Assembly (NCBI RefSeq): GCF_008831285.2
Contig: NC_045150.1
Location: forward strand, 16,553,362-16,617,361
DNA: 64,000 nt
From: Nymphaea colorata
Taxonomy: Eukaryota > Streptophyta > Magnoliopsida > Nymphaeales > Nymphaeaceae
Direction: 5' to 3'
Made by a program: the position numbers and the translations under genes. Below the pieces are notes generated by a model. That model was not told the origin of the DNA and did no database searches. It saw nothing but the letters and a program-made list of their open reading frames with translations. Positions 1 to 64,000 of the stretch are shown here, one piece after another; the stretch's first letter is position 1, and every line of letters begins with the position of its first letter.

Positions 1-59
1 TTTGTTCTCTCTGGCATGGATAAATTTAGCTTATTCTAGTGGAATTGGCTAAAGGTTAT

Positions 60-400
60 GAAATTGAACCAGGCGACGTCATCGGATTTGAATTCAGATT
101 TGAATACCAATGAGAAAAGTTCATATTCAAATTTTTCATCCCAAATCAGATTTCAAAATCTCAATCCAGTCTGAATTTGATTTTTATATAGGTCTGCATC
201 TGAAACAGAATTTTGAACCCAATCCAAACGATTTTTAAAATGTAAGAGCATTAAATGTAGGATTGTTATTTGAAACTAAATTTGCCTAAGTCTGAATTTG
301 AATCTGATCAGATATTTATGTATATATGAATCTGAATCTGATCGAATGTCATTTTTTAAATCTGAATATAGTCTAATTTCTTGATTAAATATTATTTTTT
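60..400. repeat. Degenerate TTTGAATCTGAT-type repeat tract
   Basis: AT-rich sequence in which short words such as CTGAATTTGAAT, AATCTGAT and CAGATTTGAAT recur on one strand with irregular spacing. No open reading frame of note. Word composition resembles the array at 5124-5570. It may be the subterminal part of a decayed DNA transposon, but no matching ends were found. Confidence 0.45.
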
Positions 401-1271
401 TGCTCATCTGTTTTTTTTTTTTGAACCGTTTGGAAGGATATCTGATTTAAATTGGAAGATGCCCTTGAAAATTAGTAAAAAAAAAAAAAGTTACCCCTCA
501 CATGGTATGAATTTAGTGATCAAGTGGAGCAAAAGGCCTCATCGGGAGTGCAGGGCAAAGCCAATACTGGGCAATTAATGTAAACTTACCTGTTGGTAAT
601 TAAAAAAACAAATCAATAAGGCTTGTGTAAAAAATTTCTAATAACAAATGGCCTATGTGATTTATGTGCAAATAAAAAAAATAAAATTCAATTTTTTGGA
701 AAAACGGATTGAGGAATGTAAAAATTAATTAAGAATAGAAAACTCGTTCACTGTACCCAACTTCAATCATGCCGTTTAAAAGGAAAAATGAAGTCGAAAT
801 GTGACAAAAAGAGAACAAGATATTGGAAATATAAAATGTGACAAAAAGAGAACAAGATATTGGAAATATATTTGTTGCTACGGTGAGGGCTGCCAAGAAA
901 GAGACTCATTGATGTAATCTTCCATGCCAACCAAGGCCCTCGATGAGGAAATAAGAACACCTACGAATAGGAAAAGTCCATTGATGTGATCTTAAGGAAA
1001 TTGTCTCCACGTTCCACTTAACATTGACATTATTTAGGTTTGAGTCGCTAAGTCTAGCCCCATTGACCACACAAATGTTCGGTGCATAGTTCTTCTGAGT
1101 GCCATCCGGCCAAACATCATTCTTTGGGCTGCCAGCTGTTGGCTTGTCGGCTGTCTATCTGGTGTGTGAGACTGGGTTAAGTTGGGGTCAATCTCAATCC
1201 TTTTTTTGACCTTCAAGTCAAGTTTCACTGTAGTCTTGCTGACTCACGAGTCGTTATTTACTACTCTAGTT
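401..1271. other. AT-rich intergenic stretch, no gene seen
   Basis: Homopolymer runs and short unconvincing reading frames. The only definite structure is the 37-bp duplication at 797-870. Confidence 0.5.
797..870. repeat. Perfect 37-bp tandem duplication
   Basis: Positions 797-833 are repeated exactly at 834-870; the unit begins AAATGTGACAAAAAGAG. Identity of the two copies indicates a recent event. No coding role is visible. Confidence 0.95.
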
Positions 1272-1584
1272 TATGGCTGCACAATGAGTCGAGCCAGCTT
1301 AAAAACCACTCATAAACTTGAGCTCGAGTTCAAGTGTATACTAAAAATGTTAAGCCAGTTGAGATTGTGTTGTAAGAACTCGAGTTAACTCAATTATAAA
1401 TGAATGAGTTAAACAAAAAAGAAACATTCTTCACATAAATGAGTTAAACGAGTTGAGTTTGAGCTCGATGTTCTATTGTTGAGTTCAGCTCAAGCTTGTT
1501 TTATTGAGCTGAACTCGAGTTTTCTGAGTCAACTCAAGCTTGAGCTAGCCCAACTCTGAGCTCATCTCCTCATGTGCAACCCTA
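1272..1584. mobile_element. Old non-autonomous hAT-like element, GAGCTCGA family
   Basis: The left end TATGGCTGCACA and the right end TGTGCAACCCTA are imperfect inverted repeats related to the TAGGGCTGCACA ends of the elements at 8330 and 37053. The interior carries many GAGCTCGAG, GAGTTCAGCTC and GAGTTAAAC words that face inward from both ends. No target duplication is clear, so this is an old, diverged copy. Confidence 0.7.
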
Positions 1585-2565
1585 TTCAAGACCCAATACC
1601 AATTTGTCAATTAAAAACCATTCACCAACGTACATAATGGTGGAGCTAAGATTTTTTTTTAGATTCAAAATTTACTTTAATATTTTAAAAAGCATTTCAT
1701 AAATTTCTCATCATTATAGTTTATCAGATCATCAAATCATTTATTTCAAATAATAACAGTTATTTTTTAAAACTCCCGCTGATCCATTTCTGCCTATTTA
1801 CTGTTTTTCTTATTTAAAAAATTAAATCAGAAAAGTTTTAAAAAAATTATAAATTATAATTTTTTTAACCTAGGGTAATCTCATTGTAATATTGTTGACA
1901 ACCTTTGCGATTGACTGACGACACTAGACTTGACTATTCCAACAAATTGAATTAAACAAAAAAAGGCGAATTTGTCTGGAAGAGAATCTATAGAAGGACC
2001 TTAATTGATAGTTCTTCATGGTGATAACATTTCTAGGCACCGCGAGTATGTAGAATCCATGTATATCAACCATTTCCTATCCTGTTTTGAACCAATAGAC
2101 GTTCAAGGCAGCTACCCATCATAGTCTCATTGGGACATTGTACAGATCAGCTACGAGTGGACGATTCTTAATTTCATTGGTATATTTATCTTATTTTCTC
2201 TTAATTATTAAGTTTTTTCATTTTTTTTGAAATTTACTATATTTTGCCCTTTTTTTCACGCTCACTGTATTATAAGATAGAAAACCTCACCGTTCAAAAG
2301 TGGAAATTGTATCTGCAAATTTGAATAGGGTTGAGAAGTAGTAAAGGGAAATCAGACTTACGGGATCAGAAGAATTTCTCATTGATGTAACCATCAGTGG
2401 TGCCGCATGATTTGGAAATGTGAAGTAATGTGCTCCAAAGTTGTAGACCTGAGACTTCTACAATTTGAAAAAGAAAATGACAAAAATTTCTAGGAGAGAA
2501 TCTATACATAAATTGAAGACCTTGATTCTTGTTCATGCATCTTCTGCATAGAAAATTGGACAGGC
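1585..2565. other. AT-rich intergenic DNA upstream of the LRR pseudogene
   Basis: No gene seen. GGTGGAGCTAAG followed by T-runs at about 1638 resembles one end of the MITE family at 45502 and 53056, but no partner end was found. The final 200 bp before 2566 would have held the promoter and 5' UTR of the receptor kinase. Confidence 0.4.
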
Positions 2566-5123
2566 ATGACAGCCACCGGTTGGTCACCTCAGCTTCTCGT
2601 CTTTCTTTTGTGTTTCTCCTCCTTCACCTCGGTTGTGGTTCTCGGCCAAAGGGAGGTGTCCTCAGCCCCAGTTTCTTTGAGCAACGTGACTGATCAATTC
2701 GCGTTGCTCCGTTTCAAATCTCTCGTCACTAAAGACCCTTATAACGTGTTATCAAATTGGAATTCCAACATCTCTTTCTGCGACTGGAATGGAGTTTCAT
2801 GCAGTCGTGGTTCACAAAGGGTAGTTGCTCTGTACCTCTCCAAAAAGGCACTTGAAGGTACTCTTTTCCCATACATCAGCAATCTCTCCTTCTTACAAGT
2901 TCTTGATCTCTCGAACGACAATTTCCATGGTCACCTTCTCGTTGATTTTAGTCGCCTCTCTCTGCTAGAAAAATTTTCTATAAATGAGAACAATTTTGAG
3001 GGGTTGATCCCACAAACACTGACCATTGTCGTGGTCTCCAAATACTGTTAGGACAAGATAACCAATTCTATGGAAGCATCCTAAAGTTTCTAGGCAACTT
3101 TTCATAACTCAATCTTCTATACATTCGTGGTAATAGGCTCACCGGCATGATTCCAGTTGCTTTCACTAATCTCACAAAACTGTTGGTGTTTACTATCAGT
3201 GAAAATCAGATACAGGGAAACATTCCTCCAGAGTTCCTAACCCACTTGATAGGCTTTCACATGGAAATGAACAATCTCACTGGTACACTGCCTGACAGCT
3301 TGTTTAACCTATCTGCTCTTGAGATTTTGGATTTCACGTACAATCAACTAACAGGGCATCTCCCAAAAGATGCTGGCTAGTTCCTGCCCAATCTTCAACA
3401 ACTCTATATGGGTGTAAACAATTTTGATGGCCCTCTCCCGGCTTCTCTTTCTAATGCTACAAGACTTCAAGTTCTTACTGCAAAAAGAAATAAATTTAGT
3501 GGTCTGATACCATTAGAACTAGGTAGTCTGTCACAACTCACATACCTTGGCCTTTGGGGAAATATGTTGACCAATGTCCCTGGCAGCCGTGAGCTCTCCA
3601 TTCCCACATCCTTCACCAACTGTCGACTGCTAGAGGAAGTTTATCTAAATAAAAACCTTTTGAACGGCATTCTTCCTACCTCTGTTGGAAACCTGACAAC
3701 CACCTTGTCGAGACTTTACCTTTCCTCTAATCTGATTGAAGGTACTATCCCATTAGCTCTAGCCAACTTGACCAAGTTAATTGCCTTAGATTTGAGATCC
3801 AACAAAATAAAAGGGCTCATTCCACCAAATATAGGATCAATGAACAGGTTACAGGTGTTAGTTCTTTCTGGCAATGCATTAGAAGGCCCAATCCCACTAT
3901 CAATCTACTAGTTGGGTCAATTTCAAGCTCTATAAACAATCTCACTAGTTTGCAATGCATTAGTTGCTTTTGTTATTGGACACAACATGCTTATTCGGTC
4001 AATTTCAAGCTCTATAAACAACCTCACTAGTTTACGATGGCTGGATCTAAGTTCAAACAATTTGTCATCAACACTACCATCTGGTCTTTGTGAGTTGAAG
4101 GACTTGGAGAAGCTATACTTGCAGGACAACTCCTTCACTGGCCACCTGCCTTTGGGTGTCGGGAATTTTGCCATGATGAGCTACATGGATATCTCTGCAA
4201 ACAAGCTGAGTGGAGAGTTGCCTGCATCAATATCAAAGCTCCAAATGCTAGAGTATTTGAATCTCTCTCGGAACACATTTAATGGTCACATTCCTAAACA
4301 ACTTAATCACATGCTAAACCTTGACATTGTTGACCTTTCCCATAACAAGCTTTCCGGTGAGATACCAAAATCATTGGAGAAACTTCAACACATCCAGGTC
4401 TTGGACTTGTCCTTCAATCAATTGCAAGGAGAGATTCCAAGTGGTGGAAAGTTTGCAGAGCTTTCTGCCGAGCCGTTCCTAGGGAACTATGCACTATGCG
4501 AAGCTCCCAAATTCCATGTGCCAGTATGTTCAGATGGAGCAAAGAAGCACAATAATGTCAACACGCTCAGAGTTGATATTTTTTTAGCAAGTGGGGGCGT
4601 TGCACTTGTACTCATTGTTTGGATAATCATTGTTGTTACAAAATATAGAAAGAGGGGGTTTTTTGAAACATGATCAGGAGGTCGAAAGATTTCGTGGAAT
4701 TGCCCTCCCAGTGATCAGATACAGAATGTTATCTCAAGCGACAAACAATTTCAGGGATGCAAATTTTTTGGGGGAGTGGAAGCTTTGGTTCAGTGTATAA
4801 AGGAATTTTAATAGATGGAACAACGGTGGTTGTTAAGGTCCTAAACTTGTTTTCTGATGGAGCATAAAAAAGTTTTGACATAGAATGCAATGTGATGTGT
4901 CAAATTAGACATCAAAACCTTCTTAGAGTCATCACATCTTGCAAAAGTGCAGATTTCAAGGTTTTAGTTATCCAATATATGTCCCTTGAGAGCCTAGAAG
5001 TCAGTCTACATTCAGGTGGCCATCACTTGAGTCTCTTCCAAAGATTGGTTATCATGAATGACGTTGCTTGTGCTCTAGAATATCTTCACCATGGTTGCTG
5101 GGAGACTATAGTTCATTGTGATG
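2566..5123 (+). pseudogene. LRR receptor-like kinase pseudogene (LRR-XII, EFR/FLS2/Xa21 type)
   Basis: The ATG at 2566 opens a signal-peptide-like hydrophobic N-terminus. An LRRNT_2 cap follows (LLRFKS, then the CDWNGVSC cysteine motif), then many 24-residue LRRs with the LxxLxLSxNxLxGxIP pattern, a transmembrane helix at about 4573-4640, a juxtamembrane segment and the start of a kinase domain with GSGSFGSVYKG, VVKVLN and EYLHHG readable across frames. Lesions: disrupted frame at 3030-3150, TAG at 3378-3380, stop at 3909-3911 beside a local duplication, frameshifts near 4670 and in the G-run near 4775, and TAA at 4866-4868. Homology ends just after IVHCD, where LKPSNVLLD is expected, so the rest of the kinase lobe is missing. 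Family members sense microbial patterns at the plasma membrane; this copy cannot encode a working kinase. Confidence 0.93.
3915..4033 (+). repeat. Local 82-bp duplication inside the LRR pseudogene
   Basis: About 37 bases beginning GGTCAATTTCAAGCTC occur at 3915 and again at 3997 with one or two differences. The repeat adds a partial extra LRR and separates the third and fourth open segments. The preceding CAATGCATTAG word is also repeated (about 3873 and 3952), which suggests slippage between LRR repeats. Confidence 0.8.
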
Positions 5124-5570
5124 AAATCTATGATTCAAGGCTCATTACATGAAATCTAATCCAAAATCCACAATTTCGAACTCAAGATCCAAAATCTGAA
5201 GATTTAAGCTCCAAAATCTTGAATCTAAAATCAGTAATTTGAAACAACCTGAAATCCATGATCGCATGTTTAAAGTCCAAGATCTGAATCTAATACTTGA
5301 TATCTAAGATATGAGATCCATAATCTGAGATTTGGGATCCATAATCTGGCATTCATAATCTAAAATTCAAACTTTGAAATTCATGATCTATAATCCAAGA
5401 TTTAAATTACAAAATCCAAAAGCTAAGTTTTAGGACTCGAAATCTAAAGTTTGATATCCAAATTTGATATTCATGATCGGATATATGAAATCCAATAATG
5501 CATTTTTTTAGATCTAAATCTGAACTTATTGCTTCAGATCGAATCAAGATTGATCAAATTCAAAATCTAA
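5124..5570. repeat. Degenerate short-period array (AATCCAAAATCT-like)
   Basis: Words such as AATCCATAATCTG, AAATCTAAAATC and GATCCATAATC recur roughly every 11-14 bases for over 400 bp. The array begins where kinase homology stops, so it either invaded the gene or marks the deletion junction. No reading frame is maintained. Confidence 0.7.
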
Positions 5571-7032
5571 ATAACTAAGGCTATGCCGGCCAGAAGGACT
5601 GGGTTCAGTCTTACCTTAACTGAGTTTGAACCTACCTAGGGACATGCTTGAGTGGAATATATGAATTGGGTCTTATGCAGACTACATGATATGATCTTTA
5701 TTCTTCATATGTGGATGTTAAGGATGTTCACTAGATCTAGGCTATAGGAGATAGTGGCTCTAAGATTGGTCTGGGTAAGGTAGAAGAGACCTTAATTAAT
5801 ATTAAACTTTATGTCTATATGACCTAGGGTTTTTGAAATCATTTTAATGAAATTGATTTTGAAAACATTTTAAAAAACTATGATTTGGAAATAGTTCTTG
5901 CATGAAGACCAAACTAGGTTCAGGTTTTCACACACCTGGGCTAATGCCTCACTGTATGCTACTAAGACGACCCGGTTTGGTTTCAAACAAGTGGTGCATA
6001 TGTGTGTTGAGCGATCCAATGCATGTTAAAATATGCATATGATACATGCACTAAAAACAGAAAAGATATGCAATCTATTATGCATGATGCTAAAACAAAG
6101 ACAAGAAATTATGGAATTGAAATTGAAAACAAGAAAAGAGAGATGAACATAAGACATTGACAATGTGTGCACTAAATTCACTCTAATAGTCACAAATGGG
6201 CTTTCGGTCGCCGCTCTGATACTAGCCGTAGGGACCCCAAAGGGACTCGGCAAGATTACTCGTGCAACTCGTGTCCTAGAATCTATACAAAATTTCGCTT
6301 GGCGAGACAGTAAAACTGACTAAATAACACTCTAGGATGAGGTACGCAAGGGGTTAACTCACCCCAAACAACTTAGCTGACTGCAAACACAGAAGAATAA
6401 GACCGTATAAATGTGTGTGATCCAGTAGATTTCTCAACCTCATTCAACAAACCGTAACATACATGCAGTCAATAGCTGTCCATGATCTGCCAAACCATGT
6501 ATACAATCCCTACATGAGAAAACCACACCCAAACCCTAGGAAGGGACTACACAAAGGGGTAAGAACCTAGACTTTATCTCCAACTCTATGAGTCTTTGGC
6601 CAGTCACACGAACTCTGTACCTATAGCTCAAACTACCTGAAACCCATGTGACTATAGGGTGAAATGATAGTCTCACTGATTGGGGCCTCACCCAGTGTCT
6701 CATTGTATGGCAAACCATTCAAGAAGAGGTAGCTCGGGCCCCAAAGACCTCAACTACCCCATGCCCGCATCATGTGCAACCTCACTCAATACTGTCCACC
6801 ACAATGTGCAGTTGTGTTTGGAGAACAACTGAGTCGACAGCAATTGTCGGCTAGGCAATCTACTCTACGGGTATATGAATACTAACCAGAAAGCAAGATC
6901 TTGCTATCGGGGATAGGAATGGTAGGACAGGCACCTCCTGAACAAACCATGTAGAGGAATACAGCTGCTCAATCAAGCTCAGCAACCTCAGCTCCAATAA
7001 ACATGCAAGAATAGGGTGATAGATGCTCAGAA
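5571..7032 (-). mobile_element. Probable LTR-retrotransposon fragment, minus orientation
   Basis: The complement of 6213-6224 reads TAGTATCAGAGC, one base from the plant primer-binding site TGGTATCAGAGC, and it is preceded on the minus strand by GGGGTCCCTACGGC, a typical gypsy LTR end. The LTR would therefore extend rightward from about 6226. Neither LTR boundary, a second LTR nor coding domains could be fixed. The 5571-6212 part has no recognisable gene. Confidence 0.35.
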
Positions 7033-7141
7033 ATCAACAAATAATCAAGAGCTTCAGAAACAGTGTTGTGAGATAACTTCATCGGAACATAGAGGAATCT
7101 TAAATCCAAACAAAATATGGGGTGCGGTAACAAGACTCTAA

Positions 7142-7269
7142 GGCCTTGTTAGATGCACAATGATTTTAATATGCATCAGGAAAAGTTGTAGTTTTTGTAC
7201 GGTTTTTCCCTTTTTCCATTTGTATTCAAATGCAGGGAAAATTCCCTTGCGGAATTTGATGGATCAAGG
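7142..7269. mobile_element. Tourist-like MITE, copy 1 (128 bp)
   Basis: A 128-bp segment starting GGCCTTGTT and ending ATCAAGG, flanked by TAA at 7139-7141 and 7270-7272. The 3-bp TAA duplication is the PIF/Harbinger signature. Inverted-repeat ends are short and degraded compared with copy 2. Confidence 0.55.
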
Positions 7270-7499
7270 TAAGTTTACCCTGGACAAAAGTGATACCCCA
7301 AGGGTTTGACATTTTACCATGGATTTTGTTTTTGCCAATTAGGGCTTCCTCTTTCTGCTCATCTCTTTTTTTTCATTCTCATAGAAGAGCATCAACAAAT
7401 AATCATGAGCTTTAGAAACAGTTTTGTGAGAGAACTTCATCAGATCACAGAGGAATCTCAAATCCAAACAAAATATGGGGTGCAATCGTATGACTCTAA

Positions 7500-7627
7500 G
7501 ACCCTGTTTGATGCACAACGATTTTACTATGCATTAGGGAAAGTTGTTGTTTTGGTATGGCTTTTTCATTTTCCCATTTGCATTCAAATGTAGGGAAAAT
7601 TCCCTTGCAGAATCTGATGGAACAGGG
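7500..7627. mobile_element. Tourist-like MITE, copy 2 (128 bp)
   Basis: Starts GACCCTGTTTGATG and ends GATGGAACAGGG, flanked by TAA at 7497-7499 and 7628-7630. CCCTGTT at the left is matched inverted at the right. It has the same length as copy 1 and lies in the duplicated segment. Confidence 0.6.
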
Positions 7628-7746
7628 TAAGTTTACCCTGGACAAAAGTCAGACCCCAAGGGTTTGACTTTTTACCATGGATTTTGTTTTTGCAATTAGG
7701 GCTTCCTCTTTCTGCTCATCTGTGTTTTTCATTCTCATAGAAGAGC

Positions 7747-8321
7747 GTGGTGCGGCAGGTGTGCTTCTTCACAGGTAAGACACCATTTCTCTCTATCACC
7801 ATCTCTCTCTCTCGTGCCATTTCTATTTTGTCTCTCTCCCTCTCCCTTCGTATGTCGGTTGCATGCCATGGAGCACTATCGTGCCTTTTTTTTTCAATCT
7901 CCCCTTGTCATCAATTTTTTGTGGTTTATATTTTGTAACTTCTCCTCCCATCACCATCTGTTTTTCTTTGTCTGTAGATACATCCAAGAAGGTTGTTGTT
8001 CGTCAGACCGGAGGATCCTAATATTGGTCGGTGCACAGTAAAACCCTATCCAACTGTGACCGACCTTTCTTCGTGGGCACTTTATCTTTGTCATCGCTCA
8101 AGTGTTCTTGCAGGTTGGTTAGAGGATCATCGATTGCCACTATTTTGAGGGTTTTCACCTATGTCAAAGGTAAAAACCCTAGCTTGTTGACCTTTTCTAT
8201 TGGTTATTTGTTGTCAATGTTGATGCCTTTTGCGTCCATTGACGTTGTTTCCATCAATATTCTCATGTATTTATGGAAGCCATTATTGGTTTTCATTATG
8301 CTATGTTGAAGTTATTGCTTT
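7747..8321. other. Unassigned CT-rich region left of the hAT element
   Basis: Pyrimidine-rich stretches at 7795-7850 and several short plus-strand reading frames with no recognisable domain. Could be a transcribed leader of the Harbinger element further right, but nothing proves it. Confidence 0.3.
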
Positions 8322-8329
8322 CGGTCAGG

Positions 8330-8897
8330 TAGGGCTGCACACGAGCCGAGTCGAGCTCAAGCTTGCCCAGCTCGAGCTCGACTCGACTCAACGAGCTCGA
8401 GCTCGAACTCGACTCGAACTCGAGTCGAGCTACCTAACACAAGCTCGAGCTTGACTCGATTAAATAAAGTCGAGCTCGAGCTCGACTCGATTAACTCGAT
8501 TAGCTCGTCTAAATAAAATATGATCCTTCTTTTTAAAATATCTAGTAAATTTCATGACGTGGGATGAAATTTGTGAATCACTCAACCGAGTCAACCCTGC
8601 CAACAGTTTAGAGCTGCAAATAGACACCATTTGGTATTAGACTGTTCTCATTATTAACTATTATAGAATCATAAGCTGATGACTGAACAAAATGGAAATA
8701 GGACATAATGTATATAAACGAGTCGAGTCGAGTATAAACGAGTCGAGTTCTTAAAACTCGAACTCGACTCGTTTACTCATTCGAGTTTCATTGTAAGCTC
8801 GAACTCGACTCGTTTATAAACGAGTCGAGCTCGAGCCGAGTTTAACCGGGCGAGTTCGAGTCGAGCCCGAGCTGGCTCGACTCGTTGTGCAGCCCTA
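8330..8897. mobile_element. Non-autonomous hAT element (568 bp) with perfect 8-bp TSD
   Basis: Ends are TAGGGCTGCACA on the left and its inverse TGTGCAGCCCTA on the right. CGGTCAGG occurs immediately outside both ends (8322-8329 and 8898-8905), an exact 8-bp target duplication as made by hAT transposases. The outer ~150 bp on each side are packed with GAGCTCGAG, AACTCGACTCG and GAGTCGAG words. There is no coding capacity. The ends and part of the interior (near CCAACAGTTT) match the 6750-bp element at 37053-43802, so this looks like an internally deleted derivative mobilised in trans. Confidence 0.93.
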
Positions 8898-8905
8898 CGG
8901 TCAGG

Positions 8906-9943
8906 CCAATGCACTATAATCTGCAGCCGTTTATGTTTATCATTCTTCCTATTGGTTTTTGCATGTATTTTTTCACTTTTTCCTTTTGGTATAATACTTA
9001 ACAACTCCTTTTCGAGTAGTTAGCACTCCTTATCAAACAATGAGTAAAGCCAGCTCTTCTTCTTCTTCAGTGAATGGCCTTCTTGACTATCTTTCTAACA
9101 AATAGATACCTTTTGCACACAACACACACCTAGAGCGGTCAGTCTGAATGGCTTCTGTCCTGCTTCAAGAGAGGCTTGTTAACACACACAAACATACACA
9201 TGTCTGTGCGTTTATATACTTGTCCTTGTGTGCCTAGGAACTTTGTATTGTCTTCCAACTTATATGAGTTTTTACAAGCCATGTGTATTTAATATTAAGA
9301 ATTTCCTTTTGTTTTATGAATTATATGATGCTTAGTAAAATATATTTGTTTACTTGTTTATTTTTGTTTCACAAAATATCTACACTTTCTCAGTTTACAG
9401 ATATTATAATTTACTTGGAAGAGAATTTCTAAAAATTCTGAGACTACCTTTAGTAATTTAAGCAATGTTGTGACTAGAATACATTAATATCAACATGTTG
9501 ATCTGCTTCTGATCCTCATTTCATGATTCACAATGGGGCAATATAAGTTAGTCCAGGCTGGTTCATCTATCCAAATCAACTTGTTTATGCATCTTTTGGT
9601 TAACATTGGTAGGTCACAGCTCATGTATGATGCCCTTGTTTATTGTTGAATTTGATGATTTGTAATTTTTCCTAAAGGCTTGGCACTTGATGCCTTTTTG
9701 ACTGGAGCACTGATTTTATGCTCACTATCAATAAGTGGCCATTTATAAACTGAATAGCTATACTAGCTAAAAAATTTCAGTTGGCACTTAAATGCAAGTT
9801 AACATTGTAGTATGATTGTTTATGCTTCAATTGATACTAGTTAGTTTAACATAATCAATTTGGTTATTTGTCAAATTTTTTATGAATACATTGTCATAAT
9901 TAAAATTATAGTTGTGAAGGAATATCATGCAAATTATTACATT
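8906..9943. other. Unassigned AT-rich DNA before the Myb/SANT relic
   Basis: No domain or repeat recognised. It may hold the promoter and leader of the Harbinger-linked gene that starts at 9944. Confidence 0.35.
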
Positions 9944-10937
9944 ATGGAAGATAGCAATCCATCAAAAGAGAAACTTACATGGACCGAGGCATAAATGGAC
10001 TACTTAGACCAGCTTTTTTTGGAGGAATCACACATTCTTGGTATAGAATCAGGTGGAAGTTTAAAGCCAAAAACCTACACAACAATTGAAAAAAACATGA
10101 TAGACTGCTTCAGAAGGGAATTCATTAAGGACAAAATTAAAAACAAATTGAAGCATGTGAAACTCAACCCAACAGTTATGAAGAAAATTTTTGAATGCAA
10201 GTGGGTTTGGGTACTACTCCATTAACAAATACATTGATGTTGACCCCCAAGTTTGGAGTGAGTACATTGAGGTATCTTTAAATATCTTAATTTTAAGTTG
10301 TCTCCAATGTCATTATTTATTAGTATTTGAACACATGAAAGTTTTTATAAATAACCGAATAGGAAAAAATACAAAGGTCCAAAAGCATGAAGATACTATG
10401 AGGAGTTTGTCAAGATATATAGTGATTCCCATGCAATTAGCAATGAAGCAAACACATGCTGCAACATATTCTTAGTTGAGGACATTGAACCTTACCCAAC
10501 TACACATGCATCTCAATCAACATCATTTTTCGTGCAATCTAAAAGTTCACAATCATTCATACAAATGTTCCATGAGGATAGTCCTCTCATATAATCACCA
10601 ATATCTCAAACTCCTACATCTCAAGATCTCATAATAACAATCAATAGGACCACAAGTAGGTTTAGAAGGACCGGGTCAACCTATGATGAAGAGTTCTATA
10701 ATTTGTTGCATAATATTTCTAATGAAGTGAAGATCATGACACGTGCATGCAGCGATGTTCAATTTGTCACTTGTTGCGACATACTTCAAGAGTTGGAAGA
10801 GACTTGACGAATAGATTGTGATACACATGTAAAGAGTATTAACATGCTAGCGGATGATACCAACCCCATGTTTTTTGTCAACCTTCCACCTTCACAGTGG
10901 GTGTCACGGTTGACACATGAACTTGTTGATCCATGGG
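9944..10937 (+). pseudogene. Myb/SANT-like (Harbinger ORF1-type) gene relic
   Basis: The ATG at 9944 begins a frame containing KLTWTEA, a TAA at 9992-9994, then MDYLDQLFLEE, the helical N-terminal part of a plant Myb/SANT-like (Myb_DNA-bind_3) domain. A shifted frame continues with SGFGYYSINKYIDVDPQVW, matching the conserved SGFGW...VW segment of the same family. Further degraded sequence follows, and a possible splice donor (TGG then GTAAGAG) is at 10937. In PIF/Harbinger elements this protein partners the transposase and helps DNA binding and nuclear entry. Its position just upstream of HARBI1-like sequence on the same strand fits that pairing. Stops and frameshifts make it non-functional. 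Confidence 0.75.
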
Positions 10938-11393
10938 TAAGAGTTGATTATTAATTATATGTTGAATGGTTCATTATTTGTATATTTTATATGTTTCAGT
11001 ATTTCTTATGTGCTCATTGTTATTCAATGGTGTTTGTAATGGTTATTTGTCATGTATGTTAGTGATGTTAATTTGGTGTTCACACGTTCAATGTCTCTTG
11101 CTTTTTCATTAATTCAACATGCTTGTACACTTTTTTGTCAAAAAATTCTTCAATAGTTTTTGCTATTTTGGATCATGTAGTTTAGTTGAAATGGTTAATA
11201 TAAACATGTTCGATGACGACAAAAAAAACAAGAGCGTTATTTGATTCAGCTGGTGTTTATCTTCATCTTTTTTTTGTTAAGGCCATTATCTCAAACTAAG
11301 AGGATTGTTCGTCCTTTTAGAGATGTCAGTCCTCTGTTTGGAGGACGCTCATGACATTATCATATAAAAACAAGTAGCTATATTTTTATTGAC

Positions 11394-11633
11394 TGTTGAC
11401 GGGTTTTGTTGTTCGGGTTCGGATCCGTACCCGATCCGGTTTGTCCTAATTAGGACTACTTATACTTCTGTAAACCCTAATCTTTGTGTTAATGAAGTGT
11501 TGAAGAGAGAGAGTGTCTGGAGGCTAGTGGGCACCAGACTTCCTCACCCGTGGTTTTTCTTCCCTCGAGTTGAGGGTTTTCCACGTTACATCTGTGTGCT
11601 TTCTTCTACTCTCGTGCACATTTTGTTTCTACA
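11394..11633 (+). repeat. 5' LTR of the copia element
   Basis: 240 bp, TGTTGACGGG...TTTCTACA. A TATA-like ACTTATACTT is at about 11458 and a purine stretch GAAGAGAGAGAGTG at about 11502. It ends directly at the primer-binding site. Confidence 0.95.
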
Positions 11634-11645
11634 TGGTATCAGAGC
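11634..11645 (+). promoter_or_regulatory. Primer-binding site (initiator tRNA-Met type)
   Basis: TGGTATCAGAGC abuts the 5' LTR end, complementary to the 3' end of plant initiator methionine tRNA, and primes minus-strand DNA synthesis. Confidence 0.93.
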
Positions 11646-12113
11646 CGTCGGACTTGGAGAAAACAAAATCTGTTTTTTCTATGGTTGTGAAGTTCCAACC
11701 TTGACTGCCGCCGCCGCTACCACCGTCGCCGTCGCTACCACCACCGCCGCCGCTGCCCTTGCTGTGCCGCCGCTGTCGCCGCACCGTGACCGTGACCACC
11801 GCCGCTGTCGCCGCACCGTGGCCACGTGACTGCCTCCGTCGCTGCCCTGTCGTGGCTGTGACCGCTGCTGCGTCGCTGGTGTCGTGACTGCCGACGCCAA
11901 CGTCTCTGCTGACGCCTCTGCCAATGCCGACGTCCGACGCCGTCACCTCTTCTCGGCGCGCGCTGCCAAGCGCCGCCCTCTGCTTCCGCCGCGTCCTGCT
12001 GCTTCCGCTGCTCCCGCCGCTTCCGCTGTTGATCCCCGACTGCGTCATCTCACCTCTTCTCTAGGTTACTGCTGCTGTGTGTGTTCTTTGGCAGCCACTT
12101 CTACCTGGTGATC
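11646..12113 (+). other. Copia leader with GCC/CCG trinucleotide runs
   Basis: GC-rich untranslated leader between the primer site and the gag ATG, dominated by GCCGCCGCT, CACCGCCGC and TGCTGCTTCCGCTG runs. Alanine- or serine/glycine-rich frames here on both strands are by-products of the repeats. It contrasts sharply with the AT-rich surroundings. Confidence 0.85.
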
Positions 12114-14438
12114 ATGGCTGACTCGTCTTCTTCTTCAGTCAACACTACTCTACCTGATGTTGTGTCTGCGCGGACTGATCATGTACCGGTTCAAGTTACC
12201 ACCATTCAACTTACCAAGGAGAACTATTCCCGATGGTCTGCTGCGATTACCATGGGGATTGCTGGGCAAGGACGCATTGCCTATGTGAATGGGAGAAAGG
12301 TTGAACCTGCTGCAGATAGTCTGGCTTGGGATACATGGTTTCTTGAAGACAACCAGGTCAAAACCTGGATTGTCAATTCAGTGTCCCCGGATATCCAACC
12401 CCTCATTCTTCGTAAGAAGATTGCAAGGGATATGTGGATTATTTTGGAGCAGATGTATGGCCAAAAGAAAAGGAAAGTTCGTGTGTATCAACTTATGAAG
12501 GATGTGTATTCCCTGCGACAAGGTGCTCTCTCGGTTGCAGACTTTTATGCAGCATTAAAATCTAAGTGGGAGGACCTTGACTATCACTCTGATATTCCAT
12601 GGAGGTGTCCTCACGACCAGATGCAGTACATGACTGATAAATGGGAAAACAGGGTATTCCTTTTCTTATCCGGACTGAATGATGACTTTGAAAATATAAG
12701 GAGTCAGATTCTTAACTCTGACGAATCATTTAGTATTGAAGATGTCTATTCCCGTGTTGAAGCTGAAGAACAGAGAAGGCTGCTCTCTAGTGGACGAAAG
12801 GCGGAAGAACAGTCTGCCTATGTTAGCCGTGCCCCTGTGGGAACTCCTCGTTCTTCCCGAAAATGTACACATTGCAAAAAACTTGGTCATACTAGGGATT
12901 TTTGTTGGGACCTATATCTAGAGAAGAAGGATAGTAGGGGGAGGTCTTCGAGTGGGAAGAAGCCTGTATCGTCTGCAACAAGTCTGAGTCATGGGAAAGG
13001 TTCTATTTCTGCAGAGCAGATTCGTGAGCTACGAGCATATTTGAGCAAGATTGATGTTGGTCAAACAGATACACCAGATGAGGTGAAGATCAATCAGGCA
13101 TTGGCTGTTTTAGGGGGAGAATGTACTTCTTATATGGGTGAATGGATTGTTGACAGCGGTGCCACTCATCACATGACTGGCAACCCCAAGCTTTTCCATG
13201 ACTACAAGCTATCCTCGGGAAAGGAACGTGTGTCCCTTGCCGATGGTTCCTTTACTTCTGTGGCAGGGAATGGGAGTCTTTCCTTGTTAAATAATTTTTT
13301 AGTTCATGATGCCTTACATGTTCCTCATCTTCCCTTAAATTTGTTATCTGTTAGTAAGATTACCAAGGAACTGAAGTGTGAGCTTATATTTTCTGAAAAA
13401 CGTTGTGTTTTGCAGGACTTGGTGACAGGGAAGAGGATTGGGATTGGTTTGGTGTCTGATGGGCTGTATCGGCTTCCTATACGCGTTGTCACAGCTCTTA
13501 TGTCAGCAGTCAGCAGAACAGAGAAGAAGGAGGAAGAGTATCGTCAGTTATTTTTGTTTTGGCATGAACGCCTTGGTCATCTCCCATTTGGGATTTTGAA
13601 ACATTTGTTCCCTGAACTATGTTCTAGTTTAAACATTTCCATGTTATCATGTGATGTGTGTCAGTTTGCGAAGCATGTTAGAGCTTCTTATCCAATTTCA
13701 AATAGTCATTCTAATAAAGCTTTCTCATTGGTTCATTCTGATGTGTGGGGGCCTTCGGGCATTCATTCTCGTGGTGGTTTTCAATACTTTATAACTTTTA
13801 TAGATGATTATTCAAGGTGTACCTTTGTGTATTTGTTGAAAGATCGTAGTGAGGTGCCTCACATTATTGAAACTTTCATCCTCCTAGTGGAAAACCAGTA
13901 TGGAAATTCTGTCAAGACTTTTCGGTCTGATAATGCTCGTGAATATCTGTGTCTCACTGTTGAAGAATTCTTTCGAAAGAGGGGGATTGTTCATGAGACA
14001 TCCTGTAGTTATACCCCCCTTCAAAATGGGGTGGCTGAGAGGAAAAATCGTCAGTTGCTCAATGTCACCCGAGCCATACTGTTCCAAAGAAATCTCCCAA
14101 AATACTATTGGGGTGATGCAATCCTTACTAGTGTCTACTTGATTAATCGCATGCCTAGTCGTGTGCTAAAGGGTCGTACTCCCTACTCTATGCTTCCAGG
14201 GAGTAGTCAACCTTTTTATCTTCCTCCTCGAGTCTTTGGATGTGTGTGTTTCATACATAACCACAGCCCCAATGTGAAAAAACTTGATCCCAAATCTATT
14301 AAGGGCATCTTTCTTGGGTATTCTTCCACTCAAAAAAGTTATAAATGTCTAGATCCCACCACTGGTCGTCTTCACATTACCAAAGATGTCACATTCTTGG
14401 AACATGTCTCTTATTTTGGTGAGAATTCTCTTCAGGGG

Positions 14439-14954
14439 GAGAAATTAATGTCTAAGGAAGAGTATTCTCCCACACAGGAAATTCAGTTTACAAACTTTAT
14501 GGATTACAGGCGTGAAGAGAATCCTGTTGCCAAGGTGCGTGGCAAAGATGAAGATGGCAAAGATGAAGAGGGGACGACTACTGATGTACATAAACAGGAG
14601 AAGGAGGGAGAGCATCCTATGGTGACAGAACAAGAGGGTAATCGTATGTTTGGACAGGTGTATTCCAGGAAAAAAGCTTGTACTGACAAGGTGATTGAGA
14701 AATTAATGTCTAAGGAAGAGTATTCTCCCACACTGGAAATTCAGTTTACAGACTTTATGGATTACAGGCGTGAAGAGAATCCTGTTGCCAAGGTGCGTGG
14801 CAAAGATGAAGATGGCAAAGATGAAGAGGGGACGACTACTGATGTACATGAACAGGAGAAGGAGGGAGAGCATCCTATGGTGACAGAACAAGAGGGTAAT
14901 CGTATGTTTGGACAGGTGTATTCCAGGAGAAGAGCTTGTACTGACAAGGTGATT
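14439..14954 (+). repeat. In-frame 86-codon tandem duplication within pol
   Basis: 14439-14696 and 14697-14954 are near-identical 258-bp units (about five base differences), each encoding a charged, acidic/lysine-rich linker that begins EKLMSKEEYSPT. The unit length is a multiple of three, so the frame survives. It lies in the variable linker between the integrase C-terminus and RT. Confidence 0.95.
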
Positions 14955-16718
14955 GATGATGAGGAGGTTACACCGAATCCCAATCCTACTTCTTCCTTGG
15001 ATGATCCAAGTCGTGTTCAGAAGCAAGATGTTGGAAGAGAAATTCAGACTGGAAAAGAAAAGGAGGATCTTCCTATTACCTTGAGAAAGGGGGTCAGGTC
15101 ATGTACCCAGCACCCTATTGGTAACTTCGTATCTTACTCTAGATTGAGCACTGACTATAAATGTTTTGTATCCTCCTTGGCTGTGGTTGTGATTCCCAGG
15201 AATGCTACAGAGGCTCAGGGTGACACTAAGTAGTCTCATGCAATGAAAGAAGAGATGGAAGCTTTAGACAGAAATCAGACATGGGAGGTGGTTGATATTC
15301 CTGAAGCAGCCCACTTGGTTGGGTCGAAGTGGGTCTACACTGTTAAGTACAAACCAGATGGGAGCATTGAGAGGTACAAAGCACGATTGGTGGCCAAGGG
15401 GTTCAGTCAGAAATATGGGATCGACTACTTAGAGACGTTTGCTCCTGTTGCAAAGATGAAGACGGTTAGAGTTATTATTTCATTGGCGGTGCTGAAGGGT
15501 TGGGAGATGTGCCAACTTGATGTAAAAAATGCCTTTCTCAATGGAGATCTTGAAGAGGAAGTGTACATGTGCATGCCACCAGTTTTGAGAAGCCTGGAAA
15601 ATGCTGTAAATTGAAGAAAGCTTTGTATGGGCTGAAACAGTCTCCTCGAGCATGGTTTGAACGGCTCAGACTTGTTATGAAGAAACATGGCTACAAACAA
15701 GGAAATGGAGATCATACCCTGTTTGTAAAGAGAAGAGAGAGTAAAGTTACTCTACTATTGGTTTATGTTGATGATATGATTGTTACAGGTGATGATAAGG
15801 AAGAGATAGCAAGATTAAAGGGTTTACTATCTACTGAATTCGATCTAAAAGATCTTGGTAAGCTGAAGTATTTTCTGGGTATTGAAATTGCTAGATCAGG
15901 TACAACTCTTGTACTTAATCAAAGGAAGTATACCCTGGATCTACTAAAGGAGACAGGAAAACTGGGATGACCAGCCTCTACTCCTATAGATGCTGGGCAT
16001 AAACTTGGTAGCAAAGATGGAGAACTATTGTGTGAAGAAGCTAAAGGGAGATATCAACGTCTAGTTGGCAAACTGATTTATCTCACTCTGACTAGACCTG
16101 ATATCACATTTGCTGTAAATGTGATGAGCCAGTTCATGCATGCACCTACAGATATGCACTTGAAGGCTGTGGATAGAATTTTGTGCTACTTGAAGAAGAA
16201 TCCCGGAAAGGGACTTCTATATGTGCAACAAAGATCTATTGAAGTTGAAGGGTATTCTGATGCAGACTGGGCAGGCTGTGTTGACACCAGAAGATCTACT
16301 TCAGGATACTGCGTCTACTTGGGGGGAAATTTAGTTGTTTGGAGAAGCAAGAGACAAGATGTGTGTTCCCGCTCGAGTGCAGAGGCTGAATATAGGGTTG
16401 TGGCTACTGGGGTATCAGAATTGTTATGGCTGAAGATCTTACTGACAGATATTGGAATAGAGATTGAAGGGCCTATGAGGATGTATTGTGATAACAAGTC
16501 TGCAATTAACTTGGCTAACAACCCGGTTCTTCATGATCGAACAAAGCATGTGGAGATCGACCGTCACTTCATCAGAGAAAGAATTGATGCTAAGGAATTA
16601 ACGCTACCATACATGAAGTCTGAAGACCAAACTACTGATGTCCTAACCAAGGCCTTAAGTGTAACTCCATTTGAGAGAAATGTATCCAAGTTGGGCATGT
16701 TTGATATGTATGCCCAAC

Positions 16719-16729
16719 TTGAGGGGGAG
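16719..16729 (+). promoter_or_regulatory. Copia polypurine tract
   Basis: TTGAGGGGGAG ends at the base before the 3' LTR (TGTTGACGGG at 16730). It primes plus-strand synthesis in LTR retrotransposons. Confidence 0.9.
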
Positions 16730-18058
16730 TGTTGACGGGTTTTGTTGTTCGGGTCTGGATCCGTACCCGATCCGGTTTGTCCTAATTAGGACTACTTATA
16801 CTTCTGTAAACCCTAATATTTGTGTTAATGAAGTGTTGAAGAGAGAGAGTGTCTGGAGGCTAGTGGGCACCAGACCTCCTCACCTGTGGTTTTTCTTCCC
16901 TCGAGTTGAGGGTTTTCCACGTTACATCTGTGTGCTTTCTTCTACTCTCGTGCACATTTTGTTTCTTCATTGACCATTAGAGATAATGCGCGCAATCGTG
17001 CCACTCACAATACGTTTCAACATTCTAGACAAACAATAAACAAATATGTCAATTTTGTCCTACAAGCAATATGTGTATTAGGTAAGGATTATATTTGGCG
17101 GCCCAACAATGACATGCCAACTAGTATTCGACGATATGAACAGTTCTTCTTATATTTTTAGGTGATTTCATAATCATACTCTCACCATAACATATATAAG
17201 ATGTCTAACTTGCATATATACATATAGGATTGTTTAGGAGCAATTGATAGCACTCATGCACCTGCATGGGTATCAACATCAAATCAAACAAGATTTTGCA
17301 TAGAAAATGAGTCATCTCTCAAAATATTATGGCTATAGTTGGATTCGAAACTCAATTCCACTATGTCATGCTAAGATGGTAAGGAAGTGAGACAGACTCA
17401 AGAATACTACTATACAATACAATTGATCATCTAACCGACCCATTTGTTGTGCCACAAGGTAAGTAATTCCATCAAAATTGCATACATTTATATAGGCAAT
17501 CAACAAAGTTTGTAGAATTTATGTTGACTTATAGAAAAATATTATCCTTCTGATTGGGGGGGTGTTATACAAACATTGTTGGTTTGCTAACACCTTATCA
17601 GGGGTATTGTTATCATATGTCCTGAGTTTAACGCACCTAAGGCACACACACCTAAAACTCTCAAAGAATTATTCAGCCATAGACATTCATCACTCTGACA
17701 CGTAGTAGAAGGAAATTTTGGCATGTTGAAAGAACAGTCAAATATTGAAAATTCAAGTGCAATATCCATTTCAAAAACAAGTTCAAATTGTTTTTACTAC
17801 ATATGTACATAATTTCATAATTGAACAAAATCATAATGCTGAGCAATTTGTTGATGAAGATGCTCTATCGAATGATAATGGTTTTGTGAACCTGAAATTG
17901 CAAGACAAACACATTAACGAGAAAGCAACAATTCGATAAAAACAGCTATAACAACTCAAATTTTTACAAATTATCAATTGAATGGTAAGTTTGTTTATCA
18001 ATTAATGATATTTGCATGTGTATGTTTGACATCTATTTCGTTTTGAATAGGGCAACAC

Positions 18059-18320
18059 AGTTGACGCCTCGCCAGAAGTACTATGTGGTGTTCAAAGGAA
18101 GGTTGCGAGACATATATGATAATTGGGAGCAATGAGAACCTTGAGTATATTGATACAAGGGTGTTATCTTTAGATCATTTGATACTTTTGAAGCAGCTGA
18201 CGAAGTATCTCAACATAAAGTATGGCAAGCAAGTAGATAGGCCTACTGAAACTGACAATGTCATCGCAAAGCAAAAACTACAAGATATGAAGTTTATTGA
18301 ACAGAAGTGTAACCACAAAT
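18059..18320 (+). pseudogene. RNase H1 N-terminal (hybrid-binding/viroplasmin-like) domain relic
   Basis: In one frame 18068-18130 gives TPRQKYYVVFKGRLRDIYDN, followed by W, the signature of the Cauli_VI/RNase H1 hybrid-binding domain (YYVVFKGR..GIY..W). Shifted frames continue with YKGVIFRSFDTFEAADEV, matching the expected YKG..YKSF.T..EA. Stops near 18134 break the frame. This domain binds RNA-DNA hybrids. It follows the Harbinger transposase on the same strand by about 220 bp, so it may be a third element-borne gene or a captured host fragment. Confidence 0.7.
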
Positions 18321-18419
18321 GTTGGATTAATTGTTTTGTGATTAATTGTTTTTTTGTTGGATTTGTACTTGTTAGACTCATATACAAGATGGGTATTGGT
18401 CTATTGTACCTGAACTAAC

Positions 18420-19355
18420 AGTATAGATGGTAAGTGGTAACTCATATGTTGGACAATATATTGGTCTTGAAATAGATTGTATAGTTTTGATACATGTTAT
18501 GTATTTTGCTTTATGGATATGTAGTGTTAATTTGCGTGCATTTTGTTAATTGGTGTGCATTTGTTAGTGTTTGATATGTTATTGAATTATGTAGATTTAT
18601 CATGTACTTGTTGACATTATTCTGTGTTGAGCTTCAACTGCATGAATCTATATGTTGAGTATTACCTTCTGATCGATCAACAAACATGGTGAATTGCTTT
18701 TATTGGTAAAGCATATGAAATTTCTATAATATTGGTATTATGATGAACTTTTTGGATACATATTTATCGATCTTATTTGTTCTTGTGCAGGTTGGACGTG
18801 AGATGGTTTTTAAATTCTTGACTAGATATTACTTGAAGGGTGATGCTTCAACTGAAGAAGATACCCTACTATAGGCGATTAAATCATGAGCTCTTTGGCT
18901 GTAACGAATCAAACTCAGAATTTTGTAGGTCTGTTGTCATTTTTTGAATGTCAAATCAATAAATGCTTGTTGATATTACTGCCACATTGTTGTGGAGTTC
19001 TAGACAAGTTTACTTCCATGGCTGTGAATTTCTGGCAATGGATGTTATAATCTTACCACATCTTGTAACAATTGGCTAGGGGTCTGGCCTTAAATGCAGT
19101 CCATCCTTAGCAATATTTCATCTCTACATTTCACGCCCCAATTTGAATTCATCGTAATCTACTTAACATCATTCCTTATTGTTATCATCATACCACATCT
19201 CTACTTCCGCTTCTACCCTGCCAAACATAGATAACCATGGAGAAGCGTATTTTCCACCACCAACTGTCTCACGTATTCTACCTGTGAAAGAGATTGTAAT
19301 ATCAAATATTCTCTATTTGCCAACCCTTAGAAACTTTCTAGGATGAAATTTTCTT
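18420..19355. other. Unassigned AT-rich DNA
   Basis: Probably includes the unrecognised right end of the Harbinger element and the 3' tail of a gypsy element ending at 19371. No TIR matching the left side was found. Confidence 0.35.
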
Positions 19356-19975
19356 AAAGGAAGGAGGAAATGTAACACCGGCCTGCTTTTCAGGTTCATG
19401 CAGTTTCGTTTTCTTTCTTGCCCTTTGTAGCAGTTATTCATATTCAAATTTGAATTACTTACATTTCTTAGAGCTATGACATTTGTCTATGCACAAGGCT
19501 TGGTTGGAAGAGCAGGATCTCGGCCATCTAACGGCCCAAGTTAGGAGAAAATCACAGACTGTGTGTGTTAGCTCAATAAGACCTGGTTGTAATTGGGGGA
19601 CACAAAAATACAATTCCTTGAAAGATAAGGGCAAAGGTGTAATTTGCAAAGACATGCTTGAAATTGTTGTCAAAGGTAAGGAATAAATTATCCAATATCT
19701 AGTGACGATATTAATGAACAGATATAACTAATTAATGCGGCATTTAGCTTAAGTAATCACTGAATTAAATAATAAAATTTAAATCATTTAACCATAGGTG
19801 TTGCCCTTACAAGGGAACACCAGGGCGAAGTTCTAATATAAATAAAAAAGGGGACACGGCTGGCGCAAACTTGGGGAAGAAGAGAGAGAGAGACCTCAAA
19901 ACAATCATCGCACCCGCATCTTAAAACAATGACCAGACCACAGTGAACAGCTTGCCCTCTAATGCCATGAAGGTA
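19356..19975 (+). mobile_element. Gypsy-type polypurine tract and LTR fragment
   Basis: The purine run AAAGGAAGGAGGAAA (19356-19370) is followed at once by TGTAACACCGGCC, a common gypsy LTR start. About 490 bp further on lies TATAAATAAAAAAGGGG, a plausible LTR TATA box, followed by purine-rich sequence. The LTR end and a primer-binding site were not found, so this is a solo or truncated LTR. Confidence 0.5.
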
Positions 19976-19976
19976 G

Positions 19977-20235
19977 GGGTGGCCATCAGGCTGGGCTGGG
20001 CCGGCCCGACTAGTTCAGTTTGGGTTCAGCCTTGCCTGGTTTATTTTTAATAACAAAATTTTAAATATATTGTATTATATACATATACATGTACATATAT
20101 TGTAACGAAAAATTACAAAAATTATTAAAATTAATAAGAAAATTTTATGGGGCCCAGTCAGGTTCAGCCAGGGCCCGGGCACGGCCCTGCCCATTTAAAT
20201 TTGGGCCCGGGCAGGACTGAGGCAGCTTTCATGGC
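19977..20235. mobile_element. Remnant of a GGGCCCGGGC-rich hAT-like MITE
   Basis: Starts TAGGGGTGGCCATCAGGC, a hAT-like end, followed by GCTGGGCTGGGCCGGCCC words, an AT-rich middle and then GGGCCCGGGCAGG words. The layout mirrors the GAGCTCGA family with a different repeat word. The right terminus is not recognisable. Confidence 0.45.
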
Positions 20236-20640
20236 TCCGCCGCGACCCGCTGCACCCCAGTCTTACATGAAGATGCAAGATTTGGCTCTGGGAATTGCTT
20301 TCCTCTCCCAAATCCATATTCAAACGGGGTTCATCATGCGTTTCTTCTTGAAGGACACGCCTTCCGATCTTGGAACAGGAGTTTGTCTTGGCTTTTGAGG
20401 CATAGAAGAACCTATGAGGAGAAAAGATATTAACTGATTACTTAAAAATCTTTCATATTCAATGGCTATTTGAAAAATGGAATAATTTGCAAAGGCACAT
20501 GGGAAAGCTGCCGTTAGGCCCATAATTAGACAGAATTTCTTTTCTTTGGAAAAGCTAAATGTTTTCCTTTTCTCTTTTTTTTTGCCAAGAAACTAGTAAA
20601 AGAATTTTTCTCTCTCCCTCTCTGACTTGTATTCTGTCTA
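20236..20640. other. Unassigned stretch
   Basis: No domain or element recognised. The reading frame at 20320-20523 on the minus strand has no recognisable features. Confidence 0.3.
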
Positions 20641-20888
20641 AGGATGTGAGTTGTTCAATTTGGATCAGAGTCACTCTTTGCCAAATTCAACTCATCAGAT
20701 TTTACAATTGGATTGAAACTTGGATTCCTTTTTTTATTTCAAATAAGCAAAGGAAACAAACCACTGAACCATGAGAAAGGAATTGTTTTGAGAAAAAAAA
20801 AATTCCATTCTTCTTAAACATGAGAAACATTTTACATTCCATTCCATACTGAACCATGAGAAACATTTTACAAACCACTTGGATTCCT

Positions 20889-20919
<31 letters not shown>

Positions 20920-21010
20920 TAGAGATGTAAATAGTTTGAATTCCGATCAGATCCAATCTTTACCAAATTTAACTCATCAGATCCTACAGTTGTATCCGGA
21001 CTTTGGACTC
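20641..21010. repeat. Diverged direct duplication with (CT)n tract
   Basis: 20641-20723 and 20921-21005 are related copies sharing CTTTGCCAAATTCAACTCATCAG-like sequence, each preceded by a CT-rich tract (pure CT at 20888-20915). Between them ACCATGAGAAACATTTTACA-type words recur two or three times. The second copy's start, AGAGATGTAAAT, resembles hAT MITE ends. Confidence 0.6.
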
Positions 21011-21239
21011 AATTTATGTTTTAAAAAGTGAATTCAAATCCGACTAACATAAATTCTGACATTTTTGCGCATTTTATCGAATCTCACTTGGATAATGTCT
21101 CGAATTCAGTTAAGAAATTGCATGTCAAATTCCAATTTGATTGGTAGTCGAACCTTAATTAATTTCTTTATCAAATTCAGCTAAATAGCTAAATAAAATC
21201 AAATCTGATCGATAATCAGACATATCCGACTCGTTCACG

Positions 21240-21560
21240 TGTCCGTATTTTATGTGTCTCCCGGTCCAACTGGCAAATTTATCGGCTGCAAGCCTCTCCT
21301 TTTCCGTCTGCTTTTCCGTGTCTCTTTCTTTCAGGTCATTTGCTCGTCTTCGCCGCTCTTTCGCCGCCTCTTTCCTCCTTTCTCTTCGCACTCTTCCATC
21401 TACTTCTCTCCAACTTTTTTCTCGTTTCTCGTTTCTTCTACCGGAAAAGATTCACAATCAAGGACTTCGCAGAGGTGAAGGATTCCACCCTCGATGTTTT
21501 CTCGTTACCTTCTTCTGTTTGGGAATTAACTGATTACAAATTAGGTGCTTGTTTTTGTTA
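21240..21560 (+). other. GC-richer, CT-rich block; possible first exon or 5' UTR of an unknown gene
   Basis: Composition jumps above the surroundings, with a pyrimidine-rich leader (21290-21430) and then a frame reading KRFTIKDFAEVKDSTLDVF up to a possible donor at about 21544. Plant 5' UTRs often look like this. No homologous protein is recognised and no downstream exon could be joined confidently. Confidence 0.3.
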
Positions 21561-23344
21561 GTATTAGCAGGCTGCGCTCTTTGGTAAATATTTTTCTTCA
21601 GAGTTGGAAGTTGATTGTATCTTCGTGTTACTAAAATCGATGAGAAATAAATATAGTGTAGATGTGACTTCTCATTTCTTACCGATGCAAAATTTATTGA
21701 ATATGTGGTGCCTCTAGTTAAAGCACATAAAACTTAAAGTAAAAAACGGCCGGCTTCTGGATCTAACTCTGAGGCACGGTGAATGGCTGGCCAGCAAACC
21801 CAAAGTAAAGGATTTAGATAAACGGTAAAAATAGTAGCATGATAGCATCCTTTATTATGGTAAAATGTGAAATGTCATTAAGGAGACAGGTACACGCTGA
21901 GATCCAAAGATTTGATTTTCCATTATTTGTAGCCCTTTGGCCAATTTCTATTCGGGTCGTTTTAAAATGTAACTTCGAACATGGAAGGTCCAAATTCCTA
22001 GACTAGGAAAAAAAATGACCAAAAACGATGCTTTGATTAGATTTTATGAGGAACTAAAGTAAAAAATGTTAGTGTTTTAAATTTGTGAAAAATTGGCGTG
22101 TTAAAATGAAAAATCTAACTTGTGTGTCGGATTTCGATAGCATTTTCTGTGGGATTATGGGGTTTTAACCATATAATGTAATGTGCTGGACGCCCAAAGT
22201 TATAACTTAAAAAGAAAAAAACATTGTTAAAATCCTGTATGTTGAGTCGGGTTTAAAAGGATCACAATTCAAAAGTCTTATTTCTCTGTCCCAAAATCTA
22301 ATTTATATATCCAATATCAACACATTTTTGAAATTACAATAACATCTATGTAGTCAGATCTTTGAAAAAAAAAAGTGGAAGAGCCATGCCGCCGTAATAT
22401 TGTTCTCCAAACTAAATCTAATTTTCATACAGCATGTGGATGCATCGGGCTGTGTAGAGTTCGGAGCATCCGCACGGCTGGAGGATTTCAGGTTTTATAT
22501 ATATATATATATATACTAATCATTCTAGAGTGGTAAAACTATATATGGAAAGATCTTTCACACCATGTTGGTTCACTTGATGGTTGTTGATGATATTCAC
22601 TCCAAGTGACTTCCCCAGCAGATAATTGAAAATGAGAAAAAGCTTGAGACAAAAGAATTTAGGGCAATGAACACTAAACTTATGCAAATAATGCAACAAT
22701 TATTCACTATAACAATGTTTTGACAACCTTTTGCTACAAATGCTTCAGTTGTGTTTGAGTTTCGTGGCCTTTGTTCTGGTGTTTGTCTTATCCTTCTTCC
22801 ATTTCACCCTTTATCTTCTTCTTGGTGCTCCAGAAAATTAGTTACAAATGTGTCAAGTGGTGCAGCAGAGAATGCAGAAGAAGCAGTGTCGAGTATAAAG
22901 GAGGAGGTGAATGGACGAGAGGAGCAATACACAAGAAGGCTTAACAGCAAGTCAAAGAGTCTTAGACAGCCAAAGACGCCTTGAATGATACAATGAAAAT
23001 ACTCTTATACCAAATTGATGCAGGGAAACAGCTGCAGATAGTTCTAATACGAAATATGGTGTAGTGAATAGGACTTTTAGATCCTAAACTTTGCCGACAG
23101 CTGTAACTAAAAGGAAAAGAATGCAAATTTAAGAAGGTAACTGTTGAAAGTCAATCACATGAACAAGGCAATAAAGATTTCATCCAAGATTTCAAAAGCC
23201 GTTCCATATGTGTGCTTTAAGACGTTTTAAATAGGGAAAACAGTTTGCATACAAATGACTATTTTTTCTGTTTAAAGAGTTGTACTTTGTACTTGGAGGG
23301 AACATTTTTGAAACAGTTCTGAAATCTTAAATGAAATATTTCCT
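21561..23344. other. Unassigned AT-rich DNA with a (TA)n microsatellite
   Basis: (TA)n at 22496-22517. A plus-strand frame at 22751-22984 is lysine/glutamate-rich near its end but matches no family I know. Could be intronic to a gene starting near 21.3 kb. Confidence 0.3.
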
Positions 23345-23736
23345 CTGTTATTTCTTTATTTTTAGTTATGGATGGAATGTAGAAGGAAATATTTCCCCAG
23401 CTAGTTTTTCGTTTTCTATTTTATTTCAGTTTTATTTTTCTGTCATTCACTTTCAGCAGTTATTTCTTTGAATTTCCTTTGTTTTTTCCCTTAGTTATAG
23501 CTGATGACAGAGTATAAGATCTGAAAATCTTATTCACCATGTTAGAGTTCTTTCTCTGCAATTTCACTCCATCGACGTGGTATCAGAGTATTTCCGTTGT
23601 ATCAATGAAGAAAGACCAAAGGCGGAATGGCGCAACCAGGGAAGAGGAGTGGTGCCAGACTATTCCTAAATCCACCAAGTTTACTCTTAAAAATTCACTG
23701 GTTCACTCAAATTTTATAGATTATTTTATTCTATAA
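23345..23736 (+). mobile_element. LTR-retrotransposon leader remnant
   Basis: TGGTATCAGAG at 23578-23588 is a plant primer-binding site. It is preceded by T-rich LTR-like sequence and followed 20 bp later by an ATG frame (23604-23736) that starts MKKDQRRNG and ends quickly. LTR borders cannot be set. Probably a truncated copia leader and gag start. Confidence 0.45.
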
Positions 23737-26700
23737 AAGATTTTGCCTACTTGATGGAAATACAAAGGGTTTTGTATACGTATATGAGTGTATCTAAGTT
23801 TAACTTTAATTCACTTTCACAGGTTTTGTTCTCATTGCCACTTTTCAACATTGTGCTTTAACGAAAGCATGGACCTGCTTTCATCACCTAGCATTCTATC
23901 AAGATTTTTCAGTACAAATATGAGTGCAGATGAGCCCACCCAGTAGCTGCAACTTTGTGAATGTGAGACAGTGCTAGGATAACACACTTTTCAGTTGGTG
24001 TCCTATTATCTGTTCAATGAAGTACCAACTAGGGGCCTGATCTACTTCTGAATAAGTTCTGAAACATAAATTATCCATCCCCTTTTGCAATTATAGCTTA
24101 AGGATCTCCTTTAGTTCTCATGCAGTTTCCCTGCAGAAGATTGAAATAGGAATGTTTCTTGTTGAAGACAATTTGTATGTAGAAATTGCTTTATACATTT
24201 TTTGTTCCTTTTTTCATTGTTATTATTGGTTTTTGGTGTAACTAGTGTGACACTTTTTCCTATACAGCTCAAAGATCTCTGTTCATTGTAGTCATCCTCA
24301 AAGTTTACTATTCAGACTGCATTGGGAGAGTAACATTACATATTGGAAGTGCTTGGAGGTTTTACTTGTCCACTCATTTTTAACAGCAAATTGAGGTAGT
24401 AACTGTGTCCCTGAATATATTTATAGTATTAGCATTAGGATTACAATTAAGTTTATGTTTTTCAAATGTCTAGTTACTGGATCTTTGATGCCTAGAGAAG
24501 GTGTTCATTCTCCATAATATTAGGCCTTGCATGAAATTGATATTCAGAATGTATATGCATTATTGTGGAACCAATGAATATAAACCCAAATTCTTGTGAT
24601 CCCTTTAGTCCATGGTTCATGTTTGCCTGCTGTGACATTGTATGGAAGTTTAATTACGCCTACTAGTTAGATTAATGTACAAGACCACACTGTGTTCAAA
24701 GTTCAAACCTTAGGTACAAAATCTTTTGATTAACATTTACCCTGGCACGTGTGTACCCATGACCATGATAATTTTGATACTATAACTCAATCTCGTTCTT
24801 TACCTGTTCCTTTTTGAAGTTTTCTGTGTATTTTCTAAATGGTGCATGAATCATCCTCTTTCGAGGACATAATTTTTTTTCTTGGAACTAAACATCATTA
24901 TGCTTTTGTAGGATGTGGAAGACATGAGGAACTGTAATGACAGCCTATTTTCTGCAGCTTCTGTATGGTACAGCCATTTCCCAGCACATGTTAAAGTGTG
25001 GTCAATCATTCCTTATCTCTTTGGTTACCATTAACCCCTCTAGTCCTTGGAAGGCCTGGTTGCCTCAAATGTTCTTCAGTACCGTAGAAAAGCTTTAGGG
25101 ATGCATTTCTTAGGGCCACTTCTAGAGAGTTCGTGGCTGCCATGGTCTATTCTGGCCTCATCTACTGGAAGATGGGGCCACTTCTAGACAGTTTGTGGCC
25201 ACCATGGTCGATGCTGGCCTCAGATACTGGAAGACGGTGCATTTTAATTCCACCTCGTTCCTCTTTTTTCCTTCTAGAATTAATCTCTCTGTATTTTTCC
25301 TGACAGCAGCCCCCTATGAGGGGGATAGAGAGTCGGAAAAGGAAAACAAAAAGGGGTTGGTGGAGTGAAGCAAGAGAGAGAGGAGACAGAGGTGTTGCAA
25401 GAAAATTTCGTGGAAAAAAAAGTTGTGTCCCTTTGGGGCCACCTTTTTTCCGTGGAAGTTTTTCCTGAATCCAAGTTGGATTCAAGAAAAAAGACAAGTG
25501 CATTGCCTGGAAAAAAAATGTAAAATTTAGGTAGACTGTTGGGCATCAAATACCCCTTATTCTCCAGTTTGATTTTCTTTTCTCCTTTGTCCATTTCTCC
25601 TCTCCTGTTCTGTCATCCTCTTCCCCTGGACAGAGATATATTGCTTCGTGTGGAGATGTTTGTGTCACTGGCTGGTTTGCCCATACTTCCCTATTCTGGT
25701 GGCTTCTGTTCTCTTCCACTCCATCTCCTATTTCACTGCCTTCGCTTCTCTTTATGAACCAAGCATTTTCTCCTTTTGCTTACTATGTCTTCTCATCAAT
25801 TTTTTTTTTTTTAACAGAAAAAGTAAAAGAGACTTGAACCTCCCCAGTTGTCACATTGAAATTCTAAAACTTATTTTCATATGAACTTCCTCAAAAACAT
25901 TTCATATTCACTCCTTTTCATCGTCAAGCTTTTGCAATGAGATTTAGGGATTTTACCCCCCTCCTTTGGCCTCAAACACACTTCTCTTAAACTGCACTTT
26001 TGAAACTGCCTTTGTTCTATCTTTTGTATTCATAAGTTCTATTTTGTATTCATAATTATCTATGGTTGCTATTTCTTGTTAGTCCTTAAGGGGCATGCTA
26101 TTGTTCTGCACTCTTTAATTTAATAACATTCTCATTTTGTTCTCTCTCTCGCTCAAAATGTGAAGGCATCCATGGATAGCTTTTGAGTGAAACAAACGCA
26201 CTTAAGAGGACACTTAATTGAGGTGGAAAATTTTATGACAGCCAAAGTAGTCAATGTACAATTATGTGATTGGTTCTTAGTGTCTCTGACCTGGTTCTCC
26301 ACAGTGTTTGCGCTTGACAAGAAGGCTTCACTTTTGTGCTTTTGATTTTGCACATAAGTCTTCCAACGAAATTTAATTAAAATGTGAAATTTCCTACTTC
26401 TGTGTGTGTGGGCTCGAGAAGAAGGTGAAATTAGTTGCTGAGCAGAGCTCTTTTTGTGCTCTTTATGTTGCAGTTAATCGACAGCAAGTAGATTTGAATG
26501 ATACAAGAAATTTTTCTGGATTCATACGTTGAAATGGTTACGTTTGAAATGGTAAGGAACAACAGATGTCTATTTCAGGTTTAAGTTTTGGACTTGTCTT
26601 TTTCTTCTTTTTTTCCCCTAATAAATAATTGAGTGCTAGAGGAAGGCATGTTGTGCTTAATAATTGATGTTGAATATTAGGTGTATAAGAAACTATGGGG

Positions 26701-27721
26701 TAATAACCATTTCTTTTTCATTTTCTTGATTTTTTTTTTTAAAGCAATTACCGTACTTTACAATTTGTTTTCATTAAATTGCATGCTTTTGCGCTACCTG
26801 ACTTGATTTCTGGCTCTGCTACTGGAGAAGTACATTTGAGCATCATGTTACTAGTGGCTCTTTATAGTGAAGTGAACATTTTTTGCCAATTTGTCTATAT
26901 TGTAGAGATGGACATCTGCATTCACCTGCTGTTCAAATGGGATTATTGAATAATGTGTTATGTTCATCATTGATGCATCTCATGCATTTTTCCAGTTAAA
27001 GATGTTGTAATGTATGCAAGATTGTTGCTGTCAACTTGGAATGGCAATATGGGAAGTAATTTTTGCTTGTCTTCCTTACGCGGTTTGTAAGTTGGCATTC
27101 CATCATTGTTGCTGGATTACATTCTCTTTTTTCTCATATCCAGTTATGTGCTCTTTAGTTACAGAACGTTTAGATTTGAATAACTTTGAGCAAATGATGA
27201 TGTTTTTGTTTTATTCTTCACTTTGAACTGATTGGAGTCCCATCTCCATGCAGACAAATGAACATCTGATGCTCTTGTTTTTTTCTTCATTTTCAATTTG
27301 TGTACGTTTCTGGCTAGGCATTATTGTCTCACATCCTATATCAATTTGCAGTTCGCATTTCTATTTTTTCTTTCTCTTTTTCTTTCTTGTCATAACGCTC
27401 CTTCACATGAACAAATTGGAAAATCTGTGTGAGGTCTATCAATGAGGCAAGGTCTATCACCAGAGCGAGGTCTCATGAGCAGCTGTGAATTGTGAAACAG
27501 TTTGTGACAAAATTGGCTAGATGTATCACCCCCCTAATCCAACACATCCAAGAAACCCAGTGATGTCCTTTCCAAAATTGGCTAGCTGTGAATTATGGTA
27601 TTTTTGTGTTTTCTCTAATGTTTTCACAAAAGGCCACTCCACATTACTGGTTTACAAGCTTTTCTTGGCTCAGTAAACTAGGAAGATTGCTGACTTGAAA
27701 GTTTTCTCTTTGCAGGGTTAG
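23737..27721. other. Four kilobases of unassigned, low-repeat DNA
   Basis: Mostly T-rich on the plus strand, with intron-like composition and no recognised domain. The 62-bp duplication at 25113 is the only clear structure. The DNA could be introns of a gene spanning 21.3-28.0 kb, but no exon chain is supported. Confidence 0.35.
25113..25236. repeat. 62-bp tandem duplication
   Basis: 25113-25174 and 25175-25236, both beginning GGGCCACTTCTAGA and ending TACTGGAAGA, differ at several positions. Confidence 0.9.
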
Positions 27722-28030
27722 AGTTCCATGGCTTATGGGCGAAAATTTTCAGAAATGCAGCAACTGTGTCCAGGAAACGTGATCAAATTGAGACTGAATT
27801 TCATCATAACATTGAGACTTTCAGAGAAAAATTTCAAATGATATGGTGACACTTTGCTAACCGTTCGATGTTGTTTCTGCAATGCAAGTAGTTTGCAAAA
27901 TGCTCTTAGCTTAGGAGCAGATAACCTAGAAGCATTTGTTACGTGCAGCACATGCCTTAAGTCAAAGCCCACACAGAACGTGGTTTTTCCTCCTAAGTCA
28001 TTCAAACTGACAGCTGTAGACATGGTTAGT
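27722..28030 (+). pseudogene. Possible conserved exon of an unrecognised gene, CXXC pairs, one stop
   Basis: After an acceptor-like TTCTCTTTGCAG (27704-27715), one frame is open for about 300 bp apart from a single TGA near 27838. It encodes an N-terminal stretch with MAYGRKFSEMQ, then LLTVRCCFCN and later FVTCSTCLKSK, giving two CXXC pairs that could form a zinc ribbon, and ends near a donor-like ATG/GTTAGT at 28023. I do not recognise the family. The opposite strand is also open over 27733-28023, so direction is not certain. Confidence 0.28.
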
Positions 28031-28081
28031 TCAGCCGAGCAACTCCTACATTGTCAGAAGAGGGGAGACACTGCAGAATTT

Positions 28082-28600
28082 GTGGTTATATTTTTGTTCC
28101 TTAGAAATTTGTTTCTGCTACATCAAATATTAGTAGGTCTGGAACTCCCTCAGCAACTTGGTTCAGCCGAGCAACTGATGTGGTAAGCAGAAGAGCTGTC
28201 AGAGTTTGTCGTTACATTTTTGTTCCTTAGAAATTTGTTTCTGCTAACATCAAATATTATTAGGTCTGGAACTCCCTCAGCAACTTGGTTCAGCCGAGCA
28301 ACTGAAGAAGCCTACCTAAGCAGAAGAGGGAGAGATTTACACTGTCAGAATTTGTGGTTATATATATTTTTGTTCAGCCAAGTAGAAGCAGAAGCGAAAG
28401 ATCCTCCAGCAAGAAGTCAAACAACGCACAAACAGCAACTTGGTTCAGCCAAACAACTGAAGAAGCAACCAAAGCAGAAGAGGAAGATTACAATGTCAGA
28501 ATATTTTTGTTTCTTAGAAATTTGTTTCTGCTACATCAGACTATGTAGGTCTGGAACTCCTTCAATCAAGAGCACACTGACGAAAGAACCTCCAGCAAGA
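28082..28600. repeat. Diverged ~126-bp direct repeats
   Basis: GTTCCTTAGAAATTTGTTTC with flanking sequence occurs at about 28097 and 28223 (offset 126), with degraded copies near 28360 and 28505. CAACTTGGTTCAGCC recurs in each. Long open frames here are products of the repetition. Confidence 0.8.
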
Positions 28601-28730
28601 AAGTCAAACAACGCACAAAGGCACAAGATCTTCAACAGGGTGCAACACCCAAATTTCTTCAGTAAAGAGAAAATCGTGCACCAAGGCTCTGCTGTGAACA
28701 GCAGCAACATCCAGAAGCATGCGCATTAAG

Positions 28731-29950
28731 GCCTAAACAGGCACCGAGGCTAACCAAGATGAACGCACCAAAGGTGCACCAAGGCCCACCAATAGAGAAA
28801 AACAAAGTATATTGCTATATCGAATTTAAAGTAGCAGAACTCATTGGGGTCAGTGAATAAATTTTATTATGAAACTCATAAGCTCTTTCTCACAATCAAG
28901 ATTTGATGCTATTTAATATATGCAGATATCCAAAAATGTCTTTTTCGAGGCACTTCTAATATGTCTTGATGATAAAGGTTGGCAAAGATTTTCATTTTGG
29001 ACAAAAGATTGAGCCTTGAGCAAGAGATTTTTGAAGTGGTCAAGAGATTTTTGAAGTGGTCTACTCAACATTACAGTATTCATTTTAGACAAAGCTTGAG
29101 CACCCAGCGGTCCACAACCCGATAAAACATCAAGAGACTAGATAAACAACAAACCCCTTAATTGGCAAACAACTGGAGAACATTCTCCATACTACACCAA
29201 ATTAAGGAACACAAATACGACAACCCAGGTGGATCACACACCTAATATCACGGTTGTCACAAAAACACACCTCTAGCTCTTGATCTGCCGAGTGACACCA
29301 AACCTCACCCTCCCGATCCAAACATACCAATAGATGCCCAAAATTATCTAGGATGAATACCGTAGAGAGAATAAATCACTTAAGACAATCTGCTGAGGCA
29401 ATCTCAGTGACACTGCTGATCCTTTATCTTACCAAGAGCCAACAAACCTATATGGTGTCCACCGGCAGTGTTTGTGAAAAATTAATGTCCTCAACATTCA
29501 ACCCCAAATGCATGTCATAGACGTGCATATCTTCCACCGACCACCTTGCGGAAGACATCGAAGGCGAAGGCACTGAGAGTCGGTGACAACGGCGTTCTTC
29601 ACGGTAGAGCTCAAGTAAGTCTCAGACATGTTCATAAGAACTAATGGTCGAGATCTCCTCAGAGAGGGGGGTGTGTCAGAGGAAGGACGCAGTGACTACT
29701 GAGTGCACCAAAAAGGAATTGCTCCACAAAGAAACTCTCAAAGTGGCAGATTGGCGACGGCAGATCTAGCTCCTTGTTCATTAAAAACCAGAGATCCAAG
29801 GAATGGTGATGCATGGCAGATCGAGCCTTGCAACAAACACTCTTCAGAGAAGCAACATATTTTCGCAAAGGACAGCCTCAAGCTTCAGCAACCAGATGAT
29901 ATTCTCCAGTAAGAAACTCGGTTCCTCAATTTGATTAAAAGGAAACTGGA
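28731..29950. other. Unassigned DNA between two repeat blocks
   Basis: No gene seen. A short direct repeat (CAAGAGATTTTTGAAGTGGT) occurs at about 29020 and 29040. Confidence 0.35.
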
Positions 29951-30660
29951 TCCTGCAGAAACTGGCTCTGGTATTAGGAAACTTCAATTTCTGGAACTCT
30001 CAATAAGAGCACAATAACGAAAGATCCTCCAGCAAGAAGTCAAACAGGGCACCAAGGCACTTCAACGGAGTACAACACCCAAATTTCTTCAGTAAAGGGA
30101 CAAAACCGTGCACAAGGCACAAATCCAAGCTGATAACAAAGCAATGAGCAACTTAAGAAATGGCACCAAGGCCCCAAACTCTGCTGTCAACAGCAGCAAC
30201 AAACTTACGAAACAGGCACTAACGCCTAACCAGTAAACAGGCACAATGGCCCCAAACTCTGCTGTCTCTGTCAATAGCAGCAACAAACTTACGAAACAGG
30301 CACTAAGGCCTAACCAATGAACAGGCACAAAGGCCCCAAACTCTGCTGTAAACAGAAGCAACAAACTTACGAATCAGGCACTAAGGCCTAACCAATATAC
30401 AGGCACAAAGGCCCCAAACTCTGCTGTCAACAGCAGCAACAAACTTACGAAACAGGCACAAAGGCCCCAAACTCCGCTGTCAACAGCAGCAACAAACTTA
30501 CGGCACAAAGGCCTAACCAACAAACAGGCACAAAGGCCCCAAACTCTGCTGTCAACAGCAGCAACAAACTTACGGCACAAAGGCCTAACCAATAAACAGG
30601 CACGAAGGCCTAACCAAGAAGAACACACCACAAAGGGGCACCAAGGCCCAACAAGAGCCC
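29951..30660. repeat. Minisatellite with hairpin core CTGCTGTCAACAGCAG
   Basis: GGCCCCAAACTCTGCTGT begins six units at about 30171, 30249, 30332, 30411, 30463 and 30535. Each is followed by an ACAGCAG arm, CAACAAACTTACG and AGGC(A/C)-TAACCAA words. Spacing varies from about 50 to 83 bp. The segment 29990-30130 repeats sequence from 28560-28700 (AGCAAGAAGTCAAAC, CACCCAAATTTCTTCAGTAA). Leucine-rich minus-strand frames are artefacts of the array. Confidence 0.88.
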
Positions 30661-31379
30661 CAAGGGCTGCCTCATTTAAGAATATGTCACGGGGTCTTTA
30701 AATAAGACGCTGAAGTGTCGTCGGACTCAACGGCTAGAATTGTACACAACGGCTAGAATTGTAGCCGTTGGGGACTCCAACATCTCTTGCAAAGGAATAG
30801 AGGATGAAATTAAAAGAAATTCAAAAGCTAAAAATACAAAAAGTCCTATATGTAGAATTGTCATATTAAGTGTAAGTTTGTACATAAACATGAAAGATGT
30901 GTGTTACTTACATATATATCCTAACTCCCGGCCATCAACCACAAAATATCAAGTCTGATAATAATTCGACCAAAATCAGTTTTAGAGTAATGCTTTTGGA
31001 ATTCTTCTCAAAGCAGGGCCTGAAGGACAATGTCGCCAGCCTATCAGGCTACTTTAAATACAATGTGTATTTCTTTGAGGGGTGTGATGTCGCCAGTTGT
31101 TCTGGCAGGTTGGTGAAAGTCTGGCTCTTGTGGGTACTACTCTTCACAAACACTGAATGTGTGATAATCTGGTTCATGGGTATACCGTTCACAATCCAGG
31201 TTTTGAAGCAATCTTGAACCTCAAGGACACAAGGAAGGAAAATCAACAATAGCAAGCAAAAGATTTATTCTGTCGCTAAAAACAATAGCCAAGCAACCTG
31301 TCACCGCAAAGGTATATTTTGCATGGTTTTTAACTGTACAACATAAAAAATAGCCTCCAGCCAAGGTTTAGCTGGCTGA

Positions 31380-31419
<40 letters not shown>

Positions 31420-31769
31420 GACGCGTGTAGTGACTAGAAAAGAGTTACAATGGCGTCATTAGGGACGAATTATGGTGCCATAATAGTATATAGTTTTTAA
31501 TAATGGTTTATGGTGTTCTCCAATGCAAATCTGCTGAGTTGTATCGGTCCCCTCTCTTTATTAGAGAAACCAATGCTGTATGTACATGAAAGAAAGAAAA
31601 AATGTACAGTTTGCCCTCCAAGCCAACAATTCTAGCCCTGAATGAATAAAAATGGACCTAAGTTAGGTTCCACGCATCAAATACACAGGACTTATGCTCT
31701 CCACAAACAACGGATATAACTTCCTCAAGGGTTGCAGTTTCTAAAATACAAATTCTTAACCAGTTGGCA
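30661..31769. other. Unassigned DNA; small inverted/direct repeat and (TA)n
   Basis: AACGGCTAGAATTGTA occurs at 30729 and 30748 with GTAGCCGTT inverted just after. (TA)n at 31385-31412. No gene recognised. Confidence 0.4.
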
Positions 31770-33560
31770 TATTGAAGTCATTCCCAGGCCTATGGAGTGT
31801 ACTTAGGGATTGCACACTTGATGTCTCGAATCATACAAAACCTCTCTCCCTTCAAGAAACTCCATTCACTACTAAGCTTCAAAAAGTCTTATGCAGTCTA
31901 AGGCCAACCACTTTCCCATTTTCCCAAGTTCCCACCATTCCTGATGGCAGCAAAAACCAATCTCTGCACATCTTTAGATTCCATGCACACAAACTAGACT
32001 ATCCAAGCGGCACTTTCAAAGGATGGCCGCAGATCTGGCCTATGCCCTGAACATAACCAGATCTCAATCTCTTCTTTCTTAGGCTCAGCCAATTGATCAC
32101 ATTGCCGATTATGGGTCTAACATCCTCCTACACCACTTTATAGAGAGCTTATTTTTGGATCACAATCATTTTTGAGTTTCCATATGTTTCAGATCATCAT
32201 GGGAAAGGCTAAGCGCCAAACCTGCCTGACCCATCCCTGTCTGGATCATTTCCTCCACCACCAGCAAAAGAAATCTTTCAAAGAGGTGAAAGAGTCTATA
32301 GCCACGTGAACTTCCTTGATAACGTATTTCCACCTTCCATTGAGACTGGGCATTCAATGAACAAACGGGATGCCGTCTGACAGGCCGTGAAGCATAAAAG
32401 GCATATACTTGGAAAGTTAAATCCCATTCTTTGCTATCGTTCTTAAGTTCGAATACACCCTTCCAAATCTATATAGATTACCCATCTCTTGGAATGGCTC
32501 CATTCCGCCAGATGCAGTCCCTCAATTCTTCAATCTTTTTGCGCCTGATTGTATTGTATATATCTTTCCGCTCCGCAGTAAAACATTCTGCTGCTCTCAC
32601 ATTAGAACATTCAAGGAGAACCTAGTCTGAGACTCACTTCCTCATCAAACAACTTGACTGCATTACAAGCAGACTCTTTAAAGAACTTCCTGCACTAACG
32701 CAGATGTTCATTAACATCCACCAACTAAGCTATAATGCCATATCCCCAATTACCACTCCATGGTTTAACCGACTCCTCATTCCCAATCTTTCACCCAATT
32801 GAATGCCCAATCTTTTCCCAACTCCATAAAATATTCTTTCAACTCAAACAATCCTACAGTTTCCCTTTGCATGTCCACGAACTATCACAACTTTGGTACT
32901 GTTCTTTCATCAGATTTACCCATAAGTTTCATGAGAACGTCACTTTTAAGGCTGCCCAAATAATGTGTTTTGTTAGGATACACAAAATTCAGTAAACTAT
33001 CTCCTCCAATTTCTTGAGCACAGAGAGTCTGCAAATCGATCAAGCGCAGCTTTCTACCACCCTCCTACTCTCCCCACAAGGGCTAACTCTTTCAATGTAT
33101 ACGATCACCGACTTGAGGAGTTCAAACTTTAAAGCACATTAGCCAAAAACTTGCAGTCTGATTAATAACAAATTTAGTCGAACATAGTCTGCGAATATAT
33201 GATAGGAGTCTTCTTTTCCATCCTGCTAGTTTCTTCCTCACTTTTTCGTTCAGTGGCATACAATATCTCACCTTGATTTTGCCTTTAAATGGAGGGAGCC
33301 GAATAAAGAAGGGGAAGATCTGCTTTCTCCATCCAAGCATCTCCCTCACGTCTTCAATTTCTAACTCAGTCATCTTGAAAGGAACGAAACAGGACGTCGA
33401 AAGGCTTATTTTTAAGTTCAGCATATATCTCAAGTTCATTCATAACCGACTTCACTGTCTCAACCGACCTCCCGTTAGCGCAACAGCAAACATCAGACCA
33501 TGTCATCTTCGAAGAATATAAAGGATTCTACACACAAGATGTAGTTGGAGAAATCTCACA
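31770..33560 (-). mobile_element. L1-type LINE relic (RT C-terminus and zf-RVT region)
   Basis: The minus strand from about 33540 reads an RT FxDDM-like motif (FFEDDMV), then KIKVRYCMPL, EKVRKKLAGWKRRLLSY and ASFWLMCF, the plant L1 segment after the RT core. Lower down near 32400 come CLLC and LFIECPVS of the zf-RVT region, and near 32230 RLAFPMM...IWKLKND, the usual L1 tail before RNase H. Frameshifts and stops are frequent. The 5' RT core, endonuclease and gag are absent (5'-truncated). Confidence 0.85.
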
Positions 33561-34057
33561 ATACTCACCATGCATCCCAAGATACATTTGAATCAATCTC
33601 TCATTCATTGCAAGCCACTGGAAAATAAAGTGGATAAATTCAATTAATCATTTAAGTGTGGCTAGAATTTGAGCAACATTATTGATAAAAAAAACACAAA
33701 GTTTAGTACTTTTTTTTTTCTAGGGAATTAAATCGTATTCATCATTTCTAAAAGCTACTATTGACCATACAATAGAATTAGATCTTTTTCCTCACTTCGG
33801 AAAGCTATTATTGTCCATATAATGGATGCATGGAGGAAAAGAAAATACACGCAAGCACACATGATTTCTCTTGAAACCCAAAATAGAAAAAAATCCAAAT
33901 TTATAATTGGGGTAGCTCCGATTAAGAAACAAGACAAGCCACTCTTCAGTTAATTACTACAATGCCATATGGTAAGTTAGAAGTATAATGGGCCCAGGCC
34001 GAAGTTTGCTTGTTCTGCTGTGCTCATAAGAAGGGGCAGCATCTTCCTCTGCCAGCA
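33561..34057. other. Unassigned AT-rich DNA
   Basis: AAAGCTATTATTGTCCATA-like words appear twice (about 33745 and 33800). Nothing else recognised. Confidence 0.35.
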
Positions 34058-34225
34058 AGGGCCGAGTCGAAAATTTTTCATGAAAAAAACCCAATTAAAG
34101 TTTTTAAATTTTGATAGGGATTGAAATATCATTTTTCAAAATTTATATATATAAGACATTTTTTCAAATTTATATGTAATTTTAAAAAAATGAGGGAGGG
34201 TTATCTGCCACCCTATTAAGACACA
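34058..34225 (+). mobile_element. Decayed copy of the 194-bp hAT-like MITE
   Basis: Shares the interior order of the copies at 45502 and 53056: AATTAAAGTTTTTAAATTT, GAAATATCATTTTTCAAAA and TATGTAATTTTAAAAAAA. Ends are eroded and no target duplication remains. Confidence 0.6.
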
Positions 34226-37052
34226 AGCTGATACGAGCCTTAGTCCGAGTAGGGCTAACCAAGGCCAAAGGCACGGCCACAGTGAGAGATCACGGCTCAA
34301 TGGAATTAAACTTCGAGCCTAGAGAAAATACAGTGGGAGGTGCGGGAGGATATACAACGGCTCTAGGACATGAATGAACTAGATGAAGACCAGCAATTGG
34401 GGGAATCTGCGAGTTATGCCATGGTCCATTCTTGAGTTGTGTCGAAACCCAAGTCTCTAGAGTCGGTCTAGGACGAGTCTAGGGAGGTCTCTTGGCTGAA
34501 TTGAGCTCAGCTCAATGAGGTTAAGGGATGTGTCAAGTCTGAAGTTTGGGTGGCAACCCGGACGAGGTCCCCACCTTGAGCTCACAAGGCTCAAGGGGTG
34601 TCTAGCTAGGACTTAGCCGTTTTTCACTTCTTGATTTGCTTTATTTGAGTTTGCGCCAATTCAGTTTTGGATTCAAACTTACCAAGGCGGGTTTTGCCTT
34701 GGATCCGTTTTGCTTTAGCATATTCTGGATTTGGATTTGGGCTGGTTCCATGCATGGGAACCAGATTTATGTACTCATGTATATAAGATTTTGATTCATG
34801 TGTAAACGCATGCAATTTTGAGAAATCAAGGTTATTTGATTCTTTGCTCTCTCTCTCTCCTCACTTCTCTCTCTTCTCGTGCCTCTCTCTCTCTCACGTT
34901 CTCTCCAATCTCTTCTCTTAAGACCAGCATGCGGGCCCTCTACTCCCCCTTCCCCCTCACGTCTTCCTCTCCTCTCCTTCCCAACTCCTCACTATCTCCC
35001 CTCTCTTTCATTTACATCAACTCTCGTTGAAGAAGAATGTGACGGCTTTCTCTTGGGTGAGCCACGGCCCTAGGAGTTATCATCGTCTTCATTTTCGCAT
35101 CTGCCCAGCCACGTCTTGGGTGCAATATCTCTGCTACATCAGAGATATTAGAGGCCTAAGTTGAGCAAGGAGACTGGGTCTTCATCCAAGGAAGGGCAGC
35201 AAACTCATGGTTTCCTCATACAAGGTTAGTTCTTGGATTCCTAAGGTGAAAGCTAAGCAAGTACGTTGGTTTAGTTTGATCCAAGGTTTGACTTACAAGA
35301 AGATGAGAAGTCTCGAGTCACAGCCGAGATTCCCTTCTTCTCCACGGTTGAAACTTGATTTAAACCAAGTTTTACGTGTCTTAGAAGATCCTAGGCGTTG
35401 AGGCTTTCCTAGTTGAGAAATCACTCAAGGAAACGGCACAAGAAGAGTCGATCGATTCTAGCTTTCATCCACGGTCCATCTTTAGAATTTCGCCGGCAAA
35501 GTCAGAATTCCATCCTCAAGAAATCACGGTGAGACCATCTTGGACATGGGAATGGACCATATAAGGTGATTCCATGCAAAGAAAGAAGAAGATACACATT
35601 GGTTTCGCGAAGAACGGCCTAGGCGATAGCAAGCACCAAGTCATCGGGAACTTCTGGTTTTCCGGCGACCTCTGCCATAATCCGGGCCACATTTGGGGGA
35701 TTCCGGTCATCATCACCCAAGGACCAAAGTGCCCTTCCTTGCCACGAAGTGAGACCATCATTTCTAAGGGTAATTCCATCCAAAAGTACTCCAAGGAGAT
35801 ACAACATGGAGAGGAGATTTTCTAGGCGAGAATTAAGGGGAAACTCCTACATTCTAGCTTCAAAAAGTGGTACCAGCTTCATCCTTACCCTTCTAAGTCT
35901 CTCCTAGCCCTTCATCCAGATCCTTAGGAGAAGATCTGACCCTTGATTTGCACGTGAGTTGGAAGAGAATCCCCACATTTGGAATCCTCATTCCACAAGG
36001 CGCCACCTCAACACATTTGACTACATTGGAGGAGCCGGTGCCACTAGTGCCCACATTTGGAGGGATTTGCTCTTTAGTTTAGGTGTTTCAATCATTAACC
36101 ATCCTTAGATCCCAGCCACATCACATCCCACTTACCACCTTTGAATTTTCAGCCTTAGATCTAGAGGATTATCCTAGGTTCAAGTGTAGGAGTCCACCTT
36201 TTGATCCCACGTCGAACTCACGTGATCCCTAACCCTCCTTAGTTCCTCATTAGCTCTCTCATTTAAACCCAAGCCACTCGTTCAATCATCCTTGAACCTA
36301 ACCACCAGTTCCTAATCATCATCCCACATTCCCTTGTCTTAATCCACCTCGTTCCCGACCTCACACCCTTAGATCACCTTCCCTTACACAGTAGCCGAAG
36401 CCGTCCAAGCCCCTATCGCTCCTAACCGGCCCTAAGCCAGCCACACTTAGGATAATTACCAAGCTCTACGGCCGAGCTTTCCTCTATTGACTGTAGTTAG
36501 GTAATTCCTCAGCTAAGACCATGCTGAATCCACCCATCCCCAGCCACAACTAGCATTTGGTGTGCACCCTTGGGCATTTCATCCACTCGCCCAAGCGAAT
36601 TGAGGTTCCTATCACCAAGCAACCGTCAAAACCAGCAGCAGCAACCGAGTTGAAGAGAAGACATCATAGACTTTGCCGGCGATCTTCTCCAACTTGGCGT
36701 CTTACTTGGCGTTGCAGCACTTTCCACCTTGGTATCCCGATTTTCTCAGCTGCAACCTTACATCTGGAATTCATCCTCAGCAGCACCTACAGCAGATCAT
36801 CAAAGAATTCCAAAAGATTCATCAAATGAACCCCGAGCAAGCCTTGGGGAGGTACTTTATTTAGACTAGTTAGATTTGCTATTTTCCTTGCATAGTTTTG
36901 AATCGCTTCCACATTTGTCCAGTATTCCTGTAGTTTTCCGGTGGCCTAGAGCCTAAGATCCAACTACAAGGAGTGTGTTTGGTCTGAGTCTAGCCTTAGT
37001 TTCTTCTTTGAGTTGTGTTTGTTCAATCTTTAGGCGTCTTTAGACCCGTGTG
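34226..37052 (+). mobile_element. Probable LTR/leader region of a large retrotransposon, left part
   Basis: Contains a TATA-like GTATATAAG at about 34778 followed by a CT-rich transcript-start-like stretch (34846-34910), then long non-coding GC-moderate sequence with no domain. The end (GTCTTTAGACCCGTGTG) continues in style across the hAT insertion at 43803. Typical of long gypsy LTRs or LARD-type elements, but no second LTR or primer site was found. Confidence 0.35.
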
Positions 37053-37350
37053 TAGGGCTGCACACGAGCCGAGTCGAGCTCGAGCTCGCCCAGCTCGAAC
37101 TCGACTCGGCTCAAAATACTTGAGCTCGAACTCGAACTCGAACTCGAGTCGAGTTCCTAACACGAGCTCGAACTCGACTCGACTATACATAGTCAAGCTC
37201 GAGCTCGGCTCGTTTAACTCATTTAATGTTTAATTGTTTAATAGTCGAGCTCAACTCGTTTAACTCGTTTAGTCGAGCTTGACTCGTTTAACTCGTTTAA
37301 CGTTTAAGAATTAAACCAATAGTCGAACTCGACTCGTTTAACTCGTTTAC
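37053..37350. repeat. Left TIR and subterminal GAGCTCGA/AACTCGACTCG array
   Basis: Dense runs of GAACTCGA, GAGCTCGAGCTC and, further in, ACTCGTTTAACTCGTTTA. In hAT elements such as Ac, subterminal motifs bind transposase; here the word differs but density and placement match. Confidence 0.85.
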
Positions 37351-38990
37351 TGAATCAAATCAAACCAATTGTATTACTGCTAACAGTTTCATCAAAAAGA
37401 TATATAAAACCACCTGGCATTAATTATGTTCAGATTGTCAACAATTTTTGGAATACATTATACATACAAGCAATGACTGTATCAAGTTCGAGATCTCAGC
37501 AAGAACAGTCTGAGGGGCATAGACGCATAGTGGAAAATTTCAAGTTCGTGATACATTATACATACAAGCAATGACTGCAAACATACAAGCAAAACAGAAT
37601 GAATGGTGCCCATAGTAGCCATTGTTGTGTTCATTTTAAGAGTAATAGCATAAACAATCAGCGCCTAAACAGAAGTCACAAACGCTTGACAAAGCCAACC
37701 CAGTCCGTTTTTGGCCACTGATCTCCTGGAACCAAGTCCATTTCAATGGTTAAACCAAGTTTCCAAACAGCCCATCTCCACAAGAACTGCACACCAAATT
37801 AGCATCCACATCTATATGTCTCCATCAGAGATTCAGAATAACACAACCAGCAGAGACTTCTAAAATGCAACCTGTGAAAACACAGAAAAACCAAACCTAT
37901 GTCAGTCAAAATGCTTACAAATTCATTGACACCAATAAAACTCGCACACACCTCTAAAAGGTTAACCACTCTTCCATAGCACGTTATTGACAGAAACCGT
38001 AGAAATTCACCGGAAAACAACCACAAACATAAAAGTACAAGGATAATTGTAAAACTATATGGCAAGTTATAAAAATTCCAATTCAAACTGTATAGCAAGC
38101 CAAAGCATCGTGGGACCAAAGACTGTAGGAGGCGACTAAGTCTGTCATGCTAGGATCACATCACAAGAGCAATTCATTTCTCGGTTACGGGATAAAATAA
38201 AAGATAAAAATAAAAAATATGGTGATGTACTCCTATACCTCGGATCCACCTAAATAGCAAATAGGAATCAATAAGCATGCAGAATTGGATAGTATGAATA
38301 AAAAGGATTGAAGAAAGATCATTCCTACATGAATCACATTCTTATCAGAAATGTAAACCAATATGGGGTTTATCGAAGACATGCAGACAATCCAACATTT
38401 ATCGACCTTGATTTCATACCTCATTTGTATTTTGCATGGCTGATCAATCATTGCAGCCTGACCAATCAAAAGAATGAAGTTCAGAAAACAATAAAGGTTA
38501 AATTCAAACCAGTTGGACGGGTAAAGAATTTTGGCAACCTGTTACCGTGTTACGACATTTACATATGTGACTACTTGCATAAAACAAGATGGGTTCAACT
38601 GCTATGTACTTCCAGTCTTCCACCATTCACTAAGCAATAAGAACATCAAGAAGCAAAACTGAATGCAAATTGTGAATTCAGTACACAGTGTTCAGAATAT
38701 TATCTAGAATTGAGGTGGCCCATCCTTTTGGAGCTCGTTAAAGGCTCGATTAACATACCCTTTTGAATCACATTAGATCAAATGAATAAAACCTGAAAGC
38801 AAATGAAGAAAGAAGTTTTCCATCTGAAACAGACACTAGAACAATAAGCAAATGAATAAAACCCGTACACAGAAAAAGATTAAGAAAAACTACAAGAGGC
38901 AACTGAAACAGACACTAGAATCACATTAGATCAAGAAAAAGAAGAAAACAAAACAACAAAAAAAAAGGCATTACCAAGAGGCAACTTGAA
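37351..38990. other. hAT 3' non-coding region
   Basis: Downstream of the transposase stop on its strand. AT-rich, no second gene. Sequence around CTGCTAACAGTTT (37378) resembles the interior of the 568-bp element near 8607. A polyadenylation site is expected here. Confidence 0.6.
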
Positions 38991-41190
38991 TCATTCTAAT
39001 GATATATATTCACTTGATTCATCCTCAACCTGAAAGAAATACATATAGTCAATTAACAAATGATTCACAAAATATTTAATGAATACAATTTATTCAAAAT
39101 ATACTTACTTGTGTTACAACTTCATGCATTGGATCACCATCATTCTTTACCCAATTACCCAAACAAACCAAAGCTTCAACTGTTTTTGGCACCAATGAAC
39201 TACGACTATCATTAACAATTCGACCTCCTGTACTGAAAGCTCTTTCTGAAGCAACAGAAGTTATTGGAATTGACAACAAATCACGTGCCATTTGTGAAAG
39301 AATTCGATACTTAGATTCCTTATCCTTCCACCATTGCAAAAGATTGAAAGAAAAAGCATCACCATTATTATCATGCTTAATCAATCCGTCCTCCAAATAT
39401 GTGTCTATCTCAGATTTGGTGACCTGAAAAGCAACATTCTCAGCTTTACCTAACAAGTTAAAAAATAGATCTATTCCACATTGTAGGGTGTCTTGACTCT
39501 CTCGACTTTGAATACTAGAGGAATTAGTTGAAGCAGTAGAAATATTGACATCCACTTCATTTCTTTGAATGTAACTTTGATATACATCTTGTAAAGATTG
39601 TTTTACCATTTGCATTTGTTCTTCCCTTTCTTCTCTTGATTGGTAAATTCTTGAAAAGACAAGTTCTGATAATGTGAGTTTCACGCGTGGATCTAATATG
39701 GATGCAATAATCATGATCAAGTTACAGGATTTCCAATATTTATCAAATTTGTCCTTCATTTTCACTGCCATTGCCTTCATAAACCCACCTTCACTTTCAA
39801 CTTTTTCCTGCAATATTGCTTGAACTCTCCAAATTTCAAGAAAATATAAGTTTGTTGTTGCATAAGATGACCCAGAAAATAGGGTCGACACTGAATAAAA
39901 AACACGAAGAAAACCACATATCACTGCAATTTTTTCCCAATCCTCGGGTCCAAGCAACCATACCAAACCTGGGTCTTCCATGCTATATCTTGCAAAAGCA
40001 TCTTTATATAAAAGAGCTCTTTCCAACATAAAATATGTTGAATTCCATCGAGTTGGTACATCTAACACTAACTTCTTTGACGTTGAAAGATCCAACTCTC
40101 TAGCTGCAGCTGCAAAACCATGGAGTCTTGAAGGTGAAACTTTGATATATTTAACTGCCTCTCTAATGCTAATGATTTCATCCTTAATGGCACTCAATCC
40201 ATCTTGTACCATTATATTCAAAATATGTGCACAACATCGCACATGAAAAAATTTACCTCCATGATACAAGTTGATGCCGCTCTTTTCCATGTTTTCTTTT
40301 AATTTTCTGACAAGAACATCATTTGATGAAGCGTTGTCAACTGTAATAGATATTATTTTCTTTTTAATCTCCCACTCTGCAAGATGTTTAGCAATTACAT
40401 TTGCTAAAACTAACCCAGTATGAGGTGGCTCAACTTCGGTAAAGTTAATGATACGTTGTTGCATCTTCCAATCTTTATCAATGAAATGTGCTGTTAATGC
40501 CAAATATCCAAGTTGTTGGTTTGATGTCCACATATCTGTAGTCAAAGCAATCTTCTCAACACCCTTGAAGACAAGAAGTAATTTCTTCTTTTCATCTTCA
40601 TATAATTTCATGACATCTCTCTTAACTGTCGTTCTTGAAACTGGCACCCAATTAGGAAAACCAAGCCTAAGAATGAACCTAAACCAACAATTATCCACTA
40701 TGGAAAAAGCATGTTCTCCGGTTGCCACTAGTTTTGCAATTAACTCTCTTATTGCTTGAGCATCAATGTTGGAACCAATTTCCATAAGCTTCTTCGTGAC
40801 ATCTGAAGTAGTCCCAGATTTAAAACTTAAAGTCGTTTGCTTTGTGTTAGCACAACGTGTCAAACATTTGTGTCTTCTCATTGATGATGTAGAGCCTCCT
40901 TCACTTATCGAAAATAGTGCACTGCAGTATTTACATTTTCCTTTTTTGATACAATTTATAACAACCTCGTCAAAATCATTCCATATTGTAGAAGTCTTTG
41001 ACCTTGACCTTTTTGCACCACTTATACGTACTTCATGAGCATCTATTGAAACCCCTTCATAGTCAGGGTCTTGCGAATCTATAGGAGTTTCATTAGAGGA
41101 ATGTACTCCATTTGGGACATCATCTGAACTCGGTCTCGAATCACATACTTGTTTGCCCTTATTAATGCTCGAGCTTCCTAAATTTGTCAT
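38991..41190 (-). CDS. hAT transposase (BED zinc finger, DDE, dimerisation domain)
   Basis: ATG at 41190. The main exon runs 41190-39109 (694 codons). A donor (CAA|GTAAGTAT) and acceptor (TTTCAG|GTTGAG) define a 79-bp intron (39108-39030), and a 12-codon exon ends in TGA at 38993-38991, giving about 706 residues; without splicing the frame stops at 39094. Domains: BED finger at ~65-115 (CKYC...H); RNase H-like catalytic core with D219 (TTDMWTS), D285 (TVDNASSND), RWNS at ~381 and E649 (VASERAFSTGG); C-terminal hAT dimerisation helix at ~595-680. All three catalytic acids are present with no stops. It cuts and pastes its own element and probably non-autonomous relatives, acting in the nucleus. 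Domesticated relatives (RICESLEEPER/DAYSLEEPER) exist, but the TIRs and TSD here argue for a mobile copy. Confidence 0.95.
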
Positions 41191-43560
41191 TCTTCAAACT
41201 AGTAATTTTCCCTCCTGCTCAAGCTATTCTCCTATTTGAACATGAAAAGAAATTACTCATCAACAAGCATATTACCAGTTACGTCTAATCAAACAAGAAG
41301 ATTGTTCAATCATCATAATGAGATACCTGAGGTGGGTAGACTAGAATCTCATTCTATTATGCTCACATGATCACAATCATGCAACATGGAAGAAAATGGT
41401 ATGTTATTTGAAAGCATAAGACATGAACTGAAATATTTTGACAGACATATAAACTGAACTAGTGTGACTGTAAACAAGAATCTAAGTATATTTATAAAAG
41501 CAGCCGCAAAGCTTTTATTGGTTGGATCTCGACTCAAACTACATACCACATTAGCCTAGCAGACTTGGGAAATTTGCCCGTCCGGGATAATACAGTCTTG
41601 AGGTATCCACTATAACCAAAATAAAAACCAAACCTCAGAATTTTAAACATCATTCTAAAGACAAACTTTACAATTTACATGAAGACAATTTATAAATGAA
41701 TTCAGAAAAATAATTAATTGAAATTGTTATAAATGACCATCTACCCAAAACAAAGAAAAAGGAACTTGAAACAAAAATGATGAACCAGTACCCTATATTA
41801 CAAGGAAAATTTAATAACTCGCAAGTTCTCAATCAAATACCTATTGGAATTAGAAATGCAATAAAAAAATTGCAATTATGTTATTGTCAAAAGACTCAAA
41901 ACCATTAAATCACTTCATGGTGGAAAGTCCTTCAACAATAGTGTCCATAAGCTGATGCTAATGGTTTTTGTGTTTCTAATATCTGGATTTATCTCATACA
42001 CAAACTAGGAAGTTCAGTCAGGTTTGACTCTCCCTGATAAGGAAAGAGTTTCAAGTCAGCTAGCAGCCAAAGGCATGTGAACACATCTTAAGTTCACTGG
42101 CAGTCAAGTGCACACCCTAGGATGACAATTAGCAACGAGGGAATGGTTATAAGATCATCCGCAGTCCCTGCTAGCAGAGATAAAGATCATTGTGGAAAAC
42201 CTCCCATTGCCTAAAAAAATCACGTGCATGCGCAAATGCACAAAGAAACAAGAAGGAAAGAAAAATCCAGTGAGGAGAACATCCAATCATAAAATTTAAA
42301 TTGTATAAAGTTACAAAAAAAAATCTACTGAGTACATAAAATAAGTTCCAATAACAAAATATAAATTCCTCAAATAGCATGAACACTTCCCAACCCCAAT
42401 TAAAAAGGGCATCAGATTTGCAACGAAAAACATGATTGAAATACCATCATATGCTACAAATTTGTAAGAGTTTTGAGGCCCTTTTCTGCAAAAAGAATAT
42501 GGCATACTAATTCTTTCTATTTGTAAATAATCAAACTGCAGGTAACACAACAAAATCCATGACAGGAAAAACAATCAAGCAACAGTTTCACAGAGAGGGA
42601 TAAAAACCAATGTCATGAATATCAACATTAGTTTTGAAATATCACATTAAAACACCCAAAACAAATAAACAAACACACTAAAAGAACATCAAGAACGATC
42701 AACTTAAAACCAACTTAAAACTATACGTTCCAACGTTATGCAAAATCGGTGCACATAAAAAATCTACCGGAACAGTGTAAGAGAAGTAAAATTCCGTGGG
42801 TTCACCTTTAACCTTGTTGCAGAAGGCTGATAGAGCACGACGTTGCGTGGGATAAGCTCGGGAGGGAGGCGCTCCTTCGCCTCCGCCTTTCCAAAGATGA
42901 AAGCGGCCACGGCGAGTACACTGACGCTGCCTCGCAGGGAAACCAAAGCACAGAGCACAGGCGGGCGGACTGCGGAGAAGAAGCACAGTGAAGCAGGGCG
43001 GGAGGCAGAACTTTAGTGACGAAACAGAAAACCCAAAAACAAGAGCAGAGGACTAGCATATTGAGGTAGCAACCGGAGAGAGAGAGAGAGCCCTACCGAT
43101 TCACGGAATCAACCGGAGGAGCAAATACCCGCTCGCTGCCGGACTGTCGGATCCATCGAAGAGAACCGAAGAGGAAGATCGAGGGACGCCCTCTAAACTT
43201 GAATCTGCACTAGAGACGATGTGTTAACATTCAAATCAGTTGTTATACACTTAGATCACAAATGTGTTAGGAATCCAACAAGAAATGGGGTAAAAAACAG
43301 ATGAAATCGAAGGCGGAGCAGCCGGCTGACCTTGAAGGCTGAAGTGGCCCACGGACACGGCCCGCGGACGACTGGTTCGGTGGTTCCTCCTGCAGACGTC
43401 GGAGAATCCCGGACGAGAGAACTAGAGAAGAGAAGAGTTGATGAAGTCGGAGAGATCGAGGGGCGACTGGCAAGAGAGGGAGAGTCGGAGAGAGCGAAAA
43501 CTTCAAAAGAGAGGGAGAAGTGAGATTCGAGAACGAAAATGAAATGAGGAAACCCTAAAC
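41191..43560 (-). other. Transposase 5' region: leader, probable UTR introns, promoter-proximal DNA
   Basis: Minus-strand upstream DNA of the transposase. The GC-richer blocks at 42790-43060 and 43090-43560 look like untranslated first exons separated by AT-rich introns. No conserved coding domain is seen. Confidence 0.5.
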
Positions 43561-43588
43561 CGCGTCCCGCTTTGACGCTTTTTCATCT

Positions 43589-43613
43589 GAACCGGTTTTA
43601 AAAAAACCGGTTC
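43589..43613. promoter_or_regulatory. Perfect 11-bp inverted repeat (GAACCGGTTTT)
   Basis: GAACCGGTTTT, a 3-base spacer and AAAACCGGTTC, placed between the subterminal array and the transposase leader. Possible operator-like or hairpin element; function unknown. Confidence 0.5.
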
Positions 43614-43802
43614 ACTAAATAATCGAGCCGATTCGAGCTTTAACGAGTTCACTTACATGAACTCGAACTCGACTCGATTAATTAAACGAGTCGGCTCATC
43701 AACTCGAGCTCGACTCGTTTAACTAAATAAGCGGCTCGTTTAAACATACGAGTCGAGTTAAACGAGTCGAGTTCGAGTAGCTCGACTCGTTGAACAGCCC
43801 TA
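43614..43802. repeat. Right TIR and subterminal GAGTCGAG array
   Basis: Words such as AACGAGTC, CTCGAACTCGACTCG and GAGTTAAACGAGTCGAG lead into the terminal CAGCCCTA. It also forms the putative promoter side of the transposase gene, so transposase binding could feed back on its own expression. Confidence 0.85.
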
Positions 43803-44080
43803 CCCGTGTGGACCCTCTACGAGGATCTTGGGTGTAGGATCGACCCTAAGAATCGGGAACTCGCCTATATTGGGGTTAGGTCCTACCACAAGCTGTCTTG
43901 TCTTCTTGTATTAAGGGGAGACATGAAGGATCAGCCCCCAAGCTCCTATGACATGCACAAGCTCAGCCTCCTCATAACACATAACCTGCCTCTCATCTTT
44001 GGGGTGCAGGCTGTCCATTCTGACCTCATAACATATACTCTGCCTCGAGTAAAAGTGGGAAAGTTCCGTTGACTATTTAA
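43803..44080 (+). mobile_element. Right part of the retrotransposon-like region split by the hAT element
   Basis: Starts with the second copy of CCCGTGTG and continues GGACCCTCTACGAGGATC and TAGGATCGACCC, wording typical of gypsy LTR 3' halves. The next 350 bp to 44426 show poly-A/T runs and nothing else. Confidence 0.35.
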
Positions 44081-44420
44081 AAAAAAAAAAAAAGTTAAGG
44101 AGTTGACGTTAGAGTGAAGAAATATTGCTTTTTTTTTTTTTTTAGATTTTCCTTTATGGTCGGGCCTGTCTTTTGCATAATATTGAGGAACATAAAAAAT
44201 CAATGAAAAACTAATGCCATTTTTTAAAGTTTGTAAGAAAATTTTGTAAAAATGCTGCTATCCAGAAATCTATCAAGCTATCACAGCTTATTTTGCCGTG
44301 AGTCCAAATTCAGTGCTGAATTATGGATGGCAACAATCTCAATCACGTCTGAAAGAAAGAGATCCAGTGCTTTCATATGGAGCTTCCATTAAAATTGTGG
44401 TCCATAAAATTCCACAAGTC

Positions 44421-44426
<6 letters not shown>

Positions 44427-44467
<41 letters not shown>
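44427..44467. repeat. (TA)n microsatellite
   Basis: About 20 TA units, nearly uninterrupted. Confidence 0.97.
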
Positions 44468-44473
<6 letters not shown>

Positions 44474-45050
44474 TATCTTGCAGGGTGAGTGGTTCATCTC
44501 CACCGCTCGGAAAAAAGGCAACTGCTTTCACCCCCAATGTTTACAGAGCCAGCGTCGAGACCTATAACAATATAAAAGGATGAGCACAGTGGATCGTGAC
44601 TGCAACTTCGGAGTATCATGTTTTATACTTAGTTAATGCAAAATGTTACCTTCAAATGCAAAAAAATCCCTTTGGTTATCATCATTATTATATTATTTTA
44701 TCTGACCTCTCAGTTGGCTCCCCTACCTTAGTAGCTATATAATTTTTCTTTCAAGTTTTTCTAAGGGATGTAACATGACCTGTTCAGGTTGGCTGGTAGG
44801 TGGACAGTCTTAGACTCCTACGGCATCAGGCTCTCTTATTGTGCCAAAAGGAAGGAAGTGATTCATAAATTGAACTGCGGCACATGCTCTAGTCGTCACA
44901 GCGATGCATCTCTAGATTTTGGGATCTGCAAAAGAGAGAGAAGACTTGGACTTTCATCATGTTCACCCAAATTTTTCTTACAAATTTCAAATGCTACTAC
45001 TCAGATCCAAAGAATTATTTCATTTTGAAAAATTCCTAATAGTACATGCT
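44468..45050. other. Unassigned DNA
   Basis: No gene or element recognised. Confidence 0.35.
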
Positions 45051-45096
45051 TATTATTATTATTATTATTACTACTACTACTATTATTATTATTATT
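45051..45096. repeat. (ATT)n/(CTA)n compound microsatellite
   Basis: TAT trinucleotides, then four to five CTA/ACT units, then TAT units again. Confidence 0.95.
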
Positions 45097-45180
45097 TTGT
45101 AAGAAAACTGCAATAGGAGCTTATCCATGCCCAAAGGATTATGCCTACTTAAGGTTGCGCGCAAAATCAAGAAGGTGTCT

Positions 45181-45312
45181 AAGGGGATGTTTGGCAACTA
45201 TAACACTACCAAGTGTTTTACGCATTTGTCTCAATTTTTTGGAGTAGATTCATGTAAGTTTGGAAAATATCCCTTAAACATTTAGTCAGTATTTCAGTTG
45301 CCAAACACCCTT
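45181..45312. mobile_element. MITE of ~132 bp, probably Tourist-like
   Basis: Left AAGGGGATGTTTGGCAACT is mirrored at the right by AGTTGCCAAACACCCTT. The TIR is about 17 bp with one gap. Flanks offer TAA on the left and TTA/TAA on the right, roughly fitting a 3-bp TWA target duplication. No coding capacity. Confidence 0.75.
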
Positions 45313-45501
45313 ATAAGACCTTTGTGGATTAGCACCAAAATGTTTACGTAAGTATACTAAAACTAAGGAAACACATTGTAAACTGATATGTTAATATGAA
45401 CGTATAAGGCTTTATTAGAAAATTGTTAAGAAATATTGCCTATATTAGCAAAACTTAAAATTGAAAAGACAAAGTCTTCTTACATCCACTGTAGTTCAAC
45501 T

Positions 45502-45695
45502 GAGGGGAGGAACTAAGGTAGGGTTGGGTTGGGCGTTGGCATACCTCAAAATTTTTTTAAAAAAAATTATATGTAAATTTTAGAAAATTTCACTTGTTTT
45601 ATGTAAAAATTTTGAAAAATGACATTTCGGCTTTAATCAAAATTTAGAAACTTTAATTTGTCTCATTTTATAAAAAAATTCTAGCTCCACCCCTC
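45502..45695 (-). mobile_element. 194-bp hAT-like MITE with near-perfect 8-bp TSD
   Basis: Ends GAGGGGAGGAACTA and TAGCTCCACCCCTC. Flanks GTTCAACT (45494-45501) and GTTCAATT (45696-45703) match at 7 of 8. Inverted relative to the copy at 53056, with the same length. Confidence 0.82.
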
Positions 45696-45703
45696 GTTCA
45701 ATT

Positions 45704-46883
45704 ATAATATTGAATCAAAGAAATACAAAGGATGACGGCTCCAACACTGTAACACAAATTGGATTCGTGTAAATCAGTTGAAGCAGGGGCGGAGGTCGTA
45801 GCTCTGCCCCTGAGGAGAAACCTATTAAATTGGATTTGCTCCACCAAGGTTGTGAGAATTATAATGTAAATCATAATATAAATTGCATTGCAATTTAGTA
45901 TAGAAAGGTTGGCAGCATGTATTTTAAAGGTACTAAAATGAAAACCACAAGTCAAGTCTCAAGTTCTTGAGTTTCAGTTTTGTTCACCTCTTCTAAGCAT
46001 TGTCACAAATTTAGTTAATTGTTGGGTACAAAACAGTGACGTTGAAAAATCTCATGAATGTCTCTACATGTTTTTCAAATGTTAAAAAACTATAAATAAA
46101 ATGTGAGAATAAATATCTGGTGAGAAAAAATGTAACTAACGTGAGAAAAAATGCAAAAAAAAAAAAAAAAATAAGAATAATATTTTTTTAGAAAAGCGAT
46201 TTTTTTAGAAAAGCGTTTTTTTTTCTTTTTTTCGGCTGACTTATTTTAACATACTTTTTGTATTTTCTTAAAAAACATGTTTTTTGTGACCAAAATAATT
46301 TTTTCACCATTTATATAACCTAGTCACCAGAACCCTCATCATTTTGGTGTATATCTTATTTGTAGATTGTCTTGTCCAAGAAGCTAAATGTGTGGAACGC
46401 ATATAAGTGGCGACACAAACAGTACTCTAGAAAAAACCTTTCCTTTTATGTGTTCTTAATATTCATTATTTGATAGAACACACACCCACATTAATATTCT
46501 TGGTTTGGTATGAACTCTCAATCTTCAAAAACAAGTTCATTAAGTAGCTTGGTCTTTTAAGAGGTTTCTAAGTTGTAAGAAAAGTCTTCATTTGCTCCCA
46601 ACTCTAGATTCCTTTGGATAAGGACATTTCCCGTTGCCCTATAAAATTTGTTCTTGTTTGATTAAGTGTCAAACAATGTAACTTTTTTAATATCGTTAGC
46701 AACCAATCAAACACATTTCAGGAGAAGAGAGAAAAATTCGGCGTCGGCCTTCTATTAATAGAGACAGATGTCAAACACGCTTGCTTGAACGTGTGGGGAG
46801 CTGATCTCCAATTCTTGGGGTCTATATGTGACACAAGGTCAAGAAAAAGTTGATATAGCATCAAAATGACCTTTTTCTGTTTT
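45704..46883. other. Unassigned AT-rich DNA
   Basis: Homopolymer-rich with no recognised gene. TTTTTTTAGAAAAGCG is repeated at about 46183 and 46203. Confidence 0.35.
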
Positions 46884-47067
46884 AGGTATGAGCAAGAAAT
46901 TTTTAATGACGGGGTCGAATTAAAGTTTCTAAGTTTTGATTAGGCTCAAAATATCATTTTTCAAAATTTTATAAAACAAGTGAAATTTTCTATAATTTAC
47001 ATGTAATTTTGTTTAAAAAAAAGATTGAGTTGGGACCAAGGCCCTACTATAGCTAGGCCCCATCTGT
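46884..47067 (+). mobile_element. Decayed copy of the 194-bp hAT-like MITE
   Basis: Contains GAATTAAAGTTTCTAAG, ATATCATTTTTCAAAATTTT and TTTACATGTAATTTTG in family order. Ends are eroded. Confidence 0.65.
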
Positions 47068-47187
47068 AGCATTTGAATGCTTGGATGGTGAATAAGAGTT
47101 CCAGAAAATGCTATCCAGGAACAGTGAGTGTGGTGTTGGAGTTTCCTTAATCAATGACCACAAACCAAAAGTTTTGTGTTTGAAAGT

Positions 47188-47763
47188 AAGGGAAAATTAT
47201 CTTGAATTATATTTTCTATGTTTGAATCAAATGGAACAGTCCCACTTTTCGTGTCTTAACTACCAAACTTTGGATAATCATTATTTGAGTCCTACTTTTA
47301 ATCACATGTACTCTACGAACCGCCAGACGGTACAATCGTATAACTTGAGCTTATCAAGTGGCAAAGCCAAAATAATCCTTTTCTTTTTACAGAAATTAAG
47401 AGGGTTGTCATATTTCTACAAATTTGGACAATGATATAAATATTTTTTTGAAGAAAATAAATGGGTTTTCAAATTTCTCTGGCAGACTAAGGATAAAACT
47501 TCTTGAATTTTATTTTCTATGTTTGAATCAAACGGAATATTCCCATTTTTGTGTCTTAATTATCAATCTTCTGATAATCATTCTATGGGTGTCTTAATTT
47601 AATCACATATACTCTATGAATTGTTAGATGCTACATCGTATAAATTGATTCATGTGAAGTGGCAAAGCTAAAAACAATTGAGGAGAACTTTTCCTTTCTT
47701 TTTCTTTTTTTTTACAAACTTTCGGGAGGATGATATAAATATTTTGAAAGGTAATAAATGGGT
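47188..47763. repeat. Diverged ~300-bp direct duplication
   Basis: 47188-47467 and 47489-47763 share TTTTCTATGTTTGAATCAA, AATCACAT(G/A)TACTCTA, GTGGCAAAGC and ATGATATAAATATTTT in the same order, offset about 301 bp, with many differences. Confidence 0.85.
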
Positions 47764-48200
47764 GTTACACAAGATACTGTAGCACAAGCACAAAGAGGAA
47801 CTTGTGTAGTTATTGAACCAGTTTGTATTTTGATTTGTGTGTGATGACTGAAAAATATATTTTTGTATTTAATGATAAAAGAATATATTTTCAAATTTCC
47901 AAAAAATTATTTCTTAGTTGGATAAGAAGAAAACATATTTTCAGATTTACATAATCTTTTGATATAGCGAATAAATAATCAAGCATCTACCAAACCATGA
48001 CCAGCGATGCAATGAACATGAAGATCAACTACTAGTTATTCAATAATTATAATTTTAATATGATAACACATTTTGACTTGTGATACGGGTGTGTTTGTGT
48101 GTGTGTGTGATAAGAGCACAAAGCCAAGTGCATGTGTAGAGTATCCACTAAACTGAAAAAAAATTAAAATTTTGAATTTTTTTTGTTAAGCTACAATAGA
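47764..48200. other. Unassigned AT-rich DNA
   Basis: A short (GT)n tract near 48090; nothing else recognised. Confidence 0.35.
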
Positions 48201-48474
48201 TTTCCAGCCGGTCAAACTAGCCCTTAAGAAAGAGAAAACAAAACAGCTATGCACAGAAAGAGAAAATAAAATTTCCAGCCGGTCAAACAAGCCCTTAAGA
48301 AAGAGAAAACAAAACAGCTATGCGCAGAAAGAAAAAACAAAATTTCCAGCCGGTCAAACGAGCCCTTAAGAAAGAGAAAACAAAACAGCTATGCGCAGAA
48401 AGAAAAAACAAAATTTTCAGCTGGTCAAACGAGCCCTTAAGAAAGAAAAAACAAAACAGCTATGCACATAAGGA
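48201..48474. repeat. 71-bp minisatellite, four units
   Basis: Units start TTTCCAGCCGGTCAAAC at 48201, 48272, 48343 and 48414, exactly 71 bp apart. Each contains CTTAAGAAAGAGAAAACAAA and CAGCTATGC. The last is truncated. The lysine-rich frame from 48320 is a by-product. Confidence 0.97.
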
Positions 48475-48494
48475 CCACCTCCAAAGGGGGGCCT

Positions 48495-49605
48495 GGTGCT
48501 CAGAGAAAAAAATAATAATAGTGGATTTAGTGGGGTTAACATTAAGGCCTACACAAACCCAGAGCTTCCTGAACGTGAACGAGAGAGTTCCTTTCAAGTC
48601 GACTAAACAACAAAACATCATCCGGAAAGGCTAGAAGAGGAGCCCTACCCACTCACTCTAGGGATCCTACGGGAGCTTTTGGTCTATCTTTCCTCATACT
48701 TTTGCAGAAGAGCTCCATGACAAGGAAGAACCAGTATGGAGAGATGGGGTCACCTTGTCCCAGGCCTCTTTGCAAGTTAAAGTACTCTCCAGGGATCCCA
48801 TTTACCAAAACTGTTGCGAAGCCGAGGTCACCATCTTATCCACCCAGACTATTGAGAAGCCAAGAGACACCATGGCTCTTGGTAGAAAACCCGAATGAAC
48901 TTTGTCGTAAGCCTTAACGAGATCCAACTTCAAGCAACACGAAGGCGATCCTGGTCTATCAAGTGAATGAACAGTCTCAGTGTCGATACGACATTGCCAT
49001 AGAGACATCCGCTAGGAATAAACGCTCCTGCTTGATGCCCACTATTCGTTGAAGAATACTTTTCATCTGTGCAGCTACGGATTTAGAAATGAACTCGTAA
49101 AGACAGCTACAGAGAGAGCTATGAGGCGAAAATCTTGTACTGTCTGACCCCTGTCAACCTTAGGAATCAAAGCTATGAAAGATCTATTAACTTTCTTGAC
49201 CAGCTTACCTGAATGCATGAAACTTTGGATGATGGCCACCAAGTCTTGTCTCACCATGTTCCAATAATATTTGAAAAAGGATGAAGAGAAACCATCAGGG
49301 CTGCGAGCACAATCAGAATCAACAGAAAAGGCAGTTCCCTTTTCTTCCTTTATATGGTCACTGGGTTGAGTAACATTTGATTTTCTAAATCAGAAACCTT
49401 TGAGCCCTCCCAAATAATGGGAAGTTTTTCACTCGATCCCAAACTAACTCCAAGAAAATTCTTGAAATGCTGAAGGCAAATTTCTCGAATATGCTCTGGG
49501 TTCTCATAAAGAATGCCCTCGCTCTCAATTTTGTCAATGAAGTTTTTTGAGTCTGTCTTATCTTTCACCACTTTTTGAAAGAAAGCATTGAATCTTAAGT
49601 TGAAT
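48495..49605 (-). mobile_element. L1-type LINE reverse transcriptase relic
   Basis: The minus strand from 49605 reads FNAFFQKVVKDKTDS and ENPEHIREICLQHF, then about 49240-49150 IQSFMHSGKLVKKVNRSFIA with LIPK, about 48950 CCLKLDLVKAYDKV (the RT catalytic D region), about 48760 GDPISPYWFFLVMELF, near 48620 FPDDVLLFSRLE (a variant of FADD) and GLNVNPTKST at about 48530. Several frameshifts. Endonuclease and 3' domains are missing. The 71-bp minisatellite lies just past its 3' side. Confidence 0.9.
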
Positions 49606-51415
49606 CAAAAGATATTTGTAAAAGCGGATATATTAAAAGATACATCTCATTCGAGTTCGATCCGTTTACATTCATGATTATACAAATTAAATAATGTTAA
49701 TTAAGAAAACAAAAATGACTATTTTGGGGTGAAAAGTGTTTGATGATTGTGCGACGAGAAAAAAGTGGCCAATTTAAGAGTGCCGCTTTTTAAGTGTTTT
49801 AAAAATATACCAATGTTTTACTAATTTTTTTATTTTTTCATGTATTTTTCGAATAAATACTGAATTATTTATTTATTTATTATTATTATTGCTCACTCAT
49901 TGGAATGGATCAATCTTGGCTGAATCAGAAGCCTCACCAATTGGGCTTCTAATTTGATTTTCACAACATTTTATTAGTCCACATTTTACATCAAAAATTC
50001 TGGCTCCACGACTAAAATATTTTAATTTTCTAGTAGAAAAACCAGTACACAAAAAAAAAAAAAACAACAACAACAACAAATCTTACCATCAAGATCAAGG
50101 TGCCTTAAGAAGGCATTAAGTAATGAGAACGTTGTGTTCTTTCAGATACAGTTCAGTTTTTGGAACAATATATTTTTGAAATGAAGAACACAACAATATA
50201 TTTTAAATATTGCACTTACTAATAAAGCAACGGATGATAGAGCTACATAAGTAATGATGTGCCTTCCTTGGACTGACAATTGAGGATCATGAATGGATTG
50301 GGATGAGATCGAAGATCCGATGGAACCGCTTTGAATAAGTCAAATATGAAAAACGTAACATCAGAAATTAGATAAGATTGGATTTGAACAAAGGACATTC
50401 GTTGAATTCAGCAGACTCGGTTTTAAATATATATCTGTTCATTTAATAAGCGTTCATGATTTTTCTGTGTTTCGAAACCGCGTCTTTATTATATCAAAAT
50501 GGGGTTATTAAGAACTATAATTCAGGTCGGATTTGAGATGAATTGTAGATTTAAAAGTGGATTTTAAATCAAGACTCGGTTGCATTTTAAATTAGAAATT
50601 ATGACTGTTTGACATTTCTAAATCGTTCTCTCAGTCACGTCTTCTCAATCCCTAAGCAAGAGGAAGGAGGAAGGGTTGGGTTCTCGAAAGCCTGACCCAC
50701 CCAAGACACGGCGGCTACGTTACTTTGACGCGTAAAAGCTGTGGACAGACAGGCTCATGCCTTATGGTCACCCTGTTTTGCTGAATTCAACGGAACGAGA
50801 AAAAGAGATGTGCTTTTGAATTGAAACGGCAGCCAGAAGAGCATTTTGTACTTGGACCAACTTTTGACTTTTCACAAGGGATCCTCCGGGAACGATCTTT
50901 TTAACTTTTTTTTTTTGCGTCCATAAAATAATAACAGAAACATGTTTTATAAATGAGAATGTTAAAATATATGAAAAATATACATTTTAGTCTTATAAAG
51001 AAAGATAATTTCTTTAAGAAAAAAAGGAGTTTCACATGTCACGTGTTTTAAGTCGACTTATCCACAATTACATATTCCACATATTTATCTCCCCAACTTT
51101 GTTTTTCTTATAAAATTTCGTTGTGAAAAAATTGATTAAAACATGTGAATGATGAGAAACTCGTTATTCCACGGCATTTTTTTTTTATTGAGGGACATAA
51201 TTTTGTTTGTTGAGGGACATAATTTTTTGTTATTTTGTTTAAGGGTATTTTCGTCCTTACAAAAGAAAAAGACTACTTCTCTTTCACTCTTTTAATTTAG
51301 ACGTTATACTGTTTTAGTTGGTTTGGACGTTATAGATTTCTCTTTCTCTGCTTTTCTTCTTTATAAGGAAAGGACATTTTTGTCTTTTACCCTCAATCAA
51401 TATGTGTTTCCCCGC
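49606..51415. other. Unassigned AT-rich DNA
   Basis: Includes CAACAACAACAA at about 50064 and GAGGGACATAATTTTGTT repeated at about 51191 and 51210. No gene recognised. Confidence 0.35.
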
Positions 51416-51460
51416 GAATGGAATGGAATGGAATGGAATGGAATGGAATGGAATGGAATG
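51416..51460. repeat. (GAATG)9 microsatellite
   Basis: Nine perfect GAATG units. Confidence 0.98.
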
Positions 51461-52090
51461 TTTTACTCTCTTTCTTCTTTAAAGCTGCAGGCTTCACCTA
51501 TTCTGATTCCCTTCCCATTTCACATTCCCATTACTTTGCTCAATGTTTTTCACAAATACTATTATTGCTTAATACTATTTAAGATATATATATCTATATA
51601 TATAGAATCGCATATATATTTATTATAATTTATTGTATTTATAAAATAAATTATATTAAAAACTATTTTTAATTTTTATCGAACCTGGCCGACCCATGCC
51701 CAGCCCTAATATATTAAAGACAACCTGCATGATGGGGCTTGAATGATTTCAAGCATAAGAAAAAAAAATCCAACCTTTTGTTTAAGGTGAATTTTGAGAA
51801 GTTTGACATGCATCAGTCATTTCAAGCATGAGTACGAGGCTTGCTCTCTAGAGATCTTCTCTGATAATGAGAACATAGTATTCTTGCAACACATATTTTT
51901 AGAATATATATTCTAATAACATCATGTTTTTATTGAAAAACAAAATATGGTGTAATTATATACTATTTGACTGTTGGATATAGAAACAACATGTATACTC
52001 ATTTAATTGTTTCTTGAAATAATAACGCAAACATGTGCACCAATAGCAGAATGTTCTTATATATCAAACACCCTCTGGTAGAAGGCAGGC
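51461..52090. other. Unassigned AT-rich DNA
   Basis: TATATA stretches near 51580-51605; no gene or element recognised. Confidence 0.35.
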
Positions 52091-52400
52091 AGAGCTGCAC
52101 ACCAGCTGAGATGAGGTTGCTTGAACTCGGTTGGGATTAAAACCCATTGAGTTCTGGTGGATCTTGCCTTAGCCCAGCTCGAGCTCAGCTTGAGTTCTTA
52201 AGCCAAGCTTGAACTCAGCTGAATTTGGTGGATATCCGTCAAAGGGAGAGGGCACCAACACACCAAGACCAACTTTCAGAAACTCGACTCGTGCTCGAGC
52301 CCACCTACAAGGTGCTCCAGCTTGACTAGTGTATTATACTGAGTTTGGGCAAGTTGAGCCGGAATCGAACTCAAGCAACTTGACTCTTCATGCACTCATC
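52091..52400. mobile_element. Old hAT-like relic of the GAGCTCGA family
   Basis: CAGAGCTGCACACCAGCTGAG-like left end (compare TAGGGCTGCACACGAG), then CAGCTCGAGCTCAGC, AACTCGACTCGTGCTCGAG and GAACTCAAGCAACTTGACTC words. The right terminus and TSD are not recognisable. Confidence 0.6.
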
Positions 52401-53055
52401 TTAGAAGGTGCACAAGGCCGTTTTGCCAAAGCTGGTTATATACACACACCCTCGTTATGTGCACAGGATGGGCTCTAATGCCCGACGCCAATATTGGCGA
52501 GCTGGAAAAGGTCAAGGGATAGATTCAGAGTAGACAATCCCCTCTAAAGGGTAATATCATAATTATTCTGTCCTAATATTTTGAACTTGCAGAATCATTT
52601 ACAAGAAGTGAAGAATTACTTTAGCCTTTGGAAAGAAGAAAGAAGATGATGACAAATAACTCATTGAATTCATGATAGAGCTATTTTAGGTGAGCCAAAA
52701 GCTTATGATCCACTTCCCGGAAAGAACTTGAAGATCCTTCGTTCCCGGCCTGTCTATGGATAAGTTCTTCAACTTAGGTATCACATTCTACTACTCAACA
52801 CGCAGAATCATAAATGAAAATTGAATTATAATGGAGCTATTAAATGCGAGTTCAGCAAACAAAACCAACTGTCAAAGCCAAAGTGTTGGACCCATTAGAA
52901 ACATGTAGTTTACATGTAAAAGACTAAGGCTGCATGTTATGCACCGGACAAAGTCTTTCTACATCTTTCTCTTGTGTCTCAGTCTTGAGAGACTGAGACC
53001 AAGAAGTATCTCAATTTCTCTTTAGTCCGGCACCTGGCAGACTTTCCATCTACCC
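52401..53055. other. Unassigned DNA
   Basis: No gene or repeat recognised. Confidence 0.35.
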
Positions 53056-53249
53056 CAGGGGTGGAGTTAGAAATTTTTTATAAGAGGAGCCGAATTAAAG
53101 TTACTAAATTTCGACAAGGACCGAAATGTTATTTTTCAAAACTTTTATATAGGACAAGTAAAATTTTCTAAAATTTACATGTAATTTTTTTTTCAAAAAA
53201 ATTTGAGGTGAGGGCAGGGCCCATGCGAGCCCCCCTGGCTCCACCCCTG
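53056..53249 (+). mobile_element. 194-bp hAT-like MITE with 8-bp TSD
   Basis: Left CAGGGGTGGAGTTAG, right CTGGCTCCACCCCTG. CATCTACC lies at 53047-53054 and 53250-53257; one extra C separates the left copy from the element. CAGGG ends and 8-bp duplication are hAT traits. Confidence 0.85.
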
Positions 53250-53257
53250 CATCTACC

Positions 53258-55334
53258 ATTTAGCAGCAGCATCTTTGCTTTCAGACTGAAGGTGCTATTT
53301 TTTTTTCTTTCTCTCTCTCTCTCTATTTCTTTAGTGTGGCATCGACCCTGGCCTCACCCATCTATTAGGAAGCCGGTGGCAGGGTTTGAACCTAGCTAGG
53401 CCAAATGGAGCCTACTATACAAAAAATCACACAGACACTCATATAAGTAGCACATATATGTGTGTTATATATATACATACACACATATGTGCTAGTTATG
53501 TTAGTCGTAAAAAAAACAAGAAATTTAAGCACGCACTTCATATTTTTCAATAGATATAGTTTGCATATGTTAATGGATACGAGGGTTTTTCAAGAAAAAT
53601 TGCAGGAATGTAAAACATTATAAAAATCAAAAGGAAGGTCGTTTGTTTTTGCCCTGTTATCCAAATACAAATCCTGAAGCATGGGTGTGAATCCATCTAA
53701 CATGTGAACCCGATTAATATCTAGATCCATAAGTCAACATAGGTCCAAATAAATATATATGCTGGGATATTCTTCTTCTGTTATAATTAATGAACTTAAG
53801 GGCAACGATAAGCTTCAAGCGAAATGTCCAAGAAAAGAAGTCCCAAACAAGACGTTGCAGTGGGGTTCATATTAATGAGGGAATAAGTTTCATTCTTGCC
53901 TCAGTCACACAACTGTTTTAAATGCATGGAATTTTGCTTCCGCAAATAAACCAGCTGCCTTTGAGACCCAACTTTCCCAGACTTTCTTGGAAAAGCTTCA
54001 CTTTGAGAGAAGCACTTTCCGTTGTCATGGATCGCTTTCTCACATGTTTTCCCATATAATTTTCTCATATGCTTTTCCTTGTTTCGGTTGTTGGATTAGT
54101 CAAACGTCCCTGGGTCGAACCCGGCGGGCGCCGACCTCGAACCTCCTGACTTCAGGTTCCCTTTTATCTCTCTTTCTCTCTCTACCTCTTTCTCATTAAT
54201 TTTATTTCTAAAAACAAATTTTCTTATATATACGCAAATTTACGGGTTCGGACGTGGGTTGAATATTTACTTGTTCATGTAAAACATTTGATAATAAAAT
54301 ACTTTATATTTTTTTTTGTGGTTAAACCATGGTTAGGATTTTAACCATGCTTTGGAAGAGAAGGCGTGTGTGTGCGTGTGCGACAGGGGGAGCGAAGGTG
54401 GGGTTGGAGAGACGGTTTGACTGTGCCTCTCTCTCTTCTCTCTGTGGCGTGGCCGTGGTTATTTGGTGGGTGGACTTTCAGATGTGCTTCTGCCCGCCGG
54501 CCACACCCTCTCTCTCTCTCTCAATTGACTTCCTACTTCCTTCGTTCTTTTAGGGTGCTGTTGGTTTTTCCTTGTTCTTTGGCTCGTGTGATCTATCTGA
54601 AGAAAATAAAAAACTTGGTGGCCGCAGTTCTACCATTTCTCTTATTCAGGGTTGGTAGCTCTGTTCTTGATATCTGGTTGATGGGCATCTGTTTTTGGCT
54701 TTGATCGTGACTCTCCGTGAGATATTTTGAGTTTCTCGGAAGCTTTTGATTTCGTTTGGTGCTCTTGGTGTTGGAGGAGATAGAATTTCTAATGCTCGTC
54801 TCTTGATGATGAAGTTGGTTTCAGTCCCGTCTTGTTGAAAAACCAGGTTTTTCATATGGTTTTTGGTTTCTATGGTCTTACTGGTTATCTTTTCTTTGCT
54901 TTGGATTTCCTGAGAGTCGATTCCGCGGGTTTCTTCCGTCTGTTCAATCGGTTTCTTGTTCTAACTTGGTAAAAAGCGGGTGTTCCTTAATTTGCCTCTG
55001 CAAGACAACCTTGTTTGGAAAATCAGCCTTGTTTTTTTCTTTCGTTCTTGTTCTGCAGGACCGATACTGTTGGTCTGTCTTCTGGAGTTCTGAGTGATGG
55101 TTGCTGGCTCAAGCCACCGTTTCTACTTCTGCTGTTGGTGAATCGGATGCGTGGAGTTTACTTGTGTTTATCGTTCGGATGTTAAGTTTCTTGTAAAGAA
55201 TTTAGTAATCCATATGAGCAGTTCAAGAATAAGTTCTTCGATATCAGTTTGTTGAAGTGGCTTTCTCTTTATTAGTTTCCTGATTGGTTAGTCTCGTCGT
55301 ATTCATCAAGCTCTTGTGCAATAATAAATTTCAG
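53258..55334 (+). other. Intergenic DNA grading into promoter, 5' UTR and UTR intron of the PSI-family gene
   Basis: 53258-54300 is AT-rich without genes (a TATATATACATACACACATA tract at 53466). From about 54360 GC content rises, with CT-rich tracts (54430, 54510), and the sequence looks like a transcribed leader followed by a long UTR intron that ends at the acceptor AAATTTCAG (55326-55334). The transcription start and first donor cannot be fixed. Confidence 0.45.
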
Positions 55335-55370
55335 GGGTGGATAAAATTGTCAACCCCCAACAGCCTTCCT

Positions 55371-55424
55371 ATGAAATTTGGTGCTTGCGATTTGGCTTGC
55401 ACAAGATACACAATAAATTCTTGA
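55371..55424 (+). promoter_or_regulatory. Upstream ORF (17 codons) in the PSI-family 5' UTR
   Basis: ATG at 55371, TGA at 55422-55424, encoding MKFGACDLACTRYTINS. It lies in the last 5' UTR exon (55335-55481), 57 bp before the main ATG, and could dampen translation. Confidence 0.5.
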
Positions 55425-55481
55425 AGGATTGTGGTGCTTCTCAAAGTTTGCGTAATTGTGATCAGTTGATTTGGAGGAAAA

Positions 55482-58400
55482 ATGGGAGGAATTTGTTCAA
55501 GGAGGTCCGCTGTAAATAGTACTTTTGAGCCGACCTTCCCACGTTCCAATGGCCAGGTTCTATTGAATGATCCTGATGGTATTCCTTTTCATGCTGGTTC
55601 GAAGACACAGAACAATGCAGCCTCACCCTTCATGGGGGACAAAAACCAGTTGCGTGATCCCTTTGCCTTCTCTGATATGCCTGACTATGTCAATAATCAG
55701 TTTGATGAACAGTCAAAGGAACCACAGTTGAACAGGTCACAGTCTCAGAAGTCCAAAACGTCGAGATCAGTGGCAGCAGCGAAAATAGGTGCAACAAAGG
55801 TACTTTTGCTTCTTGGTACTTTCTTTTCTCTCCCCATTTCATTAACCTTGTTAGCAAAGCTTAGCATTCGGAATTTTCGTTTTATCACTTCTTTCTGCAA
55901 CCAGAATAAGGATTATGAGATGCCTGTTATTTGCACTTATCGACCTACTAACAATTCCTATTACATGTGCAACACTAGGGTACTGGGTTGATTATAATTC
56001 ATGCGAGCGTTCTTCCTATATTCTTAACTTACTTTATGAGAACTGGAAACACGGAACCAAATTGAATAAAAGATCCAATTCTTATTCAAGGCTGTTACTA
56101 ACTCGTTGTCTGTATTGCTGTCTGTCTTTATCCTCTAAAACAAAGTGATTTCTAGGCGAGGATCCCTATGAGCTGTTTGCTAGTCAAATGACATCTTTTA
56201 AGCCTCTCCCTTGAGTGTTGGAACGAGAACATTGCTGTCAATAAGACACATTATCATAGATAGAGTCTCATAACACACACAAACCCACATCCACAGACTT
56301 AAGTGTGAAAAATGTGGATATGTGGTATGAAAAAATTCAAAGTAACATTGATTCTTTGACTATATCAGGCAAAAGAATAATTTACTATGAACACAAGGGA
56401 AAACCTATTTTAGTATTTCCTTTTATTTTAAGAGCCACTTTATCTTTCAAAAACTATTCATACTGCATTTTGAATTTTATCTACAAGTTTTCTTGGGTAA
56501 AATTTGTTATTTACTATGTTGAAAGAAGTTCACTTCAGCTGCAATGTTATTAGTTTCATGATTAATATACTGTAAAATACAAAGTTTATATATTCTGTTT
56601 AGCAAGTGTTTTATACCATAGCTTCTTTTTGGTTTTCTGTATCAACAAGGGGAACCACTGCTTCAAGTTGTGGGACCTGGAAGATATTTTCACCTGTCAC
56701 ACGGCTCTCTTGGCCCACTACTGGCTAAAACATTTCAGCACACCCCTTGCCTGCAAGGGCGCCTACTGTTTTGCCCTTAAGGCAGAGGCCGCACACCTTG
56801 GGTACTGAACTCTTGATGTCCTTCAACTTGAACCCCTAAAACCATCTGCTATCCCGCTTAGTCAGCTGCCTGAAGTCCTTGTGGACTGCATAATTTCTTA
56901 CTGGAGTACTAAGTTTTCCGAATGGTCAAATTGGCATTCTTTTAGGACTACTCACAAATTTCACATTTTGTTTTTCAGTCCTTCCTTCTATAAGAATTGA
57001 CAGCATGAGCTTATTCTTGTGCAATAAAATTCTAAATTCATAAAATGGTGTTATTGTAGTATGTTGTTGATTACAAACACAAATGTGTCAATGTTTTTTT
57101 AATACATTAGTCTGACACAGGTATCAGAAGTTAGCTCTCTTCTGGGAAGAGCAGGTACAGTTGGGCTTGGCAAAGCCGTGGAAGTTTTGGATACACTTGG
57201 AAGTAGCATGACTAATTTGAACATGAACAGTGGCTTTTCATCTGGGGCCACATCAAAAGGAAATAAAATAGCTATTTTGTCATTTGAAGTTGCCAACACA
57301 ATAGTAAGAGGTGCAAACCTTATGCAATCCCTTTCAAAAGAGAATATAAAATACCTAAAGGAAGTAGTTTTGCGTTCCGAAGGTGTCAAGCGTCTGGTCT
57401 CTTCAGACATGGATGAACTACTAAGAATTGCCGCCGCTGACAAAAGGTATCACGGACATGAGATACAGTTTACATTTATCTACCTTGAATTTGATCTATA
57501 TTGGATGGTAGAATTAGCAATCAATCTTTTTTGCCTCTTGTCAAGGCCTATTATCTTCTTTTGAATTTGTATTACAGAGAAGAGTTGAGTATCTTTGCTG
57601 GAGAAATAGTGCGTTTTGGAAATCGCTGTAAAGACCCTCAATGGCATAACTTGGACCGCTATTTTGAGAAGTAATTCAGATACATATCCATTGTGTTAAC
57701 AAATTTAAATCTCTTTGTTCGAACGTTGCAAAATGTAATTTTTTTACTGATCATTTATGCGTTTATTTTATTATACCAGACTTGGTTCTGAAGTTACACC
57801 TCAAAAACAATTGAAAGAAGAGGCAGAAACTATTATGCAGCAACTACTGACAATGGTCCAGTATACAGCTGTGAGTATGCTATGAATCCTTTAACTGCAA
57901 AAGTAATTGTTAGAACTGAACTTTATTAGGCATCAGAGCAGGGTATGCTACTAGGTCATCCTTAGGGATGATTGGGTCATCAGTATAATTTGGCCCAAAC
58001 TTGTCCTTTAGGGGGCATGTCGCTTGCCTGAGCTTAATGGCCATTGCCTTTTCGTTGTTTGCATGAGGTAGCGGATGAAACACATTTTTCTCACTTTTTT
58101 TTTTTGAAAGAGCGACTATGGACGTGGCGAAAAAGAGCATCATTATGAAAAGGCCTGACACGTATCTTGTCGTCTGGCTGCTTACTCTTTTTGTTTGTGA
58201 TCGAGATGGCGAGAACAGCAAGTCTCATTTTTCAAAAGAGCAAATATGGACGTGATAAGGAAAATAGGATTAAAACTAAGAACAAGTAAATTTATTTGTC
58301 AGGGTATGATCGCTCACCTTCGTTTTGGAAATATATATTAGCTCAGGAGAAACCAGAAATACGTCAATGTAAAAAACACCTCAATGTAAAGCTGAAGATG

Positions 58401-61400
58401 AGTCCATGATTTCGAAAATAACCCAGCAATAGCAGGTCTGCTGCCTCTCTTTTTTTAGCATGCCCTAATCTCATTAATTTTAATAATTTCGCAATGGCCA
58501 AAATGCAAACAGGAATACAATAAGGTACAGGTATGCCACCGCCCATTGCCTGTACACCTGATTGAACTAATTAATCGCTTGGGGATCTGGATCTGGAGCC
58601 AGATCTACATTTTTTGTTCAATCTTAAAACACGTCATCTTTTCACCTCACTGCCCATCCCCAACCCTTAAGTTATGCATGGTTTTGGACCATGAACAATT
58701 GCTTTTCAACATCCAGAATCTATCCTTTGTAAGACCTTTGGTCAAAAGATCTGCAACTCGATCTTCAGTGTAAACAAATTTGGGCTCAATTTCCTTTTCT
58801 TTGACTTGCTGACAAATAAACTGTTGATCAATCCTTATACGTTTTGCTTGGCTATGACGAGCCAGACTGAAGGACATGCTCATTGCACTTTGATTATCAC
58901 ATAAAAGAACATACACCCAAGTTTACCTCCATATTAGCAGATGCCATAGATCTATCTTCTTCCTTTGTACTTGATCGGGCCACTGCTTTCTGTTTTCTAC
59001 TGCTCCAAGAGACCAAGTTTTCTCTAACAGATACTTTATGTCCTGAGATTTGACTTTCTGTTTTCTATGAGCTGAACTGCGTACTATATGTTGTCTTTTG
59101 CAATACTAGTTCTCTGGGATTTTTCTAGTTGCTTTCTAAAACCTGGTGATGCTAGTGGATTGGGTGCATAGATCTTCTCCATCCTAATTCACTAAAGCGT
59201 TTTTGTGAATCTTTTCATGAATGTATCTTGTGGAGGTTGATACAGGGTTTTGCTATGTAAGTTTTTGGTAATAGAATGTATGTTACAATTCTGCTTGTTT
59301 CTTTTACCTAGATCAGTGAGACTTTTTTATTTTTGCAGGAACTGTATCATGAGATGCACACATTGGATAGATTTGATCAGGATTATAGACGGAAGCTTCA
59401 GGAAGAAGAGAGCCCGAGTGCAGCTCAGAGAGGTTGCCTTTGTTTTCTTTATTTTCTTTGAGTTCCAGTTCCAATTGGAAGATAATCGTAACCTGTTGGG
59501 ACATTGTTTTACATAAGGAAAAATTGTAATTAAGAATAAGCTGTTTTTTTTACAATAATATATAGTTATCCTGACATCTCCGTGAACTGGTGTAGATTTA
59601 TGAGGAAAATATTGATAATTATGGATTTTATGAGGCTTCAGAAATATCATGGTTGCTGCGTGAACTTCACAAGACCCAACCAAGTTAATAGTGTGCAGTA
59701 GTCCAAACTTTACTGTATGTAATAAAAGTGGCTCCTAACTACGAGTCTAAAGGATTGAAAAAGGGTTGCTCCCTTTACTCTCAAACTTGTGATCTGTAGG
59801 GTAAAAACATAATTGTCATCTTTTGTAGAATGTATTATATGGATGTTGATCCTATTTACATGGATATGAACGTTGGAGGGGTGTGATATAAGTGTTTCAA
59901 TTACAAAACAACATTTTTTGATAAAATAGGTGTTAAACCTTGACAAATGCCTCTTTTGAACATTTGTCAACCTTTTGCATATTGAACTTTGTAGATGAGT
60001 TGCTTACTGGATTCTGACATATTTGTACATCATTCAAGAGGTTTGAAAAGTGCAGAAGCCCAGAATGTACGTAACTGGATAGCTCAAGAATTCATGCTTG
60101 TACATTAGGAAAAAATAATTCAATTTTTATCATTGTAAATAAACATACTGAACTATAGTTCTAATTGCGTTGATTATCCATAGCATTAGTGGACTGCTCA
60201 ATTGGCCTAGTACATCCTGAAATTAGGGTTATAGTTGAAGTGGCTGATTGCCTTCACAAAATTCAAATACTGATGCACACTGAGCCTTAGTTATCTGTGG
60301 TAGTAACCTTGTCAAAACTTTTATTGTTTTGTGGGAGGGGTGTTATATCTTCATCTGTTTAAGAGATAGAGGAAAACATATTTCATACTGTATTTTTATG
60401 GATTAGCTATTGAACTTTTGGACAGATGAATACACTTTACAAATGACATTTGTGCTACTCTTCTGTTATTATATTCTGAAGACCATCTTTCTACTCTGTT
60501 CAGTTCCAACTCATTTCGGGCTCTTCCTTGATTGGCCATTAGTAAAGCTGGCTCTGTTGATGCCATTATAAAATGCTTTTCAGTTTTCTTCTTTTTGGTA
60601 TGTAGGAGACAGCCTTGGAATTCTAAGGTCGGAGCTAAAGAGCCAAAGGAAGCTTGTAAGAAATATAAAAAAAAAGTCACTCTGGACTAACATATTAGAA
60701 GAGGTATATTTTCCTGATCAATTAATTCCTTGTACAGTAGCAATTTGGATGACAGTTGTTTCTGGTTAGATGTTCCTTTGTTGTTAGCATGGTACATAGG
60801 TTGTGAGTATAACTCATCCGAGTGTTGCAAGATCTCTCTCTCTCTCTCTCTGGGCCCCTTCCTTTTTCCCCTCTTTGCCTATTTATCTTTCTTGACAGCA
60901 CTATCCAAGACGATGATGTCTATAAGATGCATTAATTGCAAGATGATCTATGATAGTCTATTTTGGACACTCTTGGCCTGGTGCAAGTTGTCGTGGACAT
61001 GGAAGGAAATTTAGTTTTTGTGTCCAGCCCTTGAGTCTGTTCAACAACTTTATTATTACTCATGTGTCTTCTATTTGATTCATCCAATACATCTATGTAC
61101 TCAATCTTAAACCGGGCATGAGACTGCCAAGCCCCTAAAAGGGCTAGCCAGTCCACAAAAAGAAAATCAGTAAAAGAAGTAGAAATAATTGTGGAAAATA
61201 TCATTGTATCACCAAATTTTTCCTGGGAATTCTTTTTATTCTTTTCTTGAAAAAAATTTGAACTGTAACTTACCTAAAAATATATAAGAGATAATAGAAC
61301 AACTATAAAATTAAGAAACTGCTGCTAATTTTCTTACAGAAGTACTGAGAAGTGAGAAAGATTCGAAACAACTTTGAAAATTTTAAAACAAACAAAAGAT

Positions 61401-63386
61401 GGAAAACATACCCTCATAAAAAAATTTTTTTTGGTTGAAAATCGTCACAATTTTTTTGCATGGTCATTTTTTTTGCTGATATTTTGAAGATATCATGATA
61501 TCTAAAAAATTCTTTTTTTTTTTGGGTGATGATGTTATGAGGTTTTCAAAATATTACTGATATTTGCAATAATAATAAAATGTAACAATGAAATTCTAAA
61601 AACAATAAAAGAACTACTATGGTGATAAATTGAGCAAAGCACATCACCTAGAGCACATAAGAATGATGGGGAAAAAGAAGAAAAAATAAAGAAGAAAAGT
61701 ATGGAAAAGTGAAGAAAGAACGAAAAAAAAAAAAGAAGTGGTTGCAGCTTCCCATGATGACAACTCATGGCAGTGTCATACAAGAAATGCACACGTACAC
61801 GCTCGCAAGCATGAGGTAGAGATTGTATTTTATTTCCCACAATAACAAAGAATTAAATTTGACATCTGGCTAGGCATCTAAAGGATTAATGGCTGACTGG
61901 TCAGACAGTTGGCAAATGATTGATTATTTTAGTGCATCAATGATCTTGTCCCAAAGATTAGTTGGTCGATAGCTAACTAGACTGACCTGTCAAGAATTTG
62001 ATTGCATAATTTCTTGATTGTGCAGTTCAAACTGCTGACATGCAACCAAATAGCATCTAAATCACCATCAATAAACTGAAACTATAATCTCCAAGTAAGG
62101 GGCATTCCAACAAAATCTATACAAGGTGAATCATTGTCCTTAAAAGTGGTCTCAGCTATATCTTGGCTAGATAAATGTAACTGTACTAATCTCAGAGGAA
62201 ACCTGAGAGATTAAAACCATTTAACATGAAAAAGTTAAGAAAAAATTGCTTGACTTAAATCTGGAGCCATGCCCTCTCCATTCCTCCCTTCCATTTCCAT
62301 TAAGAGGGTGCTGGGAGGTAGGTTTCCTAGCTTTATTGCCAAAAAATAATGATATACATGCACAAACAGATGCGTTGCATTATCTATACAAACGAAATAA
62401 GCTGCTGGTACCATTTGTAGCTCGCACCTTTCCCTCCATTTTCAATCCTCATTCTCTCGTTACATCACTGAGACTCGCACCAAACCACTTTTTTCTTCCT
62501 CTTTTCCATTAGCATTTCAAGCCCCAAGCCCCACATTGTTGACTTTTTTTTCCATCATTCCTTCAGTCTCATGCAAGCACCATTCCCACGAATTCCCATC
62601 TCTTTACATCACGAACTTTCTTTCACTACTTCCTGGACCATAGCACCCACCAATTCTTTCCTTGCGTGGCTAGCGCTTCTCTCTCTCTCTCTCTCTCGCT
62701 CTGTCATCCATATTGTTCTTCTTTCTCACTAACTTACCACTACTAAATTAACTCCAATCCTCCTCCCATGCCAACCGGATCTGGTTTCATTCTTGGGAAC
62801 TGTATTTAAGTCTTGTGTATCACTTCCATTACCTTGAGCATGGGCACCTTACTGAATTTCTGTTTGCAGGAGGATGATGCTCTTCTCCTGAGAATTAGGC
62901 CCTGATTTCAAGCCATCTTGCTCAAGCCTTGAGGATGTTTTCGATTGTCTATGACGATGTGTCATGAGACAAACCTTCCATGGCATGCAGTTATGAAAGA
63001 AGCTGTCTTTGGCACTCTCCAGTCACGTGTCTATAGACACAAATATTGTTATTGTTTTTAAAAGTTAAAGAGACCAAGTGAGACTAGGGTGTATATGATT
63101 GAGATAGATGTCCCAAAAGTACATCCCGGGACATCCTTTCCAATTACATTTATTTGTAAACACCCTAATGGAGACTTGACCTTCTCCAACTCATCTCTTG
63201 CAGTCTTCTCCTCACCCCTTGTTACTCCTTCCTGGGAGTATGGATCCAACTGCCTGCAACCTTAATTCTTGTGACAAGTCGACAGGTGAGAGGCAGAGAA
63301 TCGGCTCCTAACAGTGCCTTTGTTCAAACTGCAATTCCAGACATGTATATGAAATGTGGGGCTGTCAATGTTTTCGTTAGATTGTT

Positions 63387-63428
<42 letters not shown>

Positions 63429-63722
63429 TTTTTTCATGAAACTCAGGGGGTGAGCTTAGATTTTTCGTTGGCCATTTTTATGTCTCATTTCTGAATTATC
63501 TTGTTACGTCAGGCAGTTAATAGTGAGGCAGTTTTCTTGTACATTGGCTTGTTTCTATAAATTTTTCTACATCTTTTTTCTCTGTCTTTTATTTTTATGT
63601 CAGTCGTAGATTGACATTCTATTGAAAGAGGCTATTATGGGCTTTGTTTCAGGTCATGGAGAAACTTGTGGACATTGTCCACTTCTTGCATCTTGAAATC
63701 CTTGTAGCTTTTGGAGATGGTG
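55482..63722 (+). CDS. PSI: PSK SIMULATOR-family protein (DUF3475/DUF668), N-terminal seven exons
   Basis: Exons: 55482-55799, 57121-57446, 57578-57670, 57780-57870, 59339-59432, 60606-60703, 63653-63722. All have GT-AG borders and compatible phases, giving 363 codons plus one base. The start MGGICSRRS is an N-myristoylation signal with a nearby cysteine, typical of the family and implying membrane attachment. A Ser/Gln-rich linker follows, then VSEVSSLLGRAGTVGLGKAV, then DUF3475 from ~153 (KGNKIAILSFEVANTIV, NLMQSLSKENIKYLKE, DELLRIAAADKREEL) and the conserved [23 protein letters not shown] region, split here for length. DUF668 should lie beyond the window; family proteins are near 650 residues. 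Arabidopsis PSI1-3 promote growth downstream of phytosulfokine peptide signalling. Long introns 1, 4, 5 and 6 hold repeats, but coding sequence is undamaged. Confidence 0.93.
58640..59030 (-). mobile_element. Copia RNase H fragment, antisense in intron 4
   Basis: The minus strand from 59030 reads ENLVSWSSRKQKAVARSST, then RSMASA, LLCDNQSAMSMS, AKRIRIDQQFICQQVKEKE and ADLLTKGLTKDRF, the C-terminal RNase H of copia Pol. At least one frameshift is present. No LTR was identified, though AT-rich sequence with direct repeats (TATGGACGTG at 58119 and 58247) lies nearby in the intron. Confidence 0.88.
60704..63652 (+). other. Large intron 6 of the PSI-family gene
   Basis: Starts GTATATTTTC and ends GTTTCAG. 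Contains (CT)n at about 60833-60852 and 62676-62698, poly-A/T runs and (TA)n at 63389-63423. No exon with the family's motifs and no clear transposon was found. Confidence 0.7.
63389..63423. repeat. (TA)n microsatellite in intron 6
   Basis: About 17 TA units. Confidence 0.97.
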
Positions 63723-64000
63723 GTATGTGTCGAGATCCATCTTTGAACTTGTTGAATTATTTACCTTTTCTTTAGTAACATAATTTGCTAAGTTTCTGAC
63801 ATATCACTGCATTTTGTCTTCCATTTTGTTGCTCTTTTACCAACAGACAAAAGGTTGAAATAAAGCTTCTGATCTTGACAGTTTAACTGAACATCACTGA
63901 AAAGAATAGTATTGCAGAAAGCATATATTCCTCCATCTAAACCAGTCTTTGATTTACTGACTCCTATGGATATCCCTTTATTTTCTTCTAATAATAACGG

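Follow-up and report, generated by a model that had tools for sequence, protein, structure and literature searches.

A young, complete hAT transposon of a modular plant family inserted in a retrotransposon LTR

RESULTS

Boundaries of the element

The window analyzed here (the whole stretch of 64,000 nucleotides) raises the question of whether positions 37053 to 43802 hold a complete hAT transposon and, if so, whether that transposon is young or still active, as a first-pass annotation had proposed. The element and its termini are as follows.

37045..37052, unstranded: left copy of the target site duplication (TSD) CCCGTGTG, an exact match to the right copy
37053..43802, minus strand (transposase on the minus strand): complete hAT element with a type A body, 6,750 bp, delimited by its TSD and by empty sites
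37053..37060, plus strand: terminal inverted repeat (TIR) TAGGGCTG, perfect over 8 bp
37061..37357, unstranded: left subterminal repeat array of CTCGAACTCG and CTCGACTCGTTTAAC units, putative transposase binding sites
43585..43794, unstranded: right subterminal repeats, in the end that is alignable between body types
43795..43802, minus strand: TIR CAGCCCTA, pairing with TAGGGCTG
43803..43810, unstranded: right copy of the TSD CCCGTGTG, an exact match to the left copy

The perfect target duplication reported in the annotation was recovered on both sides, with the 8-bp length that marks the hAT superfamily. The landing site is the long terminal repeat (LTR) of a retrotransposon, and a genome comparison found 20 paralogues of this LTR that lack the insert. 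Given these 20 paralogues and the single CCCGTGTG at the insertion point in all six empty paralogues that were read, the boundaries are not due to chance. In the hAT superfamily the TIRs are short and of the (C/T)AGGG type, and the pair TAGGGCTG...CAGCCCTA is of this kind; the TIR of Ac is given as C/TAGGGATGAAA in PMC3260210. The pairing is perfect over 8 bp only (10 of the first 12 positions agree), and beyond the TIRs the similarity of the two ends consists of subterminal CTCGACTCG/GTTTAACTC-type repeats. The "matching TIR ends" of the annotation therefore hold for 8 bp, and the remaining likeness belongs to the subterminal repeats. With the ends, TSD, empty sites, and open transposase frame all present, the locus is confirmed as a structurally complete plant hAT transposon.

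The annotation described most neighboring elements as decayed. Also present in the window are a copia-like element, whose terminal repeats are 97% identical, and a short relative with the same ends.

8330..8897, plus strand: short relative, 568 bp, too short for a transposase gene, with the perfect TSD CGGTCAGG

Transposase gene and predicted protein

The coding features, all on the minus strand, are listed below.

38991..39029, minus strand: predicted last coding exon, VEDESSEYISLE-stop, 39 bp (stop at 38991-38993)
39030..39108, minus strand: predicted GT-AG intron, 79 bp, taking in the last 15 bases of the 698-codon open reading frame (ORF), stop included
39109..41190, minus strand: transposase exon with ATG, 694 codons; BED 69-107 (weak), hAT-like_RNase-H 439-540, Dimer_Tnp_hAT 594-680

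An uninterrupted transposase of 700 residues had been reported. The frame is indeed unbroken, over 698 codons (39094-41190, minus strand), and its final 15 bases lie in a likely intron. All 18 copies examined have the splice signals (donor GTAAGT and acceptor CTTTCAG), and in 11 of them the 39-bp predicted last exon is identical; the spliced transposase is predicted to be 706 aa long. In the type B copies L033 and L041, TGG replaces the stop of this exon, and L039 has an internal stop within it.

The dimerization domain was recovered by Pfam at residues 594 to 680 (PF05699, 3.4e-28), as was the hAT-like RNase H domain (PF14372, 2.5e-28), both far over the cut-offs. The zf-BED profile (PF02892) scored 14.9 bits with the whole protein and 18.3 bits with an N-terminal piece, relative to a Pfam cut-off of 20.6; the candidate BED residues C86, C89, and H107 were conserved in all three proteins compared. 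Of the catalytic residues said to be intact, D219 and E649 each fall on the corresponding catalytic residue (D and E, respectively) in a pairwise alignment with the housefly element Hermes. D285 is assigned as the third residue of the DDE triad by its motif and by conservation in the three compared proteins; the Hermes alignment does not position it cleanly. A structure prediction from three proteins (pLDDT, 31.6) was set aside.

Compared with L047, the dN/dS ratio was 0.26 at a dS of about 1.0, which points to long-term constraint on the transposase. Within the young group, dN/dS relative to the 37053..43802 copy was 0.35 to 1.10, suggesting that recent constraint is weak or absent; the pair L034/L036 gave 5.5, at a dS of just 0.002.

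A nearly identical copy at an unrelated site

A twin of the element was found on another contig. The two copies differ at 1 of 6,750 bases, so it is not the case that every copy is diverged. The 37053..43802 copy occupies C13:16590406-16597171, and the twin C3:18643926-18650691. The twin has its own perfect 8-bp TSD, CGTCCATC, in unrelated DNA, and BLAST detected no similarity between its fetched flanks and those of the 37053..43802 copy. Because a nearly identical second copy sits at an unrelated site, this lineage transposed very recently, and the youth of the element is strongly supported. At an assumed substitution rate of 7e-9 per site per year, the single difference corresponds to a rough divergence age of ~10,600 years (Poisson range, about 270 to 59,000 years).

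The element may still be active. A serious competing reading, at somewhat less than even odds, is that it is young yet immobile, the near-identical copies marking the end of a burst that has since been silenced or died out. Gaps or stops in the frame of 16 of the 19 copies compared (some gaps possibly in frame) speak for such an end, as does the fact that only three of the listed matches cover residues 1 to 698 without a stop. They are set against two copies, one base apart, that retain intact frames and ends, and against a third intact frame (L005/L034) that occurs in a different body type.

A modular family

Beyond the coding exons, three features of the interior matter for comparison with other copies.

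38810..41451 (about), minus strand: transposase block common to several element bodies that are otherwise mostly unrelated; its edges vary with type
42719..42914, minus strand: decayed fragment probably captured from the host, the 3' part of an exon and the start of an intron of a prostaglandin-E-synthase-2 (PGES2)-like gene (glutaredoxin motif)
43000..43560, minus strand: GC-rich/CT-rich region, putative promoter and 5' leader; AAACCCTAA lies at 43550-43558

The transposase block is 95.5 to 97.7% identical in ten copies, and the rest of their DNA is mostly unrelated. Its junctions are sharp and vary in position by type (nine copies displayed). The dS between the 37053..43802 copy and types B to E, L035 included, was 0.024 to 0.042, and its bodies shared just short patches of similarity with the eight other copies tested. 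At least two copies are chimeras of types: L038 has the left end and core of type A and the right end of type E, and in L035 the left part is D-like and the right end E-like. The family is thus modular, in that the transposase block and ends are kept and the intervening DNA differs between types. Among the 13 transposase-bearing copies with both ends set, 10 had a perfect 8-bp TSD; copies with both ends set measured about 6.5 to 7.3 kb. Genome-wide, the left end gave 1,370 matches (635 + 735; the reversed pattern gave 1 + 0) compared with at least 78 transposase matches, and many family members are therefore probably non-autonomous.

It is unlikely, in our judgment, that the bodies were never replaced and instead go back to ancient introns and spacers, homologous but diverged past recognition in separate lineages, with the transposase block later homogenized by gene conversion. 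Such a history would suit the similar element sizes across types, the GC-rich stretch close to the right end, and the right end itself, whose common descent is suggested because it is alignable between types and contains AAACCCTA within the last 420 bases in 17 of 17 copies looked at. It is harder to reconcile with block edges at which identity falls from about 92 to 100% to background at type-specific points, with patches of one body that recur in another at 87 to 95%, and with a likely host exon and its intron embedded in types A and E. The idea that each body type has its own promoter was dropped, the right end with AAACCCTA and the CT-rich stretch being common to the types.

Probable captured host fragment

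The captured fragment lies in the presumed 5' leader, in sense orientation relative to the transposase. Its alignment with a place on C9 (L057) spans 209 columns, of which 16 are mismatches, and includes a 13-bp gap. Its origin from a PGES2-like gene is moderately supported, by matches that are short or below the cut-off. It is the only body segment traced to a likely gene; the left body yielded no source gene. A Pfam search of seven body ORFs (types B, E, F, and G) produced only two matches, both below the cut-off (Glutaredoxin, E = 0.016; PsaL, E = 0.07). The region 43000..43560 is 95 to 98% identical at four other places outside the listed transposase matches.

DISCUSSION

Proposed explanation

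We interpret the locus, with a probability of roughly 0.85, as a young, structurally autonomous, Ac-like cut-and-paste hAT element in a retrotransposon LTR, belonging to a modular family whose bodies were presumably swapped by template-switching repair. The transposase would bind the subterminal CTCGACTCG/GTTTAAC repeats. The hAT enzymes cut at the TIRs and join at 8-bp staggered sites, and this transposase presumably does the same. The break left by excision would be mended by copying, and a template switch during this repair could replace tolerant intervals (the 5' leader or intron and the 3' spacer). Host DNA was apparently taken up in this way at least once, as the PGES2-like exon. Spread as autonomous elements would be limited to products that keep the ends, leader, and coding region; copies without a transposase would be mobilized in trans. 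We infer the template switching from its products.

A more specific version is tentative, at just short of even odds: an autonomous family, probably from a water lily, would have swapped bodies until very recently, placing at least five body types round one coding block at a dS of less than about 0.05, with the ends, leader, and coding region spared and template-switching repair also sampling host genes. If so, individual exchanges would be preserved in the family as a natural record, which would also show which parts of an autonomous hAT element are dispensable.

Segmental or assembly duplication, rather than two transpositions, has nothing beyond the identity itself in its favor as an origin of the near-identical pair, and it is ruled out for practical purposes by dissimilar flanks, differing perfect TSDs, separate contigs of 18.0 and 30.9 Mb, and a joined flank of the twin (C3) that matches only itself in the assembly. 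A domesticated host gene was likewise rejected, on the basis of the ends, TSDs, and many copies.

The intact pair, one base apart and clean at both ends, offers a good basis for testing continued hAT mobility, possibly in an early-diverging flowering plant. The closely related chimeras, whose junctions are resolved to the base, could serve to test the model in which DNA transposons take up host DNA through repair and template switching.

Comparison with known systems

A search of an open-access literature collection returned no paper linking a hAT transposon with TAGGGCTG and none on hAT transposon transduplication in Nymphaea; for hAT and other transposable elements in the Nymphaea colorata genome, it gave papers on other plants. 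Similarity to the Hermes transposase (PDB 6dww, 4d1q, 2bw3, and 8edg) covers the catalytic core and the C-terminal part, at E values of 2.5e-14 to 1.5e-13, and the D and E motifs are the same. Hermes is distant, and there was no closer solved structure among the matches listed.

The 8-bp TSD is shared with the maize hAT system Ac/Ds, in which Ds2 keeps the Ac ends round unrelated filler and some Ds elements carry gene fragments (PMC3260210). The filler-bearing Ds elements are non-autonomous, whereas here elements that keep the transposase have differing bodies. Pack-TYPE hAT elements similarly capture genic DNA between hAT ends, but they are defined as non-autonomous (PMC8903248), and the present element has an intact 698-codon transposase frame. 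The modular architecture itself is already published for grapevine Hatvine-6, which has a common transposase and ends with a variable remainder that often matches genic introns and exons (PMC2528002); a likely genic origin was found here in one case, the PGES2-like exon and intron. The likeness is one of architecture. Hatvine-6 is tabulated with a 13-bp TIR, a 9-bp TSD, and variable length (PMC2528002), in contrast to the perfect 8-bp TIR, 8-bp TSD, and length of about 6.5 to 7.3 kb here, where the host fragment is also sense oriented in the presumed 5' leader. The present family is thus another member of the sort exemplified by Hatvine-6.

Insertion site and termini

The hAT element is bounded by an exact target-site duplication.

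Features of the element
Window 37053-43802, minus strand (transposase): hAT element, 6,750 bp, between two exact CCCGTGTG copies
Window 37045-37052 and 43803-43810: target-site duplication CCCGTGTG, exact
Window 39094-41190, minus strand: transposase open reading frame, 698 codons
Window 39030-39108, minus strand: likely GT-AG intron, holding the frame's last 15 bases and followed by a 39-bp exon with a stop

The 400 bases to the left of the insertion matched 20 further genomic places (19 over the full 400 bases), including six same-strand pairs with a spacing of 6.44 to 6.48 kb, as would be expected of the two LTRs of one retrotransposon. A query joining both flanks through a single CCCGTGTG matched continuously across the junction in 20 paralogues and for approximately 80 bases past it, up to the limit of LTR homology. 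All six of these paralogues that were fetched and aligned contained one CCCGTGTG at the empty site. The empty paralogous LTR sites thus prove insertion of the element, and the perfect 8-bp duplication reported in the first-pass annotation was borne out. The target was an LTR (window ~36653-37044 and 43803-~43888). No partner copy was found nearby among the flank matches, and this LTR may be a solo LTR of the family with six same-strand pairs elsewhere.

The matching terminal inverted repeats described in that annotation (TAGGGCTG and CAGCCCTA) are perfect over 8 bp, but only 10 of the 12 outermost positions match. Six motifs of the CTCGACTCG, CTCGAACTCG, or GTTTAACTC type are confined to the outermost 400 bases on the left and 250 bases on the right, with none in the interior between them.

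The window also contains a copia-like retrotransposon (recognized by eye; 11391-16970) with 244-bp terminal repeats 97% alike, a 1,050-codon frame (12081-15233) containing a 258-bp tandem duplication, and a second frame of 235 codons (16028-16735). A 228-codon leucine-rich-repeat frame with a hydrophobic C-terminal stretch (3987-4673) looks, by eye, like the terminal part of a plant receptor-like protein. Tandem arrays occur at 48200-48468 and 30162-30636 (units, about 71 bp and 78/125 bp).

Transposase gene

The frame matched the Pfam domains hAT-like_RNase-H (2.5e-28) and Dimer_Tnp_hAT (3.4e-28), the latter confirming the annotated dimerization domain; the BED finger scored below the Pfam cut-off. 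Sequence similarity to Hermes structures was detected (E, 2.5e-14 to 1.5e-13). Of the proposed catalytic residues, D219 and E649 align with the catalytic D and E of Hermes; D285 was assigned by motif and is conserved in all three proteins compared. The uninterrupted frame of about 700 residues was found, but its last 15 bases lie within the likely intron, and the predicted spliced protein is 706 aa. Splice signals were kept in all 18 copies looked at, and the 39-bp last exon was identical in 11 of them; among the exceptions, TGG replaces the stop in two type B copies, and L039 has an internal stop. An AlphaFold prediction for three proteins had a pLDDT of 31.6.

Genomic copies and age

A protein search of the 407.8-Mb assembly (783 contigs) yielded at least 78 transposase matches (986 candidates, 64 scored), and 20 regions (designated by L numbers and including the window's own copy) were fetched for comparison. 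Among the fetched regions was a near-identical twin. A search for the left end gave 635 plus 735 matches (up to two mismatches), compared with 1 plus 0 for the reversed pattern. Left ends far outnumber the transposase matches found, which suggests that many members are probably nonautonomous.

The twin, on contig C3 (18643934-18650683), has 1 mismatch in 6,750 positions and carries its own duplication, CGTCCATC. No similarity was found between its flanks and those of the window element, and its joined flank matched itself alone in the assembly. At an assumed rate of 7e-9 substitutions per site per year, the divergence corresponds to approximately ten thousand years.

Perfect 8-bp duplications were present in 10 of the 13 regions (of 20) with both ends set; the flanking 8-bp sequences of L034 and L040 do not match, and the right end of L048 was placed some 11 bases short. 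L039, L042, L044, L046, and L049 were partial, and L032 and L047 were outside the count. At C11:5542400-5554500 (L034/L044), a second, truncated block of the same transposase family starts right after the first element's right end, possibly a nested or tandem rearrangement. A short copy in the window is likely a trans-mobilized relative:

Window 8330-8897: 568-bp relative sharing the element's ends, flanked by a perfect 8-bp duplication (CGGTCAGG); its length leaves no room for the transposase gene

Modular structure of the family

The hAT family is modular. Ten copies (L033 to L037, L041 to L043, L046, and L048) were 95.5 to 97.7% identical to the window element over one block of ~2.3 to 2.8 kb:

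Left limit of the shared block: element 1623-1852 (window ~38675-38904); right limit: element 4144-4399 (window ~41196-41451)

Their matched ends were 72 to 90% identical to those of the window element, and little aligned elsewhere except in L042 and L046 and in short stretches of others. Coding-region dS between the window element and these copies was 0.024 to 0.042. We designated the DNA outside the block as body types A to H (window element, type A). Pairs of the same type were ~94 to 98% identical over long stretches (L033/L041, 97.0%; L034/L036, 98.2%; L037/L043, 97.1%; L042/L046, 94 to 96%), while L048 matched L037 in pieces only (90 to 97%). Copies L040, L039, and L049 (types F, G, and H) had dS values of 0.11 to 0.13, and their bodies differed in turn. 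The left bodies of L032, L039, L042, L046, and L049 were partly seen, their left ends lying outside the fetched or set limits, and the all-against-all comparison was made without L044, which overlaps L034.

Block junctions were sharp and type specific in position in the nine copies displayed. A more sensitive search for both bodies of the window element in eight further copies revealed three patches shared with type E (87 to 95%), a 150-bp stretch of L040 close to its right end (75%), and otherwise only weak matches of 55 to 106 bp. At least two copies are chimaeras: in L038 a type A left end and core are followed by a type E right end, and in L035 the left part is D-like and the right end E-like.

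Conserved coding block and right end

Each block still covers the coding region and its intron, although most copies are now broken. The type C block stops 6 bases short of the ATG, and the type F block starts no more than ~50 bases past the stop. The right end is alignable across types (12 transposase-bearing copies), and AAACCCTA is present within the last 420 bases of each of the 17 copies inspected, 12 of them with AAACCCTAA and 5 with AAACCCTAG, adjoined by CT-rich DNA in the transposase sense direction; it is absent from the 568-bp relative. This right end would represent a promoter and leader. Given this reading and the extent of the block, the type-specific intervals are presumably a 5' leader or intron, plus 3' spacer.

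Origin of the body DNA

Window 42719-42914 matches C9:24128576-24128784, where 401 fetched bases (L057) contain one open frame, with an exon ending LELTPRNVVLYQYEACPFCNKVK followed by a presumed intron. The corresponding L042 peptide is similar to prostaglandin E synthase 2 (23 residues; E, 0.0099) and, below the cut-off, the start of glutaredoxin (E, 0.016). A GST_N_3 match (profile positions 17 to 61; E, 0.14, below the cut-off) lies on the same strand at C9:24125973-24126101, 2.5 kb farther downstream, where the next exon would be expected. Each signal is weak alone; together they point to an exon of a prostaglandin-E-synthase-2-like gene as a likely source of body DNA. Relative to C9, the segment has 7 differences in 285 positions in L042, and 16 mismatches and a 13-bp gap over 209 columns in the window element. 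Parts of it match other loci (e.g., C9:7957780, C7:3516576, C13:14876501, C6:25178342, and C2:27792498), and the C9 place is a candidate source among several.

Window 43000-43560 is common to C10:19778023, C1:33061760, C1:42586495, and C1:40185254 (95 to 98%) and is shared in part with C7:9261380. At least three of these five places sit ~2.5 to 3.1 kb from a family left end (among those listed), and none is among the transposase matches listed, suggesting that they are probably nonautonomous relatives. The left body (window 37380-38800) had full or partial matches at ~20 other places; those that could be assigned belong to the same family, and no gene was recognized in this body by the genome search. 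In the left body of L040 (element 806-1165), a frame shows weak similarity to PsaL over one stretch (E, 0.07; below the cut-off); this may be another captured gene piece or chance.

Comparison with known systems

Repair of excision breaks has been suggested to bring in captured DNA (cited in PMC3260210). Potentially useful here are the two near-identical copies and the chimaeras, which form a closely spaced series. The modular design is already known: grapevine Hatvine-6, as described in PMC2528002, has the same design, and maize Ds2 elements retain their ends around filler (PMC3260210). The window element is therefore a further case of a known design.
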